From Streptomyces sp. TG1A-8 (GTDB lineage Bacteria; Actinomycetota; Actinomycetes; Streptomycetales; Streptomycetaceae): DNA of 64,000 nucleotides. The notes beneath the pieces are model-generated. The model was not told the DNA's origin, searched no databases, and worked only from the letters and a program-made list of their open reading frames with translations. The stretch spans positions 5,146,001 through 5,210,000 of the forward strand of contig NZ_JASTLB010000001.1 in assembly GCF_030499535.1 (NCBI RefSeq), read 5' to 3'. The position numbers were made by a program, and so were the translations under genes. Within the stretch, counting starts at the first letter, position 1; every line of letters begins with the position of its first letter. Below, in pieces: positions 1 to 64,000 of the stretch.

Positions 1-633
1 CTTGCGCACCACGAGCAGCCCGACTCCGGAGGGCCCGCCCCACTTGTGGGCACTGCCCGTCAGCAGCGACCAGTCGCCCTCCACCGGCCCCCACCCCAGC
101 GACTGCGCGGCGTCCACCAGCAGCGGCACCCCGGCCGCCCGGCACGCCTCGGCCACCTCGGCCACCGGCTGCACCGTGCCCACCTCGTGGTTGGCCGACT
201 GCAGGCACGCCAGCGCGGTGTCCCGCCGCAGCGCGCCGGCGAAGTCCGCCGGGTCGACCGCTCCCGTCCGGCCGACACCCACGTGGGTGACCGTCCCGCC
301 GTCCGCCTCGAACACCTCGGCCGAATGGAGCACGCAGGAGTGTTCGACGGCGGACACGATCAGGTGGCGTCCCACGCGCCGCCGCCCGGCCAGCGCTCCC
401 GCCACCGCCGTGTGCACGGCCCGGGTCCCGGAGGAGGTGAACACCACCTCGTCGGCCCGGCACCCGAGGGCCTCGGCGGCCGCCTCCCGGGCCGCGTCGA
501 GCAGCACGCGGGCCCTGCGTCCCTCCCGGTGGAGCCGGGCGGGATCCGCCCACCCCTCGTCCAGGGCGGCCATGAGCGCCTGACGGGCCACGGGATGCAG
601 GGGAGCGGCGGAAGCGGCGTCGAAGTAGGGCAC
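1..633 (-). CDS. cysteine desulfurase / class V aminotransferase, C-terminus outside window
   Basis: PLP-dependent class V aminotransferase of the NifS/IscS type, which would take sulfur from cysteine for Fe-S clusters or other thio-cofactors. The minus-strand reading frame runs open from a GTG at 633 to the window edge (211 codons visible). It begins VPYFDAASAAPLHP, continues with the family motifs FTSSGTRAVH, SAVEHSCVLHS and SANHEVGTVQP, and reaches the PLP-lysine motif GSAHKWGGPSGVG near the edge. The active-site Cys lies in the missing part. No ribosome site precedes the GTG, but a TACCGT hexamer (complement of 640-645) lies six bases upstream, so the mRNA may be leaderless. It is divergent from ctaC. 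NifS-like against other class V enzymes cannot be settled from this fragment. Confidence 0.85.
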   Translation of the reverse strand, partial: MPYFDAASAAPLHPVARQALMAALDEGWADPARLHREGRRARVLLDAAREAAAEALGCRADEVVFTSSGTRAVHTAVAGALAGRRRVGRHLIVSAVEHSCVLHSAEVFEADGGTVTHVGVGRTGAVDPADFAGALRRDTALACLQSANHEVGTVQPVAEVAEACRAAGVPLLVDAAQSLGWGPVEGDWSLLTGSAHKWGGPSGVGLLVVRK

Positions 634-920
634 GGGGCTACGGTAGAACGTGCGCCGGCCGCACCGCCCGGGGGGCGCGGAGAACTCCGCGACCAGCCAC
701 GACGCGGTCCGCGCGCGCAAAGGCGCCGAAACCGCCCGCCCTTCCGGGCGCTTTCGGGCGACCCGCAGCGCGTATGCCCCCCTCCCCGCGAGCCGCCCGG
801 CAGCGTCGGCTAGGGTTTGGTCCGCATAAACATCCAAACCCCTGCCCGACGCAGGGCGGCGACCGACCAGCGAGAAGGCCGCAGCCGACCGCGCGGGCGA
901 GACTCTCGGGAAGGCGCTAC
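634..920. other. intergenic region between divergent desulfurase gene and cta operon
   Basis: This 287-base gap must hold the promoter of the cytochrome oxidase operon. I cannot pick a convincing -35/-10 pair. A TAGGGT-like hexamer near 830 is the best -10 candidate but has no matching -35. The ribosome site GGGAAGG at 908-914 belongs to ctaC. No small gene or RNA motif is recognised. Confidence 0.4.
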
Positions 921-1880
921 GTGAGTCCCAACGGCTCCGACCGCTCGCCGCGGCGCCCGATGCGGCGGAAGCTGCTGCAGGCACTGACCGCGGGCCTGGT
1001 CCTGGCGACCGCAACCGGTTGCACATACAAGGACTTCCCCCGCCTTGGCATGCCCACCCCGACCACGGAAGAGGCTCCGCGGATCCTCTCCCTGTGGCAG
1101 GGCTCTTGGGCTGCCGCGCTCGCCGTCGGCGTGCTGGTGTGGGGCCTGATCCTGTGGAGTGCCCTCTTCCACCGGCGCAGCCGCACCAAGGTCGAGGTCC
1201 CTCCGCAGACCCGCTACAACATGCCGATCGAGGCCCTCTACACGGTGGTCCCGATCATCATCATCTCGGTGCTCTTCTACTTCACGGCCCGGGACGAGTC
1301 GAAGCTCCTCGACCTCTCCAAGAAGCCCGACGTCACGGTCAACGTGGTCGGCTTCCAGTGGAGCTGGGGCTTCAACTACATCGAGAACGTCCCCGGTTCC
1401 ACCGGTGACGCAAGGACCGACAAGAACCTGGCCAGCGTTCCGGACCGGTACAAGAAGGCGTTCCCGGCGAACGCCGGCGGCGTCTACGACATCGGCACCC
1501 CCGGCACGCGGAACCCGCAGAACGGCAACCCCGGCCCCACGCTCTGGCTCCCCAAGGGCAAGACCGTCCGCTTCGTCCTCACTTCGCGCGACGTCATCCA
1601 CTCCTTCTGGGTGCTGCCGTTCCTGATGAAGCAGGACGTCATCCCGGGCCACCCCAACGCCTTCCAGGTGACTCCCACCCAGGAGGGCACCTTCCGGGGC
1701 AAGTGCGCCGAGCTGTGCGGCGTCGACCACTCCCGCATGCTGTTCAACGTGAAGGTCGTCTCTCCGGAGCGCTACGAGCAGCACCTCAAGGACCTCGTCA
1801 AGAAGGGGCAGACCGGTTACGTTCCCGCGGGCATCGAGCAGACGGCCCACGAGAAGAACCGGGAGTTCAACATCCTGTGA
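921..1880 (+). CDS. ctaC: cytochrome c oxidase subunit II (CuA subunit), lipoprotein
   Basis: Subunit II of the aa3 oxidase; it accepts electrons from the cytochrome c domain of QcrC through the binuclear CuA centre. GTG start at 921 with ribosome site GGGAAGG at 908-914; 319 residues. An N-terminal export signal ends in a lipobox-like ATGC with Cys34, followed by two membrane helices (about residues 60-85 and 100-120). The CuA ligands are visible: His227 in DVIHSFWV and the block [12 protein letters not shown] with Cys262, Cys266, His270 and Met273. The open frame extends upstream of 921, but that extension lacks homology and a ribosome site. The stop codon overlaps the ctaD start (GTGA), so translation is coupled. 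Confidence 0.96.
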
Positions 1881-3610
1881 GCATCCTCAACGAACCCCAG
1901 GGTGCCGCGGCAGCAGGGTCCCACTATGAGGACGAGCTGCCGGTCCGGCGCCAGCGCCGCGGTGAAGTGGTCGTCAAGTGGCTCACGACCACCGACCACA
2001 AGACGATCGGCACGCTGTATCTGACGACGTCGTTCGCGTTCTTCCTCATCGGTGGCGTGATGGCGCTGCTCATGCGTGCCGAGCTGGCCCGTCCGGGCCT
2101 GCAGATCATGTCCAACGAGCAGTTCAACCAGGCGTTCACGATGCACGGCACCGTGATGCTGCTGATGTTCGCGACGCCGCTGTTCGCCGGCTTCACGAAC
2201 TGGATCATGCCGCTGCAGATCGGTGCACCCGACGTGGCGTTCCCGCGGCTGAACATGTTCGCCTACTGGCTGTACCTGTTCGGCTCGCTCATCGCGGTCG
2301 GCGGCTTCCTCACCCCGCAGGGCGCGGCCGACTTCGGCTGGTTCGCCTACGCCCCGCTGTCGGACGCGATCCGCACCCCCGGCCTCGGCGCCGACATGTG
2401 GATCATGGGTCTGGCCTTCTCCGGCTTCGGCACGATCCTCGGCGCGGTCAACTTCATCACCACGATCATCTGCATGCGCGCGCCGGGCATGACGATGTTC
2501 CGCCTGCCGATCTTCACCTGGAACGTGCTGCTGACCGGTGTCCTGGTCCTGCTGGCCTTCCCGGTCCTGGCCGCCGCGCTGTTCGCCCTGGAGGCGGACC
2601 GCAAGTTCGGCGCCCACGTCTTCGACGCGGCGAACGGCGGGCCACTGCTGTGGCAACACCTCTTCTGGTTCTTCGGCCATCCCGAGGTGTACATCATCGC
2701 GCTGCCGTTCTTCGGGATCATCTCCGAGGTGATCCCGGTGTTCAGCCGCAAGCCGATGTTCGGCTACATGGGCCTGGTCGCGGCGACCATCGCGATCGCC
2801 GGCCTGTCGGTCACCGTGTGGGCCCACCACATGTACGTCACCGGCGGTGTGCTGCTGCCCTTCTTCTCCTTCATGACCTTCCTGATCGCGGTCCCGACCG
2901 GTGTGAAGTTCTTCAACTGGATCGGCACGATGTGGAAGGGCTCGCTGTCCTTCGAGACCCCGATGCTCTGGGCCACCGGCTTCCTGATCACCTTCACGTT
3001 CGGTGGTCTGACCGGTGTCATCCTGGCCTCGCCCCCGATGGACTTCCACGTCTCCGACTCCTACTTCGTGGTGGCCCACTTCCACTACGTGGTGTTCGGC
3101 ACGGTCGTGTTCGCCATGTTCTCCGGCTTCCACTTCTGGTGGCCGAAGTTCACCGGCAAGATGCTGGACGAGCGCCTGGGCAAGATCACCTTCTGGACGC
3201 TGTTCATCGGCTTCCACGGCACCTTCCTGGTCCAGCACTGGCTGGGCGCCGAGGGCATGCCCCGCCGGTACGCCGACTACCTGGCGGCCGACGGCTTCAC
3301 CGCCCTGAACACGGTCTCCACGATCAGCTCCTTCCTGCTCGGCCTGTCGATCCTGCCGTTCCTCTACAACGTGTGGAAGACGGCCAAGTACGGCAAGCCG
3401 GTCGGCGTGGACGACCCGTGGGGCTACGGCCGCTCCCTGGAGTGGGCGACCTCCTGCCCGCCGCCGCGGCACAACTTCCTCACCCTGCCGCGGATCCGCA
3501 GCGAATCCCCGGCGTTCGACCTGCACCACCCCGAGATCACGGCCCTGGAGCAGCTTGAGCACGCCGGTCACGGCAGTGAGCTCGCGGGCAGCAAGGAGGC
3601 CGGCAAGTGA
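1877..3610 (+). CDS. ctaD: cytochrome c oxidase subunit I
   Basis: Catalytic subunit of the aa3-type oxidase with heme a and the heme a3/CuB centre; reduces O2 and pumps protons. GTG start overlapping the ctaC stop by four bases, 577 residues, about twelve membrane helices. Diagnostic motifs are present: MHGTVML (heme a ligand), FGHPEVY (CuB His, channel Glu and the cross-linked Tyr), HHMYVTG (CuB ligands) and HFHYVVFG (heme a3 and heme a ligands). The upstream part of the long open frame (from 1703) overlaps ctaC and is not real. The 3' end overlaps ctaF by four bases, giving a tightly coupled ctaCDF unit. Confidence 0.97.
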
Positions 3611-4005
3611 AGATCCAGGGCCGGTTGTTCATCTGGCTGAGCGTCTTCGTCCTGATCATGGCCGTCGTGTACGGCGTGTGGTCGAAGGAGCCGGCCGGTA
3701 CCACGGCGCTCTTCCTGGCCTTCGGCCTGTGCATCATGATCGGTTTCTACCTGGGCTTCACCGCCCGGCGGATCGACGCGGGCGCGCAGGACGACAAGGA
3801 GGCCGATGTCGCGGACGACGCGGGCGAGCTGGGCTTCTTCAGCCCGCACAGCTGGCAGCCGCTCGCCCTCGGCATCGGCGGCGCCCTGGCCTTCCTCGGC
3901 GTGGCCGTCGGCTGGTGGATGCTGTACTTCTCGGCACCGGTCATCCTGATCGGCCTGTTCGGCTGGGTGTTCGAGTACTACCGCGGTGAGAACCGCACCC
4001 AGTAG
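3607..4005 (+). CDS. ctaF: actinobacterial cytochrome c oxidase subunit IV
   Basis: Small accessory subunit of the actinobacterial aa3 oxidase, part of the bc1-aa3 supercomplex. 132 residues with four predicted membrane helices: residues about 3-22 and 30-50, then two more from about 85 after the acidic loop [20 protein letters not shown]. The length and the conserved [11 protein letters not shown] segment fit the family. GTG start in a GTGA overlap with ctaD. A strong hairpin terminator follows. Confidence 0.93.
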
Positions 4006-4023
4006 CACACACCGAGCGCACCG

Positions 4024-4058
4024 GGAGCCCGGACACTCCGCAAGGGGGTCCGGGCTCC
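4024..4058 (+). terminator. rho-independent-type hairpin after ctaF
   Basis: Perfect 11-bp inverted repeat (4024-4034 with 4048-4058, GGAGCCCGGAC arms) and a 13-base loop, 19 bases after the ctaF stop. There is no U-tract, as is usual for Streptomyces terminators. Confidence 0.8.
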
Positions 4059-4135
4059 TGCGTTCGCCGCGGTGTCTGTCCCTCGTACGAGTTACCTACC
4101 GTGCCGGTAGGGTCCGCACCTCATAGCGTGATCGT

Positions 4136-5398
4136 ATGAATCACACTCCGCGGACCCGCACCGTCGTCAGCTGCATCCTGCTGGTGACCGCTCTCGGCGC
4201 GGGCGCCACCGCCTGCGGTTCGGACGGCAACCCCCTGTCGGCCAGGCCGTACGACGCGGCGGACGAGATCTCCTTCAGCGGCCCCACCGGTGCGGGGGAG
4301 CAGGCCGACCCGGACAAGCCCCTGGAGGTCGCCGTCAAGAGCGGTGACGGCCGGATCACGGACGTGACCGCCCAGGACTCCACGGGGCGCTTCGTGGCGG
4401 GTGAGCTCGCCGCCGACGGCAGCCGGTGGCACACCACCTCCCCGCTGGCCGCCAACGCCCACTACACGGTCCGGGTCAGCACTGAGGACCAGGACGGCGC
4501 CCCCGGCCGCAGGGTCCTCACCTTCGACACCACCCGGGCGAAGGGCAAGACGCGGCTGAACGTCACGTTCGGGCCGGACGCCGGCGAGTACGGCGTGGGG
4601 CAGCCCATCGTGGCCGAGCTGGACCACGAGATCAAGGACAAGGCCCAGCGGGCCGTCGTGGAGCGCGGCCTGCGGGTGGACTCCTCGCCGGCCGTGCAGG
4701 GCTCCTGGTACTGGGTGAGCGACAAGGAGCTCCACTACCGGCCCAGGGAGTACTGGCCCGTCCACGCCACCGTCCGGGCGCACAGCAGCCTGGACGGCAT
4801 CAAGATCGGCGACCACCTCTGGGGCAGCAACGCCAGGCCGCTGACGATCACCACGGGGGACAAGCTCGTCGCCGTCGCGGACGCCGCGACGCACCGGATG
4901 ACGGTCTACCGCAACGACGCGCAGATCAACCAGATCCCCATCACCACCGGCAAGCCGGGCTTCGCCACCCGCAACGGCGTCAAGGTCGTGCTCGCCAAGC
5001 AGTACTTCGTACGCATGCGCAGCACCACGGTCGGCATCGCCGAGGGCAGCTCCGACTCCTACGACCTGCCCGTCTTCTACGCCACCCGGGTGACGTGGTC
5101 CGGCGAATACGTGCACGCCGCCCCCTGGTCGGTGGGCTCCCAGGGCTACGCGAACGTCAGCCACGGCTGCACGGGCATGAGCACGTCCAACGCCAAGTGG
5201 TTCTTCGACACCGTCCACGAGGGCGACGTCGTCCAGGTCGTCAACTCCCAGGGCGCCGCCATGGAACCCTTCGGCAACGGTTTCGGCGACTGGAACGTCG
5301 ACTGGGCCAAGTGGCGCACGGGCAGTGCCCTGACGGACACCGGCGAGGACGCCCCGGCGTCCCAGGACGCGGTCCGCCTCCGGCCGACGACGGTGTGA
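4136..5398 (+). CDS. L,D-transpeptidase lipoprotein (YkuD domain)
   Basis: Periplasm-facing peptidoglycan cross-linking enzyme that forms 3-3 bonds. 420 residues. The N-terminus has a signal sequence with a lipobox-like ATAC and Cys27, followed by a beta-sandwich (Ig-like) region at about 45-235 and a C-terminal YkuD catalytic domain from about 245. The catalytic motif SHGCTGMS is present with Cys345, and the flanking VHAAPW and the C-terminal segment match mycobacterial Ldt enzymes. ATG start at 4136. It sits between ctaF and ctaE in the same orientation but is separated from both by hairpins, so it is probably its own transcription unit. Confidence 0.93.
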   Translation: MNHTPRTRTVVSCILLVTALGAGATACGSDGNPLSARPYDAADEISFSGPTGAGEQADPDKPLEVAVKSGDGRITDVTAQDSTGRFVAGELAADGSRWHTTSPLAANAHYTVRVSTEDQDGAPGRRVLTFDTTRAKGKTRLNVTFGPDAGEYGVGQPIVAELDHEIKDKAQRAVVERGLRVDSSPAVQGSWYWVSDKELHYRPREYWPVHATVRAHSSLDGIKIGDHLWGSNARPLTITTGDKLVAVADAATHRMTVYRNDAQINQIPITTGKPGFATRNGVKVVLAKQYFVRMRSTTVGIAEGSSDSYDLPVFYATRVTWSGEYVHAAPWSVGSQGYANVSHGCTGMSTSNAKWFFDTVHEGDVVQVVNSQGAAMEPFGNGFGDWNVDWAKWRTGSALTDTGEDAPASQDAVRLRPTTV

Positions 5399-5408
5399 CC
5401 GCCCGGAA

Positions 5409-5473
5409 GGGGCGCGGGGGCCGTGCGCGGCCGGCCGCCGCCCGGCCCGTGCCGCGCACGGCCCCCGCGCCCC
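5409..5473. terminator. bidirectional 22-bp hairpin between convergent genes
   Basis: Perfect 22-bp inverted repeat (5409-5430 with 5452-5473) around a 21-base loop, placed between the L,D-transpeptidase stop and the stop of the receiver-like gene on the other strand. It can end transcription from both sides. The outer stem begins GGGGCGCGGGG, the same stem seen at 28680 and, in part, at 36416. Confidence 0.9.
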
Positions 5474-5479
5474 GCCGGG

Positions 5480-5881
5480 TCAGACGCCCAGCAGCCGCTC
5501 GCGGCGCAGCAGCGAAGCCAGCGCCGCGGCGAACTCCACCGGGTCCACCGGCGAGGTCACCGCCGAGTCGGCGCGGCTCCACGTCGCCAGCCAGGCGTCC
5601 TGCGGCCGACCCATCAGCAGCAGCACGGGCGGGCAGCCGAACACCTCGTCCTTGATCTGCCGGCAGAGCCCCATGCCCCCCATGGGCACGGCCTCGCCGT
5701 CCAGCACGCAGACGTCGATGCCGCCCTCGTCCAGCTCCCGGACCACCGCCTCGGGAGTCGCGCACTCCACGAACTCGACCAGCGGGACGTCCGGAGCGGG
5801 CCGCCGGCCGGAGGCCAGCCGCACCTGTTCCCGGGTGGTGGAGTCGTCGCTGTAGACCAGCACCGTGGCGGTCGGCTGCAT
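5480..5881 (-). CDS. degenerate response-regulator receiver domain protein
   Basis: Stand-alone 133-residue CheY-like domain with no output domain. ATG at 5881 with ribosome site GGAGGA just upstream. The acidic pocket (Asp12-Asp13) and the Asp of VCVLDGEAVPMGG (Asp61) align with a receiver, but the Thr/Ser after beta-4 is replaced by Met90 and the invariant Lys of beta-5 by Ser110 (AVTSPVDP instead of KPF). Classical phosphorelay switching is therefore unlikely. It is inserted, in opposite orientation, between the two halves of the respiratory cluster. Role unknown; a protein-interaction or pseudo-receiver function is an inference. Confidence 0.8.
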   Translation of the reverse strand: MQPTATVLVYSDDSTTREQVRLASGRRPAPDVPLVEFVECATPEAVVRELDEGGIDVCVLDGEAVPMGGMGLCRQIKDEVFGCPPVLLLMGRPQDAWLATWSRADSAVTSPVDPVEFAAALASLLRRERLLGV

Positions 5882-6026
5882 TGTTCCTCCGTGACGTCGG
5901 TGTCGTACGGGCAGGGCCGTCTGGGCGGATGCTACTCCCACGAACACCACGTCAGCATCGGTTCGGCGGGCAGCAACACTCCGAACGGCACCCCCCGGAG
6001 TGAGGGCTGGATAAGCGAGCGACATA

Positions 6027-6647
6027 ATGTCCGTCGTGGCGACAGCAACGACAGTAGAAACCGGGCACGCGCACCCGTCGGTCAACCGGCCGAACCTCAC
6101 CAGCGTCGGAACCATCATCTGGCTGAGTTCCGAGCTGATGTTCTTCGCGGCCCTCTTCGCGATGTACTTCACCCTCCGGTCGGTGACCGGACCGGCCCAC
6201 TGGAAGGAGATGGCGCACGCGCTCAACGTGCCCTTCTCCGCGACGAACACCACGATCCTGGTGCTCTCCTCGCTCACCTGCCAGCTCGGCGTGTTCGCGG
6301 CCGAGCGGGGCGACGTGAAGAAGCTCCGCGGCTGGTTCATCCTCACCTTCATCATGGGTGCGATCTTCATCGGCGGGCAGATCTACGAGTACACGGAACT
6401 GGTGAAGAAGGACGGCATCTCACTGTCCTCCGACCCGTACGGCTCGGTGTTCTACCTGACCACCGGCTTCCACGGCCTGCACGTGACGGGCGGCCTCATC
6501 GCCTTCCTGCTGGTCCTCGGCCGCACCTACGCGGCGAAGAGGTTCACGCACGAGCAGGCGACCGCCGCCATCGTCGTGTCCTACTACTGGCACTTCGTCG
6601 ATGTCGTCTGGATCGGCCTCTTCGCCACGATCTACCTGATCAAGTAG
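6027..6647 (+). CDS. ctaE: cytochrome c oxidase subunit III
   Basis: Membrane subunit III of the aa3 oxidase. 206 residues with about five membrane helices, family length for actinobacteria. The motifs [36 protein letters not shown] and the C-terminal [15 protein letters not shown], with conserved Glu and His residues, are typical. ATG at 6027. First gene of ctaE-qcrCAB; a 62-base gap separates it from qcrC. Confidence 0.96.
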
Positions 6648-6709
6648 CCGGGACCGCTCCCGCACATCCAGAAGCACCGACGCAGAAGATCCTGACACCG
6701 GGGTAATCC

Positions 6710-7522
6710 GTGAAAAAGCTCTCCGTACGACGACGCCATCCGCTGGCGGCGGTCGTCGTCCTACTCCTCGCGCTGGCGGCCACCGGGGGGCTGTACGCCG
6801 CGTTCGCGCCCGCGAGCAAGGCACAGGCCGATGAAACCTCCCAGTCCCTGACCATCAAGGAGGGCCGGAAGCTCTACGTGGTCGGCTGCGCCAGCTGCCA
6901 CGGCACCGGTGGCCAGGGCTCCTCCGACGGCCCGAGCCTGGTCGGCGTCGGCGCCGCCTCGGTCGACTTCCAGGTGGGCACCGGCCGCATGCCGGCCCCC
7001 ACCTCCCAGATGGCCCAGGTGCCGGCCAAGAAGGTCTTGTACACGCAGGCCCAGATCGACCAGCTGGCCGCGTACATCGCCTCCCTGGGCGCCGGCCCGA
7101 GCGTGCCCACCAAGCAGCAGTACGGGCCGGAAGGCGCCGACATCGCCAGGGGCGGCGAGCTGTTCCGCACCAACTGCGCGCAGTGCCACAACTTCACCGG
7201 CAAGGGCGGTGCCCTCACCAAGGGCAAGTACGCCCCGAGCATCGAGGGCACTTCCCCCAAGCACATCTACGAGGCCATGCAGACCGGCCCGCAGAACATG
7301 CCGTCCTTCCCCGACACCACGCTGTCGGAGAAGAACAAGAAGGACATCATCGCGTACCTGAACGCGGTCAACGGCGATGAGACGGAGAGCCCGGGCGGCA
7401 CCGAGCTGGGCGGCCTCGGGCCGGTCAGCGAGGGTCTGTTCGGCTGGATCTTCGGTCTCGGCGGGCTGATCGCCGTCGCCGTGTGGGTCGCCGCCCGGAC
7501 CGCAAAGGCCAAGAAGTCATGA
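6710..7522 (+). CDS. qcrC: diheme cytochrome c subunit of cytochrome bc1
   Basis: Membrane-anchored diheme cytochrome cc that replaces soluble cytochrome c in actinobacteria and passes electrons to CtaC. 270 residues: N-terminal signal/anchor helix (about 10-33), heme site CASCH at 60-64, second heme site CAQCH at 156-160, and a C-terminal membrane helix (about 242-262). GTG start at 6710. The stop overlaps the qcrA ATG (ATGA). Confidence 0.96.
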   Translation: MKKLSVRRRHPLAAVVVLLLALAATGGLYAAFAPASKAQADETSQSLTIKEGRKLYVVGCASCHGTGGQGSSDGPSLVGVGAASVDFQVGTGRMPAPTSQMAQVPAKKVLYTQAQIDQLAAYIASLGAGPSVPTKQQYGPEGADIARGGELFRTNCAQCHNFTGKGGALTKGKYAPSIEGTSPKHIYEAMQTGPQNMPSFPDTTLSEKNKKDIIAYLNAVNGDETESPGGTELGGLGPVSEGLFGWIFGLGGLIAVAVWVAARTAKAKKS

Positions 7523-8577
7523 AAAGCCAAGACATTCCAGACGAGAACCTGCCCGCCGAGCGGGACCACGCGCAGGGCGCGGTGGGCGTCGCGGACGAGG
7601 AGAACCCGTTCGCCGACCCCGGGCTGCCGCCGCACGAGCACCGGATCCAGGACATCGACGAGCGGGCCGCCAAGCGGTCCGAGCGCGTGGTCGCCCTGCT
7701 GTTCACGGTGTCGATGCTGGCCACCATCGGCTTCATCGCCTCCTACGTGGCCATCCCGCACAACAAGTCGATCTTCGTGTTCCCGCTCGGGCACATCAGC
7801 GCGCTGAACTTCGCGCTCGGCCTGACGCTGGGCGCGGCCCTGTTCTGCATCGGCGCGGGCGCGGTCCACTGGGCCCGCACCCTGATGTCCGACGCGGAGA
7901 TCGCCGACGACCGCCACCCGATCGAGGCCCCCCCCGAGACGCGTGCCAAGGTCCACGAGGACTTCCGCCAGGGAGCCAAGGAGTCGGCGCTCGGCCGCCG
8001 CAAGCTGATCCGCAACACGATGCTCGGCGCGCTCACCCTGGTGCCGCTCTCGGGTGTCATGCTGCTGCGCGACCTCGGCCCGCTGCCCCACAACAAGCTC
8101 CGCCACACGGCGTGGGCGAAGGGCAAGCTCCTCGTCAACATGAACACCAACCAGCCGCTGCGCGCCGAGGACGTGCAGGTCGGTTCGCTCACCTTCGCCA
8201 AGCCCGAGGGCCTGGAGGAGCGCAGCGAGGAGTTCCAGGACGAGATCGCCAAGGCGGCCCTGATGATCATCCGGCTGCAGCCGGAGGACATCAAGGACAA
8301 GCGCGAGTACGACTGGTCGCACGAGGGCATCGTCGCGTTCTCGAAGATCTGCACCCACGTCGGCTGCCCGATCTCGCTGTACGAGCAGCAGACGCACCAC
8401 GTGCTGTGCCCGTGCCACCAGTCCACCTTCGACCTCTCCGACGGTGCCCGAGTGATCTTCGGCCCCGCCGGTCACCCCCTGCCGCAGCTCCGCATCGGCG
8501 TGAACGACGAGGGTTACCTCCAGGCGCTCGGCGACTTCGACGAGCCTGTCGGTCCTGCATTCTGGGAGCGCGGATGA
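7519..8577 (+). CDS. qcrA: Rieske iron-sulfur subunit of cytochrome bc1
   Basis: Carries the 2Fe-2S cluster that takes electrons from menaquinol. ATG at 7519 overlapping the qcrC stop; 352 residues. An N-terminal extension is followed by two helices (about 58-80 and 92-115), a twin-arginine Arg160-Arg161 before a third helix (TMLGALTLVPLSGVMLL), and the Rieske domain with CTHVGC (Cys278, His280, Cys283) and CPCH (Cys297, Cys299, His300). From published work on S. coelicolor QcrA, the first two helices use Sec and the third is inserted by Tat; the sequence here has the features needed. The open frame upstream of 7519 lies inside qcrC. Confidence 0.97.
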   Translation: MKSQDIPDENLPAERDHAQGAVGVADEENPFADPGLPPHEHRIQDIDERAAKRSERVVALLFTVSMLATIGFIASYVAIPHNKSIFVFPLGHISALNFALGLTLGAALFCIGAGAVHWARTLMSDAEIADDRHPIEAPPETRAKVHEDFRQGAKESALGRRKLIRNTMLGALTLVPLSGVMLLRDLGPLPHNKLRHTAWAKGKLLVNMNTNQPLRAEDVQVGSLTFAKPEGLEERSEEFQDEIAKAALMIIRLQPEDIKDKREYDWSHEGIVAFSKICTHVGCPISLYEQQTHHVLCPCHQSTFDLSDGARVIFGPAGHPLPQLRIGVNDEGYLQALGDFDEPVGPAFWERG

Positions 8578-10211
8578 GTACTGCACCGAACCAACAGTCC
8601 CGCTCCCGCGGGAAGGCACCGGCCGGCGAGCGCGTCGCCGACTGGGCGGACGGCCGGCTCGGGATCTATTCCCTGGCCAAGGCCAACATGCGCAAGATCT
8701 TCCCGGACCACTGGTCCTTCATGCTCGGTGAGGTCTGCCTCTACAGCTTCCTGATCATCATCCTCACGGGTGTGTACCTGACGCTGTTCTTCCACCCGTC
8801 GATGAACGAGGTGGAGTACCACGGCAGCTACGTCCCGCTGCAGGGACAGCTGATGTCCGAGGCGTTCAGCTCCACGATGCACATCTCCTTCGACGTGCGC
8901 GGCGGTCTGCTCATCCGGCAGATCCACCACTGGGCGGCGGTCGTCTTCCTCGCCGGCATGTTCGTGCACATGATGCGCGTCTTCTTCACCGGCGCCTTCC
9001 GCAAGCCGCGTGAGATCAACTGGCTGTTCGGCTTCCTGCTGTTCGTCCTGGGCATGTTCACCGGCTTCACCGGCTACTCGCTCCCGGACGACCTGCTCTC
9101 GGGCACCGGTGTCCGCTTCACCCAGGGCGCGATCCTGTCCGTGCCGATCGTCGGCACGTACATCTCGATGTTCCTGTTCGGCGGCGAGTTCCCCGGCCAC
9201 GACTTCGTGGCCCGGTTCTACTCGATCCACATCCTGCTGCTGCCGGGCATCATGCTCGGTCTGGTGGTCGCCCACCTGATCCTGGTCTTCTACCACAAGC
9301 ACACGCAGTTCGCGGGTCCCGGACGGACCAACGAGAACGTCGTCGGCATGCCGCTGCTGCCGGTCTACATGGCCAAGGCGGGAGGCTTCTTCTTCCTGGT
9401 CTTCGGCTTCATCGCGTTCATCGCCGGCATCGCCTCCATCAACCCGATCTGGGCGATGGGCCCCTACCGTCCCGACCAGGTCTCCACGGGCGCCCAGCCC
9501 GACTGGTACATGGGCTTCGCCGAGGGCCTGGTCCGCGCCATGCCGGGCTGGGAGATCAAGTTCTGGGGCCACACGCTGGTCCTGGGCGTGTTCGTCCCGC
9601 TGGTCCTGTTCGGGCTGTTCCTCGCGGCGATCGCGCTGTACCCGTTCATCGAGTCCTGGGTCACCGGCGACAAGCGCGAGCACCACATCCTGGACCGGCC
9701 GCGCAACGCCCCGACCCGCACCGCCTTCGGCGCCGCGTGGGTCGCCGGGTACATGATCATGCTGATCGGCGGCGGCAACGACATCATCGCCACGCACTTC
9801 CACCTGTCGATCAACGCGGTCACCTGGTTCGTCCGCATCGCGTTCTTCGTCGGACCGGTCATCACGTTCATCGCCACCAAGCGGATCTGCCTCGGCCTGC
9901 AGCGCCGGGACCGCGACAAGGTGCTGCACGGCCGTGAGACGGGCGTCATCAAGCGCCTGCCGCACGGTGAGTTCATCGAGGTGCACGAGCCGCTCAGCCA
10001 GGAGCACCTGTACACCCTCACCGCGCACGAGCAGTACCGGCCGGCCGAGATCGGCCCGTCGGCCGACGGGAACGGCGTCGAGCGCAAGGTGAAGGCCTCG
10101 GAGAAGCTGCGCGTCAAGCTCAGCAACGCGTACTACGGCGAGGAGAGCCAGATCCAGAAGCCGACCGTCGAGGAGTACAAGGAGATCACGAGCGGCCACG
10201 GCCACCACTGA
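8574..10211 (+). CDS. qcrB: cytochrome b subunit of cytochrome bc1
   Basis: Menaquinol-oxidising cytochrome b with the two b hemes. ATG at 8574 in an ATGA overlap with qcrA; 545 residues. The core carries the helix-B and helix-D heme His pairs ([18 protein letters not shown] and [22 protein letters not shown]) and a long polar C-terminal extension typical of actinobacterial QcrB. Long open frame upstream of the ATG is a shadow of qcrA. A terminator follows at 10235. Confidence 0.97.
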
Positions 10212-10234
10212 TCCGCGCGTCGCCACGCCACGGC

Positions 10235-10273
10235 CGAAGGGCCCCCGTCCGGGGTACGGACGGGGGCCTTTCG
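10235..10273 (+). terminator. terminator after qcrB
   Basis: 16-bp inverted repeat (10235-10250 with 10258-10273) with one G-U pair and a 7-base loop, 23 bases after the qcrB stop, with a short T run at the 3' side of the stem. Confidence 0.88.
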
Positions 10274-10351
10274 CCGCGTCCCGGGCTGGATAGGGTGGAT
10301 CTGTTCGAGACGCACGTCCCGCACTGCGGGACACCGACCCAGGAGCGGCTG

Positions 10352-11416
10352 ATGAGCGCTGTGACCCCCGCTGGAGGCGACACCGCGGCGGGCCGTTCCT
10401 GGCCCGCCCTGCTGAACGGCCTGCTGGCCGGCGACGACCTCACCGCCGACGACACGGCGTGGGCCATGGACAGGATCATGGGCGGCGAGGCGACCGACGC
10501 CCAGATCGCCGCCTTCGCGGTGGCGCTGCGGGCCAAGGGCGCCACCGTCGAGGAGATCAACGGGCTCGTGCGCACGATGTACGAGCACGCGAACGTGATC
10601 GAGGTGCCGGGCGCCACCGTCGACATCGTCGGCACGGGCGGCGACGGCGCGAGGACGGTCAACATCTCCACCATGTCGTCGATCGTCGTCGCCGGCACGG
10701 GCGCGAAGGTCGTCAAGCACGGCAACCGGGCCGCCTCCTCCGCCTCCGGCGCGTCCGACGTGCTGAGCAGGCTGGGCGTCAACCTCGACCTGACCCCGCA
10801 GCAGGTGGTGCGGGTCGCCGAGGAGGCCGGCATCACCTTCTGCTTCGCCGTGAGGTTCCACCCCGCGCTGCGCCACGTGGGCGCCGCCCGCGGCCAGCTG
10901 GGCATCCGGACGGTGTTCAACCTGCTCGGCCCGCTGACCAATCCGGCCAGGGTGAAGGCGCAGGCGGTCGGGGTCGCCGTCGCGCACGAGGCGCCGATCG
11001 TGGCGGGCGTCTTCGCCGAGCGCGGCCACTCCTCCCTGGTCTTCCGGGGCGACGACGGCCTGGACGAGCTGACCACCACCGCCACCTCCCGGGTGTGGGT
11101 GGTGCGGGACGGCAGGGTCACCGAGGAGGGCTTCGACCCGCGCGACGTCGGCCTGGACCTGGTCCCGGTGGAGGCCCTGCGGGGCGCCGACGCCGCCTAC
11201 AACGCCGAGGTGGCGCGGCGCCTGCTGGACGGCGAGGAGGGCCCGGTGCGCGACGCCGTGCTGTTGAACTCGGCCGCCGCGCTCGTGGCGCTGCGGCCCA
11301 CGGACGCCCCGCTGGCCGAGCAGATCCGGGCGGGCATGGCGAAGGCGGCGGAGTCGATCGACTCGGGCGCGGCGAAGCGGACGCTGGAGCGCTGGGTGGT
11401 GGCCAGCAACCGCTGA
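10352..11416 (+). CDS. trpD: anthranilate phosphoribosyltransferase
   Basis: Second step of tryptophan synthesis: transfers phosphoribosyl from PRPP to anthranilate. 354 residues. The PRPP and anthranilate sites are intact: [34 protein letters not shown] and [13 protein letters not shown] at 10352 with AGGAG at 10341-10345; an open frame reaches 10295 without a ribosome site. A possible -10 TAGGGT lies at 10291-10296. It sits apart from other trp genes but next to qcrB, as in mycobacteria. A 17-bp hairpin follows. Confidence 0.96.
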
Positions 11417-11435
11417 CCGGCGCGGGCGACGGCGC

Positions 11436-11490
11436 GGTCCGGCACCGCCGGGCCCGCCGCCGGACGCCGCCCGCCCGGCGGTGCCGGACC
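11436..11490 (+). terminator. terminator after trpD
   Basis: Perfect 17-bp inverted repeat (11436-11452 with 11474-11490) around a 21-base loop, beginning 19 bases after the trpD stop. It separates trpD from the riboswitch-controlled gene downstream. Confidence 0.88.
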
Positions 11491-11576
11491 CCGCGTGCCC
11501 CGCGTGCCCCTGCGCGTGTCCCGGTATCCGGACAGGAGTTGCACCCCGTGGACCGTCCCGGTTAGCTTTTCGATCA

Positions 11577-11693
11577 GGTCATGAGTGACAGTCATGCGGC
11601 CCCGGCCGACTGTCCGGCAACCCTCCGTCCGTGGCGGGGTGCCCCGGGTGAAGACCAGGTCGCGGACAACACCGTCCGTGACAAGCGCGGACC
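11577..11693 (+). promoter_or_regulatory. SAM-IV riboswitch
   Basis: S-adenosylmethionine aptamer of the actinobacterial SAM-IV class. It aligns by eye along its whole length with the SAM-IV sequence I remember from Mycobacterium. P1 is GGTC 11577-11580 with GACC 11690-11693. P2 is formed by GACAGTC 11587-11593 with GACTGTC 11608-11614. The core GGCAACC, the segment GGGGTGCCCCGGGTGA and the 3' ACAAGCGCGG block are all present. The region 11417-11876 otherwise holds only the trpD terminator and a six-codon ORF. It lies in the leader of the SufS-like gene at 11877, which fits control of sulfur metabolism by SAM. Confidence 0.94.
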
Positions 11694-11752
11694 CCTCACA
11701 CGCGGTGCACGGGCGTGGGGCCAGGGGTCCTGGTCGTTCGAGGGAGCCTTCC

Positions 11753-11773
11753 GTGAGCAAGCGAATGCGCTAG
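11753..11773 (+). CDS. six-codon leader ORF between SAM-IV riboswitch and desulfurase
   Basis: GTG AGC AAG CGA ATG CGC TAG encodes (V/M)SKRMR. A good ribosome site (GAGGGAG at 11740-11746) stands at correct spacing. It lies 60 bases after the aptamer and about 100 bases before the desulfurase ATG, so it could be the translated element through which the aptamer acts, or a chance ORF. There is no coding evidence beyond the start context. Confidence 0.3.
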   Translation: MSKRMR

Positions 11774-11876
11774 GGCCGCAGAGCCCCGCCTCCGCGTACG
11801 CCTTTCCCTCTTCCGTCCCGCGCCGGAGCCCCGTCCGCCCGCGCGGCGACGCACCCAGCCTCACGGGAGTCCACCC

Positions 11877-13241
11877 ATGCCTGTCGCCACCGCCACCGCC
11901 GCCGGCCAGTCCCTCCGCGCCCCGCTGCCCGTCCTGGGCCGGGACGTCACCGTCCCGCTCGTCACCGGCGGCGAGGTCACCTACGCCGCGCTCGACTACG
12001 CCGCCAGCGCCCCCGCCCTCCAGCGCGTCTGGGACGACGTGGCCGCCTACGCCCCCTACTACGGCAGCGTGCACCGCGGCGCCGGTCACCTCTCCCAGCT
12101 GTCCACCGAGCTGTTCGAGGACGCCCGCCGCACGGTCGCCGCGTTCCTCGACTGCCGGGAGGACGACCAGGTGGTCTTCACCCGGTCCACCACGGACTCC
12201 CTGAACCTGCTGGCCCACGCCCTGCCGGCCGGCTGCGAGGTCTTCGTCTTCGAGACCGAGCACCACGCCGCCCTGCTGCCCTGGCGGGACGCGAAGGTGA
12301 CCTGCCTCGACGCCCCGCGCAGCCCCGGGCAGGCCGTGCGGACCCTGGAGCGGGCGCTGGCCGGCCGCGACGCCCACGGCCCGGCCCTGGTCTGCGTCAC
12401 CGGCGCCTCCAACGTCACCGGCGAACTGTGGCCGGTCCGCGAGCTGGCCGCCGCCGCGCACGCCCACGGCGCCCGCATCGTCCTCGACGCCGCCCAGCTG
12501 GCCCCGCACCACCCGGTCGGCGTCCGCGAGCTGGACGTCGACTGGGTCGCCTTCTCCGGTCACAAGCTGTACGCCCCCTTCGGCTCCGGCGTGCTGGCCG
12601 GCCGCGCCGACTGGCTGCGCGCGGCCGGGCCGTACCTGGCCGGCGGCGGCGCCAGCCGCAGGGTCACCCGGCGCGCGGACGGGGGGGTGGACGTGGAGTG
12701 GCACGACGGCGCCGCCCGTCATGAGGCCGGCTCCCCGAACGTGATCGGCGCCCACTCCATCGCCTCGGCCTGCAAGGCCCTCACCGAGGCCGGCTTCGAC
12801 GCGCTCGTGGCCCGCGAACAGCACCTCCTCCGCACGGTCCGCGCGGGCCTCGCCGAGGTGCCCGGGGTGCGGGTGCTGTCCCTCTTCGGCGACGACGCCC
12901 CGCGCGTCGGCGTGCTCTCCTTCGTGGTCGAGGGCTGGAACAGCTCCCACTTCGCCGCCGCCCTGTCCGCCGAGTACGGCATCGGGGTGCGCGACGGCCT
13001 CTTCTGCGCCCACCCGCTCGTGCGCGTCCTGCTGGGCGGCGCCCCCGGGACGCGGGGCGAGTGCGGCGCCTCCGGGGCCGCACCCGGCGAGGAGTCCCTC
13101 GACGCCGTCCGCGTCAGCTTCGGCGCGGGCACCCCCGACGAGCACGTCACCCGCTTCCTCGCGGCGGTCGGGGAACTGGTGTCCGGGGGCGCCAAGTGGC
13201 GGTACCGCACGGAGGACGGCCGCTGCGTGCCCGTGGTCTGA
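11877..13241 (+). CDS. SufS-like cysteine desulfurase / class V aminotransferase
   Basis: PLP enzyme predicted to mobilise sulfur from cysteine. 454 residues. PLP contacts are FTRSTTDSLN, ETEHHAALLPW and LDAAQLAPH; the PLP lysine is Lys230 in SGHKLYAPFGSG. The catalytic cysteine expected in the SufS motif is Cys377 in RDGLFCAHPLV. It lacks suf neighbours; the main cluster is elsewhere. ATG at 11877 with CGGGAG about seven bases upstream. Expression is probably SAM-controlled through the upstream SAM-IV element. The C-terminal segment after about 420 is variable. A selenocysteine lyase-like or other sulfur-transfer role cannot be excluded. Confidence 0.9.
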   Translation: MPVATATAAGQSLRAPLPVLGRDVTVPLVTGGEVTYAALDYAASAPALQRVWDDVAAYAPYYGSVHRGAGHLSQLSTELFEDARRTVAAFLDCREDDQVVFTRSTTDSLNLLAHALPAGCEVFVFETEHHAALLPWRDAKVTCLDAPRSPGQAVRTLERALAGRDAHGPALVCVTGASNVTGELWPVRELAAAAHAHGARIVLDAAQLAPHHPVGVRELDVDWVAFSGHKLYAPFGSGVLAGRADWLRAAGPYLAGGGASRRVTRRADGGVDVEWHDGAARHEAGSPNVIGAHSIASACKALTEAGFDALVAREQHLLRTVRAGLAEVPGVRVLSLFGDDAPRVGVLSFVVEGWNSSHFAAALSAEYGIGVRDGLFCAHPLVRVLLGGAPGTRGECGASGAAPGEESLDAVRVSFGAGTPDEHVTRFLAAVGELVSGGAKWRYRTEDGRCVPVV

Positions 13242-13263
13242 CCCGCGCCCGCTCAGGCGGCCC

Positions 13264-13545
13264 TCACGAGTCCAGCCCGATCGCGAAGGCCGCCTCCAGG
13301 TCGTGCTGGGAGTACGTCCGGAACGCGACGTGCGTGTCCGTGCCCTCCACCCCGGGGATCTTGCTGATCCGCCCCGGGATGACCTCGGCCAGGTCCTCGT
13401 GCCGCCGCACCCGCACCATCGCGATCAGGTCGTAGGTTCCCGTGACGGAGAAGACCTCGCTCACCGACTCCAGCGAGGCGATCCGCTCGGCGATCTCCGG
13501 AATCCGGTCCACGCTGGTCTTGATCAGAACGATCGCGGTGATCAC
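13264..13545 (-). CDS. stand-alone Lrp/AsnC ligand-binding (RAM) domain protein
   Basis: 93-residue protein consisting only of the C-terminal effector-binding domain of Lrp/AsnC regulators. It shows TAIVLIKTSVDRIPEIAERIASLESVSEVFSVTGTYDLIAMVRV with no helix-turn-helix. Such proteins bind amino acids and form oligomers without DNA binding by themselves. GTG at 13545 with GGGAGAGA upstream; the start overlaps the rhomboid stop by four bases, so the two are co-translated. Confidence 0.88.
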   Translation of the reverse strand: MITAIVLIKTSVDRIPEIAERIASLESVSEVFSVTGTYDLIAMVRVRRHEDLAEVIPGRISKIPGVEGTDTHVAFRTYSQHDLEAAFAIGLDS

Positions 13546-14282
13546 GGCTGTGTCTCTCCCTCGGGGGCCGGAGCAGGGGCGTCTTTCACTGTAGTCGTAC
13601 GGAATCGGACCCACGCGTACCCGAAGCCGAGCCCGAAGCCGACCAGGTGGGCGAGGTAGGCCACCCCCGGTCCCCCGGTGGCCCGGCCCGCCGCCAGCCA
13701 CTGCAGGGCCGCCCAGAAGGGCAGCACCACCCACGCGGGGAACCGCACCGGCAGGAAGAACAGGAAGGGCAGGAGACTGGTCACCCGGGCGCGGGGGAAA
13801 AGGTAGAGGAAGGCGCCGAGGACCGCCGAGACCGCTCCCGAGGCACCCACCAGCGACTGCCCGGAGGCGGCGTTGGCGACCGCGTAGCCCAGCAGGGCGA
13901 GGTAGCCGCAGCCGACGTAGAACAGGGTGAACTCCGCCCGGCCCATCCGCTCCTCGGTCATGGCCCCGAAGACCAGGAGGAAGAGCATGTTGCCGAGCAG
14001 GTGCACCCAGCCGCCGTGCACGAACAGGGCCGTGACCGGGGTGAGGGCCTCCTGGGCCGGCACGGCGAAGAGGTCGGCCGGGACGACCCCCCAGCGCCGG
14101 AAGTACGCGCGCCGGGCGGCGAACAGCGCGTCCCCGGAGCCGTACGCCGTGGTGAGCCCCGAGGCCGGGCCCAGGGCGAAGACCAGGCAGCACAGGCCCA
14201 TGAGGAGGTAGGTCATCGGTGCCGAGGTGCCGCGCAGCGCCCTGGGGGTCCGGCCGGCCGACGTGCTCCAGTTCCCGGTCAT
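13542..14282 (-). CDS. rhomboid-family intramembrane serine protease
   Basis: Six-helix membrane protein of about 246 residues with the rhomboid active-site elements. HGGWVHLLGNMLFLLVFG is the L1/TM2 His-Asn region, GASGAVSAVLGAF contains the nucleophile Ser, and AHLVGFGLGF holds the catalytic His. The start is uncertain: ATG at 14282 (chosen, gives a short cytosolic lead) or ATG at 14216 (224 residues); neither has a clear ribosome site. Substrates unknown. Cotranscribed with the RAM-domain gene. Confidence 0.9.
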   Translation of the reverse strand: MTGNWSTSAGRTPRALRGTSAPMTYLLMGLCCLVFALGPASGLTTAYGSGDALFAARRAYFRRWGVVPADLFAVPAQEALTPVTALFVHGGWVHLLGNMLFLLVFGAMTEERMGRAEFTLFYVGCGYLALLGYAVANAASGQSLVGASGAVSAVLGAFLYLFPRARVTSLLPFLFFLPVRFPAWVVLPFWAALQWLAAGRATGGPGVAYLAHLVGFGLGFGYAWVRFRTTTVKDAPAPAPEGETQP

Positions 14283-14435
14283 GACTACAGAGCATGACGT
14301 AACCGGACGCATCGTCACAGACCGCCTCGCCGCCGTGAACGGACGGGCGGCGGGGACCCCCCAGGCCGTAGGGTTACGAGCCACACGCGCCGGGGAGCGG
14401 CGCGCACCGACCCGAGAAGGAAGCGGACAGTCACG

Positions 14436-14675
14436 ATGACGGTTCCCCTGCCGACCGCCACGACACGGTGGCGCTGCACCCTCTGCGGCAACCTCACCCG
14501 TTTCGACGTGACCCGCTCGTCGAGGGTCGTCGAGTACGTCCACCTCGATCTCGCCGGTGAGCCGGTGGTCGAGGAGCGCGAGGTGGTCAGTGAGACCATC
14601 GAATCGGTGCGCTGCCGCTGGTGCAACGCGGTGGACCAGGTGGAACTCGTGGACAGGCCGGGCGCCGGCTCCTGA
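14436..14675 (+). CDS. small zinc-ribbon-like hypothetical protein
   Basis: 79 residues with two Cys-x2-Cys pairs (CTLCGN and CRWCNA) separated by about 45 residues, a layout that suggests a single structural zinc. ATG at 14436. Coding signal is clear from the third-position GC bias and its position between real genes. I do not recognise a named family; conserved in streptomycetes by synteny as I recall, function unknown. Confidence 0.8.
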   Translation: MTVPLPTATTRWRCTLCGNLTRFDVTRSSRVVEYVHLDLAGEPVVEEREVVSETIESVRCRWCNAVDQVELVDRPGAGS

Positions 14676-14722
14676 GCGGAGCGGCCCGGCGGAGGCATCT
14701 TCTCGGCATTGGGGTGTGACGG

Positions 14723-16066
14723 ATGGCGGAGACCGCAGGCGGGGAGCCGGGCGACGGCGCCGCCGAGGTGCTTGACCGTCCGCTGCCCGACGGTGTGCGC
14801 CGGCGGGTCGTGCAGATCGTCTCGGACGGCTTCGGCCGGCTGACCGTGGCGGAACTGCCCGCCCAGCTCAGGCAGTACGCGCGGTTCGCGGCGAACCGGC
14901 GGGCCAAGTTCGCCGGGAACGCGATGGCGGCCGCGCTGGAGACCGACCCGCTGTTCCGGCAGCGGATCGGGGACCGGCTCAGAGAGGCGCAGCCGGAACT
15001 CGCCGGCGCCCTCGACTCCGGCTCCCCGACCCCGGCCGCGGACCCGCTCGACGTGGCGGCCGCGGCCTACGTGCTGCGCCCCGCGGGCTGGGTGAAGCTG
15101 GTCACCGCGGCCGGCGAGGAGGCCCAGCGCGCGGACGCCGAGCGGGCCGAGGAGGAGAGCCGGGCCGAGGTGGAGCGGCTGCGCGAGGAGCTGGCCCGCG
15201 CCCGCGAGCAGACCCGCTCGGAGACCGAACGGCTGCGCGTCGAGCTGGAGTCCGCCAAGCGGGAGGCGGAGTCGCTGCACCGCAAGCTCCGGGCCGCGCA
15301 CAGCGACGTCAAGCGCGGGGAGGCCGCCCTGCGCAAGGTGCAGGGCGAGATGGAGGCCGTGCGCGCGGAGGGGCAGGCGCAGGTGTCGGCCGCCGAGAGC
15401 GAGTCCCGGCGGCTCAAGGCCCGCCTCGCCGAGGCCGAGGCGGCGCTGGAGTCGACCCGTCGGGCGGCCCGCGAGGGGCGCAGCGTCGAGGACATGCGGG
15501 TGCGGCTGCTGCTCGACACCCTGCTGGACGCCACCCAGGGGCTGCGGCGTGAGCTGGCCCTGCCGCCGGTGTCCGTGCGCCCCGCGGAGACCGTGGACGC
15601 GGTCGAACCGGGCCGGATGACCCCGAAGGACATCGCGGCCCGCGCCCTGTCCGAGCACGACCCCGCGATCCTGGACCAGCTGCTCGCGCTGCCGCAGGCA
15701 CACCTGGTCGTCGACGGCTACAACGTCACCAAGACCGGTTATCCGCAGATGCCGCTGGAGAAGCAGCGGCTCAGGCTGCTCGGGCAGCTCTCGGCGCTCG
15801 CCGCGCAGACCGGCGCCGAGGTCACGTGCGTCTTCGACGGCGCCGAGCTGGTCGCCCCGGTGCTGCTCGCGCCGCCGCGCGGGGTGCGGGTGCTGTTCTC
15901 CAAGCCGGGGGTCACGGCCGACGAGCTGATCCGCCAGCTCGTGCGCGCGGAGCCGCCCGGCCGTCCGGTCATCGTCGCCTCCACCGACCGGGAGGTGGCC
16001 GACGGGGTCGCCCGGGCCGGTGCCCGACCGGTCGCCTCTGCGGTGCTTCTGAAGCGACTGTCCTGA
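14723..16066 (+). CDS. NYN (YacP-like) domain RNA-binding/nuclease-like protein with coiled coil
   Basis: 447 residues in three parts. The N-terminal alpha-helical region (about 1-130) is followed by a long charged coiled coil (about 135-265, rich in EERLREELARARE-type heptads). The C-terminal NYN/PIN-like domain (about 320-447) carries HLVVDGYNVTKTGYP, VTCVFDGAE, RVLFSKPGVTADELI and VASTDREVADG; acidic residues are placed as in YacP/Rae1-type nucleases. The related B. subtilis YacP (Rae1) is a ribosome-associated endonuclease; the role here is inferred. ATG at 14723. Confidence 0.88.
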   Translation: MAETAGGEPGDGAAEVLDRPLPDGVRRRVVQIVSDGFGRLTVAELPAQLRQYARFAANRRAKFAGNAMAAALETDPLFRQRIGDRLREAQPELAGALDSGSPTPAADPLDVAAAAYVLRPAGWVKLVTAAGEEAQRADAERAEEESRAEVERLREELARAREQTRSETERLRVELESAKREAESLHRKLRAAHSDVKRGEAALRKVQGEMEAVRAEGQAQVSAAESESRRLKARLAEAEAALESTRRAAREGRSVEDMRVRLLLDTLLDATQGLRRELALPPVSVRPAETVDAVEPGRMTPKDIAARALSEHDPAILDQLLALPQAHLVVDGYNVTKTGYPQMPLEKQRLRLLGQLSALAAQTGAEVTCVFDGAELVAPVLLAPPRGVRVLFSKPGVTADELIRQLVRAEPPGRPVIVASTDREVADGVARAGARPVASAVLLKRLS

Positions 16067-16195
16067 AGGTCCTGCGGGCAGGCGTAATGCCCCAATTGGC
16101 CGTGTTGTTGCGCAACGTAGTGTCAATTGAGCATCACCGCACGTGTATTGAGTGCAAAGAATGCATGGAGTGACCGTCTTTTTTGGCGTCAGGAT

Positions 16196-16225
16196 TTGAA
16201 CTGATCACAGCCAGGTCACTAGGGT
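16196..16225 (+). promoter_or_regulatory. vegetative-type promoter for NlpC/P60 gene
   Basis: TTGAAC (16196-16201), an 18-base spacer and TAGGGT (16220-16225) form one of the best HrdB-like promoters in the window, about 45 bases before the gene. The upstream sequence to 16070 is unusually AT-rich for this genome. I looked for a ydaO/c-di-AMP aptamer here, as found before other Streptomyces cell-wall hydrolase genes, and did not see one. Confidence 0.7.
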
Positions 16226-16278
16226 CAGGGCTCGAACCTCCGAACGGGTGATCACTCATAAGAAGGAGTTCATCCTCC

Positions 16279-17310
16279 GTGGCGTCCCACCGTCGACCCA
16301 AGCAGCCGAGCCGCACGCGTGTGACCGTGCTGACCACCGCAGCCGCCGCTGCCGTCGCGCTGAGCGCGAACGCCGCCAACGCCGCTCCCAGCGAGAAGCT
16401 GAACAAGGACGAGGTGAAGGCGAAGGTCGACAAGCTCTACGAACAGGCCGAGCAGGCCACCGAGAAGTACAACGGTGCCAAGGAGAAGCAGGAGAAGCTC
16501 CAGAAGGAGATCTCCACCATCCAGGACAACGTCGCCCGGGGCCAGCAGGACCTCAACAAGCTGCGTGACGGCCTGGGTTCGCTGGCCACCGCCCAGTACC
16601 GCTCCGGCGGCATCGACCCCTCGGTCCAGCTCTTCCTGTCCTCCGACCCGGACGACTACCTCGACAAGGCCTCCACGCTCGACCAGTTGAGCGGACAGCA
16701 GGTCGAGGCGCTGAAGAAGATCCAGGACAAGCAGCGCGAACTGGCCCAGGAGCGGGCCGAGGCCACCGAGAAGCTCCAGGACCTCGCTTCCACCCGCACC
16801 GAGCTGGGCAAGAAGAAGAAGGAGGTCCAGGGCAAGCTCGCCGAGGCGCAGAAGCTCCTCAACACCCTGACCGCCAAGGAGAAGGCCGCGCTCGCCGCCG
16901 AGCAGTCACGGGCCAGCCGCTCCTCCACCGAGCGCGTCGACCTGGGCAACGACAGCTCCGCCTCCGGCCGGGCCGCCGCCGCCTTCGCCGCCGCCCAGAG
17001 CGTGATGGGCTCGCCGTACGTGTACGGCGCCTCCGGCCCGTCCTCCTTCGACTGCTCGGGCCTGACCTCCTGGGCCTACGCCCAGGCCGGCGTCGCCATC
17101 CCGCGCACCTCCGAGGCGCAGGCCACCATCGGCGCCCACCTCTCGCTGAGCCAGCTCCAGGTCGGCGACCTCGTGTTCTTCTACGGCGACCTGCACCACG
17201 TCGGCCTGTACGCCGGCAACGGCCAGGTGCTGCACGCCCCGCACACCGGTGCGGTCGTGCGCTACGAGGCGATCGGCAACATGCCGTTCCAGTTCGGCGT
17301 CCGGGTCTGA
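16279..17310 (+). CDS. secreted NlpC/P60 peptidoglycan endopeptidase (RipA-like)
   Basis: Secreted D,L-endopeptidase likely acting on peptidoglycan stem peptides. 343 residues: Sec signal ending ANAANA-AP near residue 36, a long coiled-coil domain (about 42-215), then a C-terminal NlpC/P60 domain with the catalytic Cys259 in FDCSGLTSWAYAQAG and His in DLHHVGLYAG. GTG start at 16279 with AAGAAGGAG upstream. Paralogous to the next gene. In mycobacteria the NlpC/P60 gene Rv2190c has the same neighbourhood. Confidence 0.94.
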   Translation: MASHRRPKQPSRTRVTVLTTAAAAAVALSANAANAAPSEKLNKDEVKAKVDKLYEQAEQATEKYNGAKEKQEKLQKEISTIQDNVARGQQDLNKLRDGLGSLATAQYRSGGIDPSVQLFLSSDPDDYLDKASTLDQLSGQQVEALKKIQDKQRELAQERAEATEKLQDLASTRTELGKKKKEVQGKLAEAQKLLNTLTAKEKAALAAEQSRASRSSTERVDLGNDSSASGRAAAAFAAAQSVMGSPYVYGASGPSSFDCSGLTSWAYAQAGVAIPRTSEAQATIGAHLSLSQLQVGDLVFFYGDLHHVGLYAGNGQVLHAPHTGAVVRYEAIGNMPFQFGVRV

Positions 17311-17400
17311 CCCCGGCCCCCGGCGGACCGCTCCGATCCCGCCGGAACACGGTCACCGGAGCGCCCGAACGGGCGAATCCCGGCGACCGGAACTGACTCC

Positions 17401-17436
17401 GCGCCCCGCCGGTGACCTGCGTCAGCGGCGGGGCGC
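17401..17436 (+). terminator. hairpin between the two NlpC/P60 genes
   Basis: Perfect 10-bp inverted repeat (17401-17410 with 17427-17436, GCGCCCCGCC arms), about 90 bases after the first NlpC/P60 stop and about 140 bases before the second start. It suggests the paralogs are separate transcription units. Confidence 0.55.
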
Positions 17437-17572
17437 CGCGGTGCGCGGCCACCGGAGGCCTTTGGCCGCGGCCCTTCCGCACGGCTACTGTCTGCCGCGT
17501 TTCCCCGGCGCGGGGGTTCCCCCGTCCCCGGCGCCGGGGGAGCGGTACCCGTCCGTCAGCAGAAGGACCGCC

Positions 17573-18583
17573 GTGGGGCTTCACCGCCGCCTTGCACCGC
17601 CCGGACTCGACCGGGGCGCCGCCTCCCTGTGCCTGGTGTCGGCCGCCGTCGCCGCGCTCGGCGCCGTACCGGCGCACGCGGCACCGCACGACGACACCCG
17701 GGCGGAGGTGGACCGCCTGTACGCACAGGCCGAGAAGGCCACCGAGGCCTACGACCGGGCCGGCGAGCGGGCCGGGGTGCTGCGCCGGGAGATCCGGGAC
17801 GCGCAGGACCGGATCGCCCGGCAGCAGCAGCGCGTCAACGCCCTGCGCGAGCGGCTCGGCGCGCAGGCCGGTGCCCAGTACCGCGCCGGCGGCGTCGACC
17901 CGGCCGTCGCCCTGCTCTTCTCCGACGACCCGGACGACTACCTCGACAGGGCCGCCACCCTCGACCGCATCGGCGCCCGGCAGACCGGACAGCTGCGGCA
18001 GCTGCGGTCGGTGATGCGCGAACTCGCCCAGGAGCGCGCCGAGGCCGGCGGCAAGCTCGCCGAACTGGAGCGCAGCCGCAGGGCGGTCGCCGCGCACAAG
18101 CGGGCCGTGGAGGGCAAGCTCGCCCGGGCCCGGCTGCTGCTCGGCTCCCTGCCGGCCGCCGAGCGCGCCGCCTACGGCCGGGCCTCCCGCTCCGGCCGCA
18201 CCGGCCTGCCCGGTCCGGCCTGGGCCGCCGTCCCCGACGCCCGCGCCGCGGCCGCGGTGGCCGCCGCCCGCTCCGCCCTCGGCCGCCCCTACGTGTGGGG
18301 CGCCAACGGTCCCTCCGGCTTCGACTGCTCGGGCCTGATGCAGTGGTCGTACGGGCACGCCGGCATCCACCTGCCGCGCACCTCGCAGGAGCAGCGGTAC
18401 GCCGGCCGGCGCGTCCCGCTGTCCCAGGCGCGCCCGGGCGACCTGGTCGTCTACCGCTCCGACGCCGGCCACGTGGCGATGTACGTCGGCAACGGCCAGG
18501 TCATCCACGCCCCCCACCCGGGGGCCCCGGTGCGCTACGACCCGGTCGGCATGATGCCCGTCTCCTCCGTCACCCGGCCCTGA
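17573..18583 (+). CDS. secreted NlpC/P60 peptidoglycan endopeptidase, paralog
   Basis: 336 residues with the same architecture as the upstream gene: signal peptide ending PAHA-AP (about residue 38), coiled coil with the shared patch AQYRAGGVDPAVALLFSDDPDDYLD, then NlpC/P60 with Cys252 in FDCSGLMQWSYGHAG and His in DAGHVAMYVG. GTG at 17573 with AGAAGGA at 17561-17567. Tandem duplication is the obvious origin. The coiled coil may control access to the active site, as in RipA-type enzymes (inference). Confidence 0.94.
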   Translation: MGLHRRLAPPGLDRGAASLCLVSAAVAALGAVPAHAAPHDDTRAEVDRLYAQAEKATEAYDRAGERAGVLRREIRDAQDRIARQQQRVNALRERLGAQAGAQYRAGGVDPAVALLFSDDPDDYLDRAATLDRIGARQTGQLRQLRSVMRELAQERAEAGGKLAELERSRRAVAAHKRAVEGKLARARLLLGSLPAAERAAYGRASRSGRTGLPGPAWAAVPDARAAAAVAAARSALGRPYVWGANGPSGFDCSGLMQWSYGHAGIHLPRTSQEQRYAGRRVPLSQARPGDLVVYRSDAGHVAMYVGNGQVIHAPHPGAPVRYDPVGMMPVSSVTRP

Positions 18584-18609
18584 CCCGCCGCACGCCGTAC
18601 GATCGGCGG

Positions 18610-19821
18610 GTGACTGATCACCGGCGGGCGCGACGGACGCGGGGCGGACGGCGCACCGCGGTGGCGGGCCTCTGCCTGCTGCTCGTACCGCCCCTGTCCG
18701 GGTGCGGCGGGCCCACGGCGGCGGACCCGGCGAAGGCCCAGGTGCAACGGGTCCTCGACCGGCGGGCGGCCGCCCTGCTCCGGCACGACGCGGCGGCGTA
18801 CGGCGCGACCGGCACCCGCGCCGCCTACGTCCGGCTGCGCGCGCTGCCGCTGGCGGCCTGGGCCTACCGGGTCACCTCCGTGCACCGCGACGGCTCCGGC
18901 GCCACCGCCGACGCGGACCTGCGCTACCGCGTCGCCGGCTACGACACGGCCCCGGTCGGCGTCCGCCGCACCCTCACCCTGAGCCGCTCGGCCGACGGCG
19001 GGTGGTACGTCACCGCCGACGCGCCCGCGAAGGGGGCGGGGCAGCAGTTGTGGGACCAGGGCGCGGTGACCGTCGTGCGCGGGGCCCACAGCATCGTCCT
19101 CGGGACCGGGCGCGGCCCCGGCGAACTGCGCGGGTTCGGCCGGCTCGCCGACCGCGCGGTCCCGGCCGTCTCCGGCGCGTGGGGCACCGACTGGGCGCGC
19201 CGGGTCGTCGTCCTCGTCCCGCCGTCCCTGGACGGCATGGCGCGCCTGCTGGGCTCGCCGGCCTCCGACTACCGCGGCATCGCCGCGGTCACCACCGGCG
19301 AGGCGGGCGGCGCCGGCCGGGCGCCCGCGGACCGGGTGGTCGTCAACCCGGAGGCGTACGCGCTCCTCGGCGACGTCGGCAAGCAGGTCGTGCTCACCCA
19401 CGAGACGGCCCACGTGGCCACCCGCGCGCACACCACCGCCGCCACCCCGCTGTGGCTCTCCGAGGGCTACGCCGACTGGACCGGCTACCTCGCCACCGGC
19501 CGCGCGCCCGCCGCGGTCGCGCCGGAACTGGCCCGCGCGGTCCGGGACGGCCGGGTGCCGGCGGAACTGCCGGCCGACGGCGACTTCGGCTTCACCGGCG
19601 ACCCGGCCCGGCTCGCCCGGGCCTACGAGGGCGGCTGGCTGGCCTGCCGGATGATCGCCGACCGGTGGGGCGGGGCCCGCCTCGGCGCCTTCTACCGGGC
19701 CGTCGGCGCCCACGCGCAGCGGGCGGGCGCGGTCCGGGAGGCGCTGCACGAGGTGCTCGGCACCACTCCGCGGGAGTTCACCGCGCGGTGGCGCGCCTAC
19801 CTCCGCGCCCGGCTCGGCTGA
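18610..19821 (+). CDS. lipoprotein with metallopeptidase-like HExxH motif
   Basis: 403 residues. The lipobox LSGC with Cys32 predicts an exported lipoprotein. The middle carries a nuclear-transport-factor-like segment (about 40-150). The C-terminal half contains LTHETAHVATRAHT, with His264-Glu265 and His268, and a downstream EGYADW with Glu285: the arrangement of a gluzincin-type zinc peptidase. GTG start. TACGAT at 18598-18603 lies six bases before the GTG, so the transcript may be leaderless. Substrate unknown. Confidence 0.87.
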   Translation: MTDHRRARRTRGGRRTAVAGLCLLLVPPLSGCGGPTAADPAKAQVQRVLDRRAAALLRHDAAAYGATGTRAAYVRLRALPLAAWAYRVTSVHRDGSGATADADLRYRVAGYDTAPVGVRRTLTLSRSADGGWYVTADAPAKGAGQQLWDQGAVTVVRGAHSIVLGTGRGPGELRGFGRLADRAVPAVSGAWGTDWARRVVVLVPPSLDGMARLLGSPASDYRGIAAVTTGEAGGAGRAPADRVVVNPEAYALLGDVGKQVVLTHETAHVATRAHTTAATPLWLSEGYADWTGYLATGRAPAAVAPELARAVRDGRVPAELPADGDFGFTGDPARLARAYEGGWLACRMIADRWGGARLGAFYRAVGAHAQRAGAVREALHEVLGTTPREFTARWRAYLRARLG

Positions 19822-19830
19822 CCGGGCGCC

Positions 19831-21063
19831 TCAGGGGACCGGGGACCGCCCGGTGCGGGCCGGCCGCGGCGGGAAGGGGGCGGGCGGCCGGGGGACGGTG
19901 GAGCGCCACAGGGCGCGGGCCGCCAGGAGCGCGGCGGCGACGAGCAGCCCGTTGCGCACGAGCAGCAGCGTCACGCCGTACCCGTCGCTGGCCACCACGT
20001 GGGCGAAGCCGAGCGGGAACTCCAGGACAGTGACGAAGGACGCCAGCACCACCAGCACGGCGGGCGCGGTCATGCGGGTGGCGCGGAAGCACAGGCAGAC
20101 GGCGGCCAGGCCGACCAGCCAGACCAGGTACTGCGGGCTGATGACCCGGCTGGTGACCGTGAACAGCAGCACCGCCGTGAAGGCCGCCTCGGCCGGGGCG
20201 GGCGGCGTGAACCGGGTCGCCCGCAGCCGCCACAGGAGCAGCCAGCCGAACGCGGCCCCGGTCAGCGCCAGCGCGGCGGTGCTGACCAGGCCGACGTACG
20301 GGCCGAGGAACTCGATCGACCCGTAGTTCAGCAGCACCTGCCCCCGCCAGCCGAAGTGCCGGGCCGCGTGGAAGACCAGGGCGCCCAGTGACTCCACCTC
20401 GGTGCCCCGCTCCCGCTGGAAGGCGAGGAAGGCGAAGGCACCGGGCATGGACACCGCGAACAGTGCCGCGAGCCCGGCCGCGGTCACCGCGGCCGACGCC
20501 CACGCCCGGCGCCGGACGGCACCCACCAGCAGCAGCGCCGGCCACACCTTCAGCAGCGCCCCCAGGGCCGCCAGCGCGCCCATCGCCCGCGGGTGCTGGG
20601 CCCCCGCGAGCAGCGCCGCCACGGCCACCGCGGTCACCATCATGTCGTAGCGGGCGTACACCGTCGGGCCGAGCAGCGGCACGCCCGCCACCCACACCCA
20701 GGCACCGCGCGGGGACCGGTCCGCACGCCGGCCCGTGTACCACCCGAGCAGGACCAGCACGGCCAGGTCGGCGAGGAACGCCAGGACGTAGAAGGCGTGC
20801 GCGTACCCCAGGAAGGGCAGGGCGGCGGGGGAGAGGACCGCGAGCGCGGCGCCGGGCGGGTACTGCCAGGTCACGTCGTCCAGCGGGAACGTCCCCGTGC
20901 GCAGCACCTCGTACCAGCCCCGGTAGGTCACCGACACGTCCGTGGTGACGTCCGGGCCGGGGAAGACGTACACCCGGAACACGAACAGCAGCAGCACCAG
21001 CCGGGTGACGGCCCAGGTGGCCGGCAGCCACGCCGCCCGGCGCCCGGCGCCCGTCGTCTCCAC
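19831..21063 (-). CDS. GT87-type polyprenyl-phosphate mannosyltransferase-like membrane protein
   Basis: 410 residues with about ten membrane helices. GT-C style first loop with acidic residues (PGPDVTTDVSVTYRGWYEVL and WQYPPGAALAVLSPAALPFLGY) and SRVISPQYLVWLVGLAAV near the C-terminus match the DUF2029/GT87 family. The mycobacterial neighbour Rv2181, an alpha-1,2-mannosyltransferase, belongs to the same family and locus. GTG at 21063 with GGGGGA upstream. Divergent from the PimB-like gene, so both probably act on mannosylated lipids or glycans. The precise acceptor is not known. Confidence 0.87.
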   Translation of the reverse strand: METTGAGRRAAWLPATWAVTRLVLLLFVFRVYVFPGPDVTTDVSVTYRGWYEVLRTGTFPLDDVTWQYPPGAALAVLSPAALPFLGYAHAFYVLAFLADLAVLVLLGWYTGRRADRSPRGAWVWVAGVPLLGPTVYARYDMMVTAVAVAALLAGAQHPRAMGALAALGALLKVWPALLLVGAVRRRAWASAAVTAAGLAALFAVSMPGAFAFLAFQRERGTEVESLGALVFHAARHFGWRGQVLLNYGSIEFLGPYVGLVSTAALALTGAAFGWLLLWRLRATRFTPPAPAEAAFTAVLLFTVTSRVISPQYLVWLVGLAAVCLCFRATRMTAPAVLVVLASFVTVLEFPLGFAHVVASDGYGVTLLLVRNGLLVAAALLAARALWRSTVPRPPAPFPPRPARTGRSPVP

Positions 21064-21181
21064 CTGGTCCCCCTGCCGTTCGATTCCCGCGTCGAGACCC
21101 CCATGATGTCCTGCCCGGCCGTGCGCCCGCCACGGGCCCGGCCCCGCCGGACGGCCCGGACCCCGTTCGGTAGGGTCGGCG

Positions 21182-22327
21182 GTGATGCACAAGACCCTGA
21201 TCGTCACCAACGACTTCCCGCCCCGGCCGGGCGGCATCCAGGCCTTCCTGCACAACATGGCGCTCCGGCTGGACCCCGGCCGGGTCGTCGTCTACGCCTC
21301 CACCTGGAAGCGCGGCCGGGAGGGTGCCGGGGCCACGGCCGCCTTCGACGCCGAGCAGCCCTTCACCGTCGTCCGCGACCGCACGACGATGCTGCTGCCC
21401 ACCCCCGCGGCGACCCGGCGGGCCGCCGGGCTGCTGCGCGAGCACGGCTGCACCTCGGTGTGGTTCGGCGCGGCCGCGCCGCTCGGCCTGATGGCGCCCG
21501 CGCTCCGCAGGGCGGGCGCCGAGCGGCTGGTGGCCACCACCCACGGGCACGAGGCCGGCTGGGCCCAGCTGCCCGCCGCCCGCGGGCTGCTGCGCCGCGT
21601 CGGGGAGTCCACGGACACCCTCACCTACCTCGGCGAGTACACCCGCTCCCGGATCGCCGCCGCCCTGACCCCCGAGGCGGCCCGCCGGATGGTGCAGCTG
21701 CCGCCCGGTGTCGACGAGAAGACCTTCCACCCGGACTCCGGCGGCGACGAGGTGCGCGCCCGGCTCGGGCTCACCGGGCGGCCGGTCGTGGTCTGCGTCT
21801 CCCGGCTGGTGCCGCGCAAGGGCCAGGACACGCTCATCCGGGCTCTGCCCCGCGTCCTCGCCGCCGAACCGGACACGGTCCTGCTCGTCGTCGGCGGCGG
21901 CCCCTACGAGCGGGACCTGCGCCGCCTGGCCCGGGAGACCGGGGTCGAGGCCTCCGTGCGCTTCACCGGTGCCGTGCCCTGGTCCGAGCTGCCCGCGCAC
22001 TACGGCGCCGGCGACGTCTTCGCCATGCCGTGCCGCACCCGGCGCGGCGGCCTGGACGTCGAGGGCCTCGGGATCGTCTACCTGGAGGCCTCCGCCACCG
22101 GCCTGCCCGTCGTCGCCGGCGACTCGGGCGGCGCGCCCGACGCGGTCCTGGACGGCGAGACCGGCTGGGTCGTGCGCGGCGGCCGTGCCGAGGAGGCCGC
22201 CGACCGCATCGTCGTCCTCCTCCGGGACCCGGAGCTGCGGCGCCGCATGGGCGAGCGGGGACGGCGCTGGGTCGAGGAGAAGTGGCGCTGGGACCTCCTC
22301 GCCCAGAAGCTGACGGCACTGCTGTGA
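21182..22327 (+). CDS. pimB: GT4 glycosyltransferase, PimB-like phosphatidylinositol mannosyltransferase
   Basis: 381 residues with a two-Rossmann GT-B fold. The N-terminus has TNDFPPRPGGIQAFLHNMA. The donor site is shown by CVSRLVPRKGQD, the segment FAMPCRTRRGGLDVEGLGIVYLEA and TGLPVVAGDSGGAPDAV, closely resembling corynebacterial and mycobacterial PimB'. It would add the second mannose to PIM1 using GDP-mannose at the cytosolic face of the membrane. GTG at 21182 (ATG at 21185); TAGGGT at 21171-21176 leaves five to eight bases, pointing to a leaderless mRNA. FadD15-like and GT87 neighbours match the mycobacterial order. Confidence 0.88.
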   Translation: MMHKTLIVTNDFPPRPGGIQAFLHNMALRLDPGRVVVYASTWKRGREGAGATAAFDAEQPFTVVRDRTTMLLPTPAATRRAAGLLREHGCTSVWFGAAAPLGLMAPALRRAGAERLVATTHGHEAGWAQLPAARGLLRRVGESTDTLTYLGEYTRSRIAAALTPEAARRMVQLPPGVDEKTFHPDSGGDEVRARLGLTGRPVVVCVSRLVPRKGQDTLIRALPRVLAAEPDTVLLVVGGGPYERDLRRLARETGVEASVRFTGAVPWSELPAHYGAGDVFAMPCRTRRGGLDVEGLGIVYLEASATGLPVVAGDSGGAPDAVLDGETGWVVRGGRAEEAADRIVVLLRDPELRRRMGERGRRWVEEKWRWDLLAQKLTALL

Positions 22328-22406
22328 GCCCGCACCGCGGCGGCGCGGCACCGGTCCGCGCCCGGCCGGGGCCCGCGCCCGGGCGCTCCGTCACGCGGGC
22401 GGGCGG

Positions 22407-24203
22407 CTACTTCGCGTAGAGCGCCTCGATCTCGTCCGCGTAGTCCTTCGCCACCACGTTCCGCTTGAGCTTCAGCGACGGGGTGAGGTGGCCCGACTCC
22501 TCCGTGAACTGGTCGGACAGGACGCGGAACTTGCGCACCGACTCCGCCTTCGACACCGCGGCGTTGCCGTCGTCCACGGCCGCCTGGATCGCCGCGCACA
22601 GGTCCGGGTCCTCGCGCAGCGACGCCGCGGTGGAGCCCGCCGGCTTGCCGTGCTCGGCGGCCCAGCGGCCCAGGAACTCGTCGTCCAGGGTCACCAGCGC
22701 GCCCACGAACGGCCGCCCGTCGCCCACCACCATGCACTCGGCGACCAGCGCGTGCGCCCGGATCCGGTCCTCGATGACCGCCGGGGCCACGTTCTTGCCG
22801 CCGGCGGTGACGATGATCTCCTTCTTGCGGCCGGTGATCCGGAGGTAGCCGTCCTCGTCCAGGGTGCCGAGGTCACCGGTGTGGAACCAGCCGTCGGCCA
22901 GCGCCTCGGCGGTCGCGGCCGGGTTGTTCCAGTACTCCTTGAACAGGTGCTCGCCGTGCAGCAGCACCTCGCCGTCGTCCGCTATCCGGATCACCGAGCC
23001 GGGCAGCGGCTGGCCGACCGTGCCGATCTTCTGCCGGTCCCAGGGGTTGAACGCGGTCGCCGCACAGGACTCGGTCAGACCGTAGCCCTCCAGCACCGTG
23101 AAGCCGATGCCCCGGAAGAAGTGGCCCAGCCGCTCGCCCAGCGGGGCGCCGCCGGAGATGGCGTACTCGCCCCGCCCGCCGAGCACCGCGCGCAGCTTGC
23201 CGTAGACCAGCCGGTCGAAGACCCGGTGCTTGATCCGCAGGCCCAGCGACGGGCCCGACGGGGTGTCCAGCGCCTTGCTGTAGGCGATCGCGGTGTCCGC
23301 CGCCCTGTCGAAGACCGCGCCCTTGCCGTCCGCCTGCGCCTTGGCCCGGGCCGCGTTGTAGACCTTCTCGAAGACGCGCGGGACGCCGAGGACCAGCGTC
23401 GGCCGGAAGGCGGCGAGCTCGTCGGTGAGGTGCTTGATGTCCGGGACGCAGCCCAGCTTGATCGGCGCCATCATCGGTGCGATCTGCACGAGGCGGCCGA
23501 AGACGTGCGCGAGTGGCAGGAAGAGCAGGACGGAGCACTCGCCCGTGCGGAACAGCGGGCGCAGCCGCTCGACGATGTTGCCGCACTCGGCGAAGAAGCT
23601 GCGGTGGGTCAGCACGCAGCCCTTGGGGCGGCCGGTCGTCCCGCTCGTGTACACGATGGTCGCCGGGTCGTCCGCCCGGGCGAGCGAGCCGCGCTCCTCC
23701 ACGGTCGCGTCGGCCACGTCCTGCCCGAGCCGGCCCAGTTCCTCCATGCCGCCGGCCTCGATCTGCCACACGTGCTTGAGGGCGGGCAGCGACTCGCGCA
23801 CCGCGTCCACCGCGGCCGCGTGGGCGTCCAGTTCCACGACGCAGGCGGTCGCGCCCGAGTCCGACAGGATCCACCCGACCTGCTCGGGCGAGCTGGTCTC
23901 GTACACCGGCACGGTCACCGCGCCCGCGCTCCAGATCGCGAAGTCCAGCAGCGTCCACTCGTAGCGCGTGCGCGACATCAGGCCGACCCGGTCGCCCGGC
24001 TGCACCCCGGCGGCGACGAGGCCCTTGGCCGCGGTGTGCACCTCGGCCAGGAACTCCCGGGCCGTGACGTCCTGCCAGGCGCCGTCCACCTTGCGGGCGA
24101 CGACCGCGACGTCGGGGTGCTGCGCGGCGTTTCTGCGGACGATGTCGGTCAGGTTGCCGTCCGCAGGGACCTCGTACAAAGCCGGAAGGCTGAACTCGCG
24201 CAA
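22407..24203 (-). CDS. long-chain acyl-CoA synthetase (FadD15-like)
   Basis: 598-residue ANL-superfamily enzyme that activates fatty acids to acyl-CoA through an acyl-adenylate. The AMP-binding P-loop YTSGTTGRPKGC, the A5 motif GYGLTESCA, the A7 motif WFHTGDLG and DEDGYLRITGRKKEIIV are intact, and a C-terminal Lys is present (SLKLKRNVV). The start is TTG at 24203, supported by GAGGAG eight bases upstream. It is convergent with the PimB-like gene, as expected from the fadD15-pimB' synteny in mycobacteria. Confidence 0.93.
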   Translation of the reverse strand: MREFSLPALYEVPADGNLTDIVRRNAAQHPDVAVVARKVDGAWQDVTAREFLAEVHTAAKGLVAAGVQPGDRVGLMSRTRYEWTLLDFAIWSAGAVTVPVYETSSPEQVGWILSDSGATACVVELDAHAAAVDAVRESLPALKHVWQIEAGGMEELGRLGQDVADATVEERGSLARADDPATIVYTSGTTGRPKGCVLTHRSFFAECGNIVERLRPLFRTGECSVLLFLPLAHVFGRLVQIAPMMAPIKLGCVPDIKHLTDELAAFRPTLVLGVPRVFEKVYNAARAKAQADGKGAVFDRAADTAIAYSKALDTPSGPSLGLRIKHRVFDRLVYGKLRAVLGGRGEYAISGGAPLGERLGHFFRGIGFTVLEGYGLTESCAATAFNPWDRQKIGTVGQPLPGSVIRIADDGEVLLHGEHLFKEYWNNPAATAEALADGWFHTGDLGTLDEDGYLRITGRKKEIIVTAGGKNVAPAVIEDRIRAHALVAECMVVGDGRPFVGALVTLDDEFLGRWAAEHGKPAGSTAASLREDPDLCAAIQAAVDDGNAAVSKAESVRKFRVLSDQFTEESGHLTPSLKLKRNVVAKDYADEIEALYAK

Positions 24204-24500
24204 AACTGCTGCTCCTCATAGGGCGCCGGCGCCACGACACTGTGTGATGCGACGGTGCGGTCCAAGGCTCGGGCGAGTGCTCGGGGATCCACCTGCTGGA
24301 ATCCAGAGCACGACTGGACTGCCCGGACGTTACCCGCCGGTATGGCTTCTACGACAGGGGGTCCCGGCGAGATGTTCGCTGCGTCACACAGGCCGGCGTT
24401 CCTTCGCGCACAGTAGTCCACGGCCCCGCCGACCGGCGAGTAGCCGCAGGTTGGACCGCCACTGTTCACGGCGGCCGGGCCCGTCCTACCCTTGATCGTC
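24204..24500. other. intergenic region between divergent fadD-like and phosphoesterase genes
   Basis: 297 bases with no supported gene. At its right end TTCACG (24465-24470), a 16-base spacer and TACCCT (24487-24492) form a likely promoter that would start transcription at the ATG of the phosphoesterase. I see no repeat or RNA motif. Confidence 0.5.
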
Positions 24501-25298
24501 ATGGCGCCCACATCCACCGGCAAGCGAAGCACGCGCGTCCACGTGGTCAGCGACGTGCACGGCAACGCCCGCGACCTGGCGCGGGCCGGGGAGGGGGCCG
24601 ACGCGCTGATCTGCCTCGGCGACCTGGTCCTCTTCCTCGACTACGCCGACCACGCGCGCGGCATCTTCCCCGACCTGTTCGGCAAGGAGAACGCCGACCG
24701 CATCGTCGAACTGCGCACCGCCCGCCGCTTCGAGGAGGCCCGCGCCTTCGGCTCCCGGCTGTGGGCCGGCCTCGGCGCCGACCCGGCCACCGCCATCGAG
24801 GGCGCGGTGCGCAGGCAGTACGCCGAGCTGTTCGCCGCCTTCCCGGCACCGACGTACGCCACCTACGGCAACGTCGACATGCCGCCCCTGTGGCGGGAGT
24901 ACGCCCGCCCGGGCACCACCGTCCTGGACGGCGAGCGGGTGGAGATCGGCGGCTGGACCTTCGGCTTCGTCGGCGGCGGCCTGCGCACGCCGATGCGGAC
25001 GCCGTACGAGATCGACGACGAGGAGTACGCGGCGAAGATCGAGGCGGTCGGCGAGGTCGACGTCCTGTGCACGCACATCCCGCCGGAGGTGCCCGAACTG
25101 GTCTACGACACCGTGGCGCGCCGCTTCGAGCGGGGCAGCGGGGCGCTGCTCGACGCGATCCGCCGCACCCGCCCCCGGTACGCCCTCTTCGGCCACGTCC
25201 ACCAGCCGCTGGCGCGCCGGATGCGGATCGGCGCGACCGAGTGCGTGAACGTGGGGCACTTCGCCGGGACCGGCAGGCCGTTCGCGCTGGAATGGTGA
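24501..25298 (+). CDS. calcineurin-like metallophosphoesterase
   Basis: 265 residues. All five phosphoesterase blocks are present: VSDVHGN (metal Asp, His), CLGDLVLF, YGNVD, CTHIPPE and GHVHQP. Two metals would be bound by these His/Asp residues. Substrate unknown. ATG at 24501 follows a -10 hexamer by eight bases, so the mRNA is probably leaderless; an in-frame TTG at 24492 is unlikely. Confidence 0.9.
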   Translation: MAPTSTGKRSTRVHVVSDVHGNARDLARAGEGADALICLGDLVLFLDYADHARGIFPDLFGKENADRIVELRTARRFEEARAFGSRLWAGLGADPATAIEGAVRRQYAELFAAFPAPTYATYGNVDMPPLWREYARPGTTVLDGERVEIGGWTFGFVGGGLRTPMRTPYEIDDEEYAAKIEAVGEVDVLCTHIPPEVPELVYDTVARRFERGSGALLDAIRRTRPRYALFGHVHQPLARRMRIGATECVNVGHFAGTGRPFALEW

Positions 25299-25426
25299 CG
25301 CGGTGCCGCGGCGGGCGGGATGAAGGCGGCAGGTCGGCGGCGCGGTAGCCTTCACGCTGCACACACGTGCGCACCCGGTGCGCACGCAGACCTGTCCACC
25401 GGTCCGCACCTGGAGGAGCCACGGCG

Positions 25427-25870
25427 ATGGCGGAACACACCAGTTCGAGCATCACGATCGAGGCCGCTCCGGCCGACGTCATGGCGGTGATCGCCGACTT
25501 CGCCCGCTACCCGGACTGGACCGGCGAGGTGAAGGAGGCGGAGGTCCTCGCGGCCGACGAACGGGGCCGCGCCGAGCAGGTCCGCCTGGTCATGGACGCC
25601 GGCGCCATCAAGGACGACCAGACCCTGGCCTACACCTGGACCGGCGACCACGAGGTCTCCTGGACCCTGGTGAAGTCCCAGATGCTCCGCTCCCTGGACG
25701 GCTCCTACCTCCTCAGGCCGGCCGGCGGGGGCGCCACCGAGGTGACCTACCGGCTCACGGTGGACGTCAAGATCCCGATGCTCGGCATGATCAAGCGCAA
25801 GGCGGAGAAGGTCATCATCGACCGCGCGCTGGCGGGCCTGAAGAAGCGCGTGGAGTCCGGGGAGAAGTAG
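25427..25870 (+). CDS. SRPBCC (polyketide cyclase/START-like) family protein
   Basis: 147-residue helix-grip domain: SSITIEAAPADVMAVIADFARYPDWTGEVKEAEVL is the typical N-terminal strand-helix, and KRKAEKVIIDRALAGLKKRVES is the long C-terminal helix. Binds an unknown small hydrophobic ligand. ATG at 25427 with GGAGGAG upstream. The ortholog in M. tuberculosis is Rv2185c, also next to the ArsA-like ATPase gene. Confidence 0.9.
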   Translation: MAEHTSSSITIEAAPADVMAVIADFARYPDWTGEVKEAEVLAADERGRAEQVRLVMDAGAIKDDQTLAYTWTGDHEVSWTLVKSQMLRSLDGSYLLRPAGGGATEVTYRLTVDVKIPMLGMIKRKAEKVIIDRALAGLKKRVESGEK

Positions 25871-25911
25871 GAGCCGCCGGGGAGCGGTACCCGGAGGTAG
25901 CGTTCACCCTC

Positions 25912-27081
25912 ATGCGCACCCTCCTGATCACGGGCCCCGGCGGCAGCGGGCGTACCACCGTGGCCGCCGCCACCGCGTTCGAGGCCGCCCGCGGGGGCGT
26001 CCGCACCCTCGTCCTCGGCGCCGACCGCACGGACACGCTCGGCAGGGCCCTGGGATCCGCGACGGGACCGGTCCCCACCGAGGTCGCCGAGCACCTCACC
26101 GCCTGGCGGCCCGACGCCACCGAACGCTTCCGGCAGGACCTCACCGCCTTCCAGGCCCGCGCCGCCGGCGTCCTCGACCTCCTCGGCGCCACGCGCCTGG
26201 ACGCCGAGGAGGCCACCCCGCTGCCCGGTGCCGAGGAACTGTCCCTCCTGCGTGCCCTGCGGGACGCCGCCCTCTCCGGGCGCCACGACCTCCTCGTCGT
26301 CGACCTCCCGCCCCTCGCGCAGGCCCTCGCCCTGCTCGCCCTGCCCGGGGAACTGCGCCGCTACCTGAGCCGCCTGCTCCCGCCCGAGCGGCAGGCGGCC
26401 CGGGCCCTGCGTCCCGTCCTCGGCCGCCTGGCCGGCGTCCCCATGCCCGCCGAGTGGCTGTACGAGACGGCGGCCCGCTGGGACGCCGGCCTGGCCGCCG
26501 TGGAAGCGGTCCTCGCCGACCGGCACACCGCCGTGCGCCTCGTCGCCGAACCCGGCCCGGCCGGCGCCGACGCCGTGCGCACCGCCGCCCTCGGCCTCGC
26601 CCTGCGCGGCCTGCGCACCGAGGCCCTGATCGCCAACCGGGTCCTGCCCGACACCGCCCCGGACACCTGGCTCGCCGGACTCCTCGCCCAGCAGCGCAAG
26701 GCGCTCGCCGAGTGGCAGCCGCACGGCGTCCGCCCCGTGCCCCACCTCGGCCGCGACCCGCACGGCACCGACGACCTCGCCGCCCTCGCCGTGCCCGGCG
26801 CCGGATCCGCGCCCGCCCCGGTCCGGTGGCCCGTCACCGACCGGCTCGCCGAGGACGGCGTCCTGGTCTGGCACATCCCGCTGCCCGGCGCCGTGCGCGA
26901 GGAGCTGGACCTGATCCGGCGCGGCGACGAACTCGTCATCACCGCCGGTCCGTTCCGCCGGATCGTCCCCCTCCCCGGTGCCCTGCGCCGCTGCACCGTC
27001 GCCGGCGCCGCCCTGCGGGAGGCCGAACTGCGCATCCGCTTCGCCCCCGACCCGCGGCTGTGGCCGGGCACCGGGGGATGA
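25912..27081 (+). CDS. ArsA/GET3-like P-loop ATPase
   Basis: 389 residues. N-terminal deviant Walker A motif GPGGSGRTT (residues 8-16; classical ArsA has GKGGVGKTT, so the signature Lys is missing), a switch-like LLVVDLPPLAQAL and a C-terminal domain with a small beta-sandwich (VLVWHIPLPG, LVITAGPFRRIVPLP) typical of bacterial ArsA-like proteins such as Rv2184c. Not an arsenite pump here, since no ars genes are near. ATG at 25912, 42 bases after the SRPBCC gene, GGAGG about 14 bases upstream. Function unknown. Confidence 0.85.
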   Translation: MRTLLITGPGGSGRTTVAAATAFEAARGGVRTLVLGADRTDTLGRALGSATGPVPTEVAEHLTAWRPDATERFRQDLTAFQARAAGVLDLLGATRLDAEEATPLPGAEELSLLRALRDAALSGRHDLLVVDLPPLAQALALLALPGELRRYLSRLLPPERQAARALRPVLGRLAGVPMPAEWLYETAARWDAGLAAVEAVLADRHTAVRLVAEPGPAGADAVRTAALGLALRGLRTEALIANRVLPDTAPDTWLAGLLAQQRKALAEWQPHGVRPVPHLGRDPHGTDDLAALAVPGAGSAPAPVRWPVTDRLAEDGVLVWHIPLPGAVREELDLIRRGDELVITAGPFRRIVPLPGALRRCTVAGAALREAELRIRFAPDPRLWPGTGG

Positions 27082-27138
27082 ACCGGTCATCCCGGTTCGG
27101 GTAACGTCTGAGGGGCGAACCGTAGTCAGGAGTCCGCC

Positions 27139-27642
27139 ATGAGCGAAGAGCGCCCCGCACCCGACCCCTTCGAGGACGCCGGACGAGAGCGGGCGACCGA
27201 CGCCGACGCCTGGGCCACGGCCTGCGCCGAGGACCTCGACGCCGAGAAGGCCCGCCGCCGCGCCGAGCAGGGCCCGCCCCCGGGCTCCGCCGCCGAGGAA
27301 CTGAGGAAACTGGTGGACACGGTGGCCGACCGGCTGTCCGGCCTGCGCTCCCCGCTCCTCGGCGCCGTCGCCGGACCCGCCGCCCAGCAGGCCGTGCGCC
27401 AGGCCGTCCAGCAGGCGAAGGCCGCCGTGGAGCCCGTCGTGGAGCGCAACCCGGAGGTCTTCGGCCACCTCGCCGCCGCCGGCACCGAGCTGCTGGCCGC
27501 CTACCGCCTGGCCGTCCGGGCCCAGGAGCGCCGCTGGACCGCCGGCGCGGCCGGCCCGGCGGACGCCGGCACCGGCGGGGGGAGCGACGACCGCGACCGC
27601 GGTGAGGGAACCGGTCCGGGAGAACGCATCGACCTGGACTGA
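27139..27642 (+). CDS. SCO2127-like hydrophilic protein
   Basis: 167 residues, highly charged, no membrane segment. A conserved core (about 48-125) of amphipathic helices (AAEELRKLVDTVADRLSGLRSPLL, then AQQAVRQAVQQAKAAVEPVVERNPEVFGHLAAAG) is flanked by disordered acidic ends. By synteny it is the ortholog of S. coelicolor SCO2127, which published work links to glucose uptake, glucokinase activity and carbon repression; that function is carried over by inference. ATG at 27139 with AGGAG upstream; glkA follows 67 bases later. Confidence 0.82.
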   Translation: MSEERPAPDPFEDAGRERATDADAWATACAEDLDAEKARRRAEQGPPPGSAAEELRKLVDTVADRLSGLRSPLLGAVAGPAAQQAVRQAVQQAKAAVEPVVERNPEVFGHLAAAGTELLAAYRLAVRAQERRWTAGAAGPADAGTGGGSDDRDRGEGTGPGERIDLD

Positions 27643-27709
27643 AGCCCTTTGACGGCGGGGCCTCGGGTACGGTTGGCCGTAGCGGGGCTCGACCGAAACT
27701 GAGGGATTC

Positions 27710-28663
27710 ATGGGACTCACCATCGGCGTCGACATCGGCGGCACGAAGATCGCGGCCGGCGTGGTCGACGAGGAAGGCAACATCCTCTCGACCTTCAAGG
27801 TGCCGACGCCCGTCACGCCCGAGGCCATCGTGGACGCCATCGCCGCGGCGGTGGCGGGGGCGCGCGCCGGGCACGAGATCGTCGGCGTGGGCATCGGTGC
27901 CGCCGGTTACGTCAACCGGCAGCGCTCCACGGTGTACTTCGCGCCCAACATCGACTGGCGCCAGGAGCCGCTGAAGGAGAAGGTCGAGGCCCGCGTGGGC
28001 CTGCCGGTCGTGGTCGAGAACGACGCCAACGCCGCCGCCTGGGGCGAGTACAGGTTCGGTGCCGGCAAGGGCCACCGCAACGTCATCTGCATCACGCTCG
28101 GCACCGGCCTCGGCGGCGGCATCATCATCGGCAACAAGCTGCGCCGCGGCCACTTCGGCGTGGCCGCCGAGTTCGGCCACATCCGGATGGTCCCCGACGG
28201 CCTGCTGTGCGGCTGCGGTTCGCAGGGCTGCTGGGAGCAGTACGCCTCCGGCCGCGCCCTGGTCCGCTACGCCAAGCAGCGCGCCAACGCCACCCCCGAG
28301 CGGGCCGAGGTGCTGCTGGCGCTCGGCGACGGCACGCCCGACGGCATCGAGGGCAAGCACATCTCCGTGGCCGCCCGCCAGGGCTGCCCGGTCGCCGTGG
28401 ACTCCTACCGCGAGCTGGCCCGCTGGGCCGGTGCCGGCCTCGCCGACCTGGCCTCGCTCTTCGACCCGTCCGCGTTCATCGTCGGCGGCGGCCTCTCCGA
28501 CGAGGGCGACCTCGTCCTCGACCCGATCCGCAAGTCCTACAAGCGCTGGCTGGTGGGCGGCAACTGGCGCCCGGTGGCCGACGTGATCGCCGCCCAGCTC
28601 GGCAACAAGGCGGGCCTGGTGGGCGCGGCCGACCTGGCCCGGGAGCCCGACCCGATCATGTAG
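27710..28663 (+). CDS. glkA: ROK-family glucokinase
   Basis: ATP-dependent glucose kinase, first step of glycolysis and central to carbon catabolite repression in Streptomyces. 317 residues, the usual length. Phosphate loop DIGGTKIAAG near the N-terminus, ENDANAAAWGEY with the catalytic Asp, LGTGLGGGII, and the ROK zinc motif CGCGSQGCWE. ATG at 27710 with GAGGGA close upstream. No DNA-binding domain, so it is an enzyme and not a ROK repressor. Confidence 0.96.
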   Translation: MGLTIGVDIGGTKIAAGVVDEEGNILSTFKVPTPVTPEAIVDAIAAAVAGARAGHEIVGVGIGAAGYVNRQRSTVYFAPNIDWRQEPLKEKVEARVGLPVVVENDANAAAWGEYRFGAGKGHRNVICITLGTGLGGGIIIGNKLRRGHFGVAAEFGHIRMVPDGLLCGCGSQGCWEQYASGRALVRYAKQRANATPERAEVLLALGDGTPDGIEGKHISVAARQGCPVAVDSYRELARWAGAGLADLASLFDPSAFIVGGGLSDEGDLVLDPIRKSYKRWLVGGNWRPVADVIAAQLGNKAGLVGAADLAREPDPIM

Positions 28664-28679
28664 GGGCGTCGCCGTCCCG

Positions 28680-28743
28680 GGGGCGCGGGGAACGGTGCGA
28701 CGAGCCGCGCAGCGGCGTCGGCCGCGCACGCACCCCGCGCCCC
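28680..28743. terminator. REP-like palindrome / terminator after glkA
   Basis: Outer stem GGGGCGCGGGG (28680-28690) with CCCCGCGCCCC (28733-28743) enclosing a 42-base GC-rich loop. The start GGGGCGCGGGGAACGGTGCG and the general shape resemble a palindromic repeat family I remember from many Streptomyces intergenic regions. It probably ends the glkA transcript. Confidence 0.65.
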
Positions 28744-28784
28744 ACCCCTCGGGCGCCCCGGCCCCCGCGCGTAAATTGACGGGC

Positions 28785-29543
28785 ATGGCAACCCCCGTGC
28801 TTCCGCTTCCCGACTCCCGCACCGAGCCCGACGGTTCGGCGGTGGTCCGCGTCCTCGGCTACAACGTCCGCTCGATGCGGGACGACACCGAAGCCCTGGC
28901 CAGGGTCATCACCGCGTGCGCCCCCGACCTGGTCCTCGTGCAGGAAGCCCCCCGCTTCTTCCGCTGGCGCAAGAAGCTCGCCCGCCTCGCGGCGGCCTCC
29001 GGCCAGGTGGTCCTCACCGGCGGGGGCACCGCGGCCGGCCCGGCGATCCTCTGCTCCCTGCGGGCCACCGTGGAGCGCACGGAGGACGTCCTGCTCCCGC
29101 TCACCCCCGGCGAGCACCGGCGCGGCCTCGCCACCGCCGTCGTCCGCTTCGGCGCGGTCCGCCTCGGTGTGATCAGCTGCCACCTCGGCCTGCGCGAGGA
29201 CGAGCGCCACGCCCAGGCCGGCCTGCTCCTCGACCGCCTGGCCGGACTGGGCGCGGACCACGTCGTCGCGGGCGGCGACCTGAACGAGCGCCCCGGCGGC
29301 CGTGCGTTCGACCGCCTGGCCGCCGGCCTCCAGGACTGCCGGGCCACGGCTCCCTGGGGCGGCGAGCACACCTTCAGCGCCACCGAGCCCCGCCGGCGCA
29401 TCGACGCCCTCTTCGCCACGAAGGGCATCGAGGTCCTCGGCTGCGGGGTGCCGCTGGACCAGCCGGGGGTCACGCGGGCGGACCTGGGGGCGGCCACGGA
29501 CCACCTCCCGGTGCTGGCCGCCCTCAGAATCCCGGCGTCCTGA
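28785..29543 (+). CDS. endonuclease/exonuclease/phosphatase-family protein
   Basis: 252 residues of the EEP fold (DNase I/ApeA-like). Metal and catalytic motifs: RVLGYNVRSM, LVLVQEAPRF (metal Glu), SCHLGLREDERH, VAGGDLNERPG (Asp-Asn pair), RRIDALFA and ATDHLPVLA (catalytic Asp-His). No signal peptide. TAAATT at 28772-28777 precedes the ATG by seven bases, so the transcript is probably leaderless. Substrate (nucleic acid or phospho-lipid) cannot be decided. Confidence 0.88.
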   Translation: MATPVLPLPDSRTEPDGSAVVRVLGYNVRSMRDDTEALARVITACAPDLVLVQEAPRFFRWRKKLARLAAASGQVVLTGGGTAAGPAILCSLRATVERTEDVLLPLTPGEHRRGLATAVVRFGAVRLGVISCHLGLREDERHAQAGLLLDRLAGLGADHVVAGGDLNERPGGRAFDRLAAGLQDCRATAPWGGEHTFSATEPRRRIDALFATKGIEVLGCGVPLDQPGVTRADLGAATDHLPVLAALRIPAS

Positions 29544-29555
29544 CGGGCGCACGGC

Positions 29556-30143
29556 TCAGACCACCGCGCCGCGCCCGGGGTCGTCGTCCTGGTCCTCGTC
29601 CGTGCGCATCCGCGTGACCAGCGTGACGAACCCGCCGAGGAACCCGCCGATCCCGAGCGTCGTCAGCCACCAGGTCATCTGCCAGCCGAGCACCACGGCC
29701 AGCAGGAGCAGCACCGGGCCGCCGACGACGCCCAGCCAGGCGAACCGGGCGGTGGTGTCGGCCGCCGGCAGCGGCGGCGGCTCGGGCGGTACGAAGTGGC
29801 CCTCGTCGTCCTCCCCGAAGTCGTCCTCGGAGGGCTCCGGGGGCCGGTGGTCGCGCGGCCCCACACCGGGCGCGAACGAGACCGAACTGCCCAGCGGCCG
29901 GGGGGTCGGCCGGGCCGGAGGACCGTCCGTGGCGTCCGTGCCGTCCGCGGTGTCCGTGGTGCTCTCGGGGTTCTTTTCCAGCAGCGCGAGGTCCTCGACC
30001 GGCTTGAAGGGCTTGGCGCCCGGCGGGTCCGGCGGCTCCTCGCCGTATCCGGCGACGATGGCGCGCCAGACGGCGTCCTCGTCGAACGGCACCCCCTGCT
30101 CGTCCGGCTCGCGGTCCTCCCGGTCGGAGTCGTGCTCAGCCAA
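29556..30143 (-). CDS. acidic membrane protein with two helices, unknown function
   Basis: 195 residues from a TTG start that overlaps the stop of the upstream alpha/beta hydrolase gene by eight bases. A long acidic, proline-rich cytosolic part (PFDEDAVWRAIVAGYGEEP near the start is the best-conserved-looking patch) is followed by two membrane helices (about 137-160 and 163-182) and an acidic tail. An ATG further upstream lies inside the neighbour and is less likely. No family recognised. Confidence 0.75.
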   Translation of the reverse strand: MAEHDSDREDREPDEQGVPFDEDAVWRAIVAGYGEEPPDPPGAKPFKPVEDLALLEKNPESTTDTADGTDATDGPPARPTPRPLGSSVSFAPGVGPRDHRPPEPSEDDFGEDDEGHFVPPEPPPLPAADTTARFAWLGVVGGPVLLLLAVVLGWQMTWWLTTLGIGGFLGGFVTLVTRMRTDEDQDDDPGRGAVV

Positions 30144-30915
30144 CTGCGGCCGTCCCTTCCTTGCCGACACTGGGTGCGAGCCGGCCGATGAAGGCGAGGC
30201 TCTCCTCGAAGATCCGGTCCGCGTCATGGTCCAACGTCGCGACGTGGTAGCTCTGTTCCAGCACGACCTCCTTCACGTCCGTGGACGACACCCGGCTCAG
30301 CACCCGCGCCGGGTCGGCCGCGGGGACCACGTGGTCGTGGGCGCTGCGCAGCAGCAGCAACGGCTGGGTGACCCGGGGCAGCTCGCCGTCCAGCCGGCGC
30401 AGGAACACCCGCAGGGAGTGCGCCGCGTGCAGCGGCACCCGGTCGTACCCCAGTTCCACCGCCCCGCTCCTGGCGATGTCGCTGGTGATGCCCCTCGTCG
30501 TGCGCACCAGGTGCCGGGCCACCGGGAGGGCGTGGGCCGACAGGCCGTGCACACGGTTGGCCGGGTTGACGGCCACCACGCCCGCGACCCGGTCGCCGTG
30601 CCGGGCCGCCAGCCTCAGGGCCAGCGCCCCGCCCATCGACAGGCCCGCCACGAACACCCGCGAGCAGCGGTCGCCGAGCAGCCGCAGTTCGCGGTCCACC
30701 TCCGCGTACCAGTCCTGCCAGCCGGTGACCTGCATGTCCTCCCAGCGGGTTCCGTGGCCGGGCAGCAGCGGCAGGGAGACGGTGAGGCCGTGCGCCGCGT
30801 GGTGCTCCGCCCAGGGGCGCAGTGACTGGGGCGAGCCGGTGAAGCCGTGACAGAGGAGGACGCCCACCTCCGCGCCCTCGTGGCGGTACGGCTCGGCTCC
30901 GGGGAGAACCGGCAC
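30136..30915 (-). CDS. alpha/beta hydrolase (carboxylesterase / monoacylglycerol lipase-like)
   Basis: 259 residues. LLCHGFTGSPQ oxyanion region, nucleophile elbow GLSMGG with Ser93, Asp in SAHDHVVPA and His in SYHVATLDHD complete a catalytic triad. Resembles Est30/YvaK-type carboxylesterases. GTG at 30915 with AGGAG seven bases upstream. Divergent from the PlsC-like acyltransferase, which suggests a lipid substrate (inference). Confidence 0.9.
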   Translation of the reverse strand: MPVLPGAEPYRHEGAEVGVLLCHGFTGSPQSLRPWAEHHAAHGLTVSLPLLPGHGTRWEDMQVTGWQDWYAEVDRELRLLGDRCSRVFVAGLSMGGALALRLAARHGDRVAGVVAVNPANRVHGLSAHALPVARHLVRTTRGITSDIARSGAVELGYDRVPLHAAHSLRVFLRRLDGELPRVTQPLLLLRSAHDHVVPAADPARVLSRVSSTDVKEVVLEQSYHVATLDHDADRIFEESLAFIGRLAPSVGKEGTAAVG

Positions 30916-31082
30916 CTTCGGGCTCCTGTTCCTGGAAGGGCCCCTCCCGTCCCCGGGAGCGGCGCGCAGAACTGACGGATGTGGTTCACCGTACGCGACC
31001 GCACTGACACCGACCAGGGTCGTCGGCCCCCCGGGCGGTGGTCCGGGTTATGGTCTGACCGACGGACACGGGAGGCACGCGG

Positions 31083-31820
31083 GTGTTGTACGGCACGATG
31101 AAGGTCGCCATCGGGGGGCCGCTCAAGGTCGCCTTCAGGCCCTGGGTGGAGGGACTGGAGAACATTCCGGCCGAGGGCCCCGCCATCCTGGCGAGCAACC
31201 ACCTGTCCTTCTCGGACTCGTTCTTCCTGCCCGCGGTCCTCGACCGCAAGGTCACCTTCATCGCGAAGGCCGAGTACTTCACCACCCCCGGTCTGAAGGG
31301 CCGCCTCACCGCGGCCTTCTTCAAGGGTGTCGGGCAGCTCCCGGTGGACCGCTCCGGGGCGCGCGGCGCCGGCGAGGCGGCGATCAGGAGCGGCATGGAG
31401 GTGCTGGAGCGCGGTGAGCTGTTCGGGATCTACCCGGAGGGCACCCGTTCGCCCGACGGACGCCTGTACCGGGGCAAGCCCGGCGGCCTGGCGCGCGTGG
31501 CGCTCGCCACCGGCGCCCCGGTCGTCCCGGTCGCGATGATCGACACCGAGAAGATCCAGCCGCCCGGCAAGGTGGTGCCGAAGCTGATGCGGCCGGGCAT
31601 CCGGATCGGCAAGGCGCTGGACTTCGGCCGCTACCAGGGCATGGAGCACGACCGGTTCGTGCTGCGCGCGGTGACCGACGAGGTCATGTACGAGATCATG
31701 AAGCTCTCCGGCCAGGAGTACGTCGACATGTACGCGACCGCCGCCAAGCGGCAGCTCGCGGAGGCGGCGAAGGCGGCCAGGGAGAGCGAGAAGGCCGAGA
31801 AGGCCCAGGCCGGGGGCTAG
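31083..31820 (+). CDS. PlsC-family 1-acyl-glycerol-3-phosphate acyltransferase-like protein
   Basis: 245 residues. Acyltransferase block I NHLSFSD (His40, Asp45), block II around GVGQLPVDRSGARG, block III YPEGTRSPDGRLYRGKPG and block IV VPVAMIDT. Alanine/lysine-rich C-terminal tail. Likely acylates lysophosphatidate or a related lipid at the membrane; the mycobacterial neighbour Rv2182c is the counterpart. GTG at 31083 with GGGAGG upstream. Confidence 0.92.
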   Translation: MLYGTMKVAIGGPLKVAFRPWVEGLENIPAEGPAILASNHLSFSDSFFLPAVLDRKVTFIAKAEYFTTPGLKGRLTAAFFKGVGQLPVDRSGARGAGEAAIRSGMEVLERGELFGIYPEGTRSPDGRLYRGKPGGLARVALATGAPVVPVAMIDTEKIQPPGKVVPKLMRPGIRIGKALDFGRYQGMEHDRFVLRAVTDEVMYEIMKLSGQEYVDMYATAAKRQLAEAAKAARESEKAEKAQAGG

Positions 31821-31857
31821 GGGCCCGCGGGCGGGAGCGGGGGATCGGGGGCGGGGC

Positions 31858-33078
31858 GTGCCCAGGGGCGAGCGGGTCGTGAGGATGTCGGTCGAACTGC
31901 CGCTGTGGCGTGCGCTGGCCGGCTACCGGGTGCTGGCGATGCTCTACGCCATCGGCCTGTGCGCCACCGCGTACGGCCACTTCGTGCGCCCCTGGATCGC
32001 CGTCGCCTACTACGCCGTCCTGGTCGTGTGGACCCTGGCCACGCTGCCCAGGGTGGCGGACGCGGCCAGGTGCACCAGGGGCCTCCTCGCCGCCGACCTG
32101 GCCGTGGCCCTCGCCGGTGTCCTGCTGACCCCGCTCGCCGACGACCACGAGCGGATCGCGGGCGGCGGCCCCACCCTGCCGTCGATATGGACCGCGGGCT
32201 CGGTGCTGGCCTTCGCCGTCAAGGGCGGCTGGCGCTGGGCCGCCGTCGCCTCCACGGCCGTCGCCGCCGCCAACCTGGTCGAGCGCGGCGGCCCCGCCCG
32301 GGACACCGTGCACAACGTCGTCCTGGTCTGGGTGGCGTCCATCGCCATCGGCTACGTCGTGGAGGTCGCCCGGGCCTCCGAGCGCACGCTCGCCCGTGCC
32401 CTGGAGATCGAGGCCGCGACCCGGGAGCGGGAGCGGCTGGCCCGCGACATCCACGACGGCGTGCTGCAGGTGCTGGCGATGGTGCAGCGGCGCGGCGCGG
32501 TCCTCGGCGGCGAGGCGGCCGAGCTGGGACGGCTGGCCGGGGAGCAGGAGGTGGCGCTGCGCACGCTGGTCTCCGGCGGGCTGCTGCCCGTCCCCCGCCC
32601 GCCGCGGGGGACGGGCGCCGCGGCGGCCGCCCGCGCGGCCGGGGAGCCGGACGACGACGGCCCGCTCGACCTGCGCACCCTGCTCGCCCCTCACGCGGGC
32701 GCCCGGGTCGCCCTGGCCGAGCCCGGAGCGCCGGTGCCGCTGCCGCCGGCGACGGCCCGGGAGCTGGCCGCGGCGGTGACGGCGGCGCTGGACAACGTGC
32801 GCCGGCACGCGGGGCCGGGCGCGCGGGCCTGGATCCTGATCGAGGACGAGCCGGACGCCGTCGTCGTCACCGTCCGCGACGACGGGCCCGGCATCCCGGA
32901 GGGCCGGCTCGCCCAGGCCGAGGGCGAGGGCCGGCTGGGCGTGGCCCAGTCGATCCGGGGGCGCCTGCGCGACCTGGGCGGCAGTGCCGAGCTGGTCTCG
33001 GTCCCCGGCCAGGGCACGGAAGTCGAGCTGACGGTACCGAGGAGCGCCGAGCGGGCGCGGGGGAGGGCGGAGCGCTGA
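31858..33078 (+). CDS. macS: sensor histidine kinase, MacS-type
   Basis: 406 residues. About five N-terminal membrane helices (about 20-165) are followed by a HisKA_3 dimerisation domain with the phospho-acceptor His199 in RLARDIHDGVLQVLAMV, then HATPase with ALDNVRRHAG (N box), DDGPGIPEG (G1) and GVAQSIRGRLRDLGG. The pair corresponds by position to SCO2121/SCO2120, described in S. coelicolor as MacRS, a regulator of membrane protein genes in development. GTG at 31858; GTG 31879 and ATG 31885 are alternatives. Its stop overlaps the macR start (TGATG). Confidence 0.88.
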   Translation: MPRGERVVRMSVELPLWRALAGYRVLAMLYAIGLCATAYGHFVRPWIAVAYYAVLVVWTLATLPRVADAARCTRGLLAADLAVALAGVLLTPLADDHERIAGGGPTLPSIWTAGSVLAFAVKGGWRWAAVASTAVAAANLVERGGPARDTVHNVVLVWVASIAIGYVVEVARASERTLARALEIEAATRERERLARDIHDGVLQVLAMVQRRGAVLGGEAAELGRLAGEQEVALRTLVSGGLLPVPRPPRGTGAAAAARAAGEPDDDGPLDLRTLLAPHAGARVALAEPGAPVPLPPATARELAAAVTAALDNVRRHAGPGARAWILIEDEPDAVVVTVRDDGPGIPEGRLAQAEGEGRLGVAQSIRGRLRDLGGSAELVSVPGQGTEVELTVPRSAERARGRAER

Positions 33079-33755
33079 TGACACAGCGGCAGGACCCGAT
33101 CAGGGTCATGGTGGTCGACGACCACCCGATGTGGCGCGACGCGGTCGCGCGGGACCTGGCCGAGTCCGGTTTCGAGGTGGTCGCCACCGCCGGCGACGGC
33201 GAGCAGGCGGTCCGCCGGGCCGGGGCGGCGGCCCCCGACGTCCTCGTGCTGGACCTCAACCTGCCGGCCAGGCCCGGTGTCCAGGTGTGCAAGGAACTGG
33301 TCGCCCGCAACCCCGCCCTGCGCGTCCTGGTGCTGTCCGCGAGCGGCGAGCACGCCGACGTCCTGGAGGCGGTGAAGTCCGGCGCGACGGGCTACCTGCT
33401 GAAGTCGGCGTCCACGGAGGAACTGCTCGACGCGGTGCGCCGCACGGCCGCCGGCGACCCGGTGTTCACGCCGGGGCTGGCCGGACTGGTGCTCGGCGAG
33501 TACCGGCGCCTGGCCTGCGAGCCCGCGCCGGCGCCCGGCGCCGGCGGTCCGGGGGCGCCCCGGCTCACCGGGCGGGAGACGGAGGTGCTGCGGCTGGTGG
33601 CCAAGGGCCTGAGCTACAAGCAGATCGCCGAACGCCTCGTCATCTCCCACCGCACGGTCCAGAACCACGTGCAGAACACCCTCGGCAAACTCCAGCTGCA
33701 CAACCGGGTGGAGCTGGTCCGGTACGTGATCGAACGCGGCCTCGACGACGAGTAG
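33078..33755 (+). CDS. macR: NarL/FixJ-type response regulator, MacR-type
   Basis: 225 residues. Receiver with phospho-acceptor Asp59 in VLVLDLNLPARPG, Lys in GYLLKSAS, and a C-terminal LuxR-type helix-turn-helix (LTGRETEVLRLVAKGLSYKQIAERLVISHRTVQNHVQ, residues about 155-190). ATG at 33078 directly coupled to macS. Partner of the adjacent kinase; target genes are not visible in the window. Confidence 0.92.
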   Translation: MTQRQDPIRVMVVDDHPMWRDAVARDLAESGFEVVATAGDGEQAVRRAGAAAPDVLVLDLNLPARPGVQVCKELVARNPALRVLVLSASGEHADVLEAVKSGATGYLLKSASTEELLDAVRRTAAGDPVFTPGLAGLVLGEYRRLACEPAPAPGAGGPGAPRLTGRETEVLRLVAKGLSYKQIAERLVISHRTVQNHVQNTLGKLQLHNRVELVRYVIERGLDDE

Positions 33756-33765
33756 CGCGGGGGGC

Positions 33766-33788
33766 GCCGTGCCCGCGGCGGGCACGGC
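33766..33788. terminator. hairpin between macR and trpEG remnant
   Basis: Inverted repeat with 11-bp arms (33766-33776 with 33778-33788) centred on one base, between the convergent ends of macR and the anthranilate synthase remnant. Confidence 0.7.
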
Positions 33789-33803
33789 CGCCGGGGCCCC
33801 CGG

Positions 33804-34825
33804 TCACCCCGCCGTGCGCGCCCCGCGCAGCGCGCCGATCAGTTCCCGCACGACCGCCGCCCCGTTCAGGGTCAGCACCGACTCCGGGTGGAACCGCACC
33901 CGGCGAACCCGGGACCCCGCAGGGCGTGCACCTCGCCGTTCCCCGCCCGGCTCACCTCCACCCCGCGCGCGGCCAGTTCCAGGGCCGCCTCCTCGTCGCA
34001 GCGCGCCACGAAGCTGGGGTAGAAGCCGACGGTCTCCGCCCGCCCGAACAGGCCGACCGGGACCTGCGCCCCCTGGTACGGCACCTGCTTGCGGACGATT
34101 CCCAGCCCCAGCTCGGCCGCGATCAGCTCGTGCCCGAGGCAGACCCCGAGCACCCCGTGCCGGTGCTCGCGCACCACCGCGGCGGTCAGGTCCCGCAGGA
34201 GGCGCATCCTCGGGTCGGCGGGGTCCGAGGGGTCCCCCGGGCCGGGGCCGAGCACGACCGGCCCCTCGTGCCCCAGTGCCGCGCGCCGCAGCCCCGGCTC
34301 GTCGTACCGCCGCACGGTCACGTCCAGCCCGCCCGAGCGCAGCACGTGCGCCAGCATCGCCGTGAACGTGTCCTCGCCGTCCACGACCAGGGCGTGTCCG
34401 GCCGGTCCGGGCGCCGGCTCCCGCATCCGCAGCCAGAACGGCGCGAGCCGGGCGCGCCGCCCGTCCAGCGCGGCCCGCACCCGGGGATCACCGGCGAGGC
34501 GGGGGCGCTCCCGCTCCGCGCGCGGCCGGGACGGCCGCACCCCGAGCGCGGCCGGGACGCCCACCGCCTTCGCGTGGGTCTCGGCCACCTCGCCCGCCGG
34601 GTCCGAGCCGCGCACGAGGGTCGCGCCGACCGGGACGCGCAGCCGGCCGTCGGCGAGGATGTCGGCGGTGCGGATCAGGATGGGGGAGTCCAGGGTCTGC
34701 GCGCCCCCGGGGCCGCGCCCGAGCAGCGCCAGCGCGCCCGCGTAGTAGCCGCGCCCGCCGGTCTCGTGCCGCTCGATCACCCGGCAGGCGTTCTGCACCG
34801 GCGACCCGGTGACGGTAGAGGGACG
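33804..34825 (-). pseudogene. remnant of fused anthranilate synthase trpE(G)
   Basis: Reads on the minus strand from a junction near 34825. It begins with the last part of the TrpE chorismate-binding domain (TVTGSPVQNACRVIERHETG, TLDSPILIRTADI, VPVGATLVRGSDPAGEVAETHAKA) and continues into a class I glutamine amidotransferase domain (ALVVDGEDTFTAM, VVLGPGPGDPSDP, GVCLGHELIAAELG). About the first two-thirds of TrpE are missing, with no start codon at the junction. Near 33899-33901 one base appears lost: the frame ends as FAGCGSTRSRC-stop, while the next frame reads VRFHPESVLTLNGAAVVREL to a stop at 33804. The catalytic His and Glu of HPES are thus out of frame. The frameshift alone could be a sequencing error; the 5' loss cannot. 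Confidence 0.85.
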
Positions 34826-34841
34826 GGACTTCCGAGAACGC

Positions 34842-34868
34842 CGAAGGCCGCCCCTCGGGCGGCCTTCG
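34842..34868 (-). terminator. trp attenuator hairpin
   Basis: Perfect 12-bp stem (34842-34853 with 34857-34868) with a three-base loop, downstream of the trp leader peptide on the minus strand. A competing antiterminator exists: GGCCGCC at 34896-34902 (within the leader ORF end) can pair with the GGCGGCC at 34858-34864 of this stem. This is the standard logic of transcription attenuation by ribosome stalling. Confidence 0.85.
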
Positions 34869-34889
34869 CGAAGTCTTGGGTACGCGCAG

Positions 34890-34949
34890 TCAGCGGGCCG
34901 CCGGAGAAGCGGTCCACCACCAGGTGTTCTGGAGCGGCTGCGTGAACAT
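34890..34949 (-). CDS. trpL: trp operon leader peptide
   Basis: 19-residue ORF MFTQPLQNTWWWTASPAAR with three consecutive Trp codons. ATG at 34949. TAGGGT (complement of 34957-34962) lies seven bases before the ATG and there is no ribosome site, so the leader is most likely translated from a leaderless transcript. Stalling at the Trp codons would favour the antiterminator. A trp attenuator before a fused trpE(G) gene is known from S. venezuelae. Here the regulated gene downstream is broken. Confidence 0.9.
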   Translation of the reverse strand: MFTQPLQNTWWWTASPAAR

Positions 34950-35034
34950 GGCGCGAACCCTACCCCACCGCACGCCGTCCACCGGACCATCACGTCGTCT
35001 CACCTTTCGGGCCGGGCCGAAATCGGACGACACG

Positions 35035-35055
35035 ACCCCGTAGTGTTTACGGGGT
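35035..35055 (+). promoter_or_regulatory. palindrome over -10 and start codon of DAHP synthase gene
   Basis: Perfect 8-bp inverted repeat ACCCCGTA / TACGGGGT (35035-35042, 35048-35055) with a five-base centre. It spans the -10 hexamer TAGTGT (35041-35046), the expected transcription start and the GTG at 35054. It could be an operator for a repressor or a small 5' hairpin in the mRNA. Confidence 0.55.
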
Positions 35056-36406
35056 GACCGTGAACGCTAAGACCAGCCCGAGCGCTGGCAACACCTGGCG
35101 AGACCTGCCCGCGGCGCAGCAGCCCGAGTACCCCGACCCCGAGGCTCTGCGCGCAGTGATCGCGGAGCTCGAGTCGTATCCGCCGCTCGTCTTCGCGGGC
35201 GAGTGCGACCAGCTGCGCGCCCGGATGGCGGCCGTCGCCCAGGGAGAGGCGTTCCTCCTCCAGGGCGGCGACTGCGCGGAGGCCTTCGACGCGGTGTCCG
35301 CCGACCAGATCCGCAACAAGCTCAAGACGTTGCTCCAGATGGGCGCCGTCCTCACCTACGCGGCCTCGGTGCCGGTGGTGAAGGTGGGCCGGATCGCCGG
35401 CCAGTACTCCAAGCCGCGGTCCAAGCCGACCGAGACCCGTGACGGCGTGACGCTGCCGGTGTACCGGGGCGACTCCGTCAACGGCTTCGACTTCACCCCC
35501 GGGTCCCGCATCCCGGACCCGGAGCGGCTCAAGCGGATGTACCACGCCTCGGCCTCCACGCTGAACCTGGTGCGCGCCTTCACCACCGGCGGCTACGCCG
35601 ACCTGCGCCAGGTGCACGCCTGGAACCAGGACTTCGTGAAGTCCTCGCCCTCGGGCCAGCGCTACGAGCAGCTCGCGCGGGAGATCGACAACGCGCTGCA
35701 CTTCATGCGGGCCTGCGGCACCGACCCGGAGGAGTTCAAGACCGTCGAGTTCTTCTCCTCGCACGAGGCGCTGCTGCTGGACTACGAGTCGGCCCTCACC
35801 CGCGTCGACTCCCGCACGGGGCAGCTGTACGACGTCTCGGCGCACATGGTGTGGATCGGCGAGCGCACCCGGCAGCTGGACCACGCGCACGTCGAGTTCG
35901 CCTCCCGGATCCGCAACCCGATCGGCATCAAGCTCGGCCCGTCCACGACGGCCGAGGAGGCGCTGCAGTACGTCGAGCGCCTCGACCCCGGCCGCGAGCC
36001 GGGCCGGCTGACCTTCATCGTCCGCATGGGCGCCGACAAGATCCGCGACAAGCTCCCCGAGCTGGTCGAGAAGGTCACGGCGTCCGGCGCGGTGGTGGCC
36101 TGGGTGGCCGACCCGATGCACGGCAACACCTTCGAGGCGGCCTCCGGGCACAAGACCCGCCGCTTCGACGACGTGCTGGACGAGGTCAAGGGCTTCTTCG
36201 AGGTCCACAAGGGCCTGGGCACCCACCCGGGCGGCATCCACGTGGAGCTGACCGGCGACGACGTCACCGAATGCGTGGGCGGCGGCGACGAGATCTTCGT
36301 CGACGACCTGCACCAGCGCTACGAGACGGCCTGTGACCCGCGGCTGAACCGCAGCCAGTCCCTCGACCTGGCGTTCCTCGTCGCGGAGATGTACCGGGAC
36401 CAGTGA
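35054..36406 (+). CDS. aroH: class II 3-deoxy-7-phosphoheptulonate synthase
   Basis: First step of the shikimate pathway, condensing PEP and erythrose 4-phosphate. 450 residues of the plant-like class II type; matching segments include LLQGGDCAEAF, KVGRIAGQYSKPRS, YRGDSVNGFDF, FFSSHEALLLDYE, SAHMVWIGERTRQLD, GIKLGPST, IVRMGADKIRDKLP, VAWVADPMHGNT and GGIHVELTGDDVTEC. GTG at 35054 follows TAGTGT by seven bases and has no ribosome site, so the mRNA is probably leaderless. It is divergent from the trp leader, linking two aromatic loci. Confidence 0.96.
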   Translation: MTVNAKTSPSAGNTWRDLPAAQQPEYPDPEALRAVIAELESYPPLVFAGECDQLRARMAAVAQGEAFLLQGGDCAEAFDAVSADQIRNKLKTLLQMGAVLTYAASVPVVKVGRIAGQYSKPRSKPTETRDGVTLPVYRGDSVNGFDFTPGSRIPDPERLKRMYHASASTLNLVRAFTTGGYADLRQVHAWNQDFVKSSPSGQRYEQLAREIDNALHFMRACGTDPEEFKTVEFFSSHEALLLDYESALTRVDSRTGQLYDVSAHMVWIGERTRQLDHAHVEFASRIRNPIGIKLGPSTTAEEALQYVERLDPGREPGRLTFIVRMGADKIRDKLPELVEKVTASGAVVAWVADPMHGNTFEAASGHKTRRFDDVLDEVKGFFEVHKGLGTHPGGIHVELTGDDVTECVGGGDEIFVDDLHQRYETACDPRLNRSQSLDLAFLVAEMYRDQ

Positions 36407-36415
36407 CGGCACCCC

Positions 36416-36445
36416 GGGGCGCGGATCACACCCGGTCCGCGCCCC
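36416..36445 (+). terminator. terminator after DAHP synthase gene
   Basis: Perfect 10-bp inverted repeat GGGGCGCGGA (36416-36425) with its complement (36436-36445), ten-base loop, starting nine bases after the stop. Confidence 0.85.
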
Positions 36446-36476
36446 TCGTGCTGTCGTGCTCCCCGAACGGCGGGTA

Positions 36477-36495
36477 AGGTTAGGTTTGCCTCACC
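36477..36495 (+). promoter_or_regulatory. iron box (DmdR/IdeR operator) before bfd
   Basis: AGGTTAGGTTTGCCTCACC at 36477-36495 matches the 19-bp DmdR1/IdeR box (TTAGGTTAGGCTAACCTAA-type) well, preceded by TA. It lies about 50 bases before the bfd start, where an iron-loaded DmdR1 repressor would block transcription. Confidence 0.82.
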
Positions 36496-36544
36496 GGGAA
36501 TGGGGTGGCAGTGACCGGGCGACCCCGTCGGGAGGTGGATCCGC

Positions 36545-36793
36545 ATGTTCGTCTGCAGCTGTTTCGGCGTCACCGAGGCGCAGGTCGAGCAGCTCGCGCG
36601 GGACGGTGCCCGCACCCCCCGCCAGATCGCCTCCGCCTGCAAGGCGGGCACCGACTGCGGCTCGTGCGTCCGCCGCATCCAGGCCGTCCTCGGCCGGGGC
36701 TCGTGCCCGCACCGGGAGCCGGCCGGCCGGGACCGGCCGGTTCTCGCGGCGCTCGACGCGCGGTCCGGCACCGCGGCCGGCGAAGCCGCCTAG
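36545..36793 (+). CDS. bfd: bacterioferritin-associated ferredoxin (Bfd)
   Basis: 82 residues. Fer2_BFD domain with four cysteines for a 2Fe-2S cluster in the pattern CSC (positions 4, 6), then KAGTDCGSC (Cys38 and Cys41). It reduces ferric iron stored in bacterioferritin so that it can be released. ATG at 36545 with GGGAGGTG seven bases upstream. The iron box upstream predicts expression under iron limitation. Convergent with bfr. Confidence 0.92.
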   Translation: MFVCSCFGVTEAQVEQLARDGARTPRQIASACKAGTDCGSCVRRIQAVLGRGSCPHREPAGRDRPVLAALDARSGTAAGEAA

Positions 36794-36802
36794 GGGTGGG
36801 CG

Positions 36803-37282
36803 TCAGCCCTCCGGCTGCTCGATCACCTGGGCGAGGTAGAGCGCCTCGCCGAGCTTGTCCACCAGCTCCAGCTGCGTGTCGAGGTAGTCGATGTGCAGCT
36901 CCTCGTCGGCGAGGATGCCCTCGAAGACGTTCGCCGACGTGATGTCGCCCTTCTCGCGCATCACCCTGACCCCCCGCCTGAGCCGGTCGATCGCCTCGAC
37001 CTCGACCAGCCGGTCGGCCTCGAACATCTCCCGGACGGTCTGCCCCACGCGCACGTGGAACAACCGCTGGTAGTTGGGCGGCCCCTCCAGGAGCAGGATC
37101 CGGTCGGTGAGCGCCTCGGCGTGCTTCATCTCGTCGAACGACTCGTGCCGCGTGTACCTGGCGAGTTTCGTCCAGCCGAAGTTCTCCTGCATCTTCGCGT
37201 GCAGGAAGTACTGGTTGATCGCGGTCAGCTCGCCGGTGAGCTGCTCGTTGAGCAGTTCGATGACCTCGGGGTCGCCCTGCAT
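36803..37282 (-). CDS. bfr: bacterioferritin
   Basis: 159-residue iron-storage protein that assembles into a 24-subunit shell. Ferroxidase ligands are exactly at the E. coli positions: Glu18, Glu51, His54, Glu94, Glu127 and His130; the heme ligand Met52 is present (FDEMKHAE). ATG at 37282 with AAGGAG eight bases upstream; the open frame to 37339 has no better start. Tail-to-tail with bfd, nine bases apart. Confidence 0.96.
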   Translation of the reverse strand: MQGDPEVIELLNEQLTGELTAINQYFLHAKMQENFGWTKLARYTRHESFDEMKHAEALTDRILLLEGPPNYQRLFHVRVGQTVREMFEADRLVEVEAIDRLRRGVRVMREKGDITSANVFEGILADEELHIDYLDTQLELVDKLGEALYLAQVIEQPEG

Positions 37283-37457
37283 CGCAGCGGCTCCTTCCAC
37301 ACGGGAAAACGGGAGGGGTACGCGGCGGCATGATCGCACCGGTGGTGAGGATCGTCCAGTAAGTGCGTACTCGGTGCGTACGTCACGGACTGCCGCCGTT
37401 CGTCCCGTTCGCGGGAGGGGGGCCGGGGCACCGCCCGGGGTCTGTCAGGATGGATAC

Positions 37458-38090
37458 ATGGGGCATCCGGTGGAGCGCGCGTCTGGGGCAGCGGCAGGAT
37501 CCGGGCTTCCGCCGGGGCAGCGGCTCCAGCGCGGCTGGCCGGTCACGCACTACGGGCCCGTGCCGAAGTTCCGGTCCGAACGCTGGGAGTTCCGGGTCTT
37601 CGGCGCCACCGCCGACGGGGACAAGCACACCTGGAACCACGAGGCGTTCACGGCCCTGCCCTACACCACCGTGGTGGCCGACCTGCACTGCGTGACCAAG
37701 TTCAGCATGCTCGGCGCCGAGTGGGGCGGCGTCCCGGCGCGCGCCGTCCTGGACCTGGCACCGCCGGCGCCCGGCGTCACCCACGTGATGGTCTGGGCGG
37801 AGTACGGATTCAGCGCCAACCTCCGCCTGTCGGACTTCGCCTCCGACCGGACGATCTTCGCCACCCACAGGGACGGCGAACTGCTCACCGCCGAGCACGG
37901 CTTCCCGGTCCGCCTCGTCGTCCCCCACCTGTACGCCTGGAAGGGCCCCAAGTGGGTCCGCGGGGTCGAGTACATGACCACCGACCGCCGGGGCTTCTGG
38001 GAGGAGCGCGGCTACCACAACATCGGCGACCCCTGGAAGGAGCAGCGCTACTCCTACCAGGAGGAGCCCGGGGAGGGACCCGAACTCTGA
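37458..38090 (+). CDS. sulfite oxidase-fold (molybdopterin) oxidoreductase
   Basis: 210 residues forming one SUOX/YedY-type molybdopterin-binding domain. The segment TTVVADLHCVTKFSMLGAEWGGVP supplies the molybdenum-ligating Cys, and HLYAWKGPKWVRGVEYM is the conserved second cofactor site. No signal peptide, so unlike MsrP/YedY it should stay in the cytosol. ATG at 37458; CAGGAT six bases upstream suggests a leaderless mRNA. Substrate unknown. Confidence 0.9.
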   Translation: MGHPVERASGAAAGSGLPPGQRLQRGWPVTHYGPVPKFRSERWEFRVFGATADGDKHTWNHEAFTALPYTTVVADLHCVTKFSMLGAEWGGVPARAVLDLAPPAPGVTHVMVWAEYGFSANLRLSDFASDRTIFATHRDGELLTAEHGFPVRLVVPHLYAWKGPKWVRGVEYMTTDRRGFWEERGYHNIGDPWKEQRYSYQEEPGEGPEL

Positions 38091-38118
38091 GGCCGGGACC
38101 GCTCTGGCCGCGGCCCGC

Positions 38119-39045
38119 TCAGCCGTCCCGGAGCTTCTTCAGCCGGTCCACGTCCGCCGCGTGGCCCTCCTCGCCGCCGGGCGTCTCGATGACCAGCGGG
38201 ACGCCGTCGGTCGCCGGGTGGGACATCAGCGCACGGAACGGGTCCTCACCGATGTGACCGGTGCCGATGTTCTCGTGCCGGTCCTTGTGCGCACCGGCCA
38301 CGTCCTTGGAGTCGTTGGCGTGGATCAGCTTCAGCCGGCCCGCGCCGACCGTGTCCACCAGCAGGTTGAGGGTCCGGTGCATCCCGGCCGGACCGGTCAG
38401 GTCGTGCCCGGCGGCGAAGACGTGGCAGGTGTCGAGGCACACGCCGAGCTTCGGGTGGGCGTCCAGCGCCGCGAAGTACGGCCCGAAGTCCCAGGTGCGC
38501 GAGCACAGCGAGGCACCCTGCCCGGCGGTCGACTCCAGCAGCAGGAACGGGTCGTCGTCGCAGGTCAGCTCGTCCAGCAGTGGCAGCAGACGCTCCCGCA
38601 CCTGCCGCAGCGCCACCTCCCGCGCCCGCCCGCCGGTGGCGCTGCCGGTGTGCACGACCACGCCCAGCGCGCCGATCTCCCGGCCGCGCCGCAGGGAGTG
38701 CCGCAGCGACTCCACCGACCGCTCCACCGTCGCCCCGGTGTGCGAGCCGAAGTTGATCAGGTACGGCGCGTGCACATACGCCGGGATCCCCTCCTCGGCG
38801 CACGCCTGCCGGAACGCCTCGTCCTGCTGCGGCCTCCCGGCGGGCGTGGCCCACCCGCGCGGATTGGCGACGAAGACCTGCACGGCCTCCGCCCCGATCC
38901 GCCGCGCGTACGCCAGCCCCGTGGAGTGCAGGCCGCCGGCCACGGGGACGTGGCTGCCGACGGGGTTGCGGGAGCGGCCGGCGGGCACGGCGACGGAGGG
39001 CGGGGGGCCGGCGGGCGGTGCGGAAGGGGACGGCTGGCTTGTCAC
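38119..39045 (-). CDS. nfo: deoxyribonuclease IV (AP endonuclease, Nfo family)
   Basis: 308 residues. TIM-barrel AP endonuclease with metal-binding residues in GSHVPVAGGL, YVHAPYLINFGS, VVHTGSATGG, LLLESTAGQGA, GVCLDTCHVFAAGHD, KLIHANDSKD and VIETPGG. It cleaves 5' of abasic sites in base excision repair. The first 30 residues are a Pro/Ser-rich extension not found in E. coli Nfo. GTG at 39045. Lies downstream of the kinase gene on the same strand. Confidence 0.94.
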   Translation of the reverse strand: MTSQPSPSAPPAGPPPSVAVPAGRSRNPVGSHVPVAGGLHSTGLAYARRIGAEAVQVFVANPRGWATPAGRPQQDEAFRQACAEEGIPAYVHAPYLINFGSHTGATVERSVESLRHSLRRGREIGALGVVVHTGSATGGRAREVALRQVRERLLPLLDELTCDDDPFLLLESTAGQGASLCSRTWDFGPYFAALDAHPKLGVCLDTCHVFAAGHDLTGPAGMHRTLNLLVDTVGAGRLKLIHANDSKDVAGAHKDRHENIGTGHIGEDPFRALMSHPATDGVPLVIETPGGEEGHAADVDRLKKLRDG

Positions 39046-39078
39046 CCGTCCAGGGTGTCATGCCGCGCGGGGGTGCCG

Positions 39079-41007
39079 TCAGCGGATGGTGATCGTGACC
39101 GTCGACCCCTTGGCCGCCTTCCCACCGGCCGCCACCGACTGCTTCCTCACCGTGTCGCCGAACAGCCCGAGCAGCCCGCGGTCCTCGTGGACCTTGAAGC
39201 CGGAGGCCTCCAGCAGTTCCCTCGCCTCGTCCGCGCCCGCCCCGACCACGTCCGGCACCTCGACCATCTCGGGGCCCCTGGACAGGGTCAGCGTCACCGT
39301 GTCGCCCTCCGCGGCCCGGCCGCCGGCCGCCGGGCTCTGCCGGGCCACCCGCCCCTTGCCGTACGCGGAGTCGACCCGTCCGGCGGAGACCTCCGCCTTC
39401 AGGCCGGCCTCTGCCAGCTCCCGTGCGGCTGCGTCCGGGTCCTCGCCGGCGACGTCCGGCACGTCGACCGGACCGCCCTTGCTGACCCGCAGCGCGATCG
39501 CCGACCCCGCGTGCCGCTCGGTGCCGGCCGGCGGATCGGTGCCGATCACGGAGCCCCGGGCGACGCGGTCGCTGAACGCCCGGCCGACCATGCCCGGCTC
39601 CAGCCCGTCCGCCTTCAGCCGGTCCTGCGCCTCGGCCAGCGGCACGCCCCGCAGGTCGGGCACCTTCACGGTCCGGGGGCCGCGGGAGACGGTGAGCGTC
39701 ACCGAGTCGTGGCTGCGGATCCGCGCCCCGGCCGCGGGGTCGGTGCCGATGACCGTGCCCCGCTGCACCGTGTCGCTGTACTCCCGCTCGACCTTGCGCA
39801 CCTCCAGCCCGGCCGTCTCCAGCCGCGCCCGCGCCTGGGACTCCGTCTTGGTCAGCAGCGGCGGGACCTCGGTGAACTGCCCGGAGTTGATGTACCAGGC
39901 CCCGGCACCCACCCCGAGGACCACCAGCAGGGTGGCGACGACGGTGACGAGTCCGCGCCGGGGCCGCGCCAGCCGCCGCCGCGGCGGCACCGGCGGGACC
40001 TCCAGCCGGCTGGTGTGCCGGACGGCCGCCCGCGGGTCGTCCTCGCCGTCGACGGGCAGCGGCCGGGGCACGGTCAGCGAGCGCGGGATCACGCTCGTAC
40101 GGTCCTCGGCGTTGTCGTGCCCGGCGGACAGCGCCTGCGGTGGCGGGGCGTCCAGCTCCTCGTCGGTGAGACCGGCGCGCGCCCGGAGCACCTCGCCGAG
40201 CAGACCGGCCGCGTCCTGCGGCCGGTCGTCCGGGGTGCGCGCGGTGGCCGAGGCGACCAGTTCGTCCAGCACCCCCGGCAGCCCCGGCACCAGCGCCGAG
40301 GGCGGCGGCACGTCCTGGTGGACGTGCTTGTAGAGGATCTGCGCGGGGGAGTCCCCGGCGTGCGGCTTGCCGCCGGTCAGCATCTCGTACAGGACGACGC
40401 CGCAGGCGTACACGTCGACGCGCGGGCCGGCGGCACCCTGCTCGACCTGCTCGGGCGCGAGGTACGACACGGTGCCCAGCACGGCGCCGGTGGTGCTGGT
40501 CACCGAGTCCACGGACCGCACGAGCCCGAAGTCGGCGACCTTCACCCGGCCGTCGTCCCCCACCAGCACGTTCTCCGGCTTCATGTCCCGGTGCACGAAC
40601 CCGGCCCGGTGCGCGGCGCCGAGCGCGGCCAGCACCGGCTCCAGGATGTCCAGCGCCGCCCGCGGCTGCAGGGCGCCCCGCTCGCGCAGCACGTCCCGCA
40701 GGGTGCAGCCGGCGACGTACTCCATCGCCAGGTACACGTACGGCCCGTCGGTGCCCTGGTCGAAGACCTGCACCACGTTGGGGTGCGCCAGCCGGGCGAC
40801 CGACTTGGCCTCCCGGATGAACCGCTCCACGAACGACCCGTCGGAGGCCAGCGCCGGGTGCATCACCTTGAGCGCGAGGACCCGGTCCAGACGGGTGTCC
40901 AGGGCCCGGTAGACCGTGGCCATCCCGCCGACCGCGATCCGCGCCTCGACGCGGTAACGGCCGTCGAGCACCTGCCCGACGAGGGGGTCCTGAAGGGTCG
41001 TATCCAC
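39079..41007 (-). CDS. PASTA-domain Ser/Thr protein kinase
   Basis: 642 residues. Kinase domain (about 16-275) with GGMATVY glycine loop, Lys47, catalytic HRDMKPEN (Asp141), DFG at 159 and Thr/Ser-rich activation loop SVTSTTGAVLGT. A basic juxtamembrane linker leads to one membrane helix (about 372-395) and four extracellular PASTA repeats (about 400-642) that would sense peptidoglycan fragments. In mycobacteria PknL holds this position but lacks PASTA. GTG at 41007; TAGACT seven bases upstream points to a leaderless start. Downstream of thiG on the same strand but probably with its own promoter. Confidence 0.93.
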   Translation of the reverse strand: MDTTLQDPLVGQVLDGRYRVEARIAVGGMATVYRALDTRLDRVLALKVMHPALASDGSFVERFIREAKSVARLAHPNVVQVFDQGTDGPYVYLAMEYVAGCTLRDVLRERGALQPRAALDILEPVLAALGAAHRAGFVHRDMKPENVLVGDDGRVKVADFGLVRSVDSVTSTTGAVLGTVSYLAPEQVEQGAAGPRVDVYACGVVLYEMLTGGKPHAGDSPAQILYKHVHQDVPPPSALVPGLPGVLDELVASATARTPDDRPQDAAGLLGEVLRARAGLTDEELDAPPPQALSAGHDNAEDRTSVIPRSLTVPRPLPVDGEDDPRAAVRHTSRLEVPPVPPRRRLARPRRGLVTVVATLLVVLGVGAGAWYINSGQFTEVPPLLTKTESQARARLETAGLEVRKVEREYSDTVQRGTVIGTDPAAGARIRSHDSVTLTVSRGPRTVKVPDLRGVPLAEAQDRLKADGLEPGMVGRAFSDRVARGSVIGTDPPAGTERHAGSAIALRVSKGGPVDVPDVAGEDPDAAARELAEAGLKAEVSAGRVDSAYGKGRVARQSPAAGGRAAEGDTVTLTLSRGPEMVEVPDVVGAGADEARELLEASGFKVHEDRGLLGLFGDTVRKQSVAAGGKAAKGSTVTITIR

Positions 41008-41123
41008 GCAGGCGAGTCTACGAGGACGTGCCGGCCGGCTCCCCGGCGCGACCGGCTCGGCCGCCCCACTGCAGCCGACCTGTGACGCTTCCCCCGGAAC
41101 CCGGGCAGGATCCCGGGCGCCGC

Positions 41124-41921
<798 letters not shown>

Positions 41922-42122
41922 TCAGCCTCCCTGGACGGCGGTGAGGACTTCGACGCGGTCGCCCTCGGTGAGGACGGTGGCCGCCCACCGCGCGCGCGGG
42001 ACGACCGTTTCGTTGACGGCGGCGGCCACCCCGGAGGGCGCCGCGGTCAGGGAGCGGACGAGGCCGTCGAGAGCGGTGCCCGCGGCGACCTCCCGGCGCT
42101 CGCCGTTGACGGAGACGTTCAT
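41922..42122 (-). CDS. thiS: sulfur carrier protein ThiS
   Basis: 66-residue ubiquitin-like protein with the C-terminal Gly-Gly (TAVQGG) that is adenylated and thiocarboxylated before donating sulfur to ThiG. ATG at 42122 overlaps the thiO stop (ATGA). Confidence 0.96.
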   Translation of the reverse strand: MNVSVNGERREVAAGTALDGLVRSLTAAPSGVAAAVNETVVPRARWAATVLTEGDRVEVLTAVQGG

Positions 42123-43279
42123 GTGGGCAGCTCCGTGAGGACGGCGCCGAAACGCTTCGGCGTGAACGGGCGGGCCTCCTGCGGCAGCTCACCGGTGAGC
42201 AGCGCGTGCGCCAGGGCGTCACCGGTGACCGGGGTGAGCAGCACCCCGTTGCGGTAGTGCCCGGTGGCCAGCAGCAGCCCGTCCAGACCGCAGGGGCCCA
42301 GCAGCGGCGCGTTGTCCGGGGAACCGGGGCGCAGTCCGGCCCGGGTCTCGGTCAGGGGCAGCTCGGTGATCCCCGGCACCAGCTCGTGGGCGTCGCGCAG
42401 CAGCGCGTACACGCCGCCGGCCGTCACGGTCGTGTCCCAGCCCAGCTCCTCGCTGGTCGCGCCGACGACCAGCTCGCCGTTCTCCCGGGGCACCAGGTAG
42501 ACCTGGCTGCCGCGCACCACGGCCCGCACGGTGCGGCTCAGGAACGGCGCGTACCGGCGCGGCACCGTCAGCCGCAGCACCTGGCCCTTCACCGGCCGCA
42601 CCGCGGGCAGGACCTCGTCCGGGACGCCCGCCAGGCGCCCGCTCAGGCTCCCGGCCGCCAGCACCACCTGTCCGGCGGCCAGCCCGGTGCCGTCCGCCGT
42701 GGTGACACCCGAGGCGCGCCCGCGCACCACGTCGAGGCGCTCGGCCCAGGACCGGTGGAACACCACCCCGGCCCGCTCGCAGGCGGCCAGCAGCGCCGCC
42801 GCGAGCCGCCGCGGGTCCACCTGGTGGTCGCCGTTGACCCGCAGCCCCCCGCGCACCCCGGGCGCGAGCATCGGCTCCAGCCGCCGGCACTCCCGGCCCG
42901 ACAGCCACACCGACTCCAGGCCCGCGCGCCGCTGGAGGGCGTGCAGTTCGCGCAGCTGGGCGCGGTCGTCGGCGTCCAGCGCGACGGCGAGCGTGCCGCA
43001 GCGGCGGTAGCCGAGGTCGTGGCCGGTCAGCCCGGTCAGCTCGGCCGTGAAGTCCGGCCAGCGGCGGACGGACTCCAGGTTGAGGGCGAGCAGGGTCTCC
43101 TCGCCGTAGTGCAGCTCCGAGACCGCGGCCAGCATCCCCGCCGCGACCCGCGCGGCCCCGCCGCCGGGCTCAGGGTCCACCACGGCCGCGGCGAGCCCGC
43201 GCTGCGCGGCCCGCCAGGCCGTGACCAGGCCGATGATCCCGCCCCCGATGACGAGGACGTCGGACGTACGTGACGACAT
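42119..43279 (-). CDS. thiO: glycine oxidase
   Basis: FAD enzyme that makes dehydroglycine for the thiazole ring. 386 residues: N-terminal FAD motif VLVIGGGIIGLVTAWRAAQRG, RVAAGMLAAVSELHYGEE, and the C-terminal segment LLLATGHYRNGVLLTPVTGDALA. ATG at 43279, directly behind a TPP riboswitch. First gene of thiO-thiS-thiG. Confidence 0.95.
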   Translation of the reverse strand: MSSRTSDVLVIGGGIIGLVTAWRAAQRGLAAAVVDPEPGGGAARVAAGMLAAVSELHYGEETLLALNLESVRRWPDFTAELTGLTGHDLGYRRCGTLAVALDADDRAQLRELHALQRRAGLESVWLSGRECRRLEPMLAPGVRGGLRVNGDHQVDPRRLAAALLAACERAGVVFHRSWAERLDVVRGRASGVTTADGTGLAAGQVVLAAGSLSGRLAGVPDEVLPAVRPVKGQVLRLTVPRRYAPFLSRTVRAVVRGSQVYLVPRENGELVVGATSEELGWDTTVTAGGVYALLRDAHELVPGITELPLTETRAGLRPGSPDNAPLLGPCGLDGLLLATGHYRNGVLLTPVTGDALAHALLTGELPQEARPFTPKRFGAVLTELPT

Positions 43280-43292
43280 GGGCGTCCAGCCC

Positions 43293-43380
43293 CTCCCTTC
43301 GCCGGCATGACCCGGATCAGGTTCGTACGGTCGGAGGCCGCCAGCCTCCCTCTCAGCCCGGTGCGTCCGGGCTCCCGCGA
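43293..43380 (-). promoter_or_regulatory. TPP riboswitch (THI element)
   Basis: Read on the minus strand: GGGAGCCCGG, GGGCTGAGAGGGAGG, an eight-pair variable arm, CCGTACGAACCTGATCCGG and GTCATGCCGGCGAAGGGAGG. These are the invariant CUGAGAG, ACCUGAUC and GCGnAGGGA blocks of the thiamine pyrophosphate aptamer. It ends about 13 bases before the thiO ATG, so it most likely sequesters the ribosome site (GGGAGGGG) when TPP is bound. Confidence 0.96.
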
Positions 43381-43502
43381 GTGCTCGTGCGTGGCCACCC
43401 TAGCCCGCGGGGCGCGCCACCCGTAAGGGAGCCCGCCCCCCGGGCGGCGGCCGGCGGGACGTCCGGTGCGAGCGGTGCGGAACGGGTCACGGAGCACGCC
43501 CG

Positions 43503-43532
43503 CTGACGCACGGTGCGTCACCTGGCTATGGT
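43503..43532 (+). promoter_or_regulatory. promoter of flavoprotein reductase gene
   Basis: CTGACG (43503-43508), 18-base spacer and TATGGT (43527-43532). The GTG start codon lies six bases after the -10, so transcription should start at or next to it and give a leaderless mRNA. Confidence 0.65.
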
Positions 43533-43538
43533 GACCGG

Positions 43539-44780
43539 GTGAGCGAGCAGACACCGCACGAGGGCGCGGCACCGCAGCGGCGCGTGGTCGTCGCCGGCGC
43601 GGGCATGGCCGGGGTGCAGACCGCGGTCGCCCTGCGCGAGCAGGGCTTCACGGGCACCGTGACCCTGATCGGCGCCGAGCCCCACCAGCCCTACGACCGG
43701 CCGCCGCTGTCCAAGGCCGTGCTGCTCGGCAAGGCCGAGGGCTCCGCCTTCGACGTCGACTTCGACGCACTCGGCATCGAACTGCGGCTCGGCTGCGAGG
43801 TGCTGGGCGTGCGCCCCGCCGACCGCGAGCTGGACACCGGGGCCGGTCCCGTCCCCTACGACGTGCTGGTCCTGGCCACCGGTGCCGAGCCGATCCGGCT
43901 GCCGGGCACCGAGGGTGTGCCCGGCGTGCACCTGCTGCGCACCCTGGACGACGCCGAACGGCTGCGGCCCGTACTGGCCCGCCAGCACGACGTCGTGGTC
44001 GTCGGCGCCGGCTGGATCGGCGCCGAGTTCGCCACGGCCGCCCGCGAGGCGGGCTGCGCGGTGACCGTCGTGGAGGCCGCCGACCGGCCGCTGGCCGGCG
44101 CGCTGCCCGCCGAGGTGGCCGCGCCCATGGCGGCCTGGTACGCCGACAGCGGCGCCGACCTGCGCACCCACGCGCGCGTGGAGCGCGTCGAGGCCGGCGC
44201 GGTGGTGCTCGCCGACGGCACCCGGCTGCCCGCCGGCGCCGTCGTGGTCGGCGTCGGCGCCCGTCCCGCCACCGCCTGGCTGGCCGGCTCCGGCATCGAA
44301 CTGGGCGCCCACGGCGAGGTCCTGGCCGACGACCGGCTGCGCACCAGCGCCGAGGACGTGTACGCGGTCGGCGACTGCGTCTCCTTCCCCTCCGCCCGGT
44401 ACGGTGCGCGGCTGCTGGTCCACCACTGGGACAACGCCCTGCAGGGCCCCCGCACGGTGGCCGCGGACATCCTCGGCGAGACGCCCCGGACCTACGACCC
44501 GGTGCCGTACTTCTGGTCCGAGCAGTTCGGCCGGTTCGTGCAGTACGCCGGCCACCACGCCGGCGCCGACCGCACGGTGTGGCGCGGCGACCCGGCCGGG
44601 CCCGCCTGGACGGTGTGCTGGCTGCGCGAGGACCGGCTGGTCGCCCTGCTCGCGGTCGGCCGGCCCCGCGACCTGGCCCAGGGCAGACGGCTGATCGAGG
44701 CGGGCCGCCGCATGGACGGGGACGCGCTGGCCGACCCGGCCCGGCCGCTGAAGGAGACCACCGCCGACGGCGGGGCCTGA
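43539..44780 (+). CDS. FAD/NAD-dependent ferredoxin reductase-like oxidoreductase
   Basis: 413 residues. FAD motif VVVAGAGMAGVQTAVALREQG, NAD motif VVVVGAGWIGAEFATAAREAG, VYAVGDCVSF and a C-terminal reductase domain with DPVPYFWSEQFGRFVQYAG. It belongs to the ferredoxin/rubredoxin reductase group that transfers electrons from NAD(P)H to a ferredoxin, often for cytochrome P450 or oxygenases. No partner ferredoxin gene is adjacent. GTG at 43539, probably leaderless. Confidence 0.92.
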   Translation: MSEQTPHEGAAPQRRVVVAGAGMAGVQTAVALREQGFTGTVTLIGAEPHQPYDRPPLSKAVLLGKAEGSAFDVDFDALGIELRLGCEVLGVRPADRELDTGAGPVPYDVLVLATGAEPIRLPGTEGVPGVHLLRTLDDAERLRPVLARQHDVVVVGAGWIGAEFATAAREAGCAVTVVEAADRPLAGALPAEVAAPMAAWYADSGADLRTHARVERVEAGAVVLADGTRLPAGAVVVGVGARPATAWLAGSGIELGAHGEVLADDRLRTSAEDVYAVGDCVSFPSARYGARLLVHHWDNALQGPRTVAADILGETPRTYDPVPYFWSEQFGRFVQYAGHHAGADRTVWRGDPAGPAWTVCWLREDRLVALLAVGRPRDLAQGRRLIEAGRRMDGDALADPARPLKETTADGGA

Positions 44781-44888
44781 CACGGCCGCCGGACCCCGCC
44801 CGTCCCGCGTCGGCGGGACCCGGGGCGTGTCCGCCGGGTGGCCCGGTCCGGTTTCCGGCTGTCGGCGGGGGATGGCAGGCTTGTTCCC

Positions 44889-45254
44889 GTGACCGAGATT
44901 GACGCAAAGATCGATGCTCTCGTCCCCGCCTGGCTCACCCTCCCCGACATCGCCGAGGTGCTCGGCGTCGAGGTGACGCGTGTGCGGCAGCTGGTCAAGG
45001 ACGGCCAGCTGATCGCCGTGCGCCGGGGGGAGAACCGGGCGCTGCACGTCCCCGCCGCCTTCATCGACGGGGACAAGGTCGTCAAGGGCCTGTCCGGGAC
45101 CCTGACGCTCCTGCGGGACGACGGCTTCACCGACGAAGAGATGCTGGAGTGGCTCTTCACCCCCGACCCGACCCTGCCCGGCACCCCCGCGCAGGCCCTG
45201 AGCGAGAATCGCGGCACGGAGGTGAAGCGCCGCGCCCAGGCGCTCGCCGTCTGA
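44889..45254 (+). CDS. Rv2175c-like DNA-binding protein
   Basis: 121 residues. N-terminal winged helix-turn-helix ([43 protein letters not shown]) and a short C-terminal helical part ([24 protein letters not shown]). In M. tuberculosis Rv2175c is a DNA-binding substrate of the neighbouring kinase PknL. The PASTA kinase at 39-41 kb may play that role here (inference). GTG at 44889, with CAGGCT seven bases upstream suggesting leaderless transcription. Confidence 0.88.
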
Positions 45255-45267
45255 CCGGCCCGCACCA

Positions 45268-45302
45268 CCGGTGGCGTACGGGCCCGGCCCGTACGCCACC
45301 GG
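45268..45302 (+). terminator. 35-base near-perfect palindrome before thiE
   Basis: 17-bp arms (45268-45284 and 45286-45302) with a single central base, between the Rv2175c-like stop and thiE. It can act as terminator of the upstream gene. It could also be an operator or an attenuator for thiE, whose ATG lies 25 bases further. Confidence 0.6.
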
Positions 45303-45327
45303 CACACCGACCACGGGGGACCCAGCG

Positions 45328-45975
45328 ATGTCCGACACCGCCCGCGCCCGGCTCGCCGGCGCCCGCCTCTACCTGTGCACGGACGCCCGGCGCCGCCAGG
45401 GCGACCTCGCCGCGTTCCTCGACGCGGTCCTGGCCGGCGGTGTCGACGTGGTGCAGCTGCGAGACAAGGGCATGGAGGCCGCCGAGGAGCTGGAGCACCT
45501 CGCGGTGTTCGCCGAGGCCTGCGCCCGGCACGGCAAGCTGCTCGCGGTCAACGACCGGGCCGACGTCGCCCACGCCGCCCGCTCCGACGTCCTGCACCTG
45601 GGCCAGGGCGACCTCCCGGTCCCCGCGGCCCGCGCCGTCCTCGGCCCCGACGTCCTGATAGGCCGTTCCACGCACGCCGAGCCCGAGGCCGCCGCGGCGG
45701 CCGTCCAGGAGGGCGTGGACTACTTCTGCACCGGCCCCTGCTGGCCCACCCCCACCAAGCCCGGCCGCCCCGCCCCCGGCCTCGGCCTGGTCCGGTACGC
45801 CGCCTCCCTCGGCACCGCCCGGCCCTGGTTCGCCATCGGCGGCATCGACCTGGACAACCTGGACGAAGTGCTGGAGGCGGGCGCCCGCAGGGTCGTCGTG
45901 GTCCGCGCGATCACCGAAGCCGACGACCCCGGGGCCGCGGCGGCGGAGTTCGCCGAGCGGCTGCGGCAGGTCTAG
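45328..45975 (+). CDS. thiE: thiamine phosphate synthase
   Basis: Couples the pyrimidine and thiazole moieties to thiamine phosphate. 215-residue TIM barrel: [64 protein letters not shown] and AIGGI. ATG at 45328 with GGGGGA upstream. No TPP aptamer precedes it, unlike thiO. Confidence 0.95.
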
Positions 45976-46133
45976 GGCCCTCCGTTCGGAGCGGGCCGGA
46001 GCGGGCCGGACCGGGGAGCGGGGTGCGGTGCCGGACCCCGCGAGTCCGGCGGGATCCGTGAGGGAGGACCCCGGGCGGGCTGTCCAAGGGATGGACGGGA
46101 AACCGGCAATCAGGGCGAAATCCCGCCGTTCTG

Positions 46134-47092
<959 letters not shown>

Positions 47093-47146
47093 ACCGGCGC
47101 ACCGCGGTACGACACACTGCGAGCGGTTATTGGGAGAGGGGCGTAC

Positions 47147-48103
47147 ATGGGCTGGACGGTCCTCTACACGGCGTTCGGCGTCGTCGCACTGTGGCTGCTC
47201 GGCGAGGTGCTGCTGCAGTACAAGGCGCGCCTGCGCTGGCGGCTGCTGGCCTTCGCCGGCTTCCTCGGGGTCGTGCTCGGCGTGCTGATGCCGTCCGTGA
47301 TCGTGATCGGCGTCGGCGCGATCGCCTTCGCGACCGGCCAGACCTACGTCACGCTGTCCTTCCGCCGCGGCTTCGCCGCCGGCTGGGCGGTCAAGCGCCC
47401 CGAGGCCGGCAGCGGCGGCAGCAAGCGCCGGCGCGGCAGGGCCGGGCGCCACGACCCGACCCTGGAGGTCTCCGACCTGCGGGCCGCCGGGGACGCCGGC
47501 CGGGACGAGCCGGCCCGCACCGCCGACGGCTCCGGCTCCGGCGGCACCGGCGGCTATGACGACCACGGCGGCTACGGCGACGACGGCGACGACGTCTTCG
47601 CCCCGGGCCGCCCGGCCGCCGGGGCGACCGCCGTGTACGCACCCCAGCCCCTGCCCGAGGACACCGGCTCCTACGGCGTGTACGGCGACGCCTCCGCCGC
47701 CGCCCCGCCCCAGGACGCCGGCTACGCGACGGCCGCCCAGGGCACCGGCCAGGCCCACGCCTACGACCACTCGGGCTACGGCGGGCAGACGTACGGCTAC
47801 GACACCGGCGACCAGCAGGGCTACGCCAACTACTCCGACCCGTACATCGGCACCCAGGCCTACGGCGGTGACGCGTACGGCACCGGCTACGACCAGCAGT
47901 ACGCCCAGCAGGCCCACGCCCAGGACCCGTACGGCACCGGCGGTTACGGCGAGACCCCGGCCGGCGGGGTGTGGGTCCCGCAGCAGCGCACCGACGAGGC
48001 CTACGGCGGGGAACTCCCGCAGGAGCAGCCGTACCCGTACCAGGGCGACGGGCAGCAGCAGCCGTACCCGGGCGCCGGGTACGACGAGCAGTACCGCTTC
48101 TGA
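47147..48103 (+). CDS. membrane protein with Tyr/Gly/Gln-rich disordered tail
   Basis: 318 residues. Two N-terminal membrane helices (about 2-22 and 32-62), a basic segment (SKRRRGRAGRHD, about 92-103), then about 180 residues of low-complexity sequence dominated by Tyr, Gly, Gln, Asp and Ala, for example YGGQTYGYDTGDQQGYANYS. Such composition is typical of disordered, self-associating tails. No enzymatic motif. ATG at 47147. Function unknown. Confidence 0.85.
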   Translation: MGWTVLYTAFGVVALWLLGEVLLQYKARLRWRLLAFAGFLGVVLGVLMPSVIVIGVGAIAFATGQTYVTLSFRRGFAAGWAVKRPEAGSGGSKRRRGRAGRHDPTLEVSDLRAAGDAGRDEPARTADGSGSGGTGGYDDHGGYGDDGDDVFAPGRPAAGATAVYAPQPLPEDTGSYGVYGDASAAAPPQDAGYATAAQGTGQAHAYDHSGYGGQTYGYDTGDQQGYANYSDPYIGTQAYGGDAYGTGYDQQYAQQAHAQDPYGTGGYGETPAGGVWVPQQRTDEAYGGELPQEQPYPYQGDGQQQPYPGAGYDEQYRF

Positions 48104-48116
48104 GGCCCGGGCCGGC

Positions 48117-49655
48117 TCACCGGGAGCCCCGGAAGTCCGGTCCCTCCACGATCAGCCCCGCCACCAGCGCGCCCGACATCCCCGCGTGGGGGAGGCCGCC
48201 GCCGGGGTGGGACCAGCCGCCCACCCGGTACAGGCCCGGCAGCCGCGTGGTGTTGGACGGGTGCAGGAAACGGCCCCCGGCGGCGGCGAGCGCCGGCGGG
48301 GGCACGGCGCCCGCCGGGGCGCCGGTGTCGGCGGCACCGTGGCCGGGGGTGCGCACCTCCCGCCACAGCAGGCGCTCGCGGAGCCCCGGAACCACGCGCT
48401 CGGCGGCCTCCACCACGAGGTCGGCGAACCGCCCGGCGAACCGCCCGTCACCCCAGTCGGCGTCCGTCGGCACGGTGGCGGACAGGGTGACCGACTCGTG
48501 CCCGTCCGGGCTGAGCGCGGGGTCGCCGGGCCGCAGCACGGTCACCGTGGGACGGGAGGGGGCGTCGCCGCCCGGCGAGGCCAGGAAGTCCAGTTCCGAC
48601 CCGCGGTCGGGGGCGTGGACGACCGTGCGGTGTGCGGCGCCGGCCTCGCGCCCGCCGCGCAGGGCCAGCAGGACGGTGAACCGGCCGGGACAGCCGGTGA
48701 CCGGGTCGAAGCGCGCGTCGCCCTCGTCCTCCGGCGGACGCTCCGTCAGGGCCCGCAGCCGCTGCGGGGACAGGTTCGCCACGACGTGGTCGGCCTCGGC
48801 CGCCGTCCCCGCCCGCCCGCCGGAGTCCCGGGAGGCGTCCCCGGCCAGCTCCACGCCCGCCGCGCGCCCGTCCCGCTCCAGGATCCCGGTCACCTCGGCG
48901 CCGAAGACGAACTCCACCCTCCGCCGCAGGCACCGCTCGTACACCGCGCGCGCCAGCTCGCGCATCCCCCCGCGGACGTACCAGAGGCCGAAGGCGTGCT
49001 CCATGTACGGCAGCACCGCCGCGCTCGCCGGGGCGGTCCGCGGATCGAGGCCGTATGCGAGCGCGAAGCTCTCCAGCAGGCTCGCCAGGCGCTCGTCGCG
49101 CAGCTCCCAGGCACCGATCTCGGCCAGCGTGCCCGCCCGCCGCGTCCGCAGCAGCCGCTTGTGCGGGACCGCCGGGTACGGCTCCCGCCCGGCCAGCACC
49201 TGCCAGTTCGGCCACAGCGGCTCCTCCAGCAGGGGCCGGCGCGTGCGGTCCCAGGCCTCGCGGGCCCGTACCAGGAAGTCGCCCCACCGCTGCCCGGCCC
49301 CCGCGCCCAGCGCCTCGTCCAGCGCCGCGACGACGCCCCCGCGCGAGGCGTTCGGCAGGCTGACCTCGGTGCCGTCCGCGAAGACGTGCCGTGCGGCCGG
49401 GTCGACCTGGACCAGCTCGACGCAGTCCTCCAGGGGCTCCCTGCCGGTCTTGACGAACAGGTCGCGGTACACGGCGGGCAGCGGCAGCAGCCCCGGACCG
49501 GTGTCGAAGCCGAACCCGTCCCGCTCGAAGCGGCGCACCGCACCGCCGTACGTCCGCGTACGCTCGTACACCACCACCCGGTGGCCCGCGACGGCCAGCC
49601 GGGCGGCGGCCGCCATCGCGCCCATCCCGGCGCCGATCACCGCAATCCGTGCCAT
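48117..49655 (-). CDS. phytoene desaturase (CrtI)-like FAD oxidoreductase
   Basis: 512 residues. N-terminal FAD motif RIAVIGAGMGAMAAAARLAVAGHRVVVYERTR followed by YGGAVRRFERDGFGFDTGPGLLPLP, and C-terminal FAD segment YRVGGWSHPGGGLPHAGMSGALVAGLI, as in CrtI/CrtN-like desaturases. No carotenoid genes are near, so the substrate is open. ATG at 49655; TAGGGT (complement of 49663-49668) lies seven bases upstream, giving a probable leaderless start. A longer frame to 49679 lacks support. Confidence 0.9.
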   Translation of the reverse strand: MARIAVIGAGMGAMAAAARLAVAGHRVVVYERTRTYGGAVRRFERDGFGFDTGPGLLPLPAVYRDLFVKTGREPLEDCVELVQVDPAARHVFADGTEVSLPNASRGGVVAALDEALGAGAGQRWGDFLVRAREAWDRTRRPLLEEPLWPNWQVLAGREPYPAVPHKRLLRTRRAGTLAEIGAWELRDERLASLLESFALAYGLDPRTAPASAAVLPYMEHAFGLWYVRGGMRELARAVYERCLRRRVEFVFGAEVTGILERDGRAAGVELAGDASRDSGGRAGTAAEADHVVANLSPQRLRALTERPPEDEGDARFDPVTGCPGRFTVLLALRGGREAGAAHRTVVHAPDRGSELDFLASPGGDAPSRPTVTVLRPGDPALSPDGHESVTLSATVPTDADWGDGRFAGRFADLVVEAAERVVPGLRERLLWREVRTPGHGAADTGAPAGAVPPPALAAAGGRFLHPSNTTRLPGLYRVGGWSHPGGGLPHAGMSGALVAGLIVEGPDFRGSR

Positions 49656-49721
49656 GCCCGCGACCCTATCGACCGCCACCGGTCGTCCGGTCCGCGGGCG
49701 GTGCGCGGTGTGCGCCGGAGC

Positions 49722-50327
49722 TCAGCCCCAGGACCCGGGCGCCCGCCGCCGCTCCTCCCGCCGCCGGGCCCGGCGCCGCAGGAAGCGCCGGATCCGCGAG
49801 ACCAGGAACAGCAGCACCACGAGCCCGGCGGCGAGGAACACCGCCGCGACGACCGACGCCGCCACCGGATGGAAGACCGCGAACGAGACGACCGCGCCGA
49901 CCCCGAGGTCCTCGGCGGTGCTCAGGACGATGTTGCTGAACGGCTCCGGCGAGGTGTTGACCGCCATCCGGGCGCCGGCCTTGACGCCGTGGCTGGCCAG
50001 CGCCGTCGAACCGCCGATCACACCGGCCACCACGTCCGGCAGCGAGCCGCTCTGCCCGGCCAGCAGCGCCCCGACCCAGGCGCCCGCGGCCGGCCGGACC
50101 ACGGTGTGCACGGAGTCCCACACCGAGTCGGCGTAGGGGATCTTGTCGGCGACCGCCTCGCACAGGAACAGCACGCCGGCCACGGCCAGCACCTCGGGGC
50201 GCTGCAACGCCTGCGGGACGTCGTCGCCCAGCCCCGTCACGCCGAACAGGCCGAGGAGCAGCACCACCGCGTAGGCGTTGATGCCGCTGGCCCAGCCGCT
50301 GGTGAACACCAGAGGGAGCACGGACAC
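49722..50327 (-). CDS. DUF4126 family membrane protein
   Basis: 201 residues with four or five membrane helices: TSGWASGINAYAVVLLLGLFG, VLFLCEAVADKIPYADSVWD, GVIGGSTALASHGVKAGARMAVN and a C-terminal helix followed by an Arg-rich cytosolic tail. GTG at 50327 with TACCAT (complement of 50335-50340) seven bases upstream, so probably leaderless. Function unknown. Confidence 0.87.
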   Translation of the reverse strand: MSVLPLVFTSGWASGINAYAVVLLLGLFGVTGLGDDVPQALQRPEVLAVAGVLFLCEAVADKIPYADSVWDSVHTVVRPAAGAWVGALLAGQSGSLPDVVAGVIGGSTALASHGVKAGARMAVNTSPEPFSNIVLSTAEDLGVGAVVSFAVFHPVAASVVAAVFLAAGLVVLLFLVSRIRRFLRRRARRREERRRAPGSWG

Positions 50328-50340
50328 GGACGCGATGGTA

Positions 50341-50695
50341 GCCAGGCGGGGGGCCGGGCGTCCCGGGCACGGGCACGGACGTCTGAGTACCCCTGCTCAG
50401 ACGGCGGGATGAGTACCCGCGCGGATGGGCGGCGACCGGCGGGGAGGGGAGAGTGGGGGCACGGCAGGGAGCGCGGCCCGGCACCGCCGGCACGGGGCGG
50501 CGGAACGGCGCCCGCGCCCCGGCCGCTCCTCGCGCCGGTCCGCCGGCGGAAGCGAGGAGGGAAGCGAGGAGGGGAGCGGGGAAGTGCCGGGGCACCGGGG
50601 AGCGGGAGTCCGGGGGCACCCGGGAGCCCGGGGGAGACGGGGGAGGGCGCGGGCCCGGTCGCGGAGCCGCGCCCTCCCCGTGTCCGCCCGGCGGC
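50341..50695. other. intergenic region with purine-rich repeats
   Basis: 355 bases without a supported gene. Contains a 12-bp tandem repeat GAAGCGAGGAGG at 50549-50572 within a GA-rich tract and the terminator of the TetR gene at 50640-50679. Several long frames cross it on both strands, but none has consistent codon position bias or a recognisable product. Confidence 0.5.
50640..50679 (-). terminator. terminator after TetR gene
   Basis: Perfect 13-bp inverted repeat (50640-50652 with 50667-50679) with a 14-base loop, 17 bases past the TetR stop on the minus strand. Confidence 0.85.
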
Positions 50696-51325
50696 TCAGC
50701 GCTTCCCGCTCACGCGTCCCTGGAGCAGCAGGGACAGGGCTGCGTGGACGTCGTCCAGGGAACGCTCCGGCTGGAAGGACTTCCAGTCCAGGGCGGCCAC
50801 CAGGACCATGCCGACCAGGGCGGCCGCCGTCAGCTGGACGTCGATCTCCGCGCTGAACTCGCCGGCCGCCACCCCGTCGCGCAGCACGTCCTCGACGACG
50901 GCGACGGCCTCCCGCCGGACCACCGTCAAGGTGGACTGCCAGGCGCGGTTGGTGCGCCACAGCTCCGCCACGTACAGCTGGGTGAAGGCCGGGTAGCGGT
51001 CGATGAAGACCAGACCCGCGCGGATCATCGCGTCCAGCGCGTCCACCGTCGCCCCGCCCTCGCGCGCGGCCCGCTCGGCGGCCTCCCTCAGCGACGCGGC
51101 GAGCAGGCCCACGCCGTGCCGCAGCAGTTCCTCGAAGAGGACCGACTTGCTCGCGAAGTTGTAGTAGACCGTGCCCTTCGCGACCCCGGCCCGGTCGGCG
51201 ATCTCGTCCACCGTGGTCGCGGAGAAGCCCTGCTCGGCGATGAGCGTGACGGCCGCCTCGTAGAGCCTCTGCCGGGTCGCCTCGCGACGGCGCGTTCCGC
51301 CGGTCGTGGCGCTGCTGCTTTCCAT
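50696..51325 (-). CDS. TetR/AcrR-family repressor of the YhgE/ABC operon
   Basis: 209 residues from ATG at 51325 (226 from a GTG at 51376 that overlaps the upstream stop). N-terminal helix-turn-helix TRQRLYEAAVTLIAEQGFSATTVDEIADRAGVAKGTVYYNFASKSVLFEELL, then an all-helical ligand-binding domain. Last gene of the three-gene operon; the 24-bp palindrome in the operon promoter is its probable target, so it should repress its own synthesis and the transporter. GACAAT seven bases before the ATG at 51325 could provide an extra internal promoter. Confidence 0.92.
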   Translation of the reverse strand: MESSSATTGGTRRREATRQRLYEAAVTLIAEQGFSATTVDEIADRAGVAKGTVYYNFASKSVLFEELLRHGVGLLAASLREAAERAAREGGATVDALDAMIRAGLVFIDRYPAFTQLYVAELWRTNRAWQSTLTVVRREAVAVVEDVLRDGVAAGEFSAEIDVQLTAAALVGMVLVAALDWKSFQPERSLDDVHAALSLLLQGRVSGKR

Positions 51326-51372
51326 GGCCCCGATTGTCACAGGTGCGCGCGCGTGCGGGGGCTGCTCCGGGC

Positions 51373-53457
51373 TCACAGGGTCAGCTCCGGGTGCAGCCGG
51401 TCAAGGGTCCACACCTGGCGGCGGCGGGCCGTGAGCGCGGTGAGGGCGAGGGCGCCCGCGGTGAACGCGGCCAGCACGCCGCACGCCGATCCGACCGGGC
51501 CGAGCCCGCCGCCCGTGATCAGCCGGCGCAGGGCCTCCACGACGTAGCTCATCGGCAGGAACGGGTGGATCGCGGCGAAGAAGCCCGGACTGGTCTGCAC
51601 CGGGTACGTGCCGCCCGCCGAGGTCAGCTGGAGCATCAGCAGTGCCAGGACCAGGATCCGGCCGGCCGCGCCGAAGCGGGCGTTCAGCCACTGCACGATC
51701 GCCGCGAAGCAGGCGGTGACCAGGAACAGGAAGGCCAGTGTGCCGGCCGCCCGCGCCATCCTCAGGCCGATCGCCCAGTGCAGCACGGACATCAGCGCGG
51801 CCACCTGCAGCACGCCGACCGCGGCCACGGGCAGCCAGCCGGCCAGCGTGATCCGCCACGAGGGCGAACCGGCGGCCAGGGCGCGGCGGTTGAGCGGCGG
51901 GATCAGCATGTAGGCCACCATCGCGCCCACCCACAGGGACAGCGGGATGAAGTACGGGGCGAAGCCGGTGCCGTAGTTGGGTGCCTGGTGCAGGTCGTGG
52001 GAGGCCAGCCGGACCGGGTCGGCCAGCACGCCGGTGCGCCGGTCGCGGTCCCGCTCGTCGTAGTCGGGGATCCTCTCGGCGCCGTCGTGCAGTCCGCCGG
52101 CGAGCTTCTGGGAGCCGTCGGCCAGTTTGTACAGGCCGCCGTCGAGCGTCCGGGCGCCCGACTCGGCGGTGCCGACGCCCTTGTCCAGTTTCACCGCGCC
52201 GGTCTCGGCGGTGCCCAGCCCGCCGTGCAGCTTCTTCGCTCCCGCGGCGACCTTGTTCGCGCCGTCGTTGAGCTTGTTGACCCGCTCGACGGCGTCCTCG
52301 ACGTCCTCGGAGAGGTGCGGTGCCCGGTCGGCGAGGGCCCGGGCCTGGGTGCGCAGGGTGCCGAGGTCGTCCCTCATCGTCCTCAGGTCGCCGTCCTGGT
52401 CGGCGACCAGCGCGTCCAGGTCGTCGGCGACGTCGGCCACGTCGGCGGCGGCGCCCTTGGCCTTCTTCAGGTCGGGGCAGGCCGCGTCGGGCGGGGCCGC
52501 GCCCGCGCAGCGCGCCCGGTAGACCTCGTCCAAGGCGTTCGAGGCCGTGCGGGCGGTCCTGGCGGCGCCCGGCGCGAGCTTCACCAGCGCGTCGAGGTTG
52601 TCCTGGACCGTCCTGGCCGAGTCGGCGACCAGCCGGGCGGTGTCCCCGATGGACTTCTCGTTGTCCTTCAGGAACGGACCGACCCTGTCGTGGACGCCGT
52701 TGACGGTGTCGGCGAGCGTCTGCGTGCCGTCGGCGACCCGCCGCGAGCCGTCCTCCAGGTCGCCGGCGCCCTTGTCGAGCTTCTTCAGCCCCCGGGCCAG
52801 TCCGCCGCTGCCGCTCCTGGCGTCCTTCAGGCCGTCCGCGAGGTCCTGGGAGCCCTTCTCCGCCTTGCCCAGGCCGCCCTCGAGCCGGTCGGCGCCCCTG
52901 GCGGCCGTGACGGTCCGGTCGTGGATGTCCGAGAACGAGACGAAGATCTTGTCGAGGAAGGACCGGGACGCCTTGGTGGAGGCGGCCGAGCGGACCTCGT
53001 TGAAGACCGTCCGGGAGATCTGGCCGACGATGTAGTTGTTCGCGTCGTTCGTGCGCACCCGGAGCGCGCCGGCCCGCGGGGAGTCGCCCGCCCCGGAGGC
53101 GATGCGCGCGCTGAGGTCGGCCGGCACCGTCAGGGACAGGTAGTAGGTGCCGTCCTCGACGCCCCGCCGGGCCTCGGCGTCGCTCACCTCGTGCCACGCG
53201 AAGGTCCGGCTGTCGCGCAGCCCGTCCACGATGTCGTCGCCGGCGGTGATCCTCTTCCCGTCGGCCGTGGCGCCCTCGTCCTCGTTCACCAGGGCCACCG
53301 GGATGCGGTCCAGGCGGCCGTACGGGTCCCAGAACGACCACAGGTAGAGGGCGCCGTACAGCAGGGGCAGCACGAGCAGCGCCACCAGTGCGGCGCGCGG
53401 CAGCCTGCCCCGCCCGAACCGCCTCAGCTCAAGCGCGGCCAGCCTCGGCGAACGCAT
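51373..53457 (-). CDS. YhgE/Pip-type membrane protein (ABC-2-like permease)
   Basis: 694 residues. One N-terminal helix (about 22-42), a very long extracytoplasmic region (about 45-480) and five C-terminal helices. The middle is built of glycine-leucine heptads such as GLARGLKKLDKGAGDLEDGSRRVADG and LHGGLGTAETGAVKLDKG, forming a long helical stalk as in YhgE/Pip phage-infection proteins and mycobacterial MmpL-like exporters' partners. With the adjacent ATPase it would form an exporter. Substrate unknown; self-regulation by TetR suggests a toxic or lipid-like ligand (inference). ATG at 53457, overlapping the ATPase 3' end. Confidence 0.9.
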   Translation of the reverse strand: MRSPRLAALELRRFGRGRLPRAALVALLVLPLLYGALYLWSFWDPYGRLDRIPVALVNEDEGATADGKRITAGDDIVDGLRDSRTFAWHEVSDAEARRGVEDGTYYLSLTVPADLSARIASGAGDSPRAGALRVRTNDANNYIVGQISRTVFNEVRSAASTKASRSFLDKIFVSFSDIHDRTVTAARGADRLEGGLGKAEKGSQDLADGLKDARSGSGGLARGLKKLDKGAGDLEDGSRRVADGTQTLADTVNGVHDRVGPFLKDNEKSIGDTARLVADSARTVQDNLDALVKLAPGAARTARTASNALDEVYRARCAGAAPPDAACPDLKKAKGAAADVADVADDLDALVADQDGDLRTMRDDLGTLRTQARALADRAPHLSEDVEDAVERVNKLNDGANKVAAGAKKLHGGLGTAETGAVKLDKGVGTAESGARTLDGGLYKLADGSQKLAGGLHDGAERIPDYDERDRDRRTGVLADPVRLASHDLHQAPNYGTGFAPYFIPLSLWVGAMVAYMLIPPLNRRALAAGSPSWRITLAGWLPVAAVGVLQVAALMSVLHWAIGLRMARAAGTLAFLFLVTACFAAIVQWLNARFGAAGRILVLALLMLQLTSAGGTYPVQTSPGFFAAIHPFLPMSYVVEALRRLITGGGLGPVGSACGVLAAFTAGALALTALTARRRQVWTLDRLHPELTL

Positions 53458-54175
53458 CGGCCTCCTCCTTCGGGTCGTTGTCGTCGGTGCTGCGGCGGGT
53501 GGGGACGGCGACGCAGTCCCCGGGCGCGGTGCGGCACACGGCGACCACCGTCGTCCCCGCGCGCGTGATCGACCGCAGCAGTTCCCAGGCCTCGGCGAGT
53601 TCGGCGGCCGAGAGCCCCAGGTCGACGTCGTCGACGCCGAGCAGCCCGGGGCCGCCGACCAGTGCCAGGGCGACGGACAGCCGCAGTTCGTCCAGCCGCT
53701 GCAGGTCGCGCACGGCCGTCCGGGGACCCTTGGGCAGCCGTGCCGGGTCGAGTCCGGCGGCGGCCAGGGCCGCGTCCACCCGCGGCCGCGCCTCCCGGGC
53801 GCGGCGTGCGCGGGGCCGCAGGGCCTCGCGCAGGGAGCCGCCGTAGCGGCGCTCCAGCAGGGCGCGTTCGCGCAGGTGCTCGCCGACGGTCAGGGCCGGC
53901 TCCAGGTCGGTCACCCCGGCCACGTGGGCCACGGCACCGATCCGGCGCACGGCCGCCATCCGCCGGGGCAGGGCGAACCCGCCCACCGCGGCCACCCCTT
54001 CGGTGGGCTTCATCCGTCCCGTGAGCGCGAGCAGCAGGCACGTGCGGCCGGAGCCGGACGGTCCCTCGACCGCGATCAGCGAGCCGGGCTCCGCGTCGAG
54101 GGAGACGCCCCGGAAGGCCCATCCCCGCGGCCCTTCGACCCCGAGGCCCTCGGCCGTGACACGTACGCCGTCCAC
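53429..54175 (-). CDS. ABC transporter ATP-binding protein
   Basis: 248 residues. Walker A EGPSGSGRTCLLLAL (Arg replaces the usual Lys), a Q-loop-like HVAGVTDLEPALTVGEHL, a degenerate signature (LQRLDELRLSVALAL instead of LSGGQ) and Walker B LLGVDDVDLGL, in which Asp replaces the catalytic Glu. The site is therefore unusual and ATP hydrolysis may be weak. GTG at 54175 with GGGGGA upstream is preferred over GTG 54205, which lies inside the operator. Overlaps the YhgE gene start by 29 bases. Confidence 0.85.
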   Translation of the reverse strand: MDGVRVTAEGLGVEGPRGWAFRGVSLDAEPGSLIAVEGPSGSGRTCLLLALTGRMKPTEGVAAVGGFALPRRMAAVRRIGAVAHVAGVTDLEPALTVGEHLRERALLERRYGGSLREALRPRARRAREARPRVDAALAAAGLDPARLPKGPRTAVRDLQRLDELRLSVALALVGGPGLLGVDDVDLGLSAAELAEAWELLRSITRAGTTVVAVCRTAPGDCVAVPTRRSTDDNDPKEEADAFAEAGRA

Positions 54176-54198
54176 CTGTCCCCCTGTTGCTCCACCGC

Positions 54199-54222
54199 TT
54201 TGCACTGACTGGTCAGTGCAAA
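54199..54222. promoter_or_regulatory. TetR-family operator
   Basis: Perfect 24-bp palindrome: TTTGCACTGAC, two central bases TG, then GTCAGTGCAAA. It covers the region just after the -10 of the ABC/YhgE/TetR operon promoter. The ACTGACNNGTCAGT core is typical of TetR/AcrR operators. Confidence 0.88.
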
Positions 54223-54250
54223 AATACTCCCGGGTTCGGGATCAAGGCAA
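54221..54250 (-). promoter_or_regulatory. promoter of ABC/YhgE/TetR operon
   Basis: On the minus strand TTGCCT (complement of 54245-54250), 18-base spacer, TATTTT (complement of 54221-54226). The TetR operator begins two bases inside the -10, so bound repressor would exclude RNA polymerase. Confidence 0.72.
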
Positions 54251-54340
54251 AAGGCCAGGTCAGAACGGATTGTCAGTGCCATACCCCACGATGGGGACAT
54301 ACGGCACCCATGCCGTTACCCAGACGACAGGAGGTTCGTC

Positions 54341-54904
54341 ATGGCCAACTCGTCCGCAGCCGCCGCCCGCCGGCGCCGCGCCACCGGCCCTGCCCCCTCA
54401 CTGACCGGCCCGGCGAGCGACATACACCCCGTACTCCGCCGGGCCACGGCCCCGCCCGCCGCCCTGGACCTGCTCGCCCAGGCCCACGCCGGCCTCGACG
54501 AGGCGGCCGCCCTGGAAACGCCGAACGAGCGCTACGCGACGGCCCACCTCGCCGCCCTGCGCACCGCCGCCGCCGTACTCGCCGCCCGCGGCCGCCCCGA
54601 GTCCTCCCCGCGCCGCCGCGCCCGCATCCGCAGCGCCTGGGAGGTGCTGCCCGAGATCGCCCCCGAGCTGACCGAGTGGAGCGCGCTGTTCGCCTCCGGC
54701 GCCGCCCGCCGGGCCCGCGCCGAGGCGGGCATACGGGGTGCGGCGAGCCGGCGGGACGCCGACGACCTCGTGCGCGACGTGGCGATGTTCCTCCGCCTCG
54801 TCGAGCGGATGCTGGTGCTCCAGCCCGTCCTGCCCCAGCCCCGCCAGGACGGCGGCGAGCCGGACGGCCCGGCCGGCCGCGGCGGCCTCCCCGACGCCGG
54901 CTGA
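54341..54904 (+). CDS. SAV_6107-family HEPN domain protein
   Basis: 187 residues. Alanine/arginine-rich disordered N-terminus (about 1-30), then an all-helical HEPN-like bundle (AALDLLAQAHAGLDEAAALETPNERYATAHLAALRTAAAVLAARG, VLPEIAPELTEWSALFASGA, RRDADDLVRDVAMFLRLVERML). The family is named after the S. avermitilis gene in this same locus. The canonical HEPN RxxxxH RNase motif is not visible, so nuclease activity is doubtful. ATG at 54341 with AGGAGG upstream. Confidence 0.85.
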   Translation: MANSSAAAARRRRATGPAPSLTGPASDIHPVLRRATAPPAALDLLAQAHAGLDEAAALETPNERYATAHLAALRTAAAVLAARGRPESSPRRRARIRSAWEVLPEIAPELTEWSALFASGAARRARAEAGIRGAASRRDADDLVRDVAMFLRLVERMLVLQPVLPQPRQDGGEPDGPAGRGGLPDAG

Positions 54905-55087
54905 CCGGCCGCCGTCCCGCCGTGCGGGCCGCGCCCGTCCGCGTGCCGCCGCGATGACCGGGCAGGGCACCGGAGGCAATAGGGTGGAGGACGCCTGCCG
55001 CCTTCCCTCCCCCCGCACCCGGGCCGGGGAGGCACCCCGTTCGCGCCGCCGGGCAACAGGCGGTGCCGCGCCGAGGAGTCAACTGCC

Positions 55088-55858
55088 GTGCCGGACCCGA
55101 TGCGCCCCCGCGCCTCCCTCCGTACCGCCGTGGTCTGGGAGGTCCTCCAGGACGCCTTGGACCGCCGGGTCAAGGCCACGGGGCGGGACTCGCTGGACGT
55201 GCTCGACACCGGAGGCGGCAGCGGCAACTTCGCCGTGCCCGTCGCCCGCCTCGGCCACCGCGTCACCGTCGTCGACCCCAGCCCGAACGCCCTGTTCGCG
55301 CTGGAGCGCCGCGCCGCCGAGGCCGGCGTCGCCGACCGGGTCCGGGGCGTCCAGGGCGACGCCCACGGCCTGTTCGACGTCGCCGAGCGCGGCGGCTACG
55401 ACGCCGTGCTGTGCCACGGCGTCCTGGAGTACGTGGACGACCCCGCCGAGGGCGTCCGCAACGCGGTGGCCGCGCTGCGCTCCGAGGGCGTCGTCAGCCT
55501 GCTCGCCGCGGGCCTCGGCGGCGCCGTCCTCGCCCGGGCGCTCGCCGGCCACTTCACGGAGGCCCGGCAGGCCCTCCAGGACCCCGACGGCCGCTGGGGC
55601 GCCGGCGACCCGGTGCCGCGCCGCTTCACCGCCGAACAGCTCACCGCGCTGGCCGAGGGCGCGGGCCTGAGGGTCGGCGCCGTGCACGGCGTACGGGTCT
55701 TCGCCGACCTCGTGCCGGGCGTCCTGGTGGACACCGAGCCCGGCGCGCTCGACGCCCTGCTGAGGCTGGAGGCCGCCGCCGCCGAGCTGCCCGCCTTCCA
55801 CTCCGTGGCCACCCAGCTCCACGTGCTCGGCGAGACACCGGGCGCCGGCGGTGCCTGA
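55088..55858 (+). CDS. SAM-dependent methyltransferase
   Basis: 256 residues of the class I fold: motif I VLDTGGGSGNFAVPVARLGH, acidic VVDPSPNALFALERR, VQGDAHGL, and motif IV YDAVLCHGVLEYVDDP. Substrate unknown. GTG at 55088 with GAGGAG upstream; a -10-like TAGGGT at 54981-54986 may start its transcript about 100 bases before. The 55859-56134 stretch after it holds the next gene's promoter. Confidence 0.9.
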   Translation: MPDPMRPRASLRTAVVWEVLQDALDRRVKATGRDSLDVLDTGGGSGNFAVPVARLGHRVTVVDPSPNALFALERRAAEAGVADRVRGVQGDAHGLFDVAERGGYDAVLCHGVLEYVDDPAEGVRNAVAALRSEGVVSLLAAGLGGAVLARALAGHFTEARQALQDPDGRWGAGDPVPRRFTAEQLTALAEGAGLRVGAVHGVRVFADLVPGVLVDTEPGALDALLRLEAAAAELPAFHSVATQLHVLGETPGAGGA

Positions 55859-56056
55859 GCGCCCGCGCGGACCCGTCCCTGATCAGGCCCTCGGCGGCGG
55901 ATGGAGTACACCACACGCCGCCCGATCGAGCGGTTTGCGCCGTATGATCGAGGTGCACCGCTCGGCATGACGGGTCGGCCGCCGGGGAATGGAAGCCTCA
56001 GCGAGTCGGGACGGCCATGACGGATTCCGGTTGGCCAATTGGCGCAGAGGGGCGGG

Positions 56057-56085
56057 TTTCACGGGGGCGATTCCCTGCCTATCCT
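56057..56085 (+). promoter_or_regulatory. promoter of DUF3040 gene
   Basis: TTTCAC (56057-56062), 17-base spacer, TATCCT (56080-56085), about 50 bases before the start codon. Confidence 0.6.
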
Positions 56086-56134
56086 GAAGGGACCCCCCGG
56101 ATCGCCCCGGCGACCGCACGATGAGGAGGACTCC

Positions 56135-56515
56135 GTGCCGCTCTCGGAGCACGAGCAGCGCATGCTCGAGCAGATGGAGCGAGCGCTGTACGCCGAAGAT
56201 CCCAAGTTCGCGTCGGCGCTCGAGGGAAACGGGCTGCGGACGTACACCCGGCGGCGGGTCTACCAGGCGGTCGCGGGCTTCCTCGTGGGTATCGCGCTCC
56301 TCATGGCCGGAATGGTCGCACAGCAGATCTGGGTCAGCGTGGTGGGTTTCCTCGTCATGCTGGGCTGTGCCGTACTCGCCGTCACGGGCTGGCGCAAGGC
56401 GCCGAAGCCGGGTGAACAGCCCGCCGGAGTTCCCCGCCGGCTGCGGCCGAAGCGGTCCGTGATGGACCGGATCGAGCAGCGCTGGCAGCGCCGCCGCGAC
56501 GAACAGGGCCGGTGA
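56135..56515 (+). CDS. DUF3040 family membrane protein
   Basis: 126 residues. Conserved N-terminus PLSEHEQRMLEQMERALYAEDPKFA (the DUF3040 hallmark), then two membrane helices (about 45-63 and 66-84) and a basic tail. GTG at 56135 with GAGGAGG upstream. In mycobacteria and Streptomyces such proteins lie next to division genes; function unknown. Confidence 0.9.
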   Translation: MPLSEHEQRMLEQMERALYAEDPKFASALEGNGLRTYTRRRVYQAVAGFLVGIALLMAGMVAQQIWVSVVGFLVMLGCAVLAVTGWRKAPKPGEQPAGVPRRLRPKRSVMDRIEQRWQRRRDEQGR

Positions 56516-56549
56516 CCGCGCCGCGGCCCGCGCCCGCCACAGCAGACCC

Positions 56550-56589
56550 GCGTGAGGGGTGGCCACCGGCCGGTGGCCACCCCTCACGC
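56550..56589. terminator. 40-base perfect palindrome between convergent genes
   Basis: Two 20-base arms (56550-56569 and 56570-56589) with no central spacer, between the DUF3040 stop and the transglutaminase stop. As RNA it forms a long hairpin in both directions, so it is a bidirectional terminator. Confidence 0.85.
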
Positions 56590-56594
56590 ACGTC

Positions 56595-56636
56595 TCGCCC
56601 CTGCTGACCCGACGGTCACCCCTGCTGACCCGACGG
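56595..56636 (-). repeat. 21-bp tandem duplication across the transglutaminase stop codon
   Basis: Two adjacent 21-bp copies (56595-56615 and 56616-56636) differing in one base. Read on the minus strand the first copy encodes PSGQQG and ends in TGA (the stop), while the second has CGA at that place. Confidence 0.85.
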
Positions 56637-59003
56637 CCTGCGCGCCCCCGGCCGGACCTCCGCCGCCCGGGCCCGGAGCGCGGCCCACCGGGCCGACACC
56701 GCCCACAGCACCCGCAGGGCCGAGCGCGGTGCGAACCGCGCCCGCAGCCGCGCCCACCGGCCCACCGCACCGCTCAGCCCGGCGGCCGCCCGGCGCACGT
56801 CCTCCGCCAGGCCGGCCGCCGGCCGCGGCCGGGGCGCGTACAGCACCTGCTCCACCGCGTCCGCCACCCGGTGCACCGCGGCCCCGGCCGCCGGATCGAG
56901 CCGGCCGAGCCGGACGATCCGGGCCGCCGCCGCGCGCGGGGTCTGCGACCGGTCCGGCACGATGCCGACGTCCCAGGCGCTGTCGGTCAGCTCCTGCCAG
57001 GCCGCCAGCGCGTGGGCCGCCGCGCCCGCGCCGGTCCGCGGGTGCCCGCCCAGCCGCACGGACCGTACCCGGGCCCGCCACAGCATCGGCGACATCGGGA
57101 GCGTGAGGACGGCCAGCGCCCCCAGCCCGAGCAGCGCGTACCACAGCCCGCGCGGCAGGCCACCGCCCGCGCCGCGCGAGGCCGCCCCCGCGGACGGGCT
57201 GTCGCAGGCCGCGGGCCCGGCCGGGCGGCCTGCGCAGTCCTCGCTCGGCGAGGCCGCCGCCGAGGGTGCCGAGGAGGCGTTCTTGGACGGCAGGGCCTGG
57301 TCCGGCAGGGAGGTGCCGGGCGCGACCGGCACCGTGTACGACGGCACGGTGCCCCGGGACGGGGTCGGCTCGAAGCGGGTCCAGCCCACCCCCGCGAAGT
57401 ACAGCTCGGGCCAGGCGTGCGCGTCCTTCAGGGTCACCGCGACCGTGCCGTCGGCTCCCGGGGTGCCGGGCGCGAAGCCCACCGCGACCCGGGCCGGGAT
57501 GCCGAGGGTGCGGGCCATCGCGGCCATCGCGAAGGAGAAGTGGACGCAGAAGCCCTGCTTCTTCTTCAGGAAGTTCGCGATCGCGTCCGCACCGGTGCCG
57601 ACCTCCACCCGGGTGTCGTACTGGAAGCCGCCCGTGACGGAGAAGTAGTCCTGGAGCTTGACCGCCTCCTCGTAGTGGTCCGCCGAGCCCGCCGTGACCG
57701 CCCTGGCGGTCCGGGCCACCACGGCCGGCAGCCTGGAGGGCACCTCGGTGTACGCGCGCTTCAGGCCCGCCGGCGGCTCCGGCGCGGCGGCCAGCTGGGC
57801 CGCGGTCGGCTGCACGTCCAGGCTGTCCACCCGGTAGGTCTGGCCGTGGGTGTCCTGGCCGTGGTCGCCGACGAGCGTCATGCCGACCGGTTCGTACCGC
57901 CAGGCGCCGTCGATCCGCACGCTGCTCGGCGGGTACGGCATCGGCAGCCAGGCCTGGGCGTACCAGTCCGCCGCGGTCACCGTCGTCCGCACGGTGGTGC
58001 GCTTGACGTCCCGGCTCAGCCCGGCGGGCGCGGGGAGGACGTCCGGCACCCCGACGACCGGCCGCCGCGCCGGCCGCCACGTGGTGCCGTCGAAGTCGTC
58101 CAGGGAGACGATCCGCAGGTACAGGTCCGAGATGTCGTCCGAGCTGGTCCTCAGGGACAGCACCTGGCGGTCGGTGTCCACGTTCAGGCTGTCGCGCAGC
58201 GACACCAGGGGGCTGACCGCGGAGGGCGCGCGGCCGTCGCCGCGGCCCGTCCCGACCCCCGTGCCGGCGCCGTCCAGCAGGCCGCCCCGCATCGCGGGCA
58301 GGGCGAGCGGCACCACCAGGGCGACCCCGAGGGCGACCGCGCCGATCCGCCGGCCGGTGCGCACCGGGGTCACCGGCCCGCCCCCCGGCCCGCCCGGCGG
58401 GCGGGCCGGGGGGCCGAAGACCCGGCCCCACTGGGCCAGCCGGTCCCGGCCCTCGGCCAGCAGCAGCATCAGGTAGCCGGCCGCCGCGACCAGGAACCAC
58501 AGCCAGTCGGCGCCGCCGTCGGACAGTCCGGCGGCCACCGAGTACAGCGCGAGCAGCGGCAGCCCGGCCGGGGCCGCGCTGCGCAGGGTCACCGCGAAGA
58601 CGTCCACCAGCAGGCCGACCAGCAGCACCCCGCCGATCAGCATCAGCTGGATGCCGTCGGTGAGCGGAGCCGGGATCGCGTACCGGCCGACGTCGTCCGA
58701 GCCCTGCCGGAGCAGGTCCGCCAAGTGCCGGAGGGCGTCCGGGCCCGGGACCACGCCGGCGAACGACTGTTCCCGGGCGAACACCAGGGTCAGCAGCATC
58801 AGCGTGGCCAGTGCCTGCACCGCCACCGCCGGCGGGCGCGGCAGCGGCGCCCGCCGGACGGCCATGCCCACCCCGCTCTGCACGGCGACCAGCAGGACCG
58901 CCTCGAACAGCCAGGTGGGCTGGTCCACCAGGGGCAGCAGTGCGCACGAGGCCATCAGCGTGGCCGCGGCGGCGCACAGGGCCAGCCGTGCCCGCCCGCT
59001 CAT
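56616..59003 (-). CDS. transglutaminase-like membrane protein
   Basis: 795 residues. N-terminal membrane domain with about six helices (to about 225), an extracellular transglutaminase-core domain (about 245-560) with Cys in KKKQGFCVHFSFAMAAMARTLGIPARVAVGF, His in DAHAWPELYF and an acidic residue in GWTRFEPTPSRGT, a Ser/Ala/Pro linker, another helix (about 620-640) and a cytosolic helical tail. ATG at 59003 overlaps the DUF58 stop (ATGA). With DUF58 and MoxR it forms a well-known three-gene arrangement whose function in actinobacteria is unclear. Confidence 0.92.
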   Translation of the reverse strand: MSGRARLALCAAAATLMASCALLPLVDQPTWLFEAVLLVAVQSGVGMAVRRAPLPRPPAVAVQALATLMLLTLVFAREQSFAGVVPGPDALRHLADLLRQGSDDVGRYAIPAPLTDGIQLMLIGGVLLVGLLVDVFAVTLRSAAPAGLPLLALYSVAAGLSDGGADWLWFLVAAAGYLMLLLAEGRDRLAQWGRVFGPPARPPGGPGGGPVTPVRTGRRIGAVALGVALVVPLALPAMRGGLLDGAGTGVGTGRGDGRAPSAVSPLVSLRDSLNVDTDRQVLSLRTSSDDISDLYLRIVSLDDFDGTTWRPARRPVVGVPDVLPAPAGLSRDVKRTTVRTTVTAADWYAQAWLPMPYPPSSVRIDGAWRYEPVGMTLVGDHGQDTHGQTYRVDSLDVQPTAAQLAAAPEPPAGLKRAYTEVPSRLPAVVARTARAVTAGSADHYEEAVKLQDYFSVTGGFQYDTRVEVGTGADAIANFLKKKQGFCVHFSFAMAAMARTLGIPARVAVGFAPGTPGADGTVAVTLKDAHAWPELYFAGVGWTRFEPTPSRGTVPSYTVPVAPGTSLPDQALPSKNASSAPSAAASPSEDCAGRPAGPAACDSPSAGAASRGAGGGLPRGLWYALLGLGALAVLTLPMSPMLWRARVRSVRLGGHPRTGAGAAAHALAAWQELTDSAWDVGIVPDRSQTPRAAAARIVRLGRLDPAAGAAVHRVADAVEQVLYAPRPRPAAGLAEDVRRAAAGLSGAVGRWARLRARFAPRSALRVLWAVSARWAALRARAAEVRPGARRPSGQQG

Positions 59004-60354
59004 CCCCGACCCTCCCCGCCCACGGCGGCCAGGCCCGAGCGCTCCCGGTCCGCCTGCCGCCACAGGTCGTTCAGCGCGGCGCCGCGCGGCACGCCCAGCA
59101 CCGTCCAGCCGGCCTCGCGCAGCATGCGCAGCCGCTCCCGGTGGGGGTCGCCCGGAGCCGGCACGTCCGCCGCCTCCCGCGTCCAGGTGCCGGGGTCCAG
59201 CACGAAGGCGACCGCGCCGCCGCGCCGGCCCATCCGGGCGACCGTGGCCGCCTGCTCCTCGTCCAGGTCGCCCAGGAAGGCGACCAGCAGTCCCCCGTTC
59301 CCGCCGCGCAGCACGTCGTGGGCCCGGGACAGGTCCGTGCCGTCGGAGTGGTCGATCACCGCGAGGGTGTCCAGCACCAGCCCGGCCGTGTCCGCGCTCC
59401 CCTGGCCGCCTCCCGCGAACCCGTCGCCGCCTGCCCCGGGCACCGACGTGCCGTCGTCGGTCAGCAGCCGCACCGTGAAACCCCGTTCGAGCATGTGCAC
59501 CAGGACCGACGCGGTGCCGGAGACGGCCCACTCGAAGGCGGAGCCGGGGCCCGCGCCCTCGTAGGCGATGCCCCGGGTGTCCAGCAGCACGGTGCAGCGC
59601 GAGCGCCGCGGCTGCTCCTCGCGGCGCACCATCAGCTCGCCGTGGCGCGCGGTGGAGCGCCAGTGCACCCGGCGCAGGTCGTCGCCGTAGCGGTACCCGC
59701 GCGGGATCACGTCGTCGTCGCCCGCCAGGGCCGGCGCACGCCGGTGCCCCCCGCCGTGGCCCTCGGCCCGGCCGCTGAAGCGCACCGGGGCCAGCGGCTC
59801 CACGTGCGGGACGACCGTCAGCGTGTCGGACGCCGAGAAGGACCGGGTCAGCTCGCACATCCCGAACGGATCGGCGAGCCGCAGCTGCAGCGGGCCCAGC
59901 GGATAGCGGCCGCGCAGGTCCGAGCGGACCCGGTAGGACACCTCGCGGCGGCCGCCCGGCTCCACCCGGTCCAGGACGAACCGGGGCCGCGGGCCCAGGA
60001 CGTAGGGCACCCGGTCCTGGAGCATGAGCACGCCCGTGGGCAGCCGGGAGACGTTCTCCATCCGCAGGTGCACCCGGGCCTCGGCGCCGGCGGGCACGCG
60101 CGCGGGGGAGAGCCGGCGGCTGCCGGTGACGCGGTGGCGGGTGCGGTGCAGCACCGCCGCGCAGAGCAGGGGCAGGACGGCCAGCAGCAGGCCGACCCGC
60201 AGCAGTTCGCCCTGGCCGAGCACGTAGGCGCAGACGGCCGCCGCGATCCCGGCGGCCAGGAAGGAGCGCCCGCGGGTGGTGAGCCCCGCCAGGGCCGTGC
60301 GGACACCGCCCGCCCGCCCGCCGTCGGCCTCCGCCCGCCCGCTCCCCGCGGGCA

Positions 60355-60355
<1 letters not shown>
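59000..60355 (-). CDS. DUF58 domain protein (vWA-like)
   Basis: 451 residues. Two membrane helices near the N-terminus (about 30-70), a beta-rich region, and the DUF58 core DVIPRGYRYGDDLRRVHWRSTARHGELMVRREEQPRRSRCTVLLDTR (about 235-285), which opens a von Willebrand A-like fold. ATG at 60355 in a TGATG overlap with the MoxR stop; a GTG at 60358 is one codon upstream. Confidence 0.92.
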
Positions 60356-61395
<1,040 letters not shown>

Positions 61396-61637
61396 CCGGC
61401 CCTCCTCGGCCCGTTCTCACCGGGCCGGCGCCCTGCGACGCGCGACCGGCCCACCCCGGCAATACGCGGGCACCGCGCGGAAGGGGTTCCGCGCGCCGCC
61501 GCACTCCGCATTCTCGCTGCCGTTACCGATTCGTGTCACTCGCCCGTGGACAACCGCCCGCGCGGGCGTCCGGGCCGCCGGGCGGGCGTCCGGCCCGGGC
61601 CGGCGCCGTCGGCCCGGGACAGCTCACGAGCCGGGGC

Positions 61638-62186
61638 TCAGGACGGGTCGATCTCGCGCAGCAGGCCGGTGCGCACGTCGAAGACGAAGCCGCGCACGTC
61701 GTCGGTGTGCAGCAGGAAGGGCGAGGTGCGCACCCGGCGCATGGACTGGCGCACGTCCTGGTCGACGTCCCGGAAGGACTCCACCGCCCACGCCGGACGC
61801 TGTCCGACCTCCATCTCCAGATCGTGCCGGAACTCCTCGGTGAGGGACTCCAGACCGCAGCCGGTGTGGTGGATCAGCACGACGCTGCGGGTGCCCAGCG
61901 CCCGCTGGCTGATGGTCAGGGAGCGGATCACGTCGTCGGTGACGACACCGCCCGCGTTGCGGATGGTGTGGCAGTCGCCGAGTTCCAGGCCGAGCGCCGC
62001 GTGCAGGTCGAGCCGGGCGTCCATGCAGGCCACGACGGCGACGTGCAGGACGGGGCGGGCGTCCATGCCGGGGTCGGCGAACGCGGCGGCGTAGCGCTTG
62101 TTGGCCTCGATCAGGCGGTCGGTCACGGTGCCGTCGTCCGTCATGGCGTCTTCGGGCCCGGGGGAGGTTGCTGCGGAAGTCGTCAT
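61638..62186 (-). CDS. beta-class carbonic anhydrase
   Basis: 182 residues. Zinc ligands Cys54 and the Asp56-Arg58 pair in CMDARLD, and His107 and Cys110 in HHTGC. Interconverts CO2 and bicarbonate. ATG at 62186; ATG 62144 is a shorter alternative (168 residues). Divergent from rsmH. In mycobacterial relatives this small beta-CA class is also stand-alone. Confidence 0.93.
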   Translation of the reverse strand: MTTSAATSPGPEDAMTDDGTVTDRLIEANKRYAAAFADPGMDARPVLHVAVVACMDARLDLHAALGLELGDCHTIRNAGGVVTDDVIRSLTISQRALGTRSVVLIHHTGCGLESLTEEFRHDLEMEVGQRPAWAVESFRDVDQDVRQSMRRVRTSPFLLHTDDVRGFVFDVRTGLLREIDPS

Positions 62187-62361
62187 GGTGAAGACGTTAC
62201 TGGCCGTACGTCGTCCCGGCCCGCTGCGGGAGGGGACAAAGAACGCCGTTGCGGCTTGTTGTGAGCTAACCCACATGGGGGACGAACGTGCTCCGGACGG
62301 GCGATCGCCCGCCGTTCGCCGCACCGCCCGGCACGCCCCGCGCGACGCGCAGGCCGGTTGA

Positions 62362-62389
62362 TTGACCGCGAGACGGGGTGGACTAAAGT
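62362..62389 (+). promoter_or_regulatory. promoter of the dcw operon (rsmH)
   Basis: TTGACC (62362-62367), 16-base spacer and TAAAGT (62384-62389). A strong match to the vegetative consensus, about 215 bases before rsmH. Confidence 0.72.
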
Positions 62390-62395
62390 GACGCG

Positions 62396-62605
62396 AAGCG
62401 GGAGGCGCGGCTCTCCCCGCTGGTGAAACCCAGGAGACCCCGGCACCCGCCCGGTCCGTCTCCCCACGTGCGCGGCGCGTACGTACGGCTCGGCCTCCTC
62501 CCGTTCCCGGTCGGCTGACGCTTCCGGCGCCGGCAGGCCCCCCGTCACCCGGCGGGCGGGGACCCGGCGGTGCGTGCGGCCCGCGCCGGATCCTGAGAGG
62601 CCCCC
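62396..62605 (+). ncRNA. long structured leader of rsmH, possible mraW RNA motif
   Basis: From the predicted start near 62396 to the TTG of rsmH there are about 210 untranslated bases with many complementary GC-rich stretches, including CTGGTGAAACCCAGGAGACC near 62420. A conserved element called the mraW RNA motif is known upstream of actinobacterial mraW genes. I remember its location but not its exact consensus, so the match is by position only. Confidence 0.35.
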
Positions 62606-63562
62606 TTGAGCCAGAGTCGACACGTCCCGGTGATGCTCCAGCGGTGCCTGGACCTGCTGGCACCCGCCCTGGAGCGGCCCGGAGCGGTGGTGGTCGACTG
62701 CACCCTCGGCCTCGGCGGCCACAGCGAGGCGCTGCTGACCCGGTTCCCCGGCGCGCGGCTGATCGGCCTGGACCGGGACAAGGAGGCGCTGCGCCTGGCC
62801 GGTGAGCGGCTGGCGCCCCACCAGGACCGCGCCACCCTCGTGCACGCCGTCTACGACGAACTGCCCGGGGTGCTCGACCGGCTCGGCACCGCCCGCGTGC
62901 AGGGCGTCCTGTTCGACCTCGGCGTGTCCTCCATGCAGCTGGACGAGGCCGGCCGCGGCTTCGCCTACGCCCAGGACGCGCCCCTGGACATGCGCATGGA
63001 CCAGACGACCGGCGTCAGCGCCGCCGAGGTCCTCAACACCTACCCGGCGGGCGAGCTGGTGCGCATCCTGCGCGCCTACGGCGAGGAGAAGCAGGCCAGG
63101 CGGATCGTCTCCGCGATCGTCCGCGCGCGCGAGGAGGAGCCCTTCACCACCAGCGCGCGGCTCGTCGAACTGATCCGCGACGCCCTGCCGCAAGCAGCCA
63201 AGCGCACCGGGGGCAACCCGGCCAAGCGCACCTTCCAGGCGCTGCGCATCGAGGTCAACGGCGAGCTGTCCGTGCTGGAGCGGGCCGTTCCGGCCGCCGT
63301 GAGGGCCCTCGGCGTCGGCGGACGCATCGCCGTGCTGTCGTACCACTCGCTGGAGGACCGCCTGGTGAAGCAGGTGTTCGCGGCCGGCGCCGCCACCACC
63401 GCCCCGCCGGGGCTGCCCGTCGTGCCCGAGCGCTACCAGCCCCGGCTCAAGCTGCTGACGCGTGGTGCCGAACTTCCCACCGAGGAAGAGATCGCCGAGA
63501 ACCGCCGGGCCGCCCCCGCCCGGCTGCGCGGTGCCGAGCGCATCAGGGAGGACGCGGAGTGA
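62606..63562 (+). CDS. rsmH: 16S rRNA m4C1402 methyltransferase
   Basis: 318 residues; N4-methylates C1402 of 16S r[18 protein letters not shown], motif [74 protein letters not shown] and [12 protein letters not shown] are all conserved. Start codon TTG at 62606 with GAGAGG five bases before. First gene of the division and cell wall operon; ftsL follows within a few bases. Confidence 0.96.
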
Positions 63563-63566
63563 GCGC

Positions 63567-64000
63567 ATGGGGCCGGCCGGGTTCCCGGACCCGCCGCAGG
63601 GCCAGTCGGACCCGCCGGCGGGTGGCGCCGGGGGCGGAGGCGGGGGCAGGAGAGGGCCAGTGCGCAGGAAACCCGAACTGAAGGGGAGGGCGGCCCGGCT
63701 GGCCGGGCTCCTCCCCGCCGGCCGCGCCCGTGCGGCCCGCACCCCGTTCGTCCTCCTCGTCGTCCTGCTGCTCGGCGGCGGCCTCATCGGGCTGCTGGTG
63801 CTGAACTCCGCGCTCAGCGCGGGTTCGTTCGAACTGGACGACCTGCAGAAGCGGACGAAGACCCTCACCGACGAGGAACAGGCCCTCCAGCGGGACATCG
63901 ACGCCTACTCGTCCCCCGACGCCCTCCAGCGCCGCGCCCGGGAACTGGGCATGGTGCCCGGTGGCGCCCCGGCCTTCCTCGGCCCCGACGGCACCGTCAA
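63567..64000 (+). CDS. ftsL: FtsL-like cell division protein, C-terminus outside window
   Basis: Partial (144 codons visible). Proline/glycine-rich cytosolic lead, basic segment VRRKPELKGRAARLAGLL, one membrane helix TPFVLLVVLLLGGGLIGLLVL (about 67-87) and an external leucine-zipper-like coiled coil LDDLQKRTKTLTDEEQALQRDIDAY followed by ALQRRARELGMVPGG, as in FtsL/DivIC. ATG at 63567 has GGAG upstream; a GTG at 63660 with AGGAGAGGG is an equally good start and would remove most of the disordered lead. It sits right after rsmH, the standard ftsL place. Confidence 0.88.
   Translation, partial: MGPAGFPDPPQGQSDPPAGGAGGGGGGRRGPVRRKPELKGRAARLAGLLPAGRARAARTPFVLLVVLLLGGGLIGLLVLNSALSAGSFELDDLQKRTKTLTDEEQALQRDIDAYSSPDALQRRARELGMVPGGAPAFLGPDGTV

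What the first reader, a model, noticed from the sequence alone, without database searches (positions are those of the whole stretch)
34842..34949. Intact trp attenuator preserved in front of a dead gene
A leaderless 19-codon leader with Trp-Trp-Trp, a seven-base antiterminator pairing and a perfect 12-bp terminator are all present, while the anthranilate synthase gene they should regulate is truncated. Either the loss is very recent, or the attenuator now controls something else, for example a small regulatory RNA released by termination. Attenuated Streptomyces leaders can act as separate short RNAs.
Basis: partly seen in the sequence, partly recalled or inferred. Interest (0 to 1): 0.72.

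Follow-up and report, generated by a model that had tools for sequence, protein, structure and literature searches.

The report
Orphaned tryptophan attenuator before dead gene
A well-known tryptophan-sensing switch of Streptomyces is still intact in front of a recently broken, apparently redundant anthranilate synthase gene, and nothing found here suggests that it has taken on a new job.

Summary
On the minus strand lie a -10 box (34962-34957), a leaderless-type 19-codon ORF MFTQPLQNTWWWTASPAAR* (34949-34890), an antiterminator arm GGCGGCC and a 12-bp terminator (34868-34842). It is the standard Streptomyces trpE attenuator, matching trpL1 of S. lividans (PMC8079986, passages). In 20 of 20 relatives read at full length the leader precedes an open TrpEG fusion.

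Here TrpEG is dead: a deletion of about 950 bp net removed its start and about 301 codons, and a frameshift follows. No row printed from 392 genus genomes shares the breakpoint. The remnant evolves faster than orthologues (omega 0.35 against 0.19), suggesting inactivity over about 5-37% of its branch. An untouched attenuator is then within chance (rough P 0.05-0.67). The genome keeps trpE, trpC, trpB, trpA, a TrpG/PabA and a second TrpEG-like gene.

No downstream gene was captured. Of six genomes with a readable locus but no TrpEG orthologue, five lack the leader and one has a decayed one. Recent loss is supported; a new function or small RNA is not.

The parts
34957..34962 (-). -10 box TAGGGT, 7 nt before the leader ATG
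   Evidence: TAnnnT within 20 nt of the ATG in 74 of 76 leaders
34890..34949 (-). leader ORF, 19 codons and TGA, MFTQPLQNTWWWTASPAAR*
   Evidence: orthologous leaders; trpL1 in PMC8079986
34896..34902 (-). antiterminator 5' arm GGCGGCC, pairs with 34864-34858
   Evidence: present in 76 of 76 leaders
34842..34868 (-). terminator hairpin, 12-bp stem, 3-nt loop; its 5' arm holds GGCCGCC
   Evidence: 7-bp core in 76 of 76
34816..34817 (-). deletion junction: about 954 bp net missing relative to G016 (5' UTR end, start, about 301 codons)
   Evidence: all printed matches start here
33804..34816 (-). trpEG remnant: end of the chorismate-binding domain and most of the GATase domain, frameshift within 33890-33910, former stop 33806-33804
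35054..36406 (+). divergent class II DAHP synthase gene, intact; anchor of the locus
33081..33755 (+). convergent response regulator gene (macR-like), ends 48 bases from the remnant's former stop

Best explanation
This is the ordinary ribosome-mediated trp attenuator (trpL1) of Streptomyces, left as an orphan by a recent, lineage-specific loss of the trpEG gene that it controlled. Inherited mechanism (inferred from relatives and literature): transcription starts at or next to the leader ATG; a ribosome stalled at the three Trp codons lets GGCGGCC pair with GGCCGCC in the terminator arm and transcription goes on; with enough Trp the ribosome reaches the stop, the terminator forms and transcription ends. 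In this genome read-through yields only a remnant of about 1 kb without a start codon. The gene was dispensable (inferred) because trpE with other trp genes, a TrpG/PabA and a second TrpEG-like gene remain. The switch is intact because too little time has passed for it to decay. Shown: the anatomy, the deletion and frameshift, orthology, the redundancy in genes. Inferred: transcription, leaderless start, dispensability, age.
For: Every attenuator element present and conserved in 76 leaders. Intact open TrpEG after the leader in 20 of 20 relatives read at full length. S. lividans trpL1 is described as leaderless with three Trp codons before trpE. Only residues 299-608 of 637 match here; deletion and frameshift. 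Breakpoint unshared in every printed row of a 392-genome search. Omega 0.352 against 0.194, bootstrap difference 0.161 (0.040 to 0.304), estimated dead fraction of the branch 0.20 (0.05 to 0.37). Remaining trp genes. Leader lost or decayed in six genomes without the TrpEG orthologue.
Against: At the upper age estimate the chance that about 50 critical bases (my figure) stayed untouched is only about 0.05, so some retained use is not excluded. The omega method is crude (pairwise counting, no tree model), and an earlier run with duplicate loci gave an interval touching zero (-0.004 to 0.272). No expression data. The deletion was not checked against reads or other strains of the species. trpD and trpF were not looked for.
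Confidence: 0.87

Rival explanations
1. The attenuator is kept because its terminated leader RNA or its leader peptide acts in trans, as reported for the trp leader of Sinorhizobium.
For: All functional bases are intact; trans-acting trp leaders exist elsewhere (PMC7298713, listing and start of abstract).
Against: Of six genomes with a readable locus and no TrpEG orthologue, five show no leader and one a leader without start and stop codons. Intactness is within chance for most of the age range. Targets were not searched for.
Confidence: 0.05
2. The attenuator now gates antisense transcription into the convergent gene macR.
For: The remnant's former stop is 48 bases from the macR stop on the other strand, and the deletion moved the promoter about 950 bp closer.
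Against: Proximity only. In 12 of 47 loci that show both macR and TrpEG, pfkA was likewise not found between them, so macR facing TrpEG is not special to this strain. Terminators between the two genes were not examined.
Confidence: 0.03
3. The truncation or the frameshift is an assembly or sequencing error and trpEG is intact in the organism.
For: Reads could not be inspected; the base at the frameshift lies in a run of G.
Against: The genome is in 4 contigs with completeness 100; the break is a clean deletion of about 950 bp; the remnant also shows raised omega.
Confidence: 0.04

Closest known systems
trpL1-trpE attenuator of Streptomyces lividans TK24 (PMC8079986, passages read)
   Same: 18-codon leader MFAHSTRNWWWTAHPAAH with three Trp codons, leaderless transcript, hairpin terminator, single anthranilate synthase gene downstream
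   Different: Here the downstream gene is truncated and frameshifted; the leader has one more codon and a different N-terminal half, a part that varies among relatives
trp attenuators of Streptomyces spp. predicted by Seliverstov et al. 2005 (PMC1262725, passages read); S. venezuelae trp attenuator (Lin et al. 1998, seen only as a citation there)
   Same: Double or triple UGG codons and competing GC-rich terminator and antiterminator with complementary triples gGCC-rGCy-GGCC
   Different: Those attenuators precede trp genes taken to be functional
rnTrpL/peTrpL of Sinorhizobium meliloti (PMC7298713, search listing and start of abstract only)
   Same: A trp attenuator leader
   Different: A trans role is reported there; none is supported here

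Membership tests
Ribosome-mediated trp attenuator of Streptomyces (trpL1) | short leader ORF with consecutive Trp codons close to the promoter | tested here: met
   19 codons, Trp-Trp-Trp, ATG 7 nt after TAGGGT
Ribosome-mediated trp attenuator of Streptomyces (trpL1) | antiterminator arm in the leader ORF complementary to the terminator 5' arm | tested here: met
   GGCGGCC/GGCCGCC, 7 bp; present in 76 of 76 leaders
Ribosome-mediated trp attenuator of Streptomyces (trpL1) | GC-rich terminator hairpin after the leader | tested here: met
   12-bp stem; no dense T run
Ribosome-mediated trp attenuator of Streptomyces (trpL1) | a functional tryptophan gene downstream | tested here: not met
   trpEG remnant without start and first 301 codons, frameshifted: an orphaned member
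Ribosome-mediated trp attenuator of Streptomyces (trpL1) | tryptophan-dependent termination in the cell | not testable with these tools
   needs RNA end mapping
Trans-acting attenuator RNA or peptide (rnTrpL/peTrpL type) | leader kept independently of the structural gene | tested here: not met
   of six genomes lacking the TrpEG orthologue at a readable locus, five have no leader and one a decayed one; a young role in this strain alone is not excluded
Trans-acting attenuator RNA or peptide (rnTrpL/peTrpL type) | targets in trans | not tested
   no target prediction was run

The most novel reading that the evidence does not exclude
After losing its gene, the intact trp leader persists in this lineage as a tryptophan-dependent small RNA or peptide acting in trans, or as an antisense switch on macR: a cis attenuator set free to become a regulator of its own.
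Probability: 0.06. Interest if true: 0.65.

Novelty: new member of a known kind. Interest (0 to 1): 0.2.

Why it matters
It is a clean natural example of a regulator outliving its gene. The window shows an attenuator soon after gene loss, G008 shows one that has begun to decay (start and stop codons gone, hairpin kept), and five further genomes show neither gene nor leader. That pattern argues that Streptomyces trp leaders are kept for their gene and not for a role of their own, which is useful to anyone listing leader RNAs as candidate small RNAs. Otherwise it is ordinary.

Tried and rejected
Rejected: a captured new downstream gene (no minus-strand gene before macR). A translated C-terminal fragment (no Shine-Dalgarno-like motif before the starts printed; the frameshift comes before the end of the GATase domain). 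A chance match (76 orthologous leaders). The minus-strand ORF 34993-33872 of 373 aa as a gene: it starts upstream of the inferred transcript start and runs through the leader in another frame. Covariation in the terminator, which I first read: anchored on the conserved core, shows that most of it was a register shift.

Led nowhere: Rfam (no family here); consensus promoter and terminator scan (none); plasmid records (5 records, no place covering 80% of the query; four listed as DAHP synthase, one without annotation); named relatives (best MacS-like kinase match 85%, records of the own species may be left out by the tool). The draw, centred on G016, is nearly the same set of genomes as and is no independent sample. 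The omega run held duplicate loci; one search removed them.

Not done: a calibrated RNA model, structure prediction, target prediction, a search for trpD or trpF, and a leader search over all 392 genus genomes (the leader query went to 100 relatives, 61 of the genus with the own genome, and to 27 selected genomes).

Full report
What is there. The minus strand of 34842-34962 carries a complete trp attenuator: -10 TAGGGT, an ATG 7 nt downstream, a 19-codon ORF with three consecutive Trp codons, the arm GGCGGCC inside the ORF, and a 12-bp hairpin with a 3-nt loop whose 5' arm holds the complementary GGCCGCC. The single-sequence fold finds the hairpin, but the energy is not exceptional (z -1.64; 14 of 200 shuffles as good). 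No dense T run follows it, and the element matches no Rfam family at gathering score.

It is real and orthologous. A 145-base query matched 62 of 100 genomes; of the 60 other genomes of the genus 57 matched and three (G001, G028, G050) did not; the G010 match covers only 31 bases and the G008 match is a decayed leader. Of 81 loci scanned with a pattern demanding ATG and Trp-Trp-Trp, 76 gave a leader; L070, L079, L083, L090 and L104 did not, and five further loci with odd or cut leaders (L063, L065, L067, L069, L071) were not given to the scan. The 76 include the window and may hold a species twice. The pattern selects for ATG and Trp codons, so those counts are by construction; the stop TGA (76 of 76), GGCGGCC before the stop (76), the TAnnnT box (74) and the terminator core GGCCGCC/GGCGGCC (76) are not. 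Covariation is slight: anchored on the core, two-sided changes are 2 C-G and 1 G-C in place of A-T and 5 A-T in place of G-C. In 20 of 20 relatives fetched at full length an open reading frame of 631 to 712 codons carrying the GATase motif follows the leader, and it matches TrpEG over nearly its whole length. In S. lividans the orthologue trpL1 is described as leaderless, with three Trp codons, before a monocistronic trpE (PMC8079986, passages). Classical trp attenuators in Streptomyces were predicted in 2005, where the S. venezuelae one is cited as experimentally studied (PMC1262725, passages). The kind is known.

The gene is dead. Against the 637-aa TrpEG of G016 the window matches only residues 299-608 at 85% identity. 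In G016 979 bases separate the terminator from the point where homology resumes; here 25 do. The start codon and about 301 codons are gone, and a frameshift within 33890-33910 spoils the end of the GATase domain. In a search of 392 genus genomes with the 1161-base leader-plus-remnant query 374 matched at E 1e-100 or better, and every row printed begins at the breakpoint base (query 145, window 34816), so no printed relative shares the deletion; rows beyond the print limit were not seen. The best printed match is 86% identical, so no close relative was available to date the event tightly.

When. On 305 remaining codons, with 59 relatives held and the 10 nearest by Ks used, omega is 0.352 for the window branch and 0.194 pooled for the others; bootstrap difference 0.161 (0.040 to 0.304). 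If dead codons evolve neutrally, the gene has been inactive over about 20% (5 to 37%) of its branch. An earlier run with duplicate loci gave a difference interval touching zero. For 50 critical bases (my figure) the chance that none was hit is about 0.67, 0.21 and 0.05 at the low, middle and high age. Intactness is compatible with drift; at the upper age it would be mildly surprising.

Why it could be lost. The genome keeps a trp cluster (trpE, Trp_oprn_chp, trpC, a PALP-family trpB-like gene, trpA; five of eleven ORFs picked in L187 were searched), with trpE above its NCBIfam cut-off; a TrpG/PabA above its cut-off; and a second TrpEG-like gene, 58% identical, beside a class II DAHP synthase, an AMP-binding enzyme and an MFS transporter (eight of twelve ORFs searched), which looks like a specialised-metabolite cluster (inference). 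No TGGTGG occurs on the coding strand upstream of trpE in L001, so no leader of this type was seen there. trpD and trpF were not looked for.

Does it do something else? The leader transcript meets no minus-strand gene before macR, which ends convergently at 33755. Gene losses elsewhere are the best test. Among 392 genus genomes I rechecked the 27 with the weakest or no TrpEG match, the own genome included. Six others have a readable DAHP synthase orthologue and no TrpEG orthologue: G008, G184, G207, G311, G327 and G379; G184, G207 and G311 carry a 53-55% identical TrpEG-like gene instead. Five of the six show no leader by short-word BLAST beyond 12-13-base matches in two (parts printed). G008 keeps the Trp codons and the hairpin but not the leader start and stop, with pfkA next door. 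G151 keeps a leader near a contig end and cannot be judged; G028, G118 and G050 gave no DAHP synthase match and G001 only a 65% one. So the leader goes with its gene, which speaks against an independent role in the genus, though not against a very young one in this strain.

Literature. Searches covered an open-access library only and, apart from the two papers named, were read as listings. They showed me no Streptomyces trp leader acting in trans and no orphaned trp attenuator; the 12 papers shown of 65 were on orphan riboswitches. That is weak evidence of absence.

Verdict. Observation confirmed; recent loss supported; second function unsupported; an ordinary relic of a known attenuator.

Noticed in passing
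window 31858-35054: The locus macS-macR-pfkA-trpEG-DAHP synthase lacks pfkA here. Of 47 relatives' loci showing both macR and TrpEG, 35 have pfkA and 12 do not. Two other PFK genes exist in the genome.
   Followed up: partly
L063 / L167 (G008): A second, independent loss of trpEG with a decayed leader: Trp codons and hairpin kept, start and stop codons gone, pfkA now adjacent.
   Followed up: partly
L188 (G000:C1:1757000-1775000): A second TrpEG-like gene beside a class II DAHP synthase, AMP-binding enzyme, MFS transporter and a molybdopterin oxidoreductase; possibly a chorismate-derived metabolite cluster.
   Followed up: partly
L065 (G426): A trp leader with only two Trp codons before a TrpEG gene, so three are not needed throughout the genus.
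   Followed up: no
G241:C55:260932-264330: The TrpEG match is in two pieces about 1.5 kb apart (residues 9-460 and 462-632), as if something lies between the TrpE and TrpG parts.
   Followed up: no
window 11577-11693 (+) and 43277-43388 (-): SAM-IV and TPP riboswitches at Rfam gathering score.
   Followed up: no
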